Source: Paracyclopina nana (Eukaryota; Arthropoda; Copepoda; Cyclopoida; Cyclopettidae). From it: a DNA stretch of 64,000 bases. A program made the position numbers and the translations under genes. The notes below the pieces were generated by a model. The model was not told the DNA's origin and searched no databases. It worked only from the letters and a program-made list of their open reading frames with translations. The DNA lies in contig JAGUCH010000002.1 in the NCBI GenBank assembly GCA_019096065.1, positions 7,390,501 to 7,454,500 on the forward strand, given 5' to 3'. Of the stretch, positions 1 to 64,000 are shown one piece after another. The first letter of the stretch is position 1; every line of letters begins with the position of its first letter.

Positions 1-1486
<1,486 letters not shown>

Positions 1487-2812
1487 GATTTTTAAGCAGT
1501 TTTTAAAGCCAACGTTTAAGGAGTGTCTGACACTGACAAGAGTCAAAATATAAATGTAGTATTGTACATTTGTTAGTACTATCTGCTACGAAAGCTGCCG
1601 CAAGTTGTTCAAAAATGCCAAAATTACCATGTATTACCACAAAATTAACTGGACAGGTGAGTTATTTAATTTAAGGCTTTCATCTAAAAAGTTACACCTT
1701 CACATTCTTTCACAACCACCCAATTGTTTTGATTATTAGACTGACTCCCTAGAATGGCATTTTTTCTCATCACACGTATCATAGAATTTTCAACACTTGA
1801 TTCGTATTTTTGCACAAAAATTACATTAACTTTCATTTTGGCTTCTAATAGATCAATTCTCGAGGGCCTCGAAACAAAAATTGTAAGGCATTTTAAACTT
1901 TTTTTGGGATTTTGGGATTCGAATTTTATTTCAAGTCGTCAAAAAGTAACTGTCACCATAAAATTAAAGTTTTAAATTTGGCTTTCTATAAATTCCTACA
2001 CTTTTTTTCTAAAAAGTACCAATTTTTGCTGAACAGAGCCAACATTTTTGCGATGGACCCATGTTCGATCCGATTTAAGTCTGAGTCATGGCTCCAAAAC
2101 TGCACGAGCTCATTACCAGAGTTATCAACGGTGGTCGGAAACGACCAAAGTGGTCGTTTTTGACTGACTTTGGTCGGAAAAAAAATTGGTGGTCGGTGGT
2201 CGGAAAAGTGGTCGTTTTTGAAACTGACCAAAACTAGCTAAAAATAGGCACTTTTAGACAAAAAAGGACCAAAATTCCAATTTAAAATTGCACATTTTTT
2301 CCTTTGGGAAGTAATCTAAAATATATAAACTTAGCAAATAAGATTGGTCTCAATAGAAATATGAAATTAGATGAGAAACAGCTTCTCATGAGTAAGGCTA
2401 CTTTTTTGCTCAGAGATGCGACATCAAAATAAAAATTCTGATTTCTTGTAAACATTTTCCTAAGTGACATATTTTTTACAGCAAACATTGCTCAAAAAGA
2501 CTTTGCAGATAAAAAAAGGACATTTTATGCATAAATTTTGTGAGTTTTGGCCGTTTTTGTGTAGGTGGTCGGAAAAGTGGTCGTTTTCGAAATAGCCTGA
2601 AAAATGGTGGTCGCAAAAGTGGTCGTTTTTGGCCAAAAAGGTGGTCGGAAGCCTAAAAATCCGTTGATAACTCTGCTCATTACATAAGAAGGGACGGACT
2701 GGAAAGTCGAACTTGGGTAAGGACTTGAAAAAATGCCGCTGCACAGCTCGATTATCTAATTTTTTTCGCCTCACGAGGATGATGTTGTTCGGTGTGTCGC
2801 CCTAAAATTACT
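1487..2812. other. Divergent intergenic region between GPI and TGR
   Basis: This spacer separates two divergently transcribed genes and should hold both promoters. I see no recognisable coding exon. The main content is the hAT-type MITE described separately at 2117-2675. The flanks are AT-rich and carry no clear TATA box that I could assign. Confidence 0.5.
2117..2675. mobile_element. Complete hAT-type MITE with 8-bp target duplication
   Basis: A 559-bp non-autonomous element. The ends are a perfect 15-bp terminal inverted repeat: CAGAGTTATCAACGG at the left and its reverse complement at the right. It is flanked by an 8-bp direct repeat CTCATTAC at 2109-2116 and 2676-2683, which is the target-site duplication. 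An 8-bp duplication plus ends beginning CAGAG is the hallmark of the hAT superfamily. Near both ends there are repeated GTGGTCG/AAAGTGGTCGTTTTTG words, typical of subterminal transposase-binding repeats. No transposase is encoded. The perfect TIR and TSD suggest a fairly recent insertion. Confidence 0.92.
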
Positions 2813-4826
2813 ATGGCGACATTTCTGCGATTTCGGCCGTTGACATCCTCTTTACCTCTTATCTGTGCTCGCGAGCCAAGCCAGCGCTCATTAGCTGTTT
2901 TTAAGCCACTACTGTACAACTATTTCAAGGAACCATATCATCAGCGCTCATCCTTCACTACGGGTTGTGTAGTCTCCAGAATGGCCCCAGTTCCCGGCCT
3001 CGGGGATGAAATCACACAAGTGATTGCTGACAACGATGTCGTCGTCTTCTCCAAGACATCCTGTCCATTCTGTGTCAATTTGAAGAAGGCCTTCAAAGCC
3101 AAGAGAATTGATTTCCATGCGATTGAGTTAGATGCCTTGGGAGAGAAAGGCGTAGCGATCCAAGAAGAGCTGGCCGCTAGAACGGGCCAAAAAACTGTTC
3201 CCAATGTTTTCATCAGGGGTAGTCATAAAGGTAAGTTACATAATGTCGAAAATGCGTAATTGGTCACTGCTATTTTGACTTTAACTTTTAGGTGGCGCGG
3301 ATGCAACACTGGAACTCTTGAAAGAGGGGACCTTGTTCACTCCTCCGAAGAGAGCACATGATTACGACTTGGTCGTCATTGGTGGCGGATCTGGTGGGTT
3401 GTCATGCGCCAAGGAAGCTGCTAATCTTGGTTGGAAAGTGGCGTGTTGTGATTTTGTCAAGCCGTCCCCGCCTGGCACCACTTGGGGCCTTGGTGGCACT
3501 TGCGTCAATGTGGGATGCATTCCGAAGAAGCTGATGCATCAAGCATCACTACTGGGTGAATCGATTCACGATGCTCAGCAATATGGATGGAACCTCGAAG
3601 GCCAAGCCACGCATGACTGGCTGAAACTCGTTGACAGCGTTCAAGGCCACGTCAAGTCTCTCAATTGGGGCTATAAAGTCCAACTGAGGGAGAAAAAAGT
3701 TACTTACCTCAACGAGCTGGCTAAGTTTACATCTTCGGACAAGTTGGAACTCACCAACAAAAAAGGAGCTAAGAGAGAGATCACAGCTTCCAACTTTGTT
3801 GTAGCTGTTGGGCTTAGACCAAACTATCCGGATATTCCTGGAGCCAAGGAATTCGCCATCACCTCTGATGATATTTTTAGCCTTTCCTACAACCCTGGCA
3901 AAACTCTACTAGTAGGGGCCAGTTACATTTCCTTGGAATGTGCCGGCTTTCTCAAAGGTTTGGGCATCAATGCCACCATCATGGTGAGATCTATCCTCCT
4001 TCGAGGCTTTGATCAGCAAATGGCTGACAAGGTTGGTCAGTACATGGAGCAAGTGGCTGGCATTGATTTCATCAGACCCTGTGTCCCTACTAAGATTGAG
4101 CAACTGGAGCCGGGATCACCTGGCAAGTTGCGAGTTTACGGAAAATATGACGATGGCACTGAGTATACCGATGATTTCAACACGGTCGTGTTTGCAATTG
4201 GAAGAACAGCCGACACTGACCAACTTGGATTGGAAGCTGCCGGAGTTAAAACTGATCCAAGGTCGAAAAAGATTTTGGCTGATGACGCCGAGAAAAGCAA
4301 CGTGGATAATATTTATGCCATCGGTGATGTTCTCGAGGGAAGGCCGGAACTAACTCCTGTAGCCATACAAGCGGGCAAGTTGCTTGCTAGGAGGATTGTA
4401 GGGTCAAGCAAGGCAAAGACTGACTATGGACTTATCCCTACCACTGTATTTACTCCGCTGGAATATGGTCTGTGCGGGCTATCTGAAGAAGAGGCCATTG
4501 CCAAGTTTGGCGAGGAGTCAATTGAGGTGTACCATTCTAACGTTTGGCCTTTGGAGTGGACCGTCGCGCACAGGTCTGAGAACTCCTGCTACGCAAAGCT
4601 GATTGTCAACACAAATGATGACGAGAGAGTGGTTGGCTTTCACTACCTCGGCCCTAACGCTGGAGAAATCACTCAAGCTTTCGCTGGGATGCTGAAACTG
4701 AAGGCGACCAAAGCAGACTTTGAGAACCTGATTGGCATTCACCCCACCGTGGCTGAAATCTTCACCACCATGAACATAACCAAGTCATCTGGCATGGATG
4801 TTAGTGCTACTGGATGCTGAGGTTAA
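2813..4826 (+). CDS. Thioredoxin-glutathione reductase, selenoprotein (glutaredoxin fused to thioredoxin reductase)
   Basis: NADPH/FAD disulfide reductase that keeps thioredoxin reduced and, through its glutaredoxin head, can act on glutathione substrates. Two exons: 2813-3230 and 3292-4826. Residues about 1-55 are basic and hydroxylated, resembling a mitochondrial presequence. A second ATG at 2981 (MAPVPGLGDE) could give a cytosolic form. The glutaredoxin domain follows with a CPFC active site (TSCPFC). Then comes the FAD motif GGGSGGLSCAKEAA, the redox pair GTCVNVGCIPKK and the dimer interface GIHPTVAEIFTT. The frame reaches TGC TGA GGT TAA, so the C-terminus reads G-C-Sec-G, the classic TrxR/TGR tail, if UGA 4818-4820 is recoded. 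A SECIS-like hairpin lies 90 nt downstream. An automatic annotation would lose the last two residues and the active-site Sec. Confidence 0.95.
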
Positions 4827-4904
4827 TTTCACCTGCTGATTTATTATCAGCAGGCTTTATAAATCTGAAGCTTGGTTGTGCATTGCTTTTAGCTCATTTT
4901 TGAG

Positions 4905-4960
4905 CAAAATGACGAATCAGTTGGAAACCTTCATTGAAGGCCAATTGGATTTTGATGAAA
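4905..4960 (+). promoter_or_regulatory. SECIS element of the TGR selenoprotein mRNA (predicted, type 2-like)
   Basis: The hairpin has the SECIS layout. ATGA at 4909-4912 forms the 5' half of the non-Watson-Crick quartet. It is followed by 12 nt (CGAATCAGTTGG) and an AAA run at 4925-4927 that supplies the conserved unpaired adenines. A ministem (CCTT/AAGG) tops the structure. A 3' strand CCAATTGGATTT leads to TGAT at 4953-4956. The two 12-nt strands pair mostly with each other, with one A-A and one C-T mismatch and some G-T wobbles. Position and spacing after the UGA codon fit known eukaryotic SECIS elements. I folded it by eye only. Confidence 0.85.
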
Positions 4961-6143
4961 AAAGTGTGCACGACTATAAGGCTTCGCAGAGACTAACATT
5001 ACGATAAGAAGGTAATAAAATATGATTTTTCAAGTTATCACTACATTTCCTTTGCAAATATTTTGCACTGTTAAGCACAATAGTGAAGAAGCATTTCAAA
5101 TAAATAAGAAAAAATTATATATTGTCCCAAAAGATGGTCTTTCCTGACTTCACACTATTCATTAGCTCAATATTTATATTTTTTGTATTTTTTGTTTGAG
5201 TCAGGTTTTTTGCTCTGTTTCGCTAAGTTGCTTACACAGCAGCTAGCTGCAGTTCTAATTTATGGCTTTCCACGCTTTCATCGGTTTTATAGAGGAGCTA
5301 GCTGGGACTTTAGTGGGATTTGGTGGCAGCTCTGGCACATTTGATAAGCTTTATCGACTGAAGAAGTGGAAATGATGGCAAAACATTTTGTTGCAAAAGC
5401 ACTGATGATGCTTTCCGTCAAAAAATGAGAGCTCTTCCGAAAGTGGCCAGTGCAAAAGATGCTAAAAGCAAGCTGCCTGTCAAAGTCAGTAATACACGTA
5501 GTCTATGGAGTGGATGACAAATGAGGCCAGATTTTTTCCCTTGCTTTGGCCAGCATAAAATGCTAGGTTTTTTGTTTATTTCCCAAGTCAATAATTTAGC
5601 TACATTTACTTCCAACGCCGCAAACTCCTCAGGAAACCCCACACGCCTCATTGGCCCGCATTTTCTTCCAACAAAGATTGTGCTGTTCTTGTGAAGGCTA
5701 CTGCGCGTGCAATTACGTCATTATGATGGTATGCGAGCACAAATGCACAAAAAATATACCTCGCCATGACAAATTGATGTCATGACCACTGCATACGTAT
5801 GCTGACACTTTTATGACCATGGACATCTGGCCTCCCCAAAAAAGTCCACTTTATTTCCAACTATGTCAGCCTTTTTGCGCTTGATACTGCAACCAGCCCC
5901 CTTGATAAAAGGGGCCACATGATCTCTAGTGCTTCTAGTACAATTTAAAGAATAGGATTTTTTATAGATGAAAAAAAGGATACATTGCGGCGGCGGTGGT
6001 GCATCATTCATCTTAGTGATATGATAGTAAAAATTCATGCTCCATAAACCCCTCCATGATTATATGGGGTTGAGGAAAATGAGATCATAAAGATTTGAGC
6101 TGTTTTTCATTGAGGACAGGACAGAATTTGATTACATTTTCAG

Positions 6144-6209
6144 GCTTACATCCGATGCACCACTTTTGTACAATGATGATAGCCTGTCCCAAGACGCTGC
6201 TGAAGATAG
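6144..6209 (+). CDS. Candidate small 5' exon of the MAGUK gene
   Basis: A 66-nt open block lies between a good acceptor (ACATTTTCAG) and a donor (GATAG then GTAAAT). Read in the phase that fits the downstream gene, it encodes 21 acidic residues (LTSDAPLLYNDDSLSQDAAE and on). It enters in phase 2 and leaves in phase 2, so it could be spliced onto the exon at 10459 or skipped without changing frame. This is inference from splice signals only. No upstream start exon was found. Confidence 0.3.
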
Positions 6210-6606
6210 GTAAATCCTTAAAGTAAGGCTTTTCAACCTCTATTCGTAAAGGGAAGTAATTAGGCTTTATAGGCCTACTTTTGATTTTCTAAAATAATTA
6301 TTTATGTCGCTAAAGCGTTCACAACTCTCTGGATCAAACCGCATTAATGCACTGCACAAAAAGAAGATTTGTTCGTGATATACTGCAGTCAGTTTAAGGT
6401 AAGAACTAACACATAAAGAAACAGCTCTGTATTCTGTCGTTAATTGACTGCGGCTTCCAAAGGCAAAGCCAACCTTACTTCTAGGGACCTTGGCATAGCC
6501 GTATTTGTTCATCCTTACATATCTGTAGCAATAGCGCTCCAAAGCATCCTCGCCACTAGAGGCCCAGTCTGTAGTGAGATATCTTGGAAGTTACATATCT
6601 GAGAAA

Positions 6607-6827
6607 ATGTGCTCTACCCCAGATAGCACATTAACTCCCAAGAGTTGGGCCACCGCATTGAATTTGCACGAAAACAATGCGTCCGATACAATGAGCTCTA
6701 GCACTGAAGATTCCAACACAAGCAGTGGCGGCTCCACTCTGCCTAATGGATTCCCTCATCATCATCATCCAGACTTCAGTCATCATAGCAGCACGCATTA
6801 TTACAGCAGGGACAATGCAAATGCAAG
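6607..6827 (+). CDS. Candidate alternative first exon of the MAGUK gene (Ser/His-rich)
   Basis: An open frame starting at ATG 6607 (MCSTPDSTLTPKSW) runs through a serine-rich and histidine-rich segment (SSSTEDSNTSSGGS, FPHHHHPDF) to a donor AAG|GTATAT. It ends in phase 2, the same phase as the start exon at 10279-10340. Either exon can therefore join the exon at 10459 in frame. The composition looks like a disordered isoform-specific N-terminus. RNA evidence would be needed; a shorter start at the MSSSTEDS methionine is equally possible. Confidence 0.4.
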
Positions 6828-9800
6828 GTATATAGAGCTAGCTGGTTTTTTCATGGTGAAGAAGCGTGTCGCACTTAGAGCGGAGGTTTTTGGCACTCTA
6901 AAAGAGCTGTAAGAGTTTTCATTGTGATTTTACGAGGCGCAACTTGAAAAGTTTTGGTTTGCGTGGCATTATTAGCTAGGGAAAGCTGCAAAATCACAAG
7001 GACTCAGTGAAGCAAAAAAAGGGAGGGGACCTCTGAACTCGCTAGAGTGTAATGTGACGACAATTCGGCCAAGATACAATAAATTCAGAGTTTTATCCTC
7101 GAGCCCCACTGCCATGTGTGGGCCTCGCTATGGGACACAGAGTAGCTACGTGAGCTGCACTGCAATGGCTGCTTCTGTTACAATGAGGCATGTCATTATC
7201 ATATACTCTTCTTCAGAAAAATTACCCCTATCCATTTCGTGGATTTATCTCACCAACCACCACTTTTACTGCAGTAGCACCACTTACTTTTACCCTCAAA
7301 GTAAGACCCATTTCCGGCAAAATAATACATAAATCTACACCAGCACAATAGTACTATTTCAGCATGCTTTCGTTGCTTTAAAAGGCTGACATGGCGGGAA
7401 GAGATTTATTGCAATGATTCCGAAAGCCATTTTTGAGTTTTTTTCAGAATTGTGGGAAAAAGTTCATTAGAACATGTTTAATCAATAGAAGCATATAAGT
7501 GCTCCATTTTTATGCTTGTAGCGTGGAAAGTTTGACGAGAAAAAATATAAATGCACTTTCAATTACACGTCTTGCTGAATATTTTTGTACGCACTCACAA
7601 ATTACCTGCTGCACCATGTGGCAACATAATTATACGTTTTCATTCCCTTTCTAAAATAGCACATACAATATATACAAAAGTATTACTCTGAAATCATGAT
7701 AGTTAAATCAAAATTTGTCCATTGCATGTCTCATCCTTTGTGTATATGCATGTTGGCCAAGAAAAGACTGAGGTTTTTGCTGCAGAAAAGGCCAGAAAGC
7801 AAGGCCAATGCCAATTTGGAGACAACCTGCTGAGGTAACTGCAAAAAACAACAACAAGCGCAGGCCTACCGTGTAACTCAGTCTTGCGTTTGTGTCCATT
7901 AAGTAGAGATGCCTCTTCTCCCATCCATCCACAAAATACTAATACTAGAAGGTAAAAAAAGTTCGCAAAATGCACAATTTTTCTCTGTCACATCATGTCA
8001 AGTTTAGCAGCTAGCGAAGAAGGAAATTGTGGCCGTTTTCAGTAAAAAGGGGGTTTATGCCAATCTGCTTTGATCCCTTTTAGCTCGTGGGATATCAGCC
8101 TGTCATTTTTTTTTTCTTTTTTTGCAAAAAAAGCAATCTTTATTGCATGTACTCTATCGTTCCTTGTAGGGCGTTGCTGTACTATCTTACGCGTTCATGT
8201 ACCATCATGAACCTAAAGCCATCAAGAAAATTATGGCCTCACTACACAAAAGGCTACAAAAATTGTGTGGTGCATGAGGAAAAAACAAGGAATCTGACGA
8301 CCATTTGCATAATGATGTTTTTCATAATAATGGGGCAGACGTCATCTTATAGAGCATACATTGAAATTCCTATGTTACATTCAAAAGAAAGTAGTCTGAA
8401 TCGTTGTATATCCTTTTTGCACTGCGGGGAAAAATATTCATTACGCTGAGCATGTTGACATGACAAGCAAAAAAGACCGGAATATTAGCCCAATTTGTCT
8501 TGGCTTTTTCTCGCATGTTGCTACATAGAGGGTAAAAATGTCAACTACTTGCTCGGTGATCACTTAGCTGTCACTGCCTAAGCTTGATGGTTCTAAATGG
8601 CTCCTTTTTTAGATTCAGCTCCTCCAGAAATTCGTGAGATATTCATCAGATTTGATTCCCTTTGTTGCGAAGAAAAAATACTGCGATCATCTCAATATGG
8701 TGTAATAGTTGTATATCAAATTGAATTGGGTCTTTCAGTCTCGGCATAAGTTCATCGCTGATATCATTAAAGTTTTCTATGAGCTCATTTGCCCATGTGG
8801 AAGTGTGCAAACATGTTGTATGTGGGTGGGTGTTCGCCGAACCATGATCTAGTGCATATCGATGAAACATGATAGTTGTGGTAAAGCTAGTTTCCAAACA
8901 CACGCCCTCTTCGGCGCAAATCATGCCAAGAGCGAGAGAGCATGCATGATCATACCATATACATAGTACCCTACTTATTCACAAGGACATTTTATAATGA
9001 TCACAAAAGTGGCGCCATCTCCACACTGACAATATAAATGCGCCCATTCACATTTAACTTCCTCACGTACGCTACAAATATAAAACCTCAAATGCTTTTG
9101 ATTTTAGTAGCCATATATCGCCTCAACTGAAGAACTATATGGGATACTCTAAAAATAGCAGTAGAGCGACGCATGGTCATATGTGGCTAAAAATAGTAAT
9201 ACTTTGCGTTTTGCTGTAGTATTCCTCCATCATTGCTTATACAGGGTCCGCTGAAGGGGAAAAAGAAGGATTTTTGCTTTTTAGTGTAGTAGTATACTAG
9301 CTTCAGACAAAAGTGGCTGCATTGTAAGGACTAAAGAGCCCCCCTAGCGATTCTCTCACAATGAGTTCTTTGCATGACGCTTTACTTACTTGGGGGGACC
9401 GCAATACAAATACTACAAAATACAGAACAAATACAAAGTGCTTAATACTTTTGTGAGCTACCTGATAGCAGTCTACCAATTAAACAAGTTTGAACTTCAG
9501 CATATGGAGCTCGAGGCTTAGGAGTAAAAATATCAATGGGGCTATGAAAATCAGCCAAGCAAATAATTTCCGAGATCCCCTGAAGCTTTTGAGGGGATTA
9601 TGTTTACGTCACTCAGTAATTCAGGGAGCACTACTACATTGTGGTGTTGGACTTCATTGGCCTTTCCTATAAATCACTATCTAGGCTGCACCCTAATTTC
9701 CCCTTTTAATTATCAATCAATGTGCACTATTGAAGCCAAGTAGTGAGCTGAGAGCTCTTTGTTGAGTGCATGCTTAACGGGACCAAGACAGAAGGAGGTA

Positions 9801-10278
9801 AAGTAATTCGAGATATCCTGCTGCAAACTTTTCCCTGCTGCTCGCATTAAAGTAGGATCCATGGATTATGGCAAAAAAGCAACAAAACGTGGCAATTGAT
9901 CGAGAGTCTTAAATCTCCTAACTGTAATGAAATGCCTCGTAGTATTTGAGACAAATCGCGAGTCGAATAGAATGCTGGTGGCTGCGAATGAGCATTTTTC
10001 ATTCTGTTCATCTGTGGCTGCTCAAGCATGGGTTATTAGCAGCCAAAAATAAAATACTTCTCCCATCATTCTTAATGAGCCAGAAAAAGGTATGAGTACT
10101 CCTATGAGAGAGTACTCGTACCAGCTAGAGTGATTGCACGGTAGACCTCCTCATGCGAGCGCTTGGCTGCAATTCTGAAAACCCTCAGCAAAGCCCTGCT
10201 GCTGCAGAGGAACAGAACCTTCAAAGCTTCAAAGAAAGCTAGATCATTTTGGATATTGCTACCCTCAGCTCTTTCAAA

Positions 10279-13200
10279 ATGGCTTCGGTGCAATCTGCTG
10301 TCAAATTGGTGAACATATCCAATGAGGCTGCCAAATTAAGGTAATTTCACGTAGCCCCAATGAAACTCTGGCCAGCAGCCTCAAATGTATTTTTGTTATA
10401 AGATCATCTTGGTTATAAGAGAATTGCGCTATTGACTCGCATCTTATTCATATTTCAGGCGAGATTCTGGGCTTTCAAGAGTGCTGGGCAGCATGACCAA
10501 ACTTCTGGGCAAGAATTTGGCCTGCAGATCCACGGATATTCTCTTCCTCAAGTCGTTTGTTGGGTCACAAAATTGCATTCAGCATGAAAAAGCTATCATG
10601 GTAAGGCTAAAAGGCTTTTTCCTCGACCATTTCTTTTCCTCCAAGAGGGTTTGCTTCTTCAATAAATAGCCAGACAACAGAAGTAACTTTGAATTTCAGT
10701 GACATACCTGTCACTGATTCAGGAAACTGATAGGGTGTTCTTCACCTATGTCTCGTTTCCTAAAAATCTTGCGATAGCCTTAAACGTAATGCTTAAGTTT
10801 TCGTACTTCTGATTAACCAAAACACTTCAAACTGATATTAACAAAAGAAGTGGGAAAAGTGGTCTACTTGAAGCTATGAAAAGTGAGTAAAAATGATCGG
10901 TTCTGAAATAGGAGGCTTAAGTAAAACGCAATTTAATGGAAGGAAAAAATTTCCTTAATAGGTGAACACAGCATAAATTACACTACTTGCCTCTACTTGG
11001 TTGAAAGAGGAACGATGCCATTAGAGGGGTATAGGCAATTTCTAGATCATCGAATTCCTATGAAAACGTCATCTTTTATGCTGGCGGAAGCAAAAAAAAT
11101 CGTCCTAAGAACCCTGATTCATGGCCTCACTTTGTATTGAATTTGGGGTTAGATGAAGGTGTGATCATTAATCTTGAGCATGTTTAGTGATCAATCATGA
11201 GGAGGATGAAATCGGCAGCTCAAGAAGACTGATGATCTTGAAAAAGAGCACGTTGCTAACACCAATAAAACGAGTGCGCTCTTGTTATTTTCCTGCTACT
11301 TACATAAAGCTATTTCGAAGACTGTAGTGTACGTAGTACTCGAAAAACCATGCTTAGTAATAGAATTCGTGGCTTTTATGCTGCTGTTCAATTAGCGGTG
11401 TATTGATATACGGCTTTTGATTGATTGCAGGAGGAGAACTTGCCCCCTGACATGCCTGTCACTCATGACTCCATGAGACTTATTGAGCAGGCGAAAACCA
11501 TCTGTGAGCAGAGGATCTACTTGGATGAGGCCAAAGAGCTCTATTCACTCATATCAAGCAAATGGCTGCATGTAAGTTCAGATCGCATCTCCCGTATAGC
11601 GGCAGCGCAAAGAATTGATGATGTTATCACTGATGAAATATGGCCATTGCTGCAGAATTCATTGGGCATCCCGAGAATTCATGTAATGAGAGTCCATTTT
11701 TCAGAATGTGCTGGAAATACATGATGAACTGGCCGCTCAAATACAGAATAGCACGGAGGCGGTGGAATACATTGACGGCGTCTCAAGCATTGCTGAAGAT
11801 GACGATGACAAGAGTACACTGGCTTCCATTCAGGGCGAGAAAGCCCTCGAGGAGGAGGATAAAGAGAAGGAAGAGGAAGAAGTGCAAATTGATACCTATC
11901 GCGTGATTGGAATCAGGCGATCTCCAGGGGAAAGTCTGGTAGGAAAGAGTGAACTGCCACCACACATGGAATTACTTGCCAATTCGGGAAAGCTGCATGC
12001 TGGCTGCAAAGAAAATGTGTGGGAAATTACATTTAGGTTGGGTTCCTTATCTAATTTCCCTGCTAGCTTTTTATGGCAGAAATAAGGTCGTTTTGCAGCA
12101 AATTGTTGCCACTTTCCGTAGAATAAGAATTTAATTAGAATTCCATGTGGAGCCTTCCTCTGCATCGCGCTGGATGGTGCATGGCGGCTTTAAATTAATA
12201 CGTTTCATGCTGATAGGGCCTGACAGTGCGGATGGAAGGCAACAAAGTGGCTGTTGCCAGAATCCTCATAGACAGCATAATTGACAGGCAGGATCTCTTG
12301 CGAACTGGGGACGTGATTTTGCAAGCTAATGGCAAAAACATCAAGGATCCAGAGCAACTCCAAACGGCCATAGAAGAATCGGGCTCCTTTGTCGTCTTTA
12401 AAATTCAGCCCTCGAACGTGGATCAGCAGGAGATTGACAGTACTCTGCCAAAGGCAGGAAAAGTGGCCAAAGTAAGAATATCGAATAGCAGTTAAAAACT
12501 CCTAATGATTGACTACTTTCAGTTTTTTGTACGGGCCATGTTTGACTATGATCCATCTAAAGACAATCTGTTGCCGTGTCAGGACATTGGGCTGGCCTTT
12601 AAAAGAGGAGACATTCTTGAGGTATGAAGACAAAAGTATCATAACAATGATACGCCATCAAGTGACATTACTGGAGAAATACTTGGGATTTCAGGGTTCA
12701 CGGTTTACACAACCGTACTACTTTTTTGAGGCTGAATTTAAAAAGAAGAATCAAAATAATCTCCAGACTTCTCAATTGGAGTGCCAAAAAACTGGCTCCA
12801 TTGATCTTAATGATTTCTAACAGTTTAGAAAACTTGTAGCCAACACGAAACTAAAAAAATTGCTAATGCACACAAAAATTGCCCTAAGATCGGTCCTTTT
12901 TTTTATCCTTTTCTTGTTAGACGATGTAAAAGATCCAAAATTCACTGCACGCTCACATCAAGGGATCTTGTAGCACTGAATTTTGAATCGACTACTCCCT
13001 AATCCCAAATGTTTCAACTTTCCCTCCGCTAGGCGTGCTACTTGCGTTTGTTATTGTTATGTTACTGTTGTGAATAGTAGCTAGCGCATATAGCATACCA
13101 ATTTGTATTAATCATTCAGATTGTCAACTGGTCTGATCCAAGCTGGTGGCAAGCAAGAAAGGTCAACAGCAAAGAAAGGCCAGGATTAGTGCCCTCTCAA

Positions 13201-14309
13201 GACCTGGAGGAAAGGAGAAAATGCTTTGTCAAGCAAGATGTCTTTTCCAAGCAAATCTCCTGCTGTGGAACTACGGTGAGATTTTTTCCTTATATTGCTG
13301 CCGAAGGATTCGAGCGTAGCAGTATTTATTTATTTAAGGGGCGGAAAGAGAAGAGCAAATATGGGTATGTGGTGCGCAAAAACTTGGAGTTTGATAAGGC
13401 CGAAGTGCTCTTGTACGAAGCAGTGGAGAAAATGCCCCCTTTCAGCAGAAAAACGCTGGTTTTTGTCAGCCCTCCGGGAATTCCAAAACAATCCCTTGTC
13501 CACAAATTAGTGGACTCGAATCATGACATGTTTGGGCGGCCAGTTCCATGTAAGTTTCATGTTTCGTGCCAAGGTTGCCCTCACAATGACATGCTGTCAA
13601 TGCTTTCAGTAACCAGCCGTCCCATGGGAGAATATGAAGTGGACGGAGAAGCTTGCAAATTTGTTAGCCAGGACAAGATGCAGGAGGGCATTGACAACAA
13701 CGAATTCATCGATGTAGGCGAACATGATGGCTACTCTTATGGCACCACTTTCAATTCAGTCAGAGAAATAATGAAAGAGAGCAAATTGTGCGTTTTGGAC
13801 TGCAGACCTGAGGTAAGCAAAATTTGGCCGATTTCTTGGCGCGACAGCTTTCCTAAAAACGGCTTCCCATGGTCATGCAGGCTTTGAAATTACTCCATAA
13901 CTCGAACGAATTCCTGCCTTTTGTGATATATTTGAGGCCCCTCCCAATTGAGGATGACCCAGATGCAATCATGCAGGAGAACGGCAACACAAACGGAGAA
14001 ACCGCATCAACCCACAGCGCAGATGGCCTCGAATCTAATGGTCATACCAAAACAATTACAGCTACCATGGTGAGTCTTGAATTTGCGTGACAATTCAAAA
14101 TTCGTCATTTTCTTGCTTGTTTCTTGCAGGATCCGAAAGCAAGGAAGCTGCACGAGGAAAGTGAAATGATTCGAATCGAATTTTTAAAATATTTCGACTT
14201 GGAGCTAGTGTATGAAGACATGGAGTCTGCATTGGTTAACGTGAAAAGTGCATTGGACAAGTTGACTTCAGAGACGCAGTGGGTGCCAAGAAACTGGGTA
14301 TATTCCTAA
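10279..14309 (+). CDS. MAGUK scaffold protein, MPP2/MPP6/Varicose type
   Basis: Membrane-associated guanylate-kinase-like scaffold that organises cell-junction and polarity complexes. Exons: 10279-10340, 10459-10600, 11431-11571, 11705-11938, 12217-12471, 12523-12621, 13120-13275, 13339-13549, 13610-13812, 13881-14069, 14130-14309, giving about 623 residues. Domain order: an L27-like helical region (around [13 protein letters not shown]), a PDZ domain ([20 protein letters not shown]), an SH3 domain ([20 protein letters not shown]), a hook region and a guanylate-kinase-like domain ending [10 protein letters not shown]. An acidic run ([17 protein letters not shown]) separates L27 from PDZ. The GK domain's nucleotide loop is degenerate (SPPGIPKQS), as usual for MAGUK pseudo-kinases. 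Two introns of 63 and 60 bp (13276-13338, 13550-13609) stay open in frame. I removed them because alignment to MPP2/6 has no such inserts. Confidence 0.9.
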
Positions 14310-14518
14310 CTCGTCTTGTGACAATTACGCTCCATAAACTTTACCAACATTCAATGTTCAATGCTTGTAAATAGACTCTCTTTTTTTAAATAGCGATGTT
14401 GCCTTTTAAATAATCGGAAGATTGGTTTTCAGCCAATGCTGATAAATTGAATACATACCTGGCGATCATTTCAACACAGCACAAAACTTGGACGGTGCTT
14501 CTCAAATAGCAGCATCAA

Positions 14519-17500
14519 TTAGGACTTCTTTAGCCAGTCAATCTCCAGGTCCAATAGGTCCAAATCAAGATCATTGTCCAACGGAGACAACGTGACCTCA
14601 ACACAAACTGCCCTGTCGTCTCTTTGCAAAAAAGGGTCTTCAGAGTTGTGACCAGCATTTGCTGAGCAGTCTTTGAAATGCTTATGGAGATCTGTTGCAT
14701 AGATTTCTCGCCTGCAGCTGGAGCATTTAGGAATGTGGCACTCATTCCCTTTTCGATGCGAGGCCAAAGCTGACAAGTCGGGCACTAATAACCCACAGTG
14801 AGAGCAAGACAGCCACAGTTTCTCGATGGCTTCATGGTGGTGGCAAATGGCGTGTTCAACCATGGCCAACAAGTGCTCATCTTGTACCTCAGTCATCTTG
14901 AAGGATAGGGAGCAAAACACGCATTGAATCGTATCGCACTGGGAGCGATGTAAATTAAGCTTGATTTTGGTGGGAAAATAACTTCGGCAGCCTGAACATT
15001 GATGCCACTGTTGAGTCACCTCAACTTTATGGGTTTCCTGAGCATGGCTGGAGTAATCGTGGTACTTTTTGAATACCGCAGGGCAAAAGGTACATTCAAA
15101 TTTGTTGCATGATCGCTCGATGTGCTTTTTCAAGTGGCTCAGAGTTGGGTAGTTGATCCCACAGCTTGGACAGGCCAACCACGCATGTAAGACTTGCTGG
15201 GTGTGCAACTGTCTCGCATGCTCGAAAGCCTTGTAGCCGCTCTCAAAGTCAAGGGAGCAGATATAGCACTTTTTTGCAGTTGTTATACGGCTCTCGCATT
15301 CTGGTTCATGCTGTAGACCTTCTTTTTTCGTAGCAAAGACAGAGGCACATCTGGAGCACCCGAACCAGCTTTGCGCTACGATATCCATGTGGCAATGCTT
15401 GGTATGTTGCATCCTGTTGTTGCGGTCATAAAACGACTCGGTGCAAAATGAGCAGTCGTACTTGGGACCATCGCCCAGAATGTGAATTTTGGTGACATGA
15501 TCTTCAAGAATAGCCTCCGAGCCGAATTCCATGGAGCAAAATTTGCATTTTTTCCGTAAGCTTTGTGCAATTGGCATCGCATCTGAGTGATAAAACTCCA
15601 TATGGGTCCTCAAGTCTTGCGAGTCGACGAATGTGGCAGCACAGCTTTCGCATGCGAGCTTTTTGCAGTGAGATACGTGCCTAGCAAGATTGTCATCGCT
15701 CTGGAAGTATGCCTTGCAATTTGTGCAAAGATAATTGAGTTTTGAAAGCTCACTCAAATGCTTCGAGTTGAGATGCTTATTCAAGTTTCGACGACAAACA
15801 GTTGCTCCACAATAAGGGCAGTCACTTTTCTCATTTTTTCGTGTAATGCTTGCATAATTCTCTGGTGCTATGCCTGACTCGGTAAGTTCATTCTGATCAA
15901 CTTCCATCGGCTGAGGTAGTTCTTTCGCAGCACAGCTGTGAGAAAAGTCCCTTTCAGGCAAATAATTCCCACAAGAGGAGCACGAGAAGCCAAGACTCTT
16001 AATTTGCTCGCGATGGCTTGAGTTCAAGTGTTGCAGTAAGGCATCGTTACATTTCCAAGACTTCCAACTCATGCAGTAATTGCACTTCATTGGCGCTTTC
16101 AATGCCTTGATCCTCAAACAAGACTTACGGTGAAAGGCGTATATAGTAGCATCAGGCATGAAACAGCCGCATTCATTGCATTTAATGCCCACCAGTGAAA
16201 CAGCATCCCTGTGCTGATCATTGACATGTCTGATATAGCATCCAGAAAAGTTTGATTGGAAATCCTCGCAAAATCGACACTTGTGCTTTTTTTGCACTTC
16301 TAAGGTTGAACACGGCTCAGTACACTCCATGGCGTGCATGTTAAAATGTTTTCCTTTGGGCAGGTACTTCTCACAGCCGCTACATTCAATCCACATCTGA
16401 ACCACTTCGGTGAAATGTTCCAGATTGGCGTGGTTTGCGTAGTCATTGAACGTCACGAGAACTTTATTGCAGAACTCGCACATGAAGTTTCTGCAGCTTT
16501 TGGCGTGCTTTGGGCTCTCTTCTGGAAAGTGCAGTCCGCAGCTTTCACAAGCATGCCATTGCTTCAACACCTGTTGGCGGTGATAAGTACGGCAGTGGGC
16601 GATTAGCTTTTCCGGAGTTTCGAAATCAACACTATCAGGGCAAAATTGACATCGAACAACACTCGCGCAGGCCTTCTTGTGCTCATTGAGTAGGGTACTT
16701 TTCGGGAAACGTTGGAAGCAACTAAGGCAACAGCCCCACGATTGATTCACTTCGTTTTCGTGGCTAGTTCTAGCATGGTCGAGCATCCCTTGAACGGAAT
16801 CCGCGCGAAAGCTACAAAATGAGCATCTTGAGTCGCACGAACTGATCATGTGGATATTGAGGGAGTTTTCATCGGGGAACATGATATTGCAGTTTGGACA
16901 TCTTGTCCAGCATCGATCAACAGCAGCCTTGTGGAGCTTTCGCATGTGGGAGAGATGACGGTTAAAAAATTTTGTTTTGTGACTGCAAAACTCGCACTGA
17001 ATCCAAACGATCGTCTTGCAATGCACTTTGTGGTTGAAGAAGATTCTGCTTTTCCGGGGGAACAGCTCCGTACACCCACTACACTGTATCCACGTTTTTA
17101 CAGCCGCTTCAAGGTGATTCTGCTTGACATGCTGCAAAAGTTCGTCGACGGAATCCAGTGCATGGTAGCAAAAAGTGCAAGTCAAGTCGAGGCACTCATG
17201 ATCAGGCTTCGGACAATATTCTAGGCACCTCGAGCACAGTTGCCAATTTTGCTCAACTTGCTCAACGTGCAATTTGCGAGCATGACTCAACAGCAGAGAT
17301 TCTTTCGTGAAGGATTTGGGGCAAAACTGGCAATGGTGGCTCGCAGAGCTGCATTGATCCTTGTGAGTAAAAAAGCTTTTACCAATTTTCGGAAAGGCTT
17401 GACTGCACCCAGTGCAAGTGATCCATGTTGTGTCTCTTGAATGGATTTGTCTTGCATGCTGGAGAAAGTCATCCATTGATGCACATACTTGGTGACAAAA

Positions 17501-17986
17501 TTCACATTCCCAACTTTGGCATTGGCACTCATCTGTGCACTTGCAGCAATTGTTGTTGGCAGCTGATTCAGCAAATGGCTCGATGTCTTCATTCTTTTTG
17601 CATACTTTAGCGTGCTCCTCAATGATCTCAGGAGCAAAATGCTTTTCGCACAGCCGGCATTTCTCCCAAACAACCTTGATTTCTTCAGGGTGAGCCTTTC
17701 GACAATGGACGTAGAGAGCGTTTAGATTTTTAGTTTTGAACGACCGGGGGCAAAAATCACACTTTTTCAGAACTTCAGGCGGACGGCCAGTTATCTTCTT
17801 CGAGCATAATTTTTCGTGAGCTTTTAAGATATCAGGAGCAAACAGCTTATTGCACAGCTGACATTTATCCCAGATCGCTCGAATTTCCTCAGGGTGGGCT
17901 CTGCGGTAATGCACTAAAAAAGCAGAGAGCTTCTTTCCCACCTTAAGCCATCGATCGCAAAACTGGCACTTTTTCTTATCCTCCAT
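14519..17986 (-). CDS. Large intronless protein of about 17 paired C2H2/C2HC zinc fingers
   Basis: A single exon encodes about 1155 residues, built almost wholly from a repeat of roughly 55-60 residues. Each unit has a first finger C-x2-C...H-x3-5-H, a short link usually ending in Trp, then a second finger C-x2-C...H-x4-6-C. Examples are CEFCNKVLVTF then WIECSGCEKYLP, and CTFCPAVFKKY then WHQCSGCRSYFP. I count about 17 units, some degenerate. The C-terminus is acidic (DNDLDLDLLDLEID). I chose the ATG at 17986 because the frame upstream has no ATG. The linkers are not the TGEKP type, so DNA binding is uncertain; RNA or protein binding is possible. I recognise no named orthologue. It converges with the MAGUK gene, with about 210 bp between stops. 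Confidence 0.85.
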   Translation of the reverse strand: MEDKKKCQFCDRWLKVGKKLSAFLVHYRRAHPEEIRAIWDKCQLCNKLFAPDILKAHEKLCSKKITGRPPEVLKKCDFCPRSFKTKNLNALYVHCRKAHPEEIKVVWEKCRLCEKHFAPEIIEEHAKVCKKNEDIEPFAESAANNNCCKCTDECQCQSWECEFCHQVCASMDDFLQHARQIHSRDTTWITCTGCSQAFPKIGKSFFTHKDQCSSASHHCQFCPKSFTKESLLLSHARKLHVEQVEQNWQLCSRCLEYCPKPDHECLDLTCTFCYHALDSVDELLQHVKQNHLEAAVKTWIQCSGCTELFPRKSRIFFNHKVHCKTIVWIQCEFCSHKTKFFNRHLSHMRKLHKAAVDRCWTRCPNCNIMFPDENSLNIHMISSCDSRCSFCSFRADSVQGMLDHARTSHENEVNQSWGCCLSCFQRFPKSTLLNEHKKACASVVRCQFCPDSVDFETPEKLIAHCRTYHRQQVLKQWHACESCGLHFPEESPKHAKSCRNFMCEFCNKVLVTFNDYANHANLEHFTEVVQMWIECSGCEKYLPKGKHFNMHAMECTEPCSTLEVQKKHKCRFCEDFQSNFSGCYIRHVNDQHRDAVSLVGIKCNECGCFMPDATIYAFHRKSCLRIKALKAPMKCNYCMSWKSWKCNDALLQHLNSSHREQIKSLGFSCSSCGNYLPERDFSHSCAAKELPQPMEVDQNELTESGIAPENYASITRKNEKSDCPYCGATVCRRNLNKHLNSKHLSELSKLNYLCTNCKAYFQSDDNLARHVSHCKKLACESCAATFVDSQDLRTHMEFYHSDAMPIAQSLRKKCKFCSMEFGSEAILEDHVTKIHILGDGPKYDCSFCTESFYDRNNRMQHTKHCHMDIVAQSWFGCSRCASVFATKKEGLQHEPECESRITTAKKCYICSLDFESGYKAFEHARQLHTQQVLHAWLACPSCGINYPTLSHLKKHIERSCNKFECTFCPAVFKKYHDYSSHAQETHKVEVTQQWHQCSGCRSYFPTKIKLNLHRSQCDTIQCVFCSLSFKMTEVQDEHLLAMVEHAICHHHEAIEKLWLSCSHCGLLVPDLSALASHRKGNECHIPKCSSCRREIYATDLHKHFKDCSANAGHNSEDPFLQRDDRAVCVEVTLSPLDNDLDLDLLDLEIDWLKKS

Positions 17987-18319
17987 TACAAGCCTTTTAA
18001 CCACGTTTGGACGATTCTCAGCAACATCTTCAGCTGATCGGAGTCAAGGGCGCAGGAGCCAGGAAGAATCGGGATAAAATAGGTTGAGTGAGTTCTGAAC
18101 GAGAATGACTGTCTTTGGGTCAAAGCCTCATTTCACGGAAAGTATATTTTCTCTACCGGTAACCGAAAATCCCTGGTTAGGTTTCAATTTCCAAATAGTT
18201 CTCAGTTTATTTCTCTACCAAGACTAGCATATAACAAGGAAAAACGAAATGTAAACAAATACATTGGGAATTTTTTTCCCGGGAAAAAAAATCACCAGGC
18301 GAATTTTTTCCCACACAAT

Positions 18320-18685
18320 TAGTAGTCTTGAGCAGCCACAATGTGCGGGAGTCAATCCGTGGTGCGGGAGTTGCTGCCGGGTGCGGGAGACGCTGACGGG
18401 TGCGGGAGACGCTGACGGGTGCGGGAGACGCTGACGGGTGCGGGAGACGCTGCCGGGAGCGGGAGACGCTGCCAGGTGTGGGAGACGCTGCCGGATGCGG
18501 ACGCTGCCAGGTGTGGGAGACGCTGCCGGGTGCGGACGCTGCCGGGTGCGGGAGTCTTGAACGGCCTCAATTTGTGGTCTTCGGCAGCCTCAATTTTAGT
18601 CTTGAGCGACTTCAATTTGTAGTCTTATAAGCAGCCCCAATTTGCAGTTGCATCAACTTGTGCCTCAAATTGCAGTCTTGGTCTT
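18320..18685. repeat. GC-rich minisatellite flanked by a second degenerate tandem repeat
   Basis: From about 18343 to 18553 a 19-bp unit (GGGTGCGGGAGACGCTGAC) is repeated about ten times, including 16-bp variants that lack GGA. On both sides lies a looser repeat of about 22-25 bp of the form GTCTTGAGCGACTTCAATTTG (18320-18345 and 18553-18685). The array sits between the zinc-finger gene and the inverted-repeat island. Open frames across it are repeat artefacts. Confidence 0.85.
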
Positions 18686-18744
18686 TAAGTTTGATAATCA
18701 CTGATAAAAATGTGAGATGCAAATTGCGATGGCGTCAATCGGCG

Positions 18745-19350
18745 GTGCATCTAAGTTCTAACTGAGTCACAGACTCACAGTATTCAGCAATCAGCTAGAA
18801 GCCAAGCGAGCGCGAGTTGACTTGGGTCACTTTATGATGGATCGAATAATAGTTCCCTACCGCCTCAGCAAAAGTTAGACCCCAAGAAAAATCCCTGAGA
18901 GGTCGGGAAAAATTTGGGAACCGAGCAACTATTTTTCATCCAAGCGCAGCGAGGAAATGAAAAATGTGTGAGGTTCTCAAATTTTTCTCGGCCAATCAGG
19001 GATTTTTCGCGGGGTCTAACTTTTGCTGAGGGTGGTAGGGATTCATTTTTCTCTAACAGTAACCGAAAATCCCAGGTTGGTTGAAATTCCAAGACAAGCT
19101 CGACCTACTATTTCGATCCATCATAAAGTGACCCAAGTCAACTCGCGCTCGCTTGGCTTCTAGCTGATTGCTGAATACTGTGAGTCTGTGACTCAGTTAG
19201 AACTTAGATGCACTTAGATGAACCTCGCACATTTTTCAATTCCTCGCTGCGCTCGGATGAAAAATAGTTGCTCGGTTCTCAAATTTTTCCCGACCTCTCA
19301 GGGATTTTTCTTGGGGTCTAACTTTTGCTGAGGCGGTAGGGAACTATTAG
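18745..19350. repeat. Complex inverted repeat (A-B-B'-A'-B')
   Basis: Segment A (18745-18845) recurs as an apparently identical reverse complement at 19112-19212. Segment B (about 18847-18977) recurs as a near-identical reverse complement at about 19221-19350. A third, more diverged reversed B copy lies at about 18969-19045. The order is A B B' x A' B', not a simple palindrome. A further related piece (TCTCTAACAGTAACCGAAAA at about 19052; variant near 18150) lies outside. The identity of arm A over about 100 bp indicates a young duplication or ongoing gene conversion. No coding content. Confidence 0.85.
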
Positions 19351-20265
19351 TCTTACCTTAGCTTTCAACGCGAATTGTCCTCTTTCTTTTTAAAATAGGT
19401 TACTCTATGATGTATATGCCGCTCATGCTATGCTATAATTCTACTACTATGACTCACTCATATGCAATGAGAGTACAAGAGTACAAGATACAATAAGCCA
19501 TTGGAGGGACAAACTTTTTCGCTAGATGGCGCTTTTAGGGCAAGTATATTTGGAAAAACTGTCGCGCGCGAAACTTGTCACGTGATCACGAGCGGCAATT
19601 TCATTGGCTGATCAGCGGAGCCAGGTTAGAAAAATATGGTTTCAGTAATGAAAAGCTTGGAAATTTGTGTAAGTTGCATATGGTTTTATGGCTTGAAAGG
19701 ATGCCATTTTATCCGTAGATTATGTCATATTAATAAAGTTTTCAGAATTAGTGCACCAAAAGCCAAAAAATAGCCCATTAGTGATCTCCTATGTAGTGTA
19801 GCCATGTCAAATGTACTGGGCAAAGTTGCCGGGCTAGATGGCGCATGGAATCTAGCGACTTTACGCCTTTGGCTTATACTCTAGTAATAAGCCTTGCATT
19901 TGAGCGTGAGAAAATATAGAGGGAGCTCACTTCCAGCGTTTCAGAAAATTCCTCCGCTGATCTTAGGCCCCTGAATGCAAACCTTTTCCTATTGCTTTTT
20001 TAGAAAAACTGAAGATAGTGTAGCATAAAACCAAAATATGAGCTGTCTTTCTGGATTTCAGAGAATTTTCTTTTAGCCACAAACATAGTTAATTCCAATG
20101 GATTTTGTGTTCTTGGGTGAAACTGCCATGCACAAAAGGTGACATTTCACCAAAATTGCTGTTTAGAAAAATACTTATGAGTTTATTTTCATCTTTTATG
20201 AAAACACTGCATAGGTGTCAAGAAAAAGTCATAAAAACGTGATTACCCATAGCTACACTTCTGCG

Positions 20266-21238
20266 TTGATACTAGCTCTACTTTAGCAATAGGGGGCGCT
20301 ATTTACCCTCGACGACAGGGACTATAGCCGCCCGCACACAAGCTAATTACGAAATACTTGCCTCAAGCTTTGATTAATGCCAAATCATATCTAGATGGCG
20401 CAGCACTCGTACATAGAGGGCTCTTCAGATCAAAATTACGTCATAATTTAGGCGCGAACAAAAGCGGGTGCGTTATTTTATCAACGCGGGCCGGCGTTTG
20501 AACCTAGCACATTGTATATGTTAATTGATGACAGATCCGGCAATGGGCCATTTGATTCCGAAAAAAGCCCACAAACAGAGTTATTTCAGAATGCAACTAG
20601 CGCCATCTGACCCGACTTTTGTAGCATTAATTAGTGATGGAACGAGTTTCAGCTTGGCTTGAAAGCTTGAAGCTGAAACCCAGCTTGAGCTACATAAGCA
20701 AAAAGCTTGGGATCGCTCGAACCAAATTTTGAAAAGCTTGAAAAAGCTTGAAACCCAAAAACGCAAAGCTTGAAAAAGCTTGACACCCAAAAAAAAACTT
20801 AATCCATTTTTAATCTAAACAAAAAGGGCTGATTTTAAAATTAACTAATACTTGGGGGACAACTTAAATCTAAGTTAAAGCTATATCTGTCATTATTTGC
20901 GCTTTTTGGGTAATTTTGTCAAATCTGGTGACTAATCGCCATTTTTTATGTTAAAATTCTAAAAAAAGTGAAAAGCTTGAAAAAAGCTTGAAATGAAAAT
21001 TGAGCTTGATAAAGCTTGAAATGAAAATTGAGCTTGATAAAGCTTGATAATAATTTTCAAAAGCTTGGGATCGCTCGAACACTTTTCAAAAAGCTTGAAG
21101 CTTGATCAAGCTGAAAATTTCCGGCTCGTTCCATCACTAGCATTAATCTAAGCTCGAGCTCAAGACAAGCTTTTCGCAATAGTCCCTGTCGTCAAGGGTA
21201 AATAGCGCCTCCTATTGCGAAAATAGAACTAGTATCAA
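20266..21238. mobile_element. Palindromic (foldback-type) element interrupted by a hAT MITE
   Basis: The outer 60 bp form a strong inverted repeat: 20266-20325 against 21179-21238, both starting TTGATACTAG and containing GACGACAGGGACTAT. Weaker pairing continues inward: both arms carry GATTAATGC followed by an AGATGGCGC word (20392-20401 left, 20600-20609 right, reversed). The right arm is split by the hAT-type MITE at 20632-21139. Without that insert the element is about 460 bp. No target duplication could be assigned and no protein is encoded. Confidence 0.75.
20632..21139. mobile_element. hAT-type MITE, AAGCTTGA-rich family, copy 1
   Basis: A 508-bp element with perfect 15-bp terminal inverted repeats (TAGTGATGGAACGAG and its reverse complement), flanked by the 8-bp duplication GCATTAAT at 20624-20631 and 21140-21147. 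The interior is packed with AAGCTTGA-like words near both ends, resembling subterminal transposase-binding repeats. A second, inverted and truncated copy lies at about 31597-32345. It inserted into the right arm of the palindromic element at 20266-21238. Confidence 0.92.
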
Positions 21239-21244
21239 GGTATC

Positions 21245-21290
21245 GGAGCGCTACCCGGGTGACTGGGGTTCGATTCGGCAAAGTCTGCAG
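21245..21290 (+). repeat. tRNA-like fragment with B-box
   Basis: The stretch includes GGGGTTCGATTC, a match to the RNA polymerase III B-box, preceded by a sequence resembling the anticodon and variable arms of a tRNA. No matching A-box or acceptor stem is visible, so this is a remnant of a tRNA-derived SINE or tRNA pseudogene and not a functional tRNA. It points toward the similar antisense tRNA-like sequence at about 21775-21850. Confidence 0.4.
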
Positions 21291-21447
21291 AGCCAGCCTA
21301 CAAATGCACCCAAAACTTAGTCAAATTCATTTAATAGCCAACTACTCAAGGCACAACGCAACGGCAGGTGTAATCAGAGCAATCAGCGAGATCAGAGCAA
21401 TCAGCGTGATCAGCGTGATCTTACTACCTCCTTCCTTATTTTCCATG

Positions 21448-21757
21448 ATATTCAAATAAAATAGATGGCGCAAGGATCAAGTGAGGTATAATGAGCATTA
21501 TCCTCTTGCAGATGCACAATGTTCATTATCCTCATCTAGATCAAACAACAGTGAAAAATCATGGAAATTATATGGTCGGAACTTATGTACTGCTCAGCCT
21601 ACTATTAGCTGAGACGGCTGAGCAGTACATAAGCTCCGAGCTTATAATTTCCATGATCCTCTTTGATTCGCAGGATGATAATGAACATTATCCATCTACA
21701 AGTGGATAATGATCATTATATCTCAATTGATCGGTGCGCCATCTATTTCATATCCAT
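21448..21757. repeat. Long palindrome (foldback MITE-like)
   Basis: A nearly symmetrical 310-bp palindrome. The centre is CTTATGTACTGCTCAGCC, a 16-nt loop, and its exact reverse complement (21582-21599 and 21616-21633). The outer ends pair through ATAGATGGCGC (21461-21471) with GCGCCATCTAT (21736-21746). Arms are interrupted by small differences. It would make a long hairpin RNA if transcribed. No coding content. Confidence 0.85.
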
Positions 21758-21774
21758 ACAAAAGAAAAAGCAGC

Positions 21775-21850
21775 GGGAGGTGGCAAGAATCGAACCCGGG
21801 GCTACTGATCAGGGCGCCGAAGCTCTACCACTGAGCTATCAGTGTCTCCA
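21775..21850 (-). repeat. tRNA-derived SINE head or tRNA pseudogene
   Basis: On the minus strand the sequence carries an A-box (TAGCTCAGTGGTAGAGC, 21822-21838) and a B-box (GGTTCGATTC, 21787-21796) at tRNA-like spacing. The D-arm is intact, but the T-stem pairs poorly and I find no matching 7-bp acceptor stem. This fits a SINE promoter region or a degraded tRNA. A functional tRNA is unlikely. Confidence 0.6.
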
Positions 21851-21874
21851 TGATAATAGAGGCTTTCAGTCGTT

Positions 21875-22430
21875 AATTGGGCTTTGCTCACGGTGTAGTT
21901 ACATTTTTCCGAATAATGTAAAAAAGATGGCATTAGAAGTAACCTCCGATTCTTTTTCGGTGTCGTTTCAACTAGTTCGTCGCATAATCGTTATCATTTG
22001 GCTTTTTGACTTAAAAAAACGAAATATTTGGCATTTTTGTCGAGAAAGGAGAGATTTTCTGCCTTGTCCAGAAGGCTCCACTGTGGATCAAGCTTGATTT
22101 TCTTGGGCAAATTGTCCTACAAAGCATGCAATTATTACTGAATTTGCACTTAAAATGACTACAAAACAAAATTAAAACTTGCTTTTCAAAAAATTAGAAG
22201 ACTGAAATATTAGTGAAGTAGTTGAAATATATCAAATCTGGATGCTTTTAAATTGATCGGAGGTTCAATATTTTTAGATCGGGGCTAGTAGCGGGGCGGG
22301 TGCAAACAGAAACAGATCGAAATTCAATTTTCAGCCCGCTTAGCTTACAATGCTATTAGCTGGGGTATCATTAGCTCCTCCTAGCGGCAAAAATCATTAC
22401 TACCAGAGCCTCCGTGAGCAAAGCCCAATT
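21875..22430. repeat. 556-bp segment bounded by a 19-bp perfect inverted repeat
   Basis: AATTGGGCTTTGCTCACGG at 21875-21893 is exactly reversed at 22412-22430. The trinucleotide GTT flanks both outer ends (21872-21874 and 22431-22433), a possible 3-bp duplication. The interior shows no coding potential. It may be another short TIR transposon, but the superfamily cannot be assigned. Confidence 0.5.
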
Positions 22431-22440
22431 GTTCTTGATA

Positions 22441-22705
22441 AAGCTAGATGAGCGACCAAACGGGCCGGCGCAGGCTGCATCATATCTGACTGATGGGTCA
22501 AGCGAGCAATACTAGCGAGCGCAGCAAAAACATGGCCGTACGGGCCGGCGCGCTGGGTCAGCTAGGCGCTCTACAATAAGCGGCCGAACGGGCTGGTACA
22601 GGCTGCATCTCTGGGTCATATATGTCGAAACTGGCGGGCCTAGCCACCAGTTGGCGGCCAGTGCAGGCTAGACCAGTGCAGGCTTGACCGCTGGGTCAAC
22701 TTTGA
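22441..22705. repeat. GC-rich degenerate tandem repeat
   Basis: Repeated blocks of the form CGGGCCGGCGCAGGCTGCAT followed by a short AT-rich spacer and TGGGTCA recur four or five times with heavy divergence. Base composition is much richer in GC than the neighbourhood. No open frame of interest. Confidence 0.55.
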
Positions 22706-22838
22706 TGAGCTCACGCGTAATGTCTGTAATAAAGCGGACCGCAAAATTTAAGGCATTTCTTGCGAAAAAATTAAGCAGAAAAAGCTTTTCTTATGTAAAT
22801 TTTAGCTAATGTTTTTAATGTTGGGGTAGCTAATAGTA

Positions 22839-22990
22839 ATAGGATTATACACCTCTAGGCTGTCGGATAACACTCATTATTTTTTAGTGTCGCGTAACAA
22901 TCACTCGTTCGCTCCGCTCACTCGTGATCTGTCACTTGACACTAAAAAATAATTCGTGTTATCCTCCAGCCTAGAGGTGTATAATCCTAT
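22839..22990. repeat. Short foldback element with 53-bp arms
   Basis: Arms 22839-22891 (ATAGGATTATACACCTCTAG and on) and 22938-22990 are near-perfect reverse complements around a 46-bp loop. The loop contains small reverse-complement words (CACTCGTTCGC, GCTCACTCGTG). Size and symmetry suit a small foldback MITE. No clear target duplication. Confidence 0.75.
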
Positions 22991-23138
22991 ATTATGCCGA
23001 GACAGAGACAAGCGAATATTGGGTAAACGTTCAGACGCGCATCAAGATAATGAGTGCACCAGTTACAATCACAGTAGTGTGATTACGAAAAAAATTAATG
23101 TTGATTTTCAAGAAGTTTTTTAATAATTACGAGAGACT

Positions 23139-24241
23139 TCATTTTGATTCTCTATCAATTAAGTTGGCAAGGATAGCTTGAGCTTTGGCAGAATCATCTG
23201 CAGTGAGATCATCACATGCAGTAAGTTTCACATCTTTGAGCACATCTTGGACTTGCTGCAAGTCATATTTGATGTGGCATGGTCCATATGTCCAGTTGTC
23301 GAAGCATCCATGGTTTCTTAATCTTCGGACGCATACAATATCCAAGAGATCAAGAAAAGTAGAATAATTCATGCCGTGGCTATCAAGTAGAAGTTTCTGG
23401 CACATTTCCTTCCACTCCTGGTCGTTTATGATGAAGCAATCAGACATTTGTTGTTTAACCTTAGCTAATTCAGCCTTCAGGTTTTGCCAAATGAAGCTGA
23501 CATTGGCGGCATTTAACCAATTATGATTAATACTCAAGGTATCAGTTAGATTTTCCACTTGGTGATGCCACCCAGAAGGCACAAAAATAACTTCTCCTGG
23601 ACCCTGGATTACTTCAAAATAAGTCAGGTCACCATGGTGCCTTAGTTTCATGTCCTCATAATTGGACTTTGGAAGGGTCTCGAATATGTCATAGACATTC
23701 TTTGGCTCTGATCCTTGGTGAAAAAAAATCCATTTCTTGAGCCCGAAAACATTGGCCGACCAGGAAAACGATCCAAAAACATCTGAATGAAAAGGGGTCC
23801 ATGATCCTGCAGGACCAAGGTAGACAAACTTGTAATCATCATCCAATTGTTCCCAATACTCATTTAACCAGTCTGAACCAAAAACAAAAGGAGTCTGGTA
23901 AAATTTATCAGGGTACACTTTGGACATGTGCCAGTCCTTCAGATAGAAAAGTTCACTTGTTCGATTCTTCCAGTACTGGATAAAGTCACAGAGCTTCATA
24001 GAGCATTTTTCTTGCGAATTGAAGTAGCGTTTGGAGCATTGAGCCACTGGTACCTCTATTTCCGGATCCAGTTGAGTTTCCAAGAAGTCCATTATATTCG
24101 TGAAATCAGGAGAAACTTGTAGGTCTACATCCTTCAACAGGCAGGGGATATTTTTAAGTAAGTGGTCATTGAAAAAATCTTGATAGTCAAGAGAAGCAGC
24201 AGACTTGACTGGGAACTCACTTATGTGGGATTTCTCATTTC
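23139..24241 (-). CDS. JMJD4: JmjC-domain lysyl hydroxylase JMJD4, start exon not found
   Basis: Fe(II)/2-oxoglutarate oxygenase; the human orthologue hydroxylates a lysine of translation release factor eRF1. The exon carries the JMJD4 block KFVYLGPAGSWTPFHSDVFG, with the HxD iron ligands, and later FVPSGWHHQVENL and SINHNWLNA. N-terminal residues LDYQDFFNDHLLKNIPC align with the family, so the exon is real back to 24241, where a TTTCTAG acceptor precedes it. The frame has no ATG before the conserved region (the first is in NIMDFLE) and a stop lies just upstream of the acceptor. A start exon must therefore exist elsewhere. The acceptor is only 17 nt after the stop of the upstream C7orf25-like gene on the same strand. 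Confidence 0.93.
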
Positions 24242-24258
24242 CTAGAAACGAAACGGTA

Positions 24259-25377
24259 TTAGTTCATTTTGCTCTCAGTCAAAGCTCTCGATTCATGATG
24301 GCAAACAGCAAGTTGAATGCCTTGACTTTGAGCAGATCTGACAAAGCCAGAATTGGCACTAACTGTCAAAACTTTGAGATTGTCTCCTGTACCAAAAATC
24401 ACTTTTGATCGAGGCCTGATTTTGCCACCAGTCTTCAAGCTCATTACATAATCACTGATTTGGTCTGGAACAACCTGAATTCGTTGAAGGAGCTGATCGG
24501 CCCTTTTTCTTTCCTCAGTGCCACCTAAAGTATCTAAGATTCCTTGAAAATCTTCAATAGCAGATTTGCAGGCAACCAATTGTTTTCCTTCAAATAGGCT
24601 ATCAAGCATTGGCTTAACAGGCCGCTCCCTCTCCCAGCCTGCTTGAGCGCTAAGGACATCTTCTTTAAATTCATGGTCAGCATAGCCGTTGCAAAGAGCT
24701 GACACATAGGCAATCATGGCAGTTATGTCCAGGTTAAGTCTTGTGTGATCTATGCTAGTGCTGATGGGAGAAAAAATATTCTCCTCTTCCTCAGATTCAT
24801 CACACTCCTCTTCAAAGATATTTGATAGTATCGGACCTTGAATGTAAATTCCAAGTGCTCCCAACTTTGAGGCAGCTATTTGAGGAACTCCTGCATGGAA
24901 GACAAAGACAAGTGTTGGGAGTGGCTTAAAGTTGGCGGCAGCCAGGACATAATCCTTCGCCTGATCTGTCAGTGATCTTTGTCCATAAGCTTGATCTCCC
25001 GAAGACAACCTTTCAAGAGCTGCTGGGCTTCTAGCAATGACTTTAATCCACTTATCTGGACAGACAATGTCTATTGTAACTTTCTTGCTGCTACTTTCAC
25101 CACAATTGAAAACCTTGAGCACATCAGTAGGCTTTGAGGAGCTGTCAAGCAGAGCTTGAACGATTGCTGACAAATGCAACAGATTGCTGCATTGAAGGTG
25201 CTCAAGCTTTAATTTTGAGGGTTGCTTTCTGAACTGAGCTAAAAATTGCAATTCCTTTCGAATCTTTTTGCTCAACTTGCCAATGCCTCGAACTGACTGA
25301 AACGATTCTTCCAAATTCCTCAAGAGTTCATTACCTTCATTGATCTTGAGCTCCAATTGTCTGTGTAAGTTCTCCAT
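24259..25377 (-). CDS. UPF0415 / DUF1308 protein (C7orf25 homologue)
   Basis: A single-exon gene of 372 residues. It has a helical N-terminus (MENLHRQLELKINEGNELLR) and the conserved C-terminal end CHHESRALTESKMN, which matches the end of animal C7orf25/DUF1308 proteins. An acidic run (EEECDESEEEEN) lies near the middle. Molecular function of the family is not settled. Its stop is 17 nt upstream of the JMJD4 splice acceptor, so the pair may share a promoter or a primary transcript. It is divergent from SMYD4. Confidence 0.85.
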   Translation of the reverse strand: MENLHRQLELKINEGNELLRNLEESFQSVRGIGKLSKKIRKELQFLAQFRKQPSKLKLEHLQCSNLLHLSAIVQALLDSSSKPTDVLKVFNCGESSSKKVTIDIVCPDKWIKVIARSPAALERLSSGDQAYGQRSLTDQAKDYVLAAANFKPLPTLVFVFHAGVPQIAASKLGALGIYIQGPILSNIFEEECDESEEEENIFSPISTSIDHTRLNLDITAMIAYVSALCNGYADHEFKEDVLSAQAGWERERPVKPMLDSLFEGKQLVACKSAIEDFQGILDTLGGTEERKRADQLLQRIQVVPDQISDYVMSLKTGGKIRPRSKVIFGTGDNLKVLTVSANSGFVRSAQSQGIQLAVCHHESRALTESKMN

Positions 25378-25941
25378 GATGCAATTTCTAGTAATCTCAT
25401 TTCACAACAAACATGATGACAGCCTGCTGACAAATCAGAAAGGCCCAGCTCAAGATTACAAGTCGGTTCTAAAGCACTAATTTGAGTGTAAGTATTAGAA
25501 ACATTTGTGGAATATGTTCATCGTTCTATTCTTAATTATTAGTTCGATGAATGTTACTTTGAGTAAAGTTGGCCCACAAGAAAATTCATACCATAATAAG
25601 TGAGCCTTTGCCTTAAAAAGTGTATATTTCCCTCTTGACCTCGCCTTTTCAGCAACCGTGCAGCACTGGAGCACAGCACGGCGGCAGTAGTAGACTAGTA
25701 GTTCAGCACAGCAGCCTTAGCAGAAAAGAACTCCAGCAGTCAAGTGACCACCAACTACTACGGTGATCAGGAGGCTGCATTTTTGTCTTGAGTGAGCGTG
25801 AAATTAAAGCTGCATTGCTTCTATAATTTTGATTTCCTGTTTGACCCAACTCTCGTCAAAGCGAGGGATGTAAACAAAGGCACGACAGCAATGTTTTGTT
25901 GTTGGACAATCGCCAGCAAATTCTCCTAAAAATAAGCCAAG
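25378..25941. other. Divergent promoter region between the C7orf25 homologue and SMYD4
   Basis: A 560-bp spacer holding the 5' ends of two divergent genes. A CAGC-rich patch (about 25660-25740, several AGCAC/CAGCAG words) is the only compositional feature. No coding exon could be supported, though a JMJD4 start exon might lie here. Confidence 0.4.
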
Positions 25942-28452
25942 ATGAAGTCCAACATCATGTTGGACAATAGCTCCCTTGTAAGTGGTGGCGCAGCTATGGC
26001 TTCCACGGGTTCCAACACCAACTTTGAGTCCTATTATCACAACATCTGTGCTAGTCTGCAAAGCAAGGGCGAAGTTCACGCAGTTAGTAAGGTGTTTGCG
26101 CAGCTTCCAAATGATGAAGAGAGGGTGAAGTTTGTTCTCGAACACCGCCTGCTCACTTCGTCTATGACTTTTCAGTGGTGGAAAGACTATAACTTTATGC
26201 AAAAGGACCGCCCAGAATCTCAGAGACTGAGAAACTTGGGCAACCAAGTTTACCAAAAAAATAAGCTCCAAGAAGCCTTGGACTATTACAATCAGGTTTG
26301 CCGTTTAAAAGTCGTTATAAATGCGAGAGGTTTTCTTATTTAAATTTTGCAGAGTATCTGTTTGGCTCCACATCCTCCTCCTCCCAATGCATACTTGATG
26401 CACCCCATTGAGCCTCATGAAGAGGGTTCAACTCACGAAGAATTGGCATTGGGCTATGCTAACCGATCGGCGGTGCTATTTCAGCTTAAAGAGTATGAGC
26501 TCTGCATCAGGGATATAACGCGTGCTTTCGACAATAGCTACCCGAACAACTTGATGTACAAGCTATTCGAGAGAAAGGCCCGATGCCTAAAGGCGCTAAA
26601 AGAGTATCCTAGAGCCTTGGAGAGCATGAAAAGTGCAGAGATGTGGATGAAGTACTCCACACTTTCTGAGACTAAGTCCTCCAATTTCAAGAAAGAAATT
26701 ACGAAACAGGTCGAGTTTTTGGAGGAAAAAGTGGCAGCTATGAGCATCAGCGATTACTCTTTCAAACGAGACCATAGAAAGGCCATGAGTGGACCTGTTA
26801 AGGTCCTTGCCACTCCAGATGTCAAGGGTGGCGTGAACAAAGAAGTGCCATGCGTTAGAGATGATGTCAGACTAGCTTATTCGGAAGAAAAAGGGAGATA
26901 CTTGGTTGCCACTCAAGACATTCCTCCTGGTAAAGCATTTTTTTTCCCAGTTTTGATTCTTATTGGTTTTGTTGCATTTAGTGGGCACAAAGTATGATGA
27001 CAACATCTCATTTTTAGGTGAACTGCTGATATCTGAAGTTCCCTATTCGTCTATCTTGTTACCGGAATACTATAGTACGCATTGTCAGTCTTGTTACCAA
27101 CGAGTTCTTGCACCAATACCATGCTGGTGCTGTGCCAGGGTAAGTGACTTATCGTGATCGACTTTAAGAGGGCCTATAGTTGATTAAAACACACAGGTTC
27201 GCTTTTGCTCCGATGACTGTCGAATGGAGTCCTGGGACCGGTTCCATAAGGTTGAATGCCAGCAACTGGATCTGATTATGGACCCCACGGTTGGGAAGAT
27301 GGGCATGCTAGCCATGCGGATATTGACATCATCTGGCAAAATTTACCTTGAATATGTGATTGCAAAGGTGCGCGAGGAGATGGATGCGCGTAAAGATCTT
27401 CCCGAGGCTGCCAGACTTGTCGGTTTCAATGAGGATGGTGTCTACGATGCAGCCGATTACCGAACCATTTATACCCTGGTGACTAATTCAAAGCAACGCG
27501 GGGTTGGTGATTTGTTCAAGAGGGCTCTGATGGCCGCGTACTTGCTCAAGATTCTAGAGATGACTCCGTTCTTTTACAATGGTGGCTCAGACCCTCACAA
27601 CGTTAAACTGATCGACAAAGTGGTTATGGGGGCTGTGTTGCTCAAGCACTTGCAGAACCTGCCTTGCAATGCTCACGAGGTCACTGAGTTAGAACTAGGC
27701 ATTACCTCGGGGTCAGGGTCTAGAGACTCTACCGTCCATGAGATTGGTGCTGCAGCGTTTGCAACTCTTAGCTTGATCAATCATTCCTGTGATCCAAATG
27801 TTGTTCGACATTACTACTCGTAAGGCTTTTTTGAAAGCCGTTAAATTTGTGAATCATTTAAATGTTTGTGCTTCGCTTACAGGGCGAATGCTGTGGTCAG
27901 GACAATAAGAACCATAAAGAAGGACGAAGAAATTCTGGACAACTATGGCTATCATTATGCCGTCATGCCGAGAGAGGAACGTCAGCGAAAACTGTAAGAA
28001 CACGAAATTTTAAAAGCCAGAGAGTTTTCATCGCATTATTACATTCCAGGCATAATCAATATTTCTTCAAATGTGATTGCTTCGCATGCTCAAAAAATTG
28101 GCCCCTGTACCCAAGCTTACCGACGTCTGTTGTTCCGTTGGCAACTTCTACTGTGGAACAAAGGGTGGTCATGAATGAATTCCACAAGATGACGAAAACT
28201 TATAAAAAAGCCTTCGAAAGTGTGCTGCAAGGACATTACGATGAGGCCATTCCCGTGCTTAAAGAGTATTTGTCCTACCTTGATAGCAATGTGAAGCGTC
28301 CTATCAGGGACTATAATGATTGCCAAGAAGCTCTGAAGCAGTGCTGGAGTGCTCTGGCCAATACCTTCTCTAAATCATCAAGCACCTCTTTAACACCCTC
28401 CATGAACAGTTCTAGAAACGACTCCTCAAAAGAGAATAATAGTGCATCCTAG
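25942..28452 (+). CDS. SMYD4: SET and MYND domain protein, SMYD4 type
   Basis: Putative lysine methyltransferase with TPR-like N-terminal helices. Exons: 25942-26295, 26353-26929, 27018-27139, 27197-27819, 27883-27993 and 28050-28452, giving about 729 residues. The N-terminal part contains TPR-like repeats (NLGNQVYQKNKLQEALDYYN, YANRSAVLFQLKEYELCIRD). The MYND zinc finger is CQSCYQ...CWCCARVRFCSDDCR and on. The SET core NHSCDPN and the DNYGYHYAVMPREERQ segment follow, then the post-SET cysteines CDCFAC. A Ser-rich tail closes it. The introns are 57-88 bp and phases join cleanly. The length is close to human SMYD4. Confidence 0.93.
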
Positions 28453-28613
28453 ATTTTATAAATCGTGTACTCAACAATTCTAGCAATTAACGCTCATTAG
28501 TCTCAACCCCATTACAGCTATACTATTTTAATGTTTAATAAAAATAAAGAGAGATCTAAAAGCTGTCTCATTTGCCTTTATTTAGAATTCTCAGGGTTAG
28601 TATGAATACAAAT

Positions 28614-29149
28614 TTAGCATGTTCTTGTGGGCAACTTCTCAATTTCACTGGAACATTCTTCGAAGAGTTCTTTGTAGTCTTCGTGTTCTTTGACCAAGAC
28701 CATCAGTGACCCACGTTTCACGCCCATGGCTTGTCCCAACAGAGATCTGGATGGAGTGAAGACATAAGGGAGGCCCTTTTCCTCACAAACCGCAGGTAAA
28801 TGGCACATAACCTCAACGGGTGTGACATCTCCAGCAAAGACCACTAAACCTTTCTCTCCCTTCCTGATTCTGGACTGAACATCTTTTAGTCCATTTCGAA
28901 CATAGGTCTTATGTTTCATTCCTTTCTTAATGCATTTGTACAGCTGCAACAAAACAAAATGAAGACGGCAAGAGCAAGAGGCAGTTAAAGCAAGCTTCCT
29001 ACCTTTTTGGCCAATTTCTTTGATGCCATTGGTTCGGCTATGACGCTCACGTACTTGAGCCTTTCTTCGTAGCTGATTTCATCGGAGTCGCCATTAATTT
29101 GGCTCTCGTTCAAGCTCTTATCCTTTTTCTCTTTCTTTTCCTTTCCCAT
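28614..29149 (-). CDS. NHP2: H/ACA ribonucleoprotein subunit NHP2
   Basis: L7Ae-family RNA-binding protein of H/ACA snoRNPs, needed for pseudouridylation of rRNA and for telomerase RNA in some animals. Exons on the minus strand: 29149-29003 and 28943-28614, 158 residues. The Lys/Glu-rich start ([17 protein letters not shown]) is typical. The L7Ae core [20 protein letters not shown] and the loop [20 protein letters not shown] are intact. It converges with SMYD4; the two stops are 161 bp apart, with AATAAA signals between them for the plus strand. Confidence 0.96.
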
Positions 29150-29470
29150 AATTTCGCTTCAGTGGTTGCTAGATTCAACGATTGTTAATGAAAATGCAAT
29201 GTGATTTTGTTTTTGTTTTGAACTTGAGTGATCGTAGATCGTGTGAAACTCAAGCTAATGAAAGGGAAGGAAATGGAACCAAATTTTACAGAACTTGGTA
29301 TGAGTTACTTTCCAAAAATTGTAGAACAATTTTTTAAGTCTCAATAGCTGCCTCAAGAAAGTTTTTTTCGTGCAATCAATGACAGCCCCTTCCTAAAGCG
29401 AAATATTTTGGCCTTATTTATGTCAGTTTGTTTCTGTAGTTTGTTGTTTTTTACCACAACAGCTAACAAC

Positions 29471-29495
29471 TTCCTTTTCCTACTGTATATTTCAG
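29471..29495 (+). promoter_or_regulatory. 5'TOP start and non-coding first exon of RPL21
   Basis: The sequence ACTTCCTTTTCCTACTGT is a pyrimidine tract like the 5'TOP starts of ribosomal-protein mRNAs. It leads after about 20 nt to a donor (TTTCAG|GTAAGC). A matching acceptor TGTTTCAG at 29701-29708 sits 13 nt before the RPL21 ATG. The transcription start is inferred, not shown. Confidence 0.6.
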
Positions 29496-29721
29496 GTAAG
29501 CAGCACAAATTTCGTTTTTTCGAACTTTTTCATCGCTTATCCGATGAATTTTACACTCCATGGCTTTTTGAAAAGAATAGCTTTTTCCCTTTGATGCTCG
29601 AATGTAATGTTTTAGTTAAATATGACGTCATTCCATCTTCTGCAGATTTTGCCTGAGTGTCAAAAACCAACCTGCAATTTTATGTTAACGTGTCTATTGA
29701 TGTTTCAGTTAGAGCCTCAAG

Positions 29722-30265
29722 ATGACGAATCCTAAGGGTTACCGTCGCGGAACTCGCGACATGTTCTCTCGCGCCTACAAAAAGAAGGGTGTGGAGCACT
29801 TGTCCACTTACTTGAAAACCTACAAGATTGGAGACATCATTGACATCAAGGTAAGATTGGATATAAGGGAAGTTTATAGCCTTGCGTCAACCCTGTATTC
29901 TCTTTCAGGGCAACGGTGCTTTCCAAAAGGGAATGCCCCACAAGTCCTACCATGGCAAGACCGGCCGTGTGTTCAATGTGTCCAAGCACGCCGTTGGCAT
30001 CATTGTCAACAAGAGGGTGAAGGGACGCATTTTGCCCAAGCGTATCTCCGTCAGGGTTGAGCACATCAAGCACAGCACTTGCCGTATGGACTTTTTGAAC
30101 CGCGTCAAGGCTAACGAGCTGTTGAAGAAGGAGGCTAAGCAACAGGGTAAGGAGGCCCCTCACTGCAAGAGAGCCGCCAAGGAGCCCCTCAGTGCTCATG
30201 TTGTCAGCACTGCCAACAACGAGCCACAATTCTTGGCGCCAATTCCTTACGAATTCGTCGCATAA
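29722..30265 (+). CDS. RPL21: Large-subunit ribosomal protein eL21
   Basis: Structural protein of the 60S subunit. Two coding exons, 29722-29850 and 29909-30265, give 161 residues, the usual length. The start [17 protein letters not shown], the [20 protein letters not shown] core and the terminal [15 protein letters not shown] are diagnostic. A non-coding 5' exon with a TOP-like tract precedes it. A polyadenylation signal AATAAA follows at about 30279. The gene converges with WDR54 and their stops are only 40 bp apart. Confidence 0.98.
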
Positions 30266-30305
30266 GTCTCTTAAAGAATAAAATCAATAACACCAATCCT
30301 TTATT

Positions 30306-31420
30306 TCACATTTCGAACACTTGGATTTTGTTGGAGTCGTAGGATGTCACAGCAAAAGATCCTCCTTTGTTGTCCAAGAATTTGACCCCGTTCATGAGAC
30401 AATTGTCGACAGCCTGGGAGTACCGGTGACTAATTATGTGCCCTTTTTGAGACATTTGCCAGACCTGGAACACCCAACTCTCCATTATTAGAAATAGGGA
30501 GGCGAGCTGTAACTAAGCCAAATTACCCTTATGAAGCCGTCTTCTGATGAGGTGATAAGTAGACCTGAGACGCTAGCCAAGTCCATGCCGGTTATCCATC
30601 CCGCATGAGCAGTGACTTCGGCTACAATGGCTCCAACTGGTATTGAATATATTCGAATATGTCCTGACCCATAGCCCACGATTATCACCCCTCGCGCTAC
30701 TTTGTTCCAAACACTCAACGCGGTGACCGGGAAGTCCCCATATGGCTCAATTACTTTCAACAGTTTAAGACCATCATTGACCAACTGCCAAACGTTGACA
30801 AAGCCACATTCATCTCCCGAAACCAGAATCTCCTTGGACTCGTCACCATCTTGGATGTTGGAGGAAGCTAAATCAGATATGGGGTTGACGTGACACCTCT
30901 GACTGTCCACAACTGAGCACATGAAAGCCTTGTCGTCAGCAATGACTTTGAAAAGGATAATCGTCCCAGTGTGGATGCCGACAGCTATCAAATTAGGCCC
31001 CAAAGCTGCCACACCTCTGGCTATTGCTCCCGTTACTTGCCTGTCGTCCACACCAATGCCATTTTCAGAAAAGCCGAATTGGAAAATGAGTGTAGAGCCA
31101 TCCCAATCGTACAATCTTATGCCAAACTGGCTGCCTAGCACAAGAACAGTGCAATGTTCGAGTGGACACCATTTGGCCACTGTCAGCGACACTACGGAAC
31201 TTTGCTCTGCAGCTTCCGGACCTTCATCTTCATGGGTCCACTTGAAATCAATGTTGACTGCAGAGGGTATGTTGTTGGGGCAGAAAGCTGTGAAATGGTT
31301 TCGCCTCACAGTACCCAAATATATTTCCTGCCAGTCTGAATCAAAGCTGACCACTTGCAGATTTTTGGTCAGCATTCCAGCAGAGTTGGACATGGCTAAC
31401 ACTGGTCCTTTCTTGTACAT
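30306..31420 (-). CDS. WDR54: WD-repeat protein WDR54
   Basis: A beta-propeller protein of about 350 residues. Exons on the minus strand are 31420-30527 and 30464-30306. WD-like blades are seen as GIRLYDWDG, ARGVAALGPNLIAVGIHTG, GFVNVWQLV, GYGSGHIRIYSIPVG and SEDGFIRVWQM (the last across the splice). The ending GGSFAVTSYDSNKIQVFEM matches the end of animal WDR54. Its cellular role is poorly defined. An AATAAA follows directly after the stop on the minus strand, so its mRNA end and that of RPL21 nearly overlap. Confidence 0.88.
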
Positions 31421-31596
31421 TTTGTGTTTTCAGAGCTGTAGAAAGCCAATTTTCTAGCCATTGAAAGCAATACCTGGGTTCTTATATGGCTATATGGTGT
31501 TAATGCTAATGATCAAAATCCCGTGTTCTGAAGTTCAGTGTACTTTTTCTTAACTTTTTATGGAATAACAAGTGGACAAGCTAATGCACTCGGGGG

Positions 31597-32345
31597 TAGT
31601 GATGGAACGAGCCGGAAATTTTCAGCTTGATCAAGCTTCAAGCTTTTTGAAAAGTGTTCGAGCGATCCCAAGCTTTTGAAAATTATTATAAAGCTTTTTC
31701 AAGCTCAAAATTTCACATTTCAAGCTATTTTCAAGCTTTTCACTTTTTTAGAATTTTAACATAAAAAATGGCAATTAGTCACCAGATTTGGCAAAATTAC
31801 CCAAAAAGCGCAAATAATGACAGATATAGCTTTAACCAGAGACTTATATAACAAGAGAAGTGCTACTGGGCGAGGCTTAAGGGGGTGCGTTTGCAGATCT
31901 GCTGCACGCTCCAAAAGAGACTACAATGGAATTTTGGTCGCGGCTACCTGAATTTGGGCCGGGGCAGACTTTTGGTTGCTAATAACTCCTAAATGAGTCC
32001 ACTTAGCCAAAATAGTCCTATTTTACGAGGTGCTCAATTTTGCTAGGGCTATCTTTTGTCTTTTATAAATATTTTCACAACTATTAGGAATTAAAAGTTG
32101 TAAAACAGAGGTGCCAGTTGGCGTTTTCCTTTCTGGATCATTGCAGCCCCCTGACTATTTTATTAGAACAGCTGACCCAAATGTTTTCAAAATCTCTAGT
32201 AGCACTTGGCGCGCGCTCGCGTGCAGTGAGAATGCAAGAAGTAGCACTTCTCTTTCTATATAAGTCTCTGGCTTTAACTTAGATTTAAGTTCTCCCCCAA
32301 GCATTAGTTAATTTTAAAATCAGTCCTTTTTGTTTAGATAAAAAC
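31597..32345. mobile_element. hAT-type MITE, AAGCTTGA family, copy 2 (inverted, truncated, with nested insert)
   Basis: It begins TAGTGATGGAACGAGCCGG and follows the reverse complement of the copy at 20632-21139 closely. Homology stops at about 32345, so the second terminal repeat and about 170 bp are missing. It is interrupted by a different MITE at 31837-32270. Without the insert the homologous part is about 310 bp. Confidence 0.85.
31837..32270. mobile_element. hAT-type MITE nested inside the older MITE
   Basis: A 434-bp element with 31-bp terminal inverted repeats (CAGAGACTTATATA... and reverse complement, about two mismatches). It is flanked by the 8-bp duplication GCTTTAAC at 31829-31836 and 32271-32278. 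Copy 1 of the host MITE has this word once at the matching place, proving the insertion and its exact borders. No transposase is encoded. Confidence 0.93.
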
Positions 32346-32599
32346 AGAAAATGGAGAAAATTATTGTATTTCCTGGCAAATCACATCAGCTGCAGCATCA
32401 CTGATCCAAGTTTATCGAAAAAAGCCCATGGCTTTTTTGTCCCAATTCTGTCTCTTTTTGCTTCAATAGTAGCAAAAGCCAGGCAGAATTCATGTTGTTG
32501 ATCAGCTGTTGTTGCCTTCTCAGTTTTGATTCTTTTGTTTCACAAGGATATGTCACAAGACTGCTGAAATTGTAGTAGAGTGCAATAAACTGCTTCAAA

Positions 32600-32911
32600 A
32601 TGGGCAATTGGCAACTTGAAGTGTTCAAATTCAGCCTGTACGTCTTTGCTCCTGTAATGGCCTTTTATGTTTACCACAAGGTAACTTTCATGTCAAATAC
32701 ACATTGTGCATTTCTTTTCATTGATTTTACTCTTTTCAAGGTGGATTTCTTTAAAGATGATCTTGTCAAATTTGAAAGGAAAGTTAACACACCCTTGCTG
32801 ATAGCCAATGAGAAGCAGTTCAAGGAAGATCTTGAATTGCTCAAGAAACTCAGAGAGTTAAGCCAGAAAAAGAAGTTTGCAGAGCAAATTCATCAAGAAG
32901 AGTCCAAATAA
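32600..32911 (+). CDS. PET100: PET100-like cytochrome c oxidase assembly factor
   Basis: A small inner-mitochondrial-membrane protein required for complex IV assembly. Exons 32600-32680 and 32741-32911 give 83 residues. The N-terminus MGNWQLEVFKFSLYVFAPVM is a short lead followed by one membrane helix, as in the family (MGVKLEIFRM... in human). A charged helical tail follows (VDFFKDDLVKFERKV). The stop is only 10 nt before the ATG of the following leucine-rich-repeat gene. Confidence 0.85.
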   Translation: MGNWQLEVFKFSLYVFAPVMAFYVYHKVTFMSNTHCAFLFIDFTLFKVDFFKDDLVKFERKVNTPLLIANEKQFKEDLELLKKLRELSQKKKFAEQIHQEESK

Positions 32912-32921
32912 CCAATTGATC

Positions 32922-34623
32922 ATGGCACCACAGCTACAACCCTTGACACTGTATCGTCTCAGCCTATCGGCAGCCTCCAATCTTGTAGAGCAGGGCTGCA
33001 CCAACATATTCCTCGAACATGGCTCATATGGTAACAAAGATTGTGTGGACGCCATCGCAGAACTTCAAAGCCACTTGGTGGCATCTTTGCCTCTCACCGT
33101 ATTCGAGCATTTGGCTGAAGACCGAAACTCGAGGACTAGCAGCCAAAACTCGCTGGTTCTCTGGAGCAAGGACCCAAGGATCAAACTGGGTCTTTTCTTG
33201 CATCCCTCCATACGAAAGTTTAATGTCGACGGCAAGGGCAATGAATTGATGCTCATGCAGTCCCATGATGACTTCGGTTCCTCCTCCAACATTGGAGGAT
33301 TAGACGAGTTCTTTTGGTGTGCTCACATCCGCCGGCTAGTCAACCTAGTCCATTTAAACCTCAACTTGATCACGACAGACGAGATCCTTCTCCTCATTGG
33401 CAACTGCTGCCCAAAGCTCGAGGTTGTCAACATTGTCTCCCGGATAAAGCAAGACTACATCCAGCAAGAGTCCATTCCTGGCCAACTTCCACCTGCTGCC
33501 TCCATCTTCCCAGGCATCACGCTCAAGTTTTGCGTCAGCGATGTTGGTCTAGAGGCTCTTCTTAGATGCAAGCTTTTGCGCAAAGTCACCATGAACAAAA
33601 TCACGAATCCAACGAGTATACCTGCCAACAGAAGCATCACTCTGGATGGTGTCCGGAAGCTCGTCCTAGGACTACCTGCACTGGAGTACATCAGTTTCGG
33701 GTCGCTTGGCAAGATCTTCGACAGCGGCTTTGAGGATCATGTAAGTCATTTTAATTTTTCGTTTCCTTTTTTGAAAAACTATTTGCTTCCATATTTAGGC
33801 AAAGCCATTGAAGCTGACACATTTCAATGAACTGGATCCAACATTTGTGAAGATTCCACTTCTTCAAAAACTGTGCCCGCACATTGCTCACTTGTCCTTG
33901 TCAGTTCCAGTGACAATTAACTCAAGTGGAAATATCGACGCAAATGTCACTCCTTGTGTGGCCATCCTCGACGCCCTGGCAAGATCCGAGCTGCCACTGA
34001 AGATCTTGGAGCTGCAGCACTTTCCGTATTGTGACTCTTTTGAGGCCCTCCTTAATTCCAAGGGGGCAAAGCTACAGGAGATTTTATTCAGAGCCATCAG
34101 TCACCTAACTTCAAAGCATCTCGTTTTCATTGGCGAGAAGTGCAAGAATTTGCAAAAGCTACACATTAAAGAGTTGGGTCCTGAGCCAGAAGAAGAGGTC
34201 TTTAACTATACGACTTCTGCAGCCATCCTGAGCAAAAGGCTGTTTTGTGACTTGCAAGTGTTACACATGTCTGGACGTTCGTGGAACCCAAAAGTGGTCT
34301 TGCCCTTAATGCTCATGTCAGCATCCAAGTTGACCAAGCTAAGCCTGCTTAACATGTCATCAAGGATGTCAATGGATCATGCATGGAACAGGGTGCTAGA
34401 AACTAATAAGTTGAGACAGATGGCCTCTATAAGCCTCTATGGAGGCTGCTTTGTGTCCATGGCCCTTGTTCGAAAGCTGACCCTTGAGTGCCCCAAACTA
34501 AGCTTTTTCTCGTTCATCCAGTCAGAAAACATCGACCTGTCTGAGGTGGAGCGCCTAAGGTTGGAAGTGTCGAACAAAAACTTGAACATAAAACTGTGCT
34601 GCTTAGAAATGTTTGAAGTTTAG
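32922..34623 (+). CDS. Leucine-rich-repeat protein, function unknown
   Basis: Exons 32922-33740 and 33799-34623 encode about 547 residues. Irregular leucine-rich repeats of the F-box-LRR/AMN1 kind are visible (LVHLNLNLITTDEILLLIGN, LRKVTMNKITN, LQEILFRAISHLTSKHLVFI, KNLQKLHIKEL, LVRKLTLECPKLSFFSF). I see no F-box, signal peptide or membrane segment. An N-terminal region (YRLSLSAASNLVEQGC) may be a SOCS-box- or F-box-like helix pair, but this is not clear. A TTTGCAG acceptor-like site lies 45 nt before the ATG, inside the PET100 coding sequence, so its mRNA may be made by splicing. Confidence 0.75.
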
Positions 34624-35112
34624 CTCTTGAAAATAAGAATTAAGAGTGAATGCAGTCTAAAAACGGCTTATTTATCATCGGAGACTTTCTTTGAATTGAT
34701 ATCGATTAAAAAATTTTCAGTGAAGTAATCGGAAATTCTATCTTAGATCTAGTCGGACACGATATTATTTAGCTTAGCGGTCCCTCATAGTTTATTTTAT
34801 TATTTAACACATTTTTAAAGAGAGATGATGGGTCGAAAAGTGTCAAACCTTACATTAGTTCTCGTAATTCTAAATTTGAAAGCATTAAGATGCCAATAAA
34901 ATAAGACAATTCTTTTTTTAATTCTGTTACAGCTAGCTTACTCTGTAAAATCATTCATGTTCCAGCAAAAACACTTACATCGATCGATGACATGAATTAA
35001 TCAAACCTCAAAGAATGTTGGTCGACCAGTTAGGGTGGAAACTCAGAAGTAAATAAACATACCAAATATTTAGATTTTAGTGCTATGCGAAATAGAGGCT
35101 TGAATTAGCAGG
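34624..35112. other. Intergenic spacer before MRPL23
   Basis: About 490 bp of AT-rich sequence without a supported gene or repeat. It should contain the 3' end of the leucine-rich-repeat gene and the MRPL23 promoter. Confidence 0.4.
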
Positions 35113-37621
35113 ATGTCTTCTCGATGGTAATGATTTCATTGATTAAATGACTAAATTGCAGATTTATACTCAATGCCCCAAGGTACCCCATTTACTCTCG
35201 AGGAAATCCGCAGTTACGCATTTTTCTGCCAAACTTGTGGATGAAGTTGGTAAAAAATGAGAATGTTAATCTTCCCCCAAACCGTGTGACTTTTCACGTC
35301 TCCCCTCAAATGACAAGGCTGGATGTCAAGAATTATTTAGAGAAAATCTACAATTTGCCAGTTTTGAATGTGAAAACAGTAAACATAACAGGTGCGTATT
35401 TTCCCGCTTATTCAGCAGGTGTAGGAAATATATATTTTTAATGCAAACGAAGTTAGGGGTGAATTTTTTGTTTGGTCCCACCTTTTGTAACAGCCTTATA
35501 TTTTGTCTTTGGTTGGCTTTACTACACTAGGAGCCATTCCATTCAAAGAAAAAAATTTTGTGCTGATTTTACAAATTTCATGCCTACGTAATTTTGTTCC
35601 TTAGGAAAAACTTTCCGATCTCCGTATGGTAAAGGCTCTGAGGATCTCTTCAAAGAGGATGACATAAAAGTTGCATTCGTCACCTTTGTAAGTTGAGCTG
35701 CATTTTAATATCTTCCTGGAACGTGATGAAAGACCACTTGGATCTAAGCTAGATCTTGAATTTTATCTCGCATTAGGCAAAAAGCGACATTTTTTTCAAC
35801 GAAAATGCTTGCTGTTGGTTCTTCAGTTTTAGAAAAATTGTCCTTTGCGCTCAACGCAAGCGTTAAACCATTCAAATATTTGTAGTGTTTTACTTATGTT
35901 GATGGATTCGAACATATCTGATTATTCGAAAAGAACTACGGGGTGTCGAAGTTCATTAGAGCTCTTTTAAAAGCCAATAGATATTTTAAAAAAACCACTC
36001 TCATATGATAATTTATTTGCGATTTTTAAAAAAGGTTAGTTGGGAGCTCACATCAACCTGAGGGGTGCCAGTACTCTGACCTAAAAAGGGGTCCGTTTTA
36101 AAACCTAAGTACTAAGATCTAATGGCGTCTGTTTTGTGACCTAAAGGTGTCGTTTTAACATCTAAATGGAAGATTTGTAAGTAATGTTCACCTGAGTTTT
36201 ACGATCTAAAATCGGGGGCAATCTTTTCAACTCCTAAATTGATGCAAATGTTAGAGTCCTGTTGCTATTGCACTGATGGATGGAAAAACTAGGCCTATGT
36301 ACCGATCACTTTTTGAGGCTATTAGAGTTTTGTGTCCCAACTTTTCACGTCTTCAGCTTCAGCTGATTTTGAACAGGCAAGCAGAGATTCATTTTTGGAA
36401 ATTGTCCCTAACACAAGGGTTTTTGGGTGTAGATTCCACTACACGCAATGTCTGTATTGCAAAATTACAAAAATTGGCCATTAGATCATAAAACAGACCC
36501 CATTAGATTTTAAAACACAGGTATAAAGTTGGCTCCAGCTACTCCGCCTTAGGTATTAAAAATATGTTCTTAGGTCATAAAACGTAAACAGCACGTAGGT
36601 ATTAAAACTTAGGTCTTAGTATGGTTTCCCAACCTGAGGGCTACTGTAACCCAGAAAAAATTGCCCACCCAAAATACATCCATATTCTGAAAGCTTATGC
36701 TCTGGAGGTTCGTATGGCAGTAATTTTAAAATCCTGGCCTAGAGCTTCCCATTAAATAAAAAACTTCTAGCGCCGAAAGCATTGACTTGGTCGAATTTTC
36801 TTTGAGAAGAGATATTGAATTCATGCCATTTGACAAAAAAGAAAACTGCCACCGCTGCATCTCAATTCCAGAGCATCCTAGCAATTTTCTTATGAAATGA
36901 AGAAAGATAGATCGTGCAATTTTAGTGAGGGTACGGAAATACGCAAAATCCGACTTTGTCCATACTTTCGGCGCTAGAAGTTTTTAAAAATTGTATGTAA
37001 TGGGAAGCTCTAGGCCCGGATTTTGAAATTACTACCAAACAGACCCCCCTAGCATAACCTTTCAGAATATGTATTTATTTTGTGGGGGGAATCTTTTCTG
37101 GGTTGCAATAGCCCTCCGGTTAGCGTGAGCTCTTATTAACCAATATACCAAAGCCACAAAGGCCAACGAAAGCCTGATATTCTTCTGAGGCTGTCCCTAA
37201 GGCCAACACAAATTCTATGGTTGATCTTATTCCCTCAGTTGACTTATTCCAGTTCAATTTCAAAGTTCATTCTAAAAACATGACATGTTTCATAAACGCC
37301 GCTGCCTTTCAGGAATTATGAAAAAGATAGCTAGGGCATTAGATCATGAAAAAGATAGCTAGGGCATTAGATCAGATAGCTGGCCCAGTCACCATACAGC
37401 GTCCATTAAAGGCATCTAGTGATTTTGACAATTTAGTTCACTTCTTGCAGCCTAAGCACATAAAGGCAGAATATCCCGATGTCACAGTTGGAGACGACGA
37501 TGCTAAGGCTACACTGAAGAAAACAGATGAGCAAGTTAATGAAATGAAGCTTAAGTATCTTCATGAGACCGGACTTTCAGGGGGAAGAAGACAAGGAGCT
37601 CCAAGTTTTTTTGGCTTATAA
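35113..37621 (+). CDS. MRPL23: Mitochondrial ribosomal protein uL23m
   Basis: Component of the mitochondrial large ribosomal subunit. Exons: 35113-35126, 35183-35391, 35605-35687 and a last exon ending at 37621. The first two join as MSSRWYPIYSRGNPQLRIFL, closely matching insect MRPL23 and fixing the 35183 acceptor, even though an earlier AG exists. MTRLDVKNYLEKIYNLPV is the conserved L23 core and the end RQGAPSFFGL fits the family's W/F-F-G-L tail. The acceptor of the last exon is uncertain: 37376 and 37400 both keep frame, while the AG at 37312 does not. A further small exon could be missing. The 1.7-kb last intron holds nested transposons and a 28-bp tandem duplication at its 3' edge. Confidence 0.85.
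36034..37141. mobile_element. Foldback element with arms of about 145-170 bp, split by an insertion
   Basis: Left arm (36034-36060 plus about 36637-36790) and right arm (about 36975-37141) are long imperfect reverse complements. Shared words include GAGCTCAC near the tips, CTTCTAGCGCCGAAAG / CTTTCGGCGCTAGAAG at the inner ends and CCTAGAGCTTCCCATT in between. The left arm is interrupted by about 580 bp. Without the insert the element is about 530 bp. It lies in the last intron of MRPL23. No coding content. Confidence 0.8.
36061..36636. mobile_element. TIR element inserted in the left arm of the foldback element
   Basis: The insertion is flanked by the direct repeat CAACCTGAGGG (about 36053-36063 and 36635-36645; borders ambiguous by a few bases). 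The right arm of the host element has the matching sequence once (CCCTCCGGTTAG). Inside the borders the ends are loosely inverted (GGGGTGCCAGTACTCTGACC versus the reverse complement of AGACCTAAG...). The interior has many TTTTAAAACCTAAGT / TTAGGTCATAAAA words in both orientations. The duplication length (8-11 bp) does not decide the superfamily; hAT-like or P-like are possible. Confidence 0.75.
37318..37373. repeat. Perfect 28-bp tandem duplication at the last MRPL23 exon border
   Basis: The unit starting ATGAAAAAGATAGCTAGGGC is present twice in tandem without a mismatch (37318-37345 and 37346-37373). Because 28 is not a multiple of three, including it in the exon would break the frame. It therefore probably lies in the intron, just before the splice acceptor. 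Confidence 0.9.
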
Positions 37622-37779
37622 TTCAATCTGAACAACAGCAAAGTAGATAAAAAATCATGTGAGTAGAAACATTTTTTGTCACATACCCAATATAGAAGCA
37701 CTCGGTTTTCGCTCATTCGTGAATCGTTTGAATTATTGCATAATTTATTTACATTATTGAAGTATTTTTCTCCTGAGAC

Positions 37780-40700
37780 TTAACCACCAATGCCTTCATC
37801 ATAGAAATCAGGCTCATGCGATTCGTCCTTGATGATTGAGCCAGCATGGTGCCCATCAAGCTAAAAGAAAACGAAAATTTTGCGATTATGCTTTTTATCC
37901 TGGCAAAGTTTTTGCACTCACAGCTTCCAATTCTGCTGGAGTAAAGATGTACTTGAGTAGCATCCTATAGGGAACCATAGCCACTACAAAAAACGGAAAT
38001 GCTAGCGAAATTGGGGACGACTTGACCACCCAAAGGACTATGAATCCCAACACCTGGAGCACCGTAAAAAGGTGCATTTTCCAAGTCTTCACAAGCTTGA
38101 CATAGCTGATATTGCTGGGGTGGTACTTGACTGGCTTGAACATGAGGAAGATCCTGTCGAAGAGTTGCATCCCAGGAATGGAAGAGAAGCCCATGTAGAA
38201 GAAAACTCCAAAGAGCACAGAGAATGGCACCAACTTCAAAATTGGCGAAAGCAGCACTGAAAATCCAATTAGGGCATACACCACCATCCCTGAAAGCCTT
38301 TGGTCTTTAACTTCCAAAACCTTCGGAGACTCTCCTGGGGCATGTGTAGTCGACATAACTGTCAAGGCTGAGATGTGAGCCACTGCCCTGACCGTTGCAG
38401 CACAAATCCATGGCCCTCCAAAGAAGGCACCGATGCAATTACCAATAGAAAGAATAATTATGTCCAAATGGAGACCAGCTCCTTTGGCTGTTGCCTTTTC
38501 CATCATGAGCAGCTCACAAACGCTGGTCTCAACAAAGATCAGCAAGTAAAGCAACGCTCCAGGAATAACCGAGGCAAATGGGACCCATATTGGCATTGGT
38601 ATCTTATCTCCAAGAGGATTGATTGGCCAGCCTCGGAGCTTGGGGTTGGTCACGTCCAGCCCATCCGGAACATTTAGCTTTTCAGTGTAAATGTCGGGAT
38701 AAGCCATGGCCACTCCTGACATGATCACGATGGCAATTGGGACACCAAAATCGCCCAAGGCTCTGCGCACCTGAAATATGTTTAAGAGCATTTGCCAATT
38801 CCTCAAAAATGTCAACTTGACATTTTTCTACTCACAGTTCTTCCAAAGAAGGTGCCGTTCCTGATGTTTTTGAGCTCCCAAGCTATATACAGGGTGCCAA
38901 GGCAAAGAATAAGGGTTAACATCGCGGTGTTGGGCTCATCATGAGGGTGATCATCATGGTGCATGGTCTCATTACTGGAGTGGTCAAGATAAAATGGTAG
39001 GAAAGTGCCATTGCCTTTGTTCTCCTCAAACTCTTGGAAGTCTTCCAAAACCTCATAGACGGTGTCATTGCAATACCCTTCTTTCGGCAAAATCCTCTGT
39101 TTCTTGAAAACTTTGGCTAGCTTAACACTGGCTTCGTAAATGTAGATGATGGCAATCAAAGCTTTGAAAATCTCCTTGGTGAACTTTGTAAAATACTTGA
39201 TCAGAATCGAGCCTTGGAAGAAAGCTACAAGCAAGCTGATTATAAGCATCCAAATTCCAATCCAACATCTCCATGCAAGAAACTCTATGTCTTGGCCGGC
39301 AAATTTCATTAATGCTTCGTCAAAAAGAAGAATTGGTCCAGTGACACCAACAATGATAAGGGGCATTCCTGAGAAGACCACAAAGAGCACACCCGCTAAG
39401 CAAGACGTAATAAGAGTCTCAGGAATGCCAATTAGCTCTCCTGTTTTCTCAGCTAAAAGATTGATTTGATGTGGGCACAATTAAAGAAAGCGCGAGATAG
39501 AGCAATTACCATAGAGACCACCAAATGCAATGGCTCCAGATAAGGCTGCGAAGTAGATGAAGATGGATGCAGCCACACATTGCGCATTGAGGCCATCAGT
39601 AATGTCGGATAAGTAATGCTTGTACCTCTTCCTTATGTCATTGTAGACACCACCAAAGAAGTATGGAGATTTCACGAATGGTCCGGACTCATCATGATGG
39701 TCATCCTTTTCGGAGCTTTTCTCTACGATTTCCTTTGCATCCTCGCCTTCCATCGCTTCGATGGCGGCCGCTTTTCTTTCCTGCTTCCTTTGCCTCATCT
39801 TGTAGATTTCGCTCATGCTCAAGAGATTTTTTCTTGCCCAGTCTCCTGGAGGTAAGACAATGGAGTCGTCCAAGAACTCATTGATGGCACCTAGAATCTC
39901 ATTTCGATCATCCGCAGAGTATACAACCTCTTGGAAATCCTAGAAAAAGAGCAGAAATATTCCTCGGGCCCTTGAAAGGCAGGAATTTCATAAGGTACCT
40001 TATTTGACATCAGCGTTGAAAAAGACCGGCCCACTTGGTAATGGTCCATGATTGGCCATGGATCAGGAGTGAAGACCAGAATGAGAAATCTGAGTGGAAG
40101 TGGCACTTCCATTGCATTGGTCATCACTGTTGCCTCTGACAGCCTTACAAAGGCCACAATAGGCTCACTCAAGTACTCTCTGGCTCCACAGAGTGTGAGG
40201 CAGCCCTCAGAGTCCTCTGGCATCCTCATCATGATGGTTGGCAACTTGCCACCCATCCTGTCAATTTCGTGTGCAATTGAAGCCTGCCTATCATATGTAG
40301 GTGGCTTCAAGGTGCCGGTGCTGGTGTTACCAAAGTCATTGTCAAAAGCAGGGTTATCGTGACCGGAGTAATGCTCATAAATGCTTGTCCTCCTGCTGAA
40401 GTCAAATATGCTTGGCTTCCTCGCGTGGTCACTCAATCCGCTCTAGAATTGATAACACTGCTTCAAAGCACCTTCATTTGACGAAGAAAAAAATACCCCA
40501 ATTGATGCCCTGCTAAAATTTCTTCTGATGTCTCCGTAGCTTCTAAAGCCGCCATCGACATACTTGTGGTGGCTCAGTAAAACTCGCAGAAACTCGGAGG
40601 AAAGTTCATCCTCCAATAGTCCAGCAAAGTGCAACTCTTGAGTGACTTTGTACAGCAAGTTTGGCATATCCCTTGCATCGACATCCAGCAAAACGAGTCC

Positions 40701-41665
40701 TGTAGAATGGATGCCACATTTAAAATAGCAATTATCTACCATAATCATGCGCCGATCTGACCTCTTTCCAAGTGAATACGAACGTTAAGCAATGAGTGGA
40801 AGCTCAGAGAGGAAACATGAGGTTTGCCCCACTTTTCAGAGCCCTCCTCCCTGCATTCCTCGTATTTAATCCACCTGGACTGCTCAATGAACTCATCCCC
40901 AATCAACTCATCCATCTCCACAAAAAGATTGTGTGGGGTCATATGATCAAAATGCTCATCATTGTAGAGTGTGGTGGCAATCTTGTCGTCCAATCCATTC
41001 TTATGGCCCTTGATGTTGATCACACTTTCCCTCCTATTTTCAGCTGTCTTGAGCACATCCAAGACTCTCATAGGGTTTTTGGCACTGCGGTCAACCTTTG
41101 AGACGGATCCCTCTTCAATATTGGGCAAAGCCTGGTGCGGCTTTGCTGTGCCTTGCTTTTTGCCTGAAATTGTTGGGAGATTTGTATCACATGTTGGCTT
41201 TGTTTGAGGACGCACAAGTTGGTGCTTACCGTGTTCATGAGAGGTGGACCTGTTGTAGGGTCTTGCTGATAGATTAGATGCACTGCCGTGGGCATCGTTT
41301 TCATCCTGCTCGTTTGCAGATGGAAGTGCCATGCTTTTCCTTCTTTCCTCGTAGATTCTGCCAAACTCATTCTGCAGAGCTTTTTCATACTGCAAATGAA
41401 CATATCTAAGCTATTAAACTTGCATGCTAACAGACATGTGAGTTAGGGATCGCCTAGCTCTCATTTATGGCATAGTATCAACATGGTGAATTTATTGAGT
41501 TACAACTCATTAAATTAAAAAATTCAATGAAAGTTCCTTTTGATTAAAACCTGCTTATTTTTTTAAATTATGCCGAATGCCTCGAAAAAGTAAGTAGGAA
41601 TATCTTACATCTTGCACCGATCTCCTTCGGCTGTTGTCGTGATGTTTTTCCTCTGGGTCCGACAT
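37780..41665 (-). CDS. SLC4-family anion (chloride/bicarbonate) exchanger
   Basis: A plasma-membrane bicarbonate transporter of the band-3 superfamily, about 1102 residues. Exons on the minus strand: 41665-41609, 41389-40762, 40699-40497, 40442-39999, 39939-39510, 39452-38836, 38770-37922, 37860-37780. The cytosolic domain has the SLC4 hallmarks HNLFVEMDELIGDEF, WIKYEECREEGSEKWGKPHV and SIVLPPGDW. The transmembrane part begins at GLNAQCVAASIFIYFAALSG. The segment YLLIFVETSVCEL keeps the Glu found in AE1-3 exchangers, where Na+-coupled NBCs have Asp. Together with ALGDFGVPIAIVIM this favours an electroneutral chloride/bicarbonate exchanger. The loop with NGTF and NETMHH offers N-glycosylation sites. 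The cytosolic tail is short (SHEPDFYDEGIGG). Confidence 0.95.
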
Positions 41666-43984
41666 TTTGTTGCTCGCTGGTCAAGAGCTGAATGATTACA
41701 GGCCAAGTGATGCTCGGAGCTTTTATGAACTGACTAACCTGCCGCAAGTCTTGACTTTTCGAAGCTCACTTGGATGAGTTGCTTGCGGCGTAAAATCTGG
41801 TTTTAGCGGTTCCTGCTATTATTGACGATGCTCGCCTCGCATCCCTGCACTACCTAAAAAGCAAATGTGATCGCACAGCGCCTCATTAATTCCTGGCCTT
41901 GCGGGTTTTTTCCTAAATGCTCTCTTTGCGACTTAATTCAGCCTAATTAAGGCTTCCGCAAAACAATCTGAAGTATATAATTAACTATATTCAAAAGTGT
42001 GTCAAATAAATTTTCCAATCACTAAACATTGAAATCGTGCTGTCAGGGGGATTTCATTAGAAGGCTTCCTGTATTTGCTAGCTCTACCTAACCGCAATCA
42101 AACAGTATTTACGTTCACCTAGGTTTTAATGAATCATGGGGGTTGAGAATCAACCTTATCTCAAAATGTCAAAACGTCTTCTGTTTTGATCTCTAAATTA
42201 GGGATTCGATTCCTAATTGATGTTTGATCCCTCGAATACATACATGCACCTGACCATTTGCAGAAGACGAAAACCTGTTCTTTCGATAACTATATTTGCT
42301 GCCGCATTCGTATTTATGTATACATATGTAGCAGCAATGCAATTTGCTTAAAATAGTATATGTTGCGAATTTTTTATTGCATGTCAGCCTTGATGAACTG
42401 AATTTCTGGTGGTAATTGCTGAATTAGAACAGCCTTTTAGCATTCCAAGCATAATTGAATTCTATAGCAGAAAATCCAATGCACAAGGGCAATTTTTGCC
42501 ATACACTAATGACTTTATTTGAGTACCCTCTAGCGAATGAGCATTTTTCATTCTTCTATTTGAAGGCTACGTTCGACACAATAAGTAGAGCCTATAATAA
42601 TGCAAAGTACAGCATCAGGTTCTTTATTTGCCCAACAATCTACCAGTTCTAAGCGGTTATTTTCATATTGGCAGTCAAGTCCCTATGTTTTGTCCTCGCA
42701 TCTTGAGATTTCTTTAGCCGCCATTGTCATTTGCTCGCAAAGCCTCAGAAAATGGATACATGTCCGCAAAGTTGAATTATTTCATAATCCCGCGATATCA
42801 GTCTTGCTTGGCAACTTGGTGCTTCAAACGCATATCCAATCCCACTATCGCGTTTTCAGGCAGAAGGTTTTTTCCGCTATTAAAAAGGTCTTCAAAATTG
42901 GAAGCACTCAAGCAGTACTTTTACTTGCTCTTACCTGCTCAAACTAGATGATTGAATATTATTTGCTTTGACACAGAGTGCAAAACATCATGATCCTAAT
43001 TTTGGCTGTTTCGTGACTCTGAGCCGGCTAATACAAGGTATGTCAGCTCATAATCCAGGTTGCAACCAGTTTTGACAAACAATTTACAAACAAATAAATG
43101 CCAAAGATTGACCTTAAGTGAAATTGAGGCCAATTAAAGAACAAAGTTGGCTTGATAAGAGTGAAACATTTCGATTGGCATGTTAAATGCGCGAACCTCA
43201 GGAGAAGTCAGCAATTCAATGGGTTATTTCCAAAACTCGAGTCACTCATACCAGATGCCGCGATCTAATTTTGGCAGCCTGATCTTTATCAGGGAGAAAA
43301 GATAATTGCCCTAAACTAGTTACACGTGTTAGATTAGTCACGGAGCAGGTTTGATTAAGCGTCAATCGGATAACAAAAATTACCACATCATTACAATTGA
43401 AACTAGTTATAATAGGTACCATTAAAACTGAGGCTGATTATAAGTTGTTATCAAGAGTGATGGTTAAAATACTCTCCTCAACGAGCCATTTTCAGAGGCT
43501 ATTTTCCCTCCACCGAGTTTGGCTTCAGTTTTTGGGTGCAACGATTTAATGGGGCTTCACTGGCTTGCGTTGGAGAACATGCATGTACTTAAGATAACAT
43601 TCCATGGCCATTGAAAACTTGTTCAAATTTAAATATTGTGGTGATTTTTCCAGATACTGGAAGTTTAGAGTCATTCATAGAAATTTTAAAGGCCCAAATT
43701 CAGCGTCACAACTTCAACTAGATTTTGTTACGTAAGTCAGTGTACAATAGTATGAAAATTAGAAATTCTGGCTCATGGCTAGAGCATTGATTGCTTTTTC
43801 AGTGGGTAAATATTGCCCAAGAGAGGCCTCTAGATAGATTGCCTATGCGCAATTATTGTTTTGGGAATTGGGGTAATTGCCAGTATACTTTTAAAAGTTT
43901 TTTTCACTACATCCGCCCAATCAATACTTTTGACCAGCTAAGCTAATTTTCATAGCGGTAACTCCAGTAGTAGTCGGTTTCTAA
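41666..43984. other. Intergenic spacer, nothing recognised
   Basis: About 2.3 kb of AT-rich DNA upstream of the anion exchanger and of the secreted-protein gene, which are divergent. Open frames here are short and lack domains. I saw no terminal repeats or RNA genes. Confidence 0.4.
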
Positions 43985-45068
43985 ATGAAAGCTAATCACA
44001 AAATGCTCGTAATTGTGGCTGTAGTTTTTCTGCTCGTCGACAATCTAAGAGCTACAGCTGTGACAACATATCCAAGCTACTTTTATGAAAGCTCAGCTCT
44101 GTTCTCTTCTGGGTACATGGATCCTACTGCTGCATTGACCAATAGTGAGTAGAATGAAAATGTCTATAAAAATATAGCTTGGTCATAAACAACGATTTAG
44201 GCAAGACGATCGCCACTTCTTCTATTGATGCTTGTTCAGTTTATTGTGTATCAAACTTGCAAGAAGGCTGCAATGTGTATGCTTATTCGAATGGAGACTG
44301 CTTAATAGGGCACCTTGATGATGCGGATAAAATAACCAAAACTGAAATCGCCGACTTTGTCCGAGTCAAATTTGATCCCAGCGTTACGCTAAGAAAGCTA
44401 AGAAGAGTAATACCGCGTAAGCTACTTTCTCATCCATTGCTGGAAACTATGACTATCTTACTATACAGCCTGAGTCGTCAAATACTTGACACTTTCAATC
44501 TAAAAGTTTTTGTAATGTGTAAAGTATTTGACGACTCAGGCTGTATATCATGCCTCAATTAGTTGATCTTGAAAGTTATGATGATGATGCATTTTCTGGG
44601 CAACTTCAATTCACGTTACGAACCGTATCTGTGTATCTCAATGATGGCTTGGCCTCTACACATTTCATCACTTACGCTGGAGGAACTTCAGGCTTCGAAA
44701 AGGTCTTCATTAGATTCCTTTTTTACCAATCTTACATCTTTCAAAGAGTTGAGATCAGCTATTTGGATCCAGCTTCGCTCAAGGATGTGGACGTAACAAG
44801 TTTCTGGCTAATAAGAAAGCTGTTAACTCCAATATCGATTCTGTATCAGGTATCAGTTGGCGACGTGCCTGTTGCTGTGGACAATACTGGAATATCCGTC
44901 AGCGTGCTGCATAATACATTTTGCGACAAAAAGAGGGGACTACCTACGAGATTGCCCGTAGTTTTTGATTGCAAAAAGGGAACAAAGGGAACATCAGTCG
45001 TCGTACAAAAGGTCGTGGGTACTGGTGCCCTTGGCATATCTGAGGCCACATTTATTGTCAATGCGTAA
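43985..45068 (+). CDS. Secreted protein with Cys-rich N-terminal module and discoidin/fucolectin-like C-terminal domain
   Basis: Exons 43985-44144, 44201-44416 and 44563-45068, about 293 residues. The N-terminus (MLVIVAVVFLLVDNLRATA) is a signal peptide. The second exon holds a compact cysteine module (DACSVYCVSNLQEGCNVYAY, NGDCLIG) that resembles a PAN/apple fold. The third exon has a beta-sandwich pattern: GLASTHFITYAGG, VEISYLDPA, and then NTFCDKKRG and VVFDCKKGTKGTSVVVQKV. Its last part matches the Cys-x-n-F-x-C...G-x-x-V-x-I-Q signature of F5/8-C and fucolectin domains. Sugar or membrane binding outside the cell is plausible but inferred. A further small intron in exon 3 cannot be excluded. 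I do not recognise a named orthologue. Confidence 0.65.
44462..44547. repeat. Perfect 26-bp inverted repeat inside a short intron
   Basis: TATACAGCCTGAGTCGTCAA and six more bases (44462-44487) are exactly reversed at 44522-44547 with a 34-nt loop. The hairpin fills most of the 146-bp intron 44417-44562 of the secreted-protein gene and ends 15 nt before the acceptor. In the transcript it would bring donor and acceptor together. Confidence 0.9.
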
Positions 45069-45113
45069 CAATTTCATCAAAATTCATGCAAAATTCAATC
45101 GTCGTTGTTTCAT

Positions 45114-45656
45114 TCATAAATCTGTTGCGTCGCTCGAGTTAATCATGAAATTCCTGGCGTAAGCTTGAAACGTCAATGTCCAACCAAGAAGCATAAACGT
45201 AACGCTGACTAAAATGGACATAATCCACGTGAGAGCAATTGCTATGTCCACACTGAACAAGAAGAAGGCCACACAGCTTCCACCTATCAGCCATTTAAGA
45301 ATGATTATGATCTTCAGGCTGATGAATGGCAGGTAAAGCTCGTAAAGGCCACACGTGCAGCCACACAGAACAAGCAGGCATGTGAACACCTCCACAGTTA
45401 GCTCAATAAAGGTAAAAATATGCCACTCCCATCCACTAGCCTGTTTCCTGAACAGGTCCACTTCATCTAGGGTGAAATCACGGAGTACCATTTTATCCTC
45501 GATGTATGGAATGGCCATGTCCATTACAGACTGAATCGGATTAAAGTAGGGAGCGTTTTTGATGAAGCACACTATCATGGCGAGATAAATGGAGTCCAGT
45601 AAAATGGTGACAAGGGCTGGGATAATCGACCCAAGATTTCTGCATTTGCTCACCAT
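45114..45656 (-). CDS. Four-helix membrane protein, function unknown
   Basis: A single-exon gene of 180 residues. Four hydrophobic segments are clear: IIPALVTILLDSIYLAMIV near the start, FTFIELTVEVFTCLLVLCG, IIIILKWLIGGSCVAFFLF and ALTWIMSILVSVTFMLLGW. A charged loop of about 50 residues (DKMVLRDFTLDEVDLFRKQA) separates helices 1 and 2. The arrangement resembles the small four-TM families common in arthropods, but I cannot name one. Its ATG is 52 nt after the stop codon of ECM29 on the same strand, and its stop is 45 bp from that of the convergent secreted-protein gene. Confidence 0.75.
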   Translation of the reverse strand: MVSKCRNLGSIIPALVTILLDSIYLAMIVCFIKNAPYFNPIQSVMDMAIPYIEDKMVLRDFTLDEVDLFRKQASGWEWHIFTFIELTVEVFTCLLVLCGCTCGLYELYLPFISLKIIIILKWLIGGSCVAFFLFSVDIAIALTWIMSILVSVTFMLLGWTLTFQAYARNFMINSSDATDL

Positions 45657-45708
45657 TTTGTAAATAGCATATCAAAACTAGTTTTGTGAGTGTGTTTATT
45701 GAAGGCTT

Positions 45709-48700
45709 TTACTCGCAGTCCATTTTATTGAGTGATTGCAATCTTAGCTTCACCTTGCGGGCTTTGTCCTTGATGGCTGCATCAGTAGCAAGGTCCTTGA
45801 TAACATCATCTAAACTCTTTCCAATTCGCTCTTGGAAGCTGCCAATGGATACCGGAGACTTTTCTATCACATCAGTCGCCAATTCAAGCACATTCAAAGC
45901 CTCCGTTCTCAATTGGCTATTCTTGGGCATCGACAGCAGATATGCTAATGCACTGCAAAGGTTCTCTATCACCTGTTCATCAGTCTGGGGATTCAGGTTG
46001 TAGGAAGCAACAATTTGGCCCACCGTTTTCGCTATGACCAACTGGATTTGCCTCGTGGTGTTCTGCACCATGGCAGTCAGCACAGACAGAAACTCGATCA
46101 CAAATTTTGACTGAGTCTCGGGATTCTCAGGCCAAGCTTCGCCAAGACATTCCACAGAAGCCGACTGCAAGTCAAGGGAGATGGTTTCAACAGACTCTGT
46201 AGGAGCTTCCTCCTTCTTGGCATCGTCCATTGCCTTTCTTATAAAAGGGAGAAGCATTTCATACAAGTCTTGAAAATAATCCAAATCCAAGGCTCTCAGA
46301 ATTTTTCCTGTGGATTTGAGTGCAACGATCTTGTACTCCATTCTTTCCTTGGCACACTCCCGGAGAAGACACTTGATAAACACTTCTTCTGTGAGTGGGT
46401 TGTCTGCATTCGCCATCATGCTGAGGACATTTTCAGAATTGCAGCAAACGAGTTGCTGAATTGCCTCCAGGATGGCTTCTTTGCCCGACCAAGTTCTGCC
46501 GGCCAAAGCTTCAATCAGCTGAATTATCATCATACCCTGCTCTTTTTCAGATATCTGGCTTTTCAGCTTGGTGCCAACAGCCCCCATAGCCCTAGCAGCC
46601 TGAGATTTCATTTTCCACTGTTGGGATTCTAAAGCCATTGAGAGAAGGCCCACAATTTCTTTCATGTATAGTCTAATGCCCGATTCTGTGCCAGGGGTAC
46701 AATCGGTCCACACCTCGTCCCACACATCCAGAATTTCTGCATTTGTCTCATTCTTGGGCTCATGCATAGCCAAGAAAGCGATTGGCATTGCTTGAGCCGC
46801 ATGTGCCTTCATTTTGTCTGGATTGTGCCTCGTGATTGCTTGAAAGGTGAAAGCCACTGACCACTTGGTGGAATCGTCATCCTTCTCCATGTACCAGGTT
46901 TTCAGCTTGGCAAATAGCTTTTCGACTGACGAGTCTTTGGCAGTTTTCATGAGGTGGCCAATAGCTGAGGCATAAGTTTTCCTCACAGCTGGGTTCCTAT
47001 CACTTAAGCCTGCAACGAAGGCAGCCAAAATCTTGCCAGTATATGACTGTAACTCCAAGGGACATTGATGAGTCAGCAACACGATGACATGAGCTGCTGT
47101 CCCCTTCGTCCCCAATCCAACGGAACTCTTGATCAAATCAATTAACTTTGGCACCAGTTGTGCCAAAATGTCCCCATCAACAAACTGAAGGACATAATTG
47201 ACACACTCCATCATTGGAGATCCTTTGGCGACGGCGATCCTTGCAAGATCCAACTTTTCTTGGACATTGGCATCATTGGCAAGCCTAGTACTCATATAGC
47301 TCATTTCCTTCGACTCCATCTCACTGGTGGCTTCCAGCAAAGCAGGGATGAGTTGACTCAGGTGTCCTCTCAGCATTGGCCCTGCACTCTTGGAGATTTT
47401 GACCACAATGTGCAAGGCAGCTGCCCTCACCTCAGACACAGAACTACCGAGCCCCTGAAATTTGAACAGTATTTGGCTGACTCGTGAAAATATACATTTC
47501 ATGGTAATATGCATTTTTACCTTATCCAATATAACCGGTAAGATAGCTTCTATAGCTTCTTTGCTTCCCTTGGCTCCAGATTGGTTGGAGTCTGCCATTT
47601 TGATGCAAGTCCTACTCAGTGCATTGACTGCTTTGCCAGCAGCTAATCTCACGCTCTCCTTTATGTCATCCATGACCCTGAACAAATCAGCCCAAATGCT
47701 GGGGAGAACAGAAAGAGCTGGCCCAGTAAGAGATCTCCCTCGAACAAGATCTTGAATAGCAACGCAACATGATTCTCTCACTCTCCATTGGTTGGAGGTC
47801 AAGTTGGATTGCAGCTCTTGCACGATCTCCATCAAGTACTTGTCAACGGTTTTGGTAGGCTCTGATACCAAAGAGTTCCAAATGGAGGTCATGGACTGTT
47901 GAATCTTGGGAGTTGGGTCAAATTGGTAACGATACAACTTAGGGATGATTTTAGGCAAGTGCGGCTCCAATTGCTCACCTGCTTGAGCAGCAATAGTTCC
48001 AAATCCAAAAGCTGCTCCCTTTCTGGAGTTCCACATAGCGTTATAGTTAGCCAAGTGCATGAACTTGTACACCAAATCTGGCTGGTTCAAATCACTAGCC
48101 AAGGAGCAGAGTTCCCTGTAGGTGGACAGGTTTTCACCAGTTGGTGCCCTACCCAGCTCCTTTTCGTCAAAGAGTTTTGTATCGTCGGACACTTTTTTGA
48201 CGCTCTTTTGACCCTCCATGAGGGTCGACAGCAAAGTCTGCACCATCTTATCCCTGAGGTCCTCAGAGCAGCTCTCATAAACTAGACCAAGTCCTTTGGA
48301 TGCTGCATCTTGTACAAGGTCATTGTTATCACCTAGTAACCCCATAAAGGCAGACTGAACTTTCATTAGGCTTTCCTTGACGAGCTGATGGTGCTTAGCC
48401 TCATTGACCAAGGCCAGTAGCCATATGCAGGAGGCTTGCTTCTCATTGGGATGCGTACTAGTTGTGTACTTGCCAGTGAGTTCGTCAAGCACAAATTTGA
48501 TTTCAGCGTCAGAGGCATGAGCATCAACATTAGCTGGCTTGTAGGCATCAGGTGAAACAACCCACAAATTTCTTCCCTTGGGACTGAGCGGACCCATTGT
48601 AGCATACACAAGGGCCTCTCCAATAGTGAAATGTAGCTCTATGTCCTTGACATCTTTCGCGGATTCAAGAAAACCCTTGATCACCAACTCCCTCCACGGA

Positions 48701-51270
48701 AATTTAGGATCCCCTATGCAGAGTTGCCCCAAGGCAAGAGCAGACCTTTCCCTTATTTTCATTGACAGCTTCCCATTGAGAGCAATCTCAAGGAGTCTTT
48801 TAACCAGAGCATTTTTACTGGAGGTCTCTCCATCATCAGGGAGAGGAAGAGGTCCACACCTCCCAAGTTCACCCAAAGCTAGGCATGCAGCCGACAAGAG
48901 CATGGCATGACTGTCAGGTTGAAGTTGCTCAAGCAGAAGTTCAACAGCTTGCTTGAATTCAAACAATGCCAAAATTGGGAAGCTGTCAACCATCATCATT
49001 TTAGAGCTGAAGCTATATGCCAAAGCTAAGGTGGCTCCATGCTTCGCTTCTTGTTGCTTCTCCTTGAATCCCTTAGCAAGATCAGAGATGGAGGCAACGA
49101 ATTCAGACTGATCTGTATGGCTAGCAGTCACAAGACCAAATAGTTGAGCTGACACCTCGCGAAACTCTTCTTTCATGTTGTTCAGCAAGTTCTTCAACCA
49201 AAGCCTTTTGGGCTGGAATTTGGCACGCCACTCAGGCATTGGAGAGCAGCCCAATAGTTGGAGCAGAGCTTGAGCCTGAGCAGTGTCTTGGCTAGCAGTC
49301 AAAAAGGAATCACACAAGTCAATAAGCTGTTGAAGCATACTCTTTTTCACATCGTCAGAAGCCACAAATTCAAGCAAGTATTCAGACACCTTAGGAGCCT
49401 CAACGTATGGATCGTTGAGCATGTCCAAATGTGGCACTACTCCCGCATTATAAATGAGGCACATTCTCAGGTAATTCAGGACTTGAGTGAGAACTGCAGC
49501 AGTGAAAGGCAACGTGTTACTGCCAATAATCACCTTTTGCTGAGTCTTGATTCTAATATTGGCCTTTTCTATCACCAGTCTGGTCATCTCAAGAAAATCA
49601 GGCAACAGTAGCTGACCTTTGTTGAGGTTAGGTGATTGGTCAGCTGAGTTAGCCTTATTGATGGCACCATATAAATGGAGCTTAGCCTCGGCCCTGACCT
49701 CATCATGGACATCTCCAGCTCCGAGCAAAAGTACAAACTTCGAAGGTGTGTGGGAAGGGGGGAAGACCTCGCCAGCATACTGAACAGCCACAAGTCTGAC
49801 TTGATGTTCATGATTTTCAATGTAGGTCCCAAGCAGGGCTTCCATCATCTTCAAGTTTTTGCTATCCATGGCTTTAAAAGCTGATGCCATCATGGACAGC
49901 GCCTCTTGGACCGACATTTGCGTCTCTTTGTCTTCGGATGACATTGCTTCAAAAAAGGTCTGGATGATGGTGATGTCTTTGTTGACTAACTTGGGCAATT
50001 TCAGACCCAGTTTTCCAATGGCCACATAGCAAGAAGCCCTGAGCTTGGCGGCGGCTTCTTTTTCAGAATTGGTCATCTCCTCTTCATCAGTCTTGGGCTT
50101 GTTTGACACTAGGGAGTTCAGAGCTGAGAGCAATAAATAGCCGCATGAAAGCAGCATTGACTCTGGGCAATTTTCAACAACCCTGTGGACAAATTGAATT
50201 GCCATGGTTTTCAGCTTTGCATTTGTGTTGCTGCCGGAGACAATGAGCAAATCAAAGATGACTTGCATCGAGAATGAAAGTGTTATGCTCGCCTCTCTCG
50301 ACCTTAGTAGGTAGGGCATCAACTTCAACCTAAGTCTCGTATTAGCTGGCACCCTTTTGTTTTCGGGCCTTAGCTTAGACTTGTCCTTGACCATCTTCTC
50401 CGAGCCTAAAAAGACACTGTACAACTGATACACTAGATCCTTGTTCTCCCAATCAATGCCACCGGAAAATCGTCGCATCACAGTATCAGCTTCTGTTGAC
50501 ACACTATGACGAGTATCAGCCATCCCAATGACCAGGTGCATGGCAATATCTTTATCAGGCAGCAAACCATTGCCAAAGAATTTCATGACATTCACCTTCG
50601 CCTTCTCCAGCTCTTCTGGCTTCATTAAGCTATCGCCAGCTACCCTTCTCCAAGCTGATTCACTGAGGCCAGGTGGAATTTGAATTTGATCGTTGGGGTC
50701 GGCAGGTTTGATGCTTGGGTGTGACCCATAAGGCAAAAGAAGGAAATCAAATAAGAAATCCTTGAAAAGCTTGAAAATGAAAGGCTTCTCGTCCAGTTTG
50801 AAAAATTTCAATTTGGCTTCTGGATCATCGGTTGGTGCCTTCACATATTCAAGGCAAGGCAAAATCATTCTCAGCAAAGGTTCTTGGTGGGTTACTGGCT
50901 TCCCCTCTAATGACAGCAGGATCTTTGGTATTAATGCAACTTTTTTGTCTACTGGCATCCTCGGAAACCCCATTTTTATATAAATGATGGTGAAGTTGGT
51001 GACAAAAGTGTTCAGAGATTGATCTTGGTACTGATCAAGCAACGCCTCCATGGGCAACTGAACGTTGTTATTGCTTTTGGCTCTTTTGTTGATGTGAACC
51101 AAGAGTTCCATGACTTTCTTTCTAACAGATTCATGGGGCGATCCAAGCCTTATAAGACTAGGAGCCAAACCTTTATCCAATGCTTTAATTAAGGCCTCAT
51201 CAGAATCGGAAGCTGCAAGCCTGAAAAAGAACTTTTCAAGCTCAGCCTTCTCCTGTTCTTCTTGGGACAT
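45709..51270 (-). CDS. ECPAS: Proteasome adapter and scaffold protein ECM29 (ECPAS)
   Basis: A HEAT-repeat solenoid that binds the 26S proteasome, monitors its assembly and links it to endosomes and motors. Two coding exons on the minus strand, 51270-47521 and 47454-45709, give 1831 residues, near the human length. Diagnostic stretches are the start ELEKFFFRLAASDSDEALIK, the block AIQFVHRVVENCPESML, SSDAWKDPE-like HEAT motifs, and GLGSSVSEVRAAALHIVVKI just after the intron. The 66-bp intron (47455-47520) has no in-frame stop, so it can look like coding sequence. I removed it because it breaks the conserved DKG..VSEVR alignment. A TTTTCAG acceptor three bases before the ATG implies a 5' UTR intron. 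Confidence 0.95.
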   Translation of the reverse strand: MSQEEQEKAELEKFFFRLAASDSDEALIKALDKGLAPSLIRLGSPHESVRKKVMELLVHINKRAKSNNNVQLPMEALLDQYQDQSLNTFVTNFTIIYIKMGFPRMPVDKKVALIPKILLSLEGKPVTHQEPLLRMILPCLEYVKAPTDDPEAKLKFFKLDEKPFIFKLFKDFLFDFLLLPYGSHPSIKPADPNDQIQIPPGLSESAWRRVAGDSLMKPEELEKAKVNVMKFFGNGLLPDKDIAMHLVIGMADTRHSVSTEADTVMRRFSGGIDWENKDLVYQLYSVFLGSEKMVKDKSKLRPENKRVPANTRLRLKLMPYLLRSREASITLSFSMQVIFDLLIVSGSNTNAKLKTMAIQFVHRVVENCPESMLLSCGYLLLSALNSLVSNKPKTDEEEMTNSEKEAAAKLRASCYVAIGKLGLKLPKLVNKDITIIQTFFEAMSSEDKETQMSVQEALSMMASAFKAMDSKNLKMMEALLGTYIENHEHQVRLVAVQYAGEVFPPSHTPSKFVLLLGAGDVHDEVRAEAKLHLYGAINKANSADQSPNLNKGQLLLPDFLEMTRLVIEKANIRIKTQQKVIIGSNTLPFTAAVLTQVLNYLRMCLIYNAGVVPHLDMLNDPYVEAPKVSEYLLEFVASDDVKKSMLQQLIDLCDSFLTASQDTAQAQALLQLLGCSPMPEWRAKFQPKRLWLKNLLNNMKEEFREVSAQLFGLVTASHTDQSEFVASISDLAKGFKEKQQEAKHGATLALAYSFSSKMMMVDSFPILALFEFKQAVELLLEQLQPDSHAMLLSAACLALGELGRCGPLPLPDDGETSSKNALVKRLLEIALNGKLSMKIRERSALALGQLCIGDPKFPWRELVIKGFLESAKDVKDIELHFTIGEALVYATMGPLSPKGRNLWVVSPDAYKPANVDAHASDAEIKFVLDELTGKYTTSTHPNEKQASCIWLLALVNEAKHHQLVKESLMKVQSAFMGLLGDNNDLVQDAASKGLGLVYESCSEDLRDKMVQTLLSTLMEGQKSVKKVSDDTKLFDEKELGRAPTGENLSTYRELCSLASDLNQPDLVYKFMHLANYNAMWNSRKGAAFGFGTIAAQAGEQLEPHLPKIIPKLYRYQFDPTPKIQQSMTSIWNSLVSEPTKTVDKYLMEIVQELQSNLTSNQWRVRESCCVAIQDLVRGRSLTGPALSVLPSIWADLFRVMDDIKESVRLAAGKAVNALSRTCIKMADSNQSGAKGSKEAIEAILPVILDKVKMHITMKCIFSRVSQILFKFQGLGSSVSEVRAAALHIVVKISKSAGPMLRGHLSQLIPALLEATSEMESKEMSYMSTRLANDANVQEKLDLARIAVAKGSPMMECVNYVLQFVDGDILAQLVPKLIDLIKSSVGLGTKGTAAHVIVLLTHQCPLELQSYTGKILAAFVAGLSDRNPAVRKTYASAIGHLMKTAKDSSVEKLFAKLKTWYMEKDDDSTKWSVAFTFQAITRHNPDKMKAHAAQAMPIAFLAMHEPKNETNAEILDVWDEVWTDCTPGTESGIRLYMKEIVGLLSMALESQQWKMKSQAARAMGAVGTKLKSQISEKEQGMMIIQLIEALAGRTWSGKEAILEAIQQLVCCNSENVLSMMANADNPLTEEVFIKCLLRECAKERMEYKIVALKSTGKILRALDLDYFQDLYEMLLPFIRKAMDDAKKEEAPTESVETISLDLQSASVECLGEAWPENPETQSKFVIEFLSVLTAMVQNTTRQIQLVIAKTVGQIVASYNLNPQTDEQVIENLCSALAYLLSMPKNSQLRTEALNVLELATDVIEKSPVSIGSFQERIGKSLDDVIKDLATDAAIKDKARKVKLRLQSLNKMDCE

Positions 51271-52138
51271 GATCTGAAAAAACAAATGAGTAAAAACAAA
51301 ACGACGTTCAATACGCTGAAGCACTTACTAAAACTTATACAATGATAGACAATTGCCCCGCTTCAATGACTTGGCATTTGTAAGTTGGTCGGTGTTGTTG
51401 ATAAATTTGTTTTCAACTTGGATTGCCAGGGTTACCAGAAAGTGTGTAAAAAAGAGGACAACTTTTTCCCAATAATTCTTCCAAAATCTCCTCATTTATC
51501 CAAATGATAGAAAAGTAGGCAAAATTAAAATTTCCCGAGCCAAGAAAACAACGCATATGTGAGTTAACTTTAGCTTGATAAACATTTGAAATTGTCCACA
51601 TAATTTTTGATCACTCGATAACTATGATTATTGAATTCATGGCGCCAAATTCAAATTGACTCACTAAGTGCCTTTTTTAAAATTCCTCTCAAAATAGAGG
51701 TAATCGCCTCAAAAGTATCTCTGAAATAAGCGATAAATGCAATTAGCAATTCAACCTAAAAATATTATGCACAGCATGGTGGTCGCATGCCTAACTAAGA
51801 TGAATTCGACCACCCCAACATGTATATGTTTGCTGATAGGCCTTTCATTGCAATTGGGCTTATAAGGAGTGCAAATGGCTAAATCAATTTCCGGCACCCA
51901 TCACCACATAAGAATTGGAAAAACTGCTGGCGCTTCACAAGCTCATTTTTAGGGAGAAGTACTACTAAATAGACCAGCCCTAAAAGAAAATGCAGATAAG
52001 TTATTTTAAAGTAACTAACGGTTTAGGCAGTAGCGGTTTTCTAATTATTATGAAATGATAGGCGAAATTGATTTAACAATTTAAACACCCATGAAGCAGG
52101 GTTGCAGAGGTTAAAAAATGTAACCTATTTTGAGGCAC
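51271..52138. other. Upstream region of ECM29
   Basis: About 870 bp of AT-rich sequence carrying the ECM29 promoter and probably its non-coding first exon. No other gene supported. Confidence 0.4.
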
Positions 52139-53091
52139 ATACTAAATACCGCACACAAACGCAACGCAACGCACTCTACTAAATACCGCACACTACTAAA
52201 TACCGCACACTACTAAATACCGCACACTGCTTTTAATATTATATTGTATCAATTAACTAATCAAACTGGCTGAAGGATAGCACAAATTTCTATATGGAAA
52301 CACTAGCAGTATGCTTCTAGTAAATCTGGTTTTTTGTCTATTGCCGATTTTTAAGTGTGTGCGGTATTTAGTATGTTTGCCTACTAAATACCGCACACTA
52401 TATACATATAAGCTTGTTCTCATAAACATTTCTATAAGGTGAGCAAGGCACTTTGCGGGCTTTTATCTCAGCATTGAAGAATCTTCATGCCAATTTTCAT
52501 CCGGATTGGAGGACGCTAAGGCCACCTTACTGAAAGTGATGCAAATCAGTTAAGCAAAGGAGAAAAATCAGCCACCTCCTTAGACATCTCCGATTCGGAT
52601 GAAAATTGGCATGAAGATTCTTCAAAGCGCTCTTATGAATCCCTCCAAATTTAGTTCCAATCGGCTCAATACTTACTGAGTTGTGAGCTTCCAAAGTGCC
52701 TTCCTTTGCTTACCGTCTGCTTTCTAAATAGTTATGTAGAAGTATAAAGAGATGCACAAGTTTTCATGAAAAATAAAAAATACCTAACAAAACTGTGTTC
52801 ATAAGTATGGTTTGGGTGTGTGCGGTATTTAGTATGTGAATACTAAATACCGCACACTAAGTGAATACTTGTTCAAAAAAAGCATTGAAATAACTCTGAA
52901 AGCAATCTCAAAAAAAACAAAACAAAACAAAAAAAGAACAGCTATAGCCTGGTTCCATTAATGAAAATAAGTTTTTTCGCCAAAACTGATGAATTAACTG
53001 TGGTTTGCATTTTTTTGCTGTGTGCGGTATTTAGTAGTGTGCGGTATTTAGTAGTGTGCGTTGCGTTGTGTTTGTGTGCGGTATTTAGTAT
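52139..53091. mobile_element. 953-bp TIR element carrying eleven copies of a 17-bp word
   Basis: The word TACTAAATACCGCACAC occurs at 52140, 52177, 52194, 52211, 52382 and 52841 on the plus strand, and reversed at 52357, 52818, 53020, 53037 and 53074. Left and right ends are inverted copies: the word, then AAACGCAACGCAACGCAC (variant AAACACAACGCAACGCAC), then tandem words. Two internal sites are head-to-head pairs. The centre is a further palindrome (52439-52714). No target duplication could be recognised and no protein is encoded. It resembles a TIR transposon with dense subterminal binding sites. Confidence 0.8.
52439..52714. repeat. Central palindrome of the TACTAAATACCGCACAC element
   Basis: Inner arms 52474-52506 and 52592-52624 pair almost perfectly (TTGAAGAATCTTCATGCCAA and reverse complement). 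The outer tips GGTGAGCAAGGCACTTTG and CAAAGTGCCTTCCTTTGCTT also pair. The parts between them have diverged. Confidence 0.75.
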
Positions 53092-54086
53092 ATACGCTAT
53101 TTTGATGGTCGAATTCATCTCTGTTAGGATTGTTACAACGATGCTGTGTAGGGTAACTTACTTGCAAGTACAGAAATATTTTGTAGAGCATCAATGCTGC
53201 TCAATAATGCATTCTAGATACACACAGGGGGAAAACGCGCGAAATCGTCGGAGCTAACCTTCATAAAGCCGCAAGGTAATCAGACAATAAGAGCTCACCA
53301 TTTTGGAAATTTCGGAAGCCAATTTTGACGAATATTGATTATTTGGGGTCTTATTGGCTTATCAGACATCATACTCATATTGCTGATCTCATTTTGATTA
53401 TAATCGGAGCACTCGATGTTTAAAACTGCTTTTAGCTAGTTCTTTTTAGGAAGAGTAGAACAAGAAAGCTAGATGTTAACTACTTTTAAGTCAACGAGTT
53501 GTTTCACATTCTAATGAGTATACACAATCATTAAGGTCACGCCTAAACCCGTACGTAAAAAGAGTCAATGAATCATAGGAAGTTGCATAGAAGGAAAAAC
53601 AAAAGATTTTAAGCATGAGCAAAGCACAAAAAATAATACCTGTCATTCATTTGATGTAAACTCATAGCAAAGTGTTGAAGTCAAAGCTGCAATTTATATA
53701 ATAATATTAGATTGTGCGATGCGCATTCTTTGAAAATCAACTCAATCATCGTTCCTGGTACTCGGGGCAGTAAAGAGTGTTAAAAAAGTTCCCATTGAGA
53801 TCCATGAAAAAAGTCTGGTTAGTCTAATGCAGGTACGCATTCACACTGGGTCACCCTGTACAGTAAAATCTCGCAAGGTAGGGCCAGATTTCACAGTAGC
53901 TGTTTAACCTTGAATGGTACATAGGCACATTTGTATGTGCAAACAACGGCCTATAATTTCACATAGCAGCATTGGCAAGATATCGCATCTATTTTTGTTG
54001 ATCATATTTTTATATGAAGGAAGTTTGGTTGATTAAGCAAGCGAAACAGCTTCTCAGCTGCTCTGTTTCGGCATCAGTTTTAAGAA
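53092..54086. other. Spacer upstream of the BCCT transporter gene
   Basis: About 1 kb, AT-rich, with no supported coding exon. It should hold the transporter promoter; I could not identify a specific element. Confidence 0.4.
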
Positions 54087-56755
54087 ATGGACTCGAACAA
54101 GATGACTGAAATGAAGCAGAAGAGCAACGGTAAAGCTTTAGAGGAAGTGGTCACCCTTCAAGCATTAGATGGGGAAGAAGAAACCAAAGACGACTACATC
54201 GGCTACGGCTACAAAAAGGTAGAGATCATCGCCAATATATATTGTTGTCATTCAACTTATGAGATAAATTCTTTAAGGACAAAAGCCTTTCTGTGAACTG
54301 GAATTTGCCCGTATTGGGCGTTCTTAGATTCAACCCTGTCGTGTCTGCCATTTCCATCGGCCTCATTTGGGCCTTCGTCATAATATGCATTGTTTTCAAG
54401 CAAGATGTCCCATTTAGTGATTGGAAAAGATTCATTGTGGACAAATTTACTTGGCTTTACATTGGTAGTCAAGACATCTGGGCCATTTTCGCCATTGTCC
54501 TCTACTTTAGCAAGTATGGCAATCTGAAATTGGGCAAGCCAACAGATACACCTGAATACAATGATGTAACATGGTTTGTGATGCTTTTTGCCTGTGGCAT
54601 AGGCGTAGGGCTGTTCTTCTATGGGGTGGCTGAACCAGTCTTCCATTATGTGGGGCCTAACAGGTGCTAATTACTGCTATAATCTTTTATTCATAACATG
54701 CACATGTGACCTTTGATTAGGTATACCGCTGACCCTACCATACCAGACAACACCATAGCTCAGATTGCCATCAATCTGACTCTTTACCACTGGGGAATTC
54801 ACGGCTGGATAGTCTACTGCCTGGTGGGCCTTTTGTTGGGCATGATGGCCTACCGTGAAAATCTCCCCATGACCATGAAGTCCTGTTTCTACCCTTTGAT
54901 TGGGGACCGAATTTTTGGATGGATTGGCGATGCAATCGATACCATTTCTGTTCTCACGACTCTCTTTGGAGTGTGCACAAGTTTAGGTCTTGGCACTAAG
55001 CAGCTCAACTATGGATTCCACATTGTAAATAGCGATATTGCACCAGATGACATTCATATCCAAGTTGGCATAATTTGGGGCATCACAGCCATTGCCACCG
55101 TCTCCACAGTGACTGGCATTGGTATGGGCATTCGCAGACTCTCTGAGGTGTGCTTTGGGTTTGGCATGTTTCTCATGGTGATTGCCCTGTTCATGGACAA
55201 GACTTTCTACATTTTGAATTTGCTAGTGCAATCATTGGGATACTATGTGCAATACATCATCCAATTGGGATGGCACACTGATGCATTTGAGCAACTTGGA
55301 CCCTCCGCTCACACAGAAATGGGCCGGTTTGTTCCTGATTCATTTTCGAAGCCGGATGGTCCAAAAGAATGGATCGATGACTGGACAATGTTCTATTGGG
55401 GTTGGTGGATCTCATGGAGTCCCTTTGTGGGGATGTTCATAGCCAAAATTTCAAAGGGCAGAACCATAAGGCAGTTCATCAATGGAACACTGACTGCTCC
55501 TGTCTTGTATTCCATTGCTTGGATGGTCATATTTGGAGGAGCAGGCATCAGAATGGAAAGGGAAGCATCCGTGGCTGGGTATTGCTGCCCTCCCCAAGGC
55601 GATGGCTGGTTTTTGCCCGCCAATGAGTCCCTGTTGATGATCAACCAAAGAAATTTGACATACTCAGCAATTGAAGACCAGGGATCATATTGGCTTTGTG
55701 ATGATGGAGAATGTGGAAGCTGCGCAAAAACTGTGCTGTCCATGAAGGCACAGCAGAATGCGACTTATCTGGACTTTTTCAATGATTATGCAGAACTGAA
55801 ATCCGACTTTGGATCCACAAGCACTGATAGGTCTTTGAGCAAATTATCATGCCACGATACCGAGCAAATGTGGTTTGATGTGATGAGATCATACAGTGGC
55901 ATTGGCACGTTTCTGTCAGTTTTTAGCCTGTTTGCCATCGTCCTCTATTTTGTGACTTCGTCTGACTCAGGGTCCTTGGTCATCGACTGTTTGAGTGCAA
56001 ATGGTGATCCCGATCCTCCGCACATACAAAGAGTCTTTTGGGCTATAATGGAAGGGGCAACAGCAACTGCATTGTTGGTGGCAGGTGGCAAAAAGGGCTT
56101 AACCGCGCTGCAAGTACGTTAATCAGATGTTAAAGTTAAAAGTGTCAATTGAATTTTTTTGTAGACTGCTGGTGTAATAAGTGGACTACCCTACACTATA
56201 GTTGTCTGCTGGATCTGTGTGGCGCTCTGGAGATCCGTTCAAGTAGCTGCTGGCGATCTTGACCCTTTTGGTCCCAAATTTGCGATTGGACTTTTTGACT
56301 GCTGGGCAGCCCACCCAATGAAATCTTTGGCCAAGAACAGAAAGGAAATCATGAGACTCTTTGGCAAGTTTATTTTCAATATTTTTGCAGCTCCTTGGAC
56401 AATAGCTGCAGCCAATGCTCGACTTAGTGAAAGTGACAAAGTTTGGAAGTATGCAATTATCCCAGTTTTTACATTTGCCATGACCATAATTTTGCACATT
56501 GCTGAAATTGGTTGCAATGGATGCTGGGCTATCGCATGGTTCTTCTACCTTTGCTTCGCGTCTTATGCCGCATCAGTTAGGCTTCAATGTAGGTCTAAGT
56601 GTGGCATCCACGGAAACCCTTTTGAGGACTTTTTTGCTGTCCTATTCATGTACCCGAATGTTGCTGTGCAACTTGATGAAACAACTGCAGCCATAGGAAG
56701 GCGAGTGGACCCAGAGGATGATGCTAAAGGCACCGAAAATCCCGGTTATGACTAA
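54087..56755 (+). CDS. BCCT-family transporter (betaine/carnitine/choline type)
   Basis: A multi-pass membrane transporter of trimethylammonium compounds. Exons 54087-54218, 54278-54663, 54721-56113 and 56165-56755 give about 833 residues. The family core is unmistakable: WFVMLFACGIGVGLFFYGVA, EPVFHY, the aromatic substrate-site stretch DWTMFYWGWWISWSPFVGMF and the conserved KISKGRTIRQFINGT. SSDSGSLVIDCLSANG follows in a late helix. A long extracellular insertion with cysteines (GYCCPPQGDGWF, CDDGECGSC) and sequons such as NATY and NLTY distinguishes it from bacterial members. N- and C-terminal tails are charged. The introns show that it is a resident nuclear gene. BCCTs are mainly bacterial with sparse animal members; the substrate here is inferred. 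Confidence 0.95.
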
Positions 56756-57313
56756 TAGAATATGTTCTTGTTCAAAAGAACTTTATTTTTTTAAACTTGA
56801 GAAAATAAATTTTATCATTGACATATGAATGCGAAGCAAATTAATCTTTTCATCAATACAAATAGTTTTGTTTTAAAGGTTCACTACTATTCTAGATTAA
56901 AAATTATTTGAATCAATAGAGCTAGGTCATTTTTTAGATCATTGAAAAGAAATTAAGTAGTCGATCTTGCTAGATGTATAACTCGTGAAAAATGTAAATC
57001 AGCCAGGAATAATTCAAGGTGTGGAGAGTTCTCAAATCCAGGTTCGTACGAGCCTGAGGGCAAATTTCCCTCAAGGAAGTAATACATTTGTAGTGAAGCT
57101 GCCCGGTGCGCGCTGCCAACAAGTCCACAAATATAGTTTGAGATAGAATATCAATGTTGTTGAGCAGCGACGAGTTTTTGGAGCCCACAAACAGAGGCGT
57201 ACTAAGAAAATCGCTACGCAGCAAGGTCAAAGAGACCGTGGTGACAAAAGCAAATGTCATCATAAAGTGCAAATGATGTTAGTCAGTAAATACTAGATAA
57301 GCCTTCTAAGAGG
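56756..57313. other. Spacer between the BCCT transporter and neutral ceramidase
   Basis: About 560 bp between two genes on the same strand. AATAAA at about 56803 fits the transporter's polyadenylation signal. No further gene supported. Confidence 0.45.
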
Positions 57314-60246
57314 ATGCAACAGAAGCTCCCAGTAATCTTGAAGATGCTGCGAAAAGTTATTTTTACAGTGCTACTAATTGGCATTGTAAATAGTGTCAGT
57401 AGCATCAATGTAGGCGTCGGAATTGGAGATGTCACTGGTCCTGCCGCTGAGATTGGCATGGTAAGCAAACCATTAATGGTGAATCACGTGTAACGAAAAC
57501 GAAACCCTGTTTCAGATGGGCTACGCCAAACAAGGGCAAAACACAAAAGGAATACATATAAGACAGTACGCGAGGGCCTTTGTATTCGAAGAGAATGGCA
57601 ACCGAAATGTGTTTGTTTCAGTAGATGTAGGCATGATTAGCCAACTTGTCAAAATGGAGGTAAGATCTATGAATTAAGCGCCCTTTCGCATTGATAAAAA
57701 AAACCTGACCGTCTTGAAAGGTGATACGAAAATTGCAAGCTGAACTTGGACCAGTGTACGCTGCGAGCAATGTAGTATTATCAGCCACGCATACTCATTC
57801 GGGAGCTGCAGGCTTCATGCAGTATGTATTGTTCAGTGTGACAAGCCTGGGGTTTGTCGAGCAAACGTTTCAAGGAATAGTTAAAGGGATAACAAAAGTA
57901 AGCTGAGCTAAGCTTTGTGAATTCTTTCCAATTCAAACAAAAACTTGTCACATAGTCCATTTTGTTGGCGCACCATAATGTCAAGCCAGCCAAACTTTTC
58001 TACAATGAAGGTGCCATTCATGATGCAAACATCAACAGAAGTCCTACTTCTTACTTGGTCAACCCTGAGGAAGAGAGAGCCAAGTAATTTGAATGACTTT
58101 GGGTAACTAAACGAAATCCTGATAAAACGCTTGCTTAGGTACGAGCATGATACAGACCACGGTGTTTACCAGATTAATATTTTTGATGCATACAATGATG
58201 AGCCCATGGGAGTGATTAACTGGTTTGCGGTTCACCCTACATCAATGAATAACACTAATCATTTGATAAGCGGGGACAACAAAGGACTAGCAAGTCAATT
58301 GCTAGAAAAATTAGTTAACCCACCACATCGACTTTCTGGAACAGTAAGATCACTTCGTTCAGAGCTTTTCTGTCATATTTGCTATTCCGTACTGCTATAG
58401 GGCCCATTTGTGGCTGCATTTGCATCATCGAATCTGGGCGACGTCTCACCCAACACTCAAGGGCCAAAATGTATCGACACGGGTCTTGAATGCGACCTGT
58501 ATCAATCCACATGTGATGGGAGAACTCAAGATTGCATTGCATTCGGACCAGGAAGGGACATGAAGGAATCCACCTACCTCATAGCAGAAAGTCAGTTCAA
58601 TGAAGCCAAAGTAAATTATGCTACATTGGAGGACATGCTTTTGGCTGCATCGACTTACGCACTATTTTTCTTTAGAGACTATTTGACAATGCAAAATCGG
58701 GGCTAGAAATTGATGGACCCGTCAGGTGGATAAATCAGTGGATTGACATGAGTCAATTCCCTGTCATTTTAGATGATGGTGGGTGGGTGAAAACTTGCCC
58801 TGCCGCGATGGGATACAGCTTTGCAGCTGGTACCACTGATGGCCCAGGAGAATTTGACTTCACCCAAGGAACGAACACTAGCAACCCATTTTGGGAGTTT
58901 GTTGCTGGACTTTTAAAAGACCCTTCGCCTGAACAAGAAGCATGTCATGCCCCCAAGCCCATCTTACTAGACACAGGCGAAGTACAATTGGAGCTTGAAT
59001 TGGCTTAAGAACACTTTTAAGAGCTCATTTTCACTCTTAGATCAACTTCCCCTATAAATGGCATCCTAACCAAATTGACACACAACTCCTTCAAATAGGA
59101 AATATTCTCATAACAGCCTTGCCTGGAGAATTCACCACAATGGCAGGAAGGTATCTAAGCTGACCGCTTATCTAATGATACGATATTCATCACACTTTCA
59201 CCGCAATTCACAGGAGGCTGAGGGAGAAGGTGGCTTACAAAGCCTATGAACTCACTCATCAAGAGCACAAAGTAATTTTGGCTGGCCTAGCTAATGTGTA
59301 CACGCATTACATCACTACATATGAAGAATACCAAAGACAACGATATGAGGCAGCCTCGACAATCTACGGGCCACACACTTTAAGAGCTTACCTGCAACAG
59401 TATTCTTACCTCCTAGAAAATATGCTTACAGTAAGGGGTTTGTTACATTTTGTCCTACCAACAATGAAAGTCTTTAATTTTAGAACCAAACTGTTGAGCC
59501 TGGGACTCCCCCACCTGATTTGCACGATGACCAAATTTCATTTGTTCCCCCGGTTCTGTTTGATAATCCTCCAGTGGGTCACAAATTTGGAGACTGTTTG
59601 CTTCAACCACCTGAAATTGTTTACCAGGGTGATGTGGTTAAAGTGAGGTGCAGTGATTCTTTTTTTGACAAAAGCAAATACTATCTAATCAGTTACGTCC
59701 TAACAGATTCGTGGCTGGTCATCCAAGGAACGATCTGTTCTTGGAAAGCTCATTTCTGACAGTAGACAAGTTAGACCCAATCTTAGAGGATTGGAGGACT
59801 GTCTTGACTGATAATGACTGGGAAACTGAGTAAGCTTTCGCAAGTCTACAAACGGAATTAAGGCAATATAACTGACATACTTTAATGTAGGTTTGAGTGG
59901 TTCAGAACAAATGTGATACTGGGAGAGAGTGAGGCTGAAGTTAGGTTCTACATACCTTATAATTTTGAGCCGGGCGTGTACAGAATCACCCATTCGGGAG
60001 CTTGCAAATCATTACTGGGAAAGAAAAGTATCAAGTACTATGATGGATACACCAACAGCTTTGAGGTACACCATCTAATTAGAGCGCTATCACCACCATG
60101 CTACTGGTTAATTTGAACTACCTTTATTGCAGATTCACCCTTACACCGTGAGGCGAAAGTACGGGAAAAAGCCGACGAAAATTAAGCCAAACTTGTTTAC
60201 TCATCTCGGTAAAATTTTCAGTAGGACATTCAGTTTCTTGGGCTGA
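57314..60246 (+). CDS. Neutral ceramidase
   Basis: Hydrolyses ceramide to sphingosine and fatty acid, secreted or at the cell surface. Thirteen exons: 57314-57460, 57516-57659, 57721-57897, 57956-58083, 58139-58343, 58401-58610, 58676-58981, 59041-59150, 59214-59430, 59484-59647, 59707-59829, 59891-60065, 60133-60246; about 739 residues. A signal-anchor (VIFTVLLIGIVNSVSS) precedes the catalytic domain. Zinc ligands appear in SATHTHSGAAGF, and the amidase motif NLGDVSPNTQGPKC carries the catalytic Ser. The C-terminal immunoglobulin-like domain (GDVVKVRFVAGHPRND ... VYRITHSG) is present. For exon 10 I used the donor at 59648, because it yields the conserved VRFVAGHPRND junction. The expected animal gene is ASAH2-like. 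Confidence 0.95.
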
Positions 60247-62763
<2,517 letters not shown>

Positions 62764-63429
62764 TCATGTTAACTGCCTGCAAAAAGTATCATTCCTCAAT
62801 TTTATGATTCTGTTTTCTTTTGTGTAATAAACAGTCAATACGTGTTCAAAATGAAATAGTCTCTCATATCGGCATGATCATCTTGGGCTTGATGATCGTG
62901 TTGTAAGCTGCAATGTTAGTAGAAGGTTTTGTGATTGCAATGTTGCCCAATATCCGATTTTATGAAGTAGACGTAGCGAGTAAGAAAGTTCCAAGATATG
63001 GTAAAATGTTTACAAGCTTATAACGTAAAGAAATGACCGCACTCATTTAGTGGTACTGTATTTGCGAAGAAATAAGTTAATTTTTAGCTAAAACTTCGCT
63101 TAGCCAACAAACATCGAGCAAATAATCCAAAGTGATGTTACTTTGGCAGTTTTGAGCATATGTGATATTTTTAAATCTGGTAACTCCTTGTTTACGTAGG
63201 GCACGCCTCGCCGACAAAGTGATCAAATCTAGCATCGATAGCAGCAAAAGACGTTAGTGTTTGGCACTTTTGAGAGCAAATTGTCTCTTTTGAATACGTC
63301 AAGACTGGCAACTAAAAAATTGAATAGTTTAGTATGAATTACATGCATTTTCATCAGATGGTTGGTGCGAATCTGTGAAAATCTCAGCCATCATAATGGA
63401 GATTTCATAGCCAGAGTTGCTGAAAGATC
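62764..63429. other. Spacer between ARL1 and exportin-5
   Basis: About 670 bp. AATAAA at about 62826 fits the ARL1 polyadenylation site. The rest should be the XPO5 promoter and 5' UTR. No further gene seen. Confidence 0.45.
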
Positions 63430-64000
63430 ATGGCCAACGAAGCCGAAATCCTTTGCGGCCAATTGGCTAGCGCCGTTCGGGCCATGATGGATCCGACGAC
63501 CCCGTCACAAACAAGACTGGAGGCCTTCAACCACTGTGAAGGATTCAAAGAAGCCTCCGAGCCCGCGATGGGAATCCAGTGTGCCATCATGCTGTCGTCC
63601 AACCCCGACATGATCGTGCGCCATTTTGGCCTCAAGCTACTTGAGGATGTAATCAAACTTCGATGGAACGACATGACCCCAGAACAAAAGCTTTACGTCA
63701 AGGAGAGTGCCATGGGCATAATGAACACCGGGATCGTCGACATAGTCAAAAGCCCCACTCATATCAAAGATGCCATCGCTAGAAGCGTGGTGGAGATTGC
63801 CAAACGCGAGTGGCCTCAACAATGGCCCGGCTTTTTGGCTGAGCTGGAAGCCTTGAGCACTAAAGGCGATGCCCAAGCTGAGCTGGTCATGTTTGTGATG
63901 CTCCGGCTAGTGGAGGATGTGGCTGTCCTCCAGACTCTGGAGCAGAACCAGAGGCGCAAAGAAATTTACCAAGCGCTATCCTTGCATATGGAAACAATTT
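63430..64000 (+). CDS. XPO5: Exportin-5, N-terminal part (runs off the right edge)
   Basis: A karyopherin that exports double-stranded RNA cargo such as pre-miRNA from the nucleus with RanGTP. The visible 190 codons form one open exon starting MANEAEILCGQLASAVRAMM. It aligns with animal XPO5: AIVRHFGLQILEHVVKFRW in human corresponds to MIVRHFGLKLLEDVIKLRW here, and KREWPQQWPGFLAELEALS is shared. The N-terminal HEAT repeats and importin-beta-like segment are present. The coding sequence is clearly richer in GC than the neighbouring spacer. Confidence 0.95.
   Translation, partial: MANEAEILCGQLASAVRAMMDPTTPSQTRLEAFNHCEGFKEASEPAMGIQCAIMLSSNPDMIVRHFGLKLLEDVIKLRWNDMTPEQKLYVKESAMGIMNTGIVDIVKSPTHIKDAIARSVVEIAKREWPQQWPGFLAELEALSTKGDAQAELVMFVMLRLVEDVAVLQTLEQNQRRKEIYQALSLHMETI

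Follow-up and report, generated by a model that had tools for sequence, protein, structure and literature searches.

A probable UGA-encoded thioredoxin-glutathione reductase with a dithiol glutaredoxin domain in the copepod Paracyclopina nana

The window, by which we mean the whole 64-kb stretch of Paracyclopina nana DNA that was analysed, carries near its start a gene that the first-pass annotation had described as a selenoprotein of the thioredoxin-glutathione reductase (TGR) type, with a glutaredoxin (Grx) fused to a thioredoxin reductase (TrxR), UGA recoding and a SECIS element. The features of this locus are as follows.

2813-3230, plus strand: exon 1, which covers the leader (residues 1-56) and the greater part of the glutaredoxin domain, including CPFC at 84-87 (from the sequence and the predicted splice, the Pfam PF00462 match at residues 76-138 and the position of the motif)
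2981-2983, plus strand: second in-frame ATG (Met57), at the position where flatworm TGR chains start in the alignment
3231-3291, plus strand: predicted GT-AG intron of 61 nt (GTAAGT...TTTTAG), placed where the unspliced frame stops
3292-4826, plus strand: exon 2, encoding the end of Grx, the thioredoxin reductase module and the Gly-Cys-Sec(UGA)-Gly tail, with the TAA stop
4818-4820, plus strand: UGA, probably read as selenocysteine (Sec), the penultimate residue, from column alignment with solved TrxR1 and TGR tails
4832-4854, plus strand: perfect 9-bp hairpin, a possible redefinition-like element (surrounding stretch 4818-4865, z -4.46)
4867-4985, plus strand: extended basal helix beneath the SECIS, which the predicted minimum-energy fold forms between 4867-4890 and 4960-4985
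4898-4961, plus strand: candidate SECIS element with AUGA at 4909-4912, an AAA apical bulge with a mini-stem and UGAU at 4953-4956 (Rfam RF00031 and folds)
5014-5019, plus strand: candidate poly(A) signal AATAAA, 3' of the SECIS, read from the sequence

Pfam matches were found in 8 of 10 neighbouring stretches, namely phosphoglucose isomerase, guanylate kinase, JmjC, DUF1308, WDR54, an HCO3 transporter, a BCCT transporter and ceramidase. The minus strand holds an intron-free open frame of 1871 codons at 45712-51324, presumably related to the proteasome adaptor ECM29, and another of 1174 codons at 14522-18043 with C2H2-like zinc-finger spacing; these uninterrupted frames point to intron-poor genes, although others in the window look split. 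BCCT transporters are a mostly prokaryotic family, and the one at 54710-56119 on the plus strand is of the betaine/carnitine/choline type (PF02028, 369.4 bits), with open stretches on either side that look like further BCCT exons. The ribosomal protein eL21, spliced by eye, matched the PDB chains 9bh5 (225.0 bits), 4v6w (223.7), 6xu6 (221.3) and 22tu (207.8), the last being the chain with most entries; we take the first three to be from C. elegans and Drosophila and 22tu to be mammalian. As the comparison is that of one short protein, it hints at Ecdysozoa only weakly.

The first-pass annotation mentions no intron, but the frame does not run unbroken from 2813 to 4826: read unspliced, the frame from 2813 runs into a stop at 3257-3259, within the predicted intron. 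Taking out 3231-3291 restores both the frame and the linker KGGADATLELL, and the joined exons comprise 651 codon positions if the final TAA is counted, the tail codon being the sole in-frame TGA. The predicted product has 650 residues and the gene appears intact. Further upstream, repeated GTGGTCG-type motifs can be seen by eye at 2139-2159 and about 2570-2660, together with one perfect 9-bp stem.

The product starts with a 56-residue leader (6 R, 2 K, 0 D, 2 E and 7 S), followed by a dithiol glutaredoxin domain, a thioredoxin reductase module and Gly-Cys-UGA-Gly-stop. The CPFC glutaredoxin claimed for the N-terminus is indeed there, with PF00462 at 60.5 bits, CPFC at 84 and TVPNVF at 128. The reductase carries GGGSGG at 170, CVNVGC at 210 and GIHPT at 621, and Pfam matches Pyr_redox_2 and the dimerisation domain in addition to Glutaredoxin. 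NCBIfam TIGR01438 (thioredoxin and glutathione reductase) is matched with 709.5 bits against a cut-off of 475.85, which together with CVNVGC and GIHPT identifies a large TrxR-type pyridine nucleotide-disulfide reductase that uses FAD and NADPH.

Comparison with solved structures leads to the same family. The PDB match tables give molecule names only, without species, and we take 22fc, 2x8c and similar chains to be flatworm, 1h6v to be rat, 7p0x to be a filarial TrxR and 2nvk, 3dgh and 3dh9 to be fly. The top match, chain 22fc (703.3 bits), spans residues 1-594 of the short form (chain 1-598), while for the TrxR 1h6v the match covers the reductase part and scores 687 bits. When the 487-residue reductase is searched alone, TrxR1 chains come first (677.5 bits), then flatworm TGRs (637.2), with 7p0x (627.5) and insect TrxR and TrxR2 (564-570 bits) further down. 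With Sec written as Cys, alignment to a flatworm TGR, which had been proposed as a check, gives 52.1% identity to the S. mansoni enzyme over 599 columns, and identity to rat TrxR1 is 60.8% over 492 columns. Our searches for other relatives covered viral and prokaryotic (GTDB) collections: the GTDB genomes yielded five distant relatives of the reductase part, 33-37% identical and titled Prochlorococcus, Synechococcus and three Legionella, which were set aside, and a pattern search of viral contigs gave three matches, none of them a relative.

The key question is how the UGA in the tail is read. The reading frame closes with GGA TGC TGA GGT TAA, exactly as first noted, with TGA at 4818-4820 and TAA at 4824-4826, so that at the codon level the UGA occupies the place of Sec in a Gly-Cys-Sec-Gly tail. 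Among five solved chains aligned, four extend past the UGA column: 22fc, 2x8c and 1h6v end in GCCG and 22ey in GCXG, with C or X, respectively, in the UGA column, while 4la1 stops at GC, one residue earlier. The GC-UGA-G-stop of the window protein falls on the same column as these tails. UGA is of course the standard stop, and if it acted as such here the enzyme would end in ...SATGC, as a truncated reductase without Sec, possibly from a decaying gene. Termination would cost only the last two residues, the catalytic Sec among them, and the catalytic role of Sec in TrxR is well established. We consider true termination very unlikely, as no other stop interrupts the 650 residues of the spliced frame, the checked motifs are in place, and the single Gly codon and stop that follow the UGA reproduce the GC[C/X]G ends seen in four of the five chains.

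Alternatively, the UGA could be read by ordinary readthrough or under a reassigned code, with Trp, Arg or Cys inserted. In 13 open stretches of the window no in-frame TGA occurs in 5822 codons, and TGA follows two of the 13; these stretches were chosen for being open and some may end in introns, which makes the count weak evidence. With that reservation, UGA does not serve as a general sense codon in this DNA, which argues against reassignment, as does the presence of a SECIS match, and of the two alternatives to Sec this one appears to us the more improbable.

An ATGA/AAA/TGAT element had been described 90 nt downstream, and it is present: its ATGA begins at 4909, which is 88 nt downstream of the UGA and 82 nt downstream of the TAA, and its TGAT at 4953. 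Rfam RF00031 (SECIS_1) matches at the expected place and on the expected strand with 19.8 bits, short of the gathering score of 35, and a default Rfam scan of the 64-kb window returned nothing above gathering scores. Of the three Rfam matches in 4700-5200 it ranks first, with an E-value of 0.37 over 4227 families, corresponding to a single-family E-value of about 9e-5 (0.37 divided by 4227). The alignment puts AUGA, AAA and UGAU on the conserved letters of the model, and the spacing fits. The hallmarks of a eukaryotic SECIS, namely a 3' UTR location, an AUGA/NGAN quartet and an apical AA, are thus found, although the score is low. The low score is a point in favour of true termination at the UGA, while the existence of a SECIS match downstream speaks against it. 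The distance of 88 nt falls within the 51-111 nt that the consulted part of a study reports as the minimum UGA-SECIS spacing for Dio1, and is shorter than the 207-5207 nt that it gives for mammalian selenoproteins (PMC3316567).

Folding gives a less tidy picture. The 89-nt fold at 4891-4979 has a z-score of -2.52, with 4 of 200 shuffles equally stable, and keeping the quartet unpaired gives -19.9 kcal/mol against -21.9 unconstrained, the expected basal helix being absent from the constrained fold. In the optimum fold of 168 nt (4818-4985) the first two UGAU bases are paired and a 5-bp hairpin (4892-4905) occupies the internal loop on its 5' side, so a functional SECIS fold would need to differ locally. 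A loose SECIS pattern is passed by 11 ATGA sites in the window on both strands (the gene's own, eight others on the plus strand and two on the minus strand), and in 15 Markov simulations by 1-7 sites per simulated 64-kb strand; the pattern is therefore weak on its own. The top helix score of 9 is reached by three sites, among which only the gene's site ends in TGAT. The identification of the SECIS thus rests on the covariance model and on position.

The region between the UGA and the end of the SECIS helix is unusually stable as a whole. The 168 nt have a folding energy of -60.2 kcal/mol, where shuffles average -36.1 (z -6.68), the stretch 4862-4985 has a z-score of -4.88, and 4818-4865, which holds the hairpin at 4832-4854, has one of -4.46; none of 300 shuffles was as stable as either the whole or this last part. 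The hairpin begins 11 nt past the UGA and 5 nt past the TAA. A stable hairpin so soon after the UGA could stimulate ordinary readthrough, in favour of the insertion of a standard amino acid. It also resembles the Sec redefinition elements of SELENON and SELENOT, described in the available text as stem-loops shortly 3' of the UGA-Sec codon (PMC8704476), but differs from them in sitting beyond the true stop. With the Sec codon penultimate, a redefinition element has to sit in the 3' UTR. Perfect 9-bp stems with loops of 3-8 nt are listed 12 times in the window, some nested, against 0-6 in five Markov simulations; they are not very rare here and therefore the placement of the hairpin after the UGA is suggestive only, a lead. 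It is conceivable, though in our opinion doubtful, that the hairpin acts as a Sec-redefinition element and forms, with the SECIS on its long basal helix, one compact recoding module within 168 nt from the UGA. If the hairpin proves to be conserved, it would offer a recoding aid for tails of the TrxR type that can be tested.

Both in-frame ATGs noted earlier, at 2813 and 2981, are present, each with A at -3 and G at +4. Met57, encoded at 2981, aligns with the first residue of chain 22fc, and leader-bearing and leaderless forms are therefore plausible, as would be mitochondrial and cytosolic forms arising from the two starts. In flatworm parasites TGR variants from a single gene are known, with mitochondrial as well as cytosolic ones reported in E. 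granulosus, as far as the consulted part of the source goes (PMC2873472).

Taking domain content, tail and SECIS match together, the selenoprotein reading is the best one, and the original proposal is borne out: we put at about 0.93 the probability that the gene encodes an animal thioredoxin-glutathione reductase whose penultimate UGA is decoded as selenocysteine via a 3' UTR SECIS. By homology, NADPH would reduce FAD, which would then reduce the CVNVGC disulfide, and the Cys-Sec pair in the partner subunit's flexible C-terminal tail would then receive the electrons. It would hand them on either to thioredoxin or to the CPFC glutaredoxin domain of the enzyme itself, and this domain would act on glutathione disulfides. 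Likewise, the SECIS in the 3' UTR would recruit Sec-tRNA and eEFSec, with the penultimate UGA then read as selenocysteine. No tRNA genes were found by ARAGORN in the 64-kb window.

A separate question, compatible with Sec decoding, is that of origin. The TGR architecture could be genuine and yet have arisen in this lineage by new fusion of Grx to a TrxR1-type reductase, rather than by inheritance from an old animal TGR. The Grx part scores 78.3 bits against the free glutaredoxin 5zvl and less against the Grx of 'Thioredoxin reductase 3' 3h8q (56.3) and flatworm TGR chains (48.1), and the reductase part is, as described above, closest to TrxR1 (677.5). However, for the Grx of S. mansoni TGR, used as a control, the top match once flatworm TGRs are set aside is also a free glutaredoxin (2e7p, 68.4 bits), so this pattern is not specific and the score ranking does not support a new fusion. 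In addition, a Grx-containing ancestor has been proposed for vertebrate TR1 and TGR in the part of the source consulted (PMC3316567). We therefore regard a new fusion as unlikely.

Grx-TrxR fusions had been attributed to flatworms and mammals, where they are indeed known, but available excerpts show a wider range, which takes in fish TR1, carrying Grx (PMC3316567), and filarial nematodes (PMC8914392). The copepod protein shares with the TGRs of Schistosoma and Echinococcus the Grx-TrxR fusion, the dithiol CxxC Grx, CVNVGC, the GCUG-type tail, the position of the short-form start and, from the part of the source seen, the 3' UTR SECIS (PMC2873472). It differs in having CPFC where S. mansoni has CPYC, and one predicted coding-region intron against the 17 exons given there for the flatworm genes (PMC2873472). 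With mammalian TXNRD3 (TGR) and TXNRD1 it shares the reductase module (60.8% to rat TrxR1) and the tail, whereas the Grx of mammalian TGR has CxxS and the major form of mammalian TR1 is without Grx, according to the sections consulted (PMC3316567). The filarial nematode enzyme likewise combines a Sec TrxR with a Grx-like fold at its N-terminus; the match to 7p0x does not begin until query residue 66, and the filarial Grx-like domain is described in the portion seen as lacking Grx motifs (PMC8914392), in contrast to CPFC and TVP here.

Among arthropods, Drosophila TrxR chains belong to the same reductase family (2nvk, 3dh9 and 3dgh at 568-570 bits) but match from query residue 101 or 105 onward, without the Grx part, and the D. 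melanogaster enzyme is a Cys version, as stated in the excerpt consulted (PMC2500217). The Sec TrxR of the shrimp Litopenaeus vannamei, likened here by description only, has CVNVGC and the GCUG tail, and the passages available on it mention no Grx domain (PMC11898193). Similarly limited sources report 20 predicted selenoproteins in the centipede Strigamia, with selenoprotein loss placed at the insect base (PMC4244043), and SECIS hits in tardigrade ESTs (PMC2768748). In the literature on invertebrates, arthropods included, that deals with TGR or with a Sec TrxR carrying Grx, to the extent that it was available to us, no ecdysozoan dithiol-Grx TGR is described, which does not prove absence.

Given the known animal Sec TrxRs and other selenoproteins, a Sec TGR in another animal is expected rather than surprising, and the gene, which encodes a familiar antioxidant enzyme, is ordinary in kind, an added member of the known animal TGR selenoprotein family. 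What it adds is a UGA-encoded TGR with a dithiol Grx which, set among ecdysozoans against the Cys TrxR of Drosophila and the Sec TrxR of shrimp, would help to map where the fused selenoenzyme was kept.
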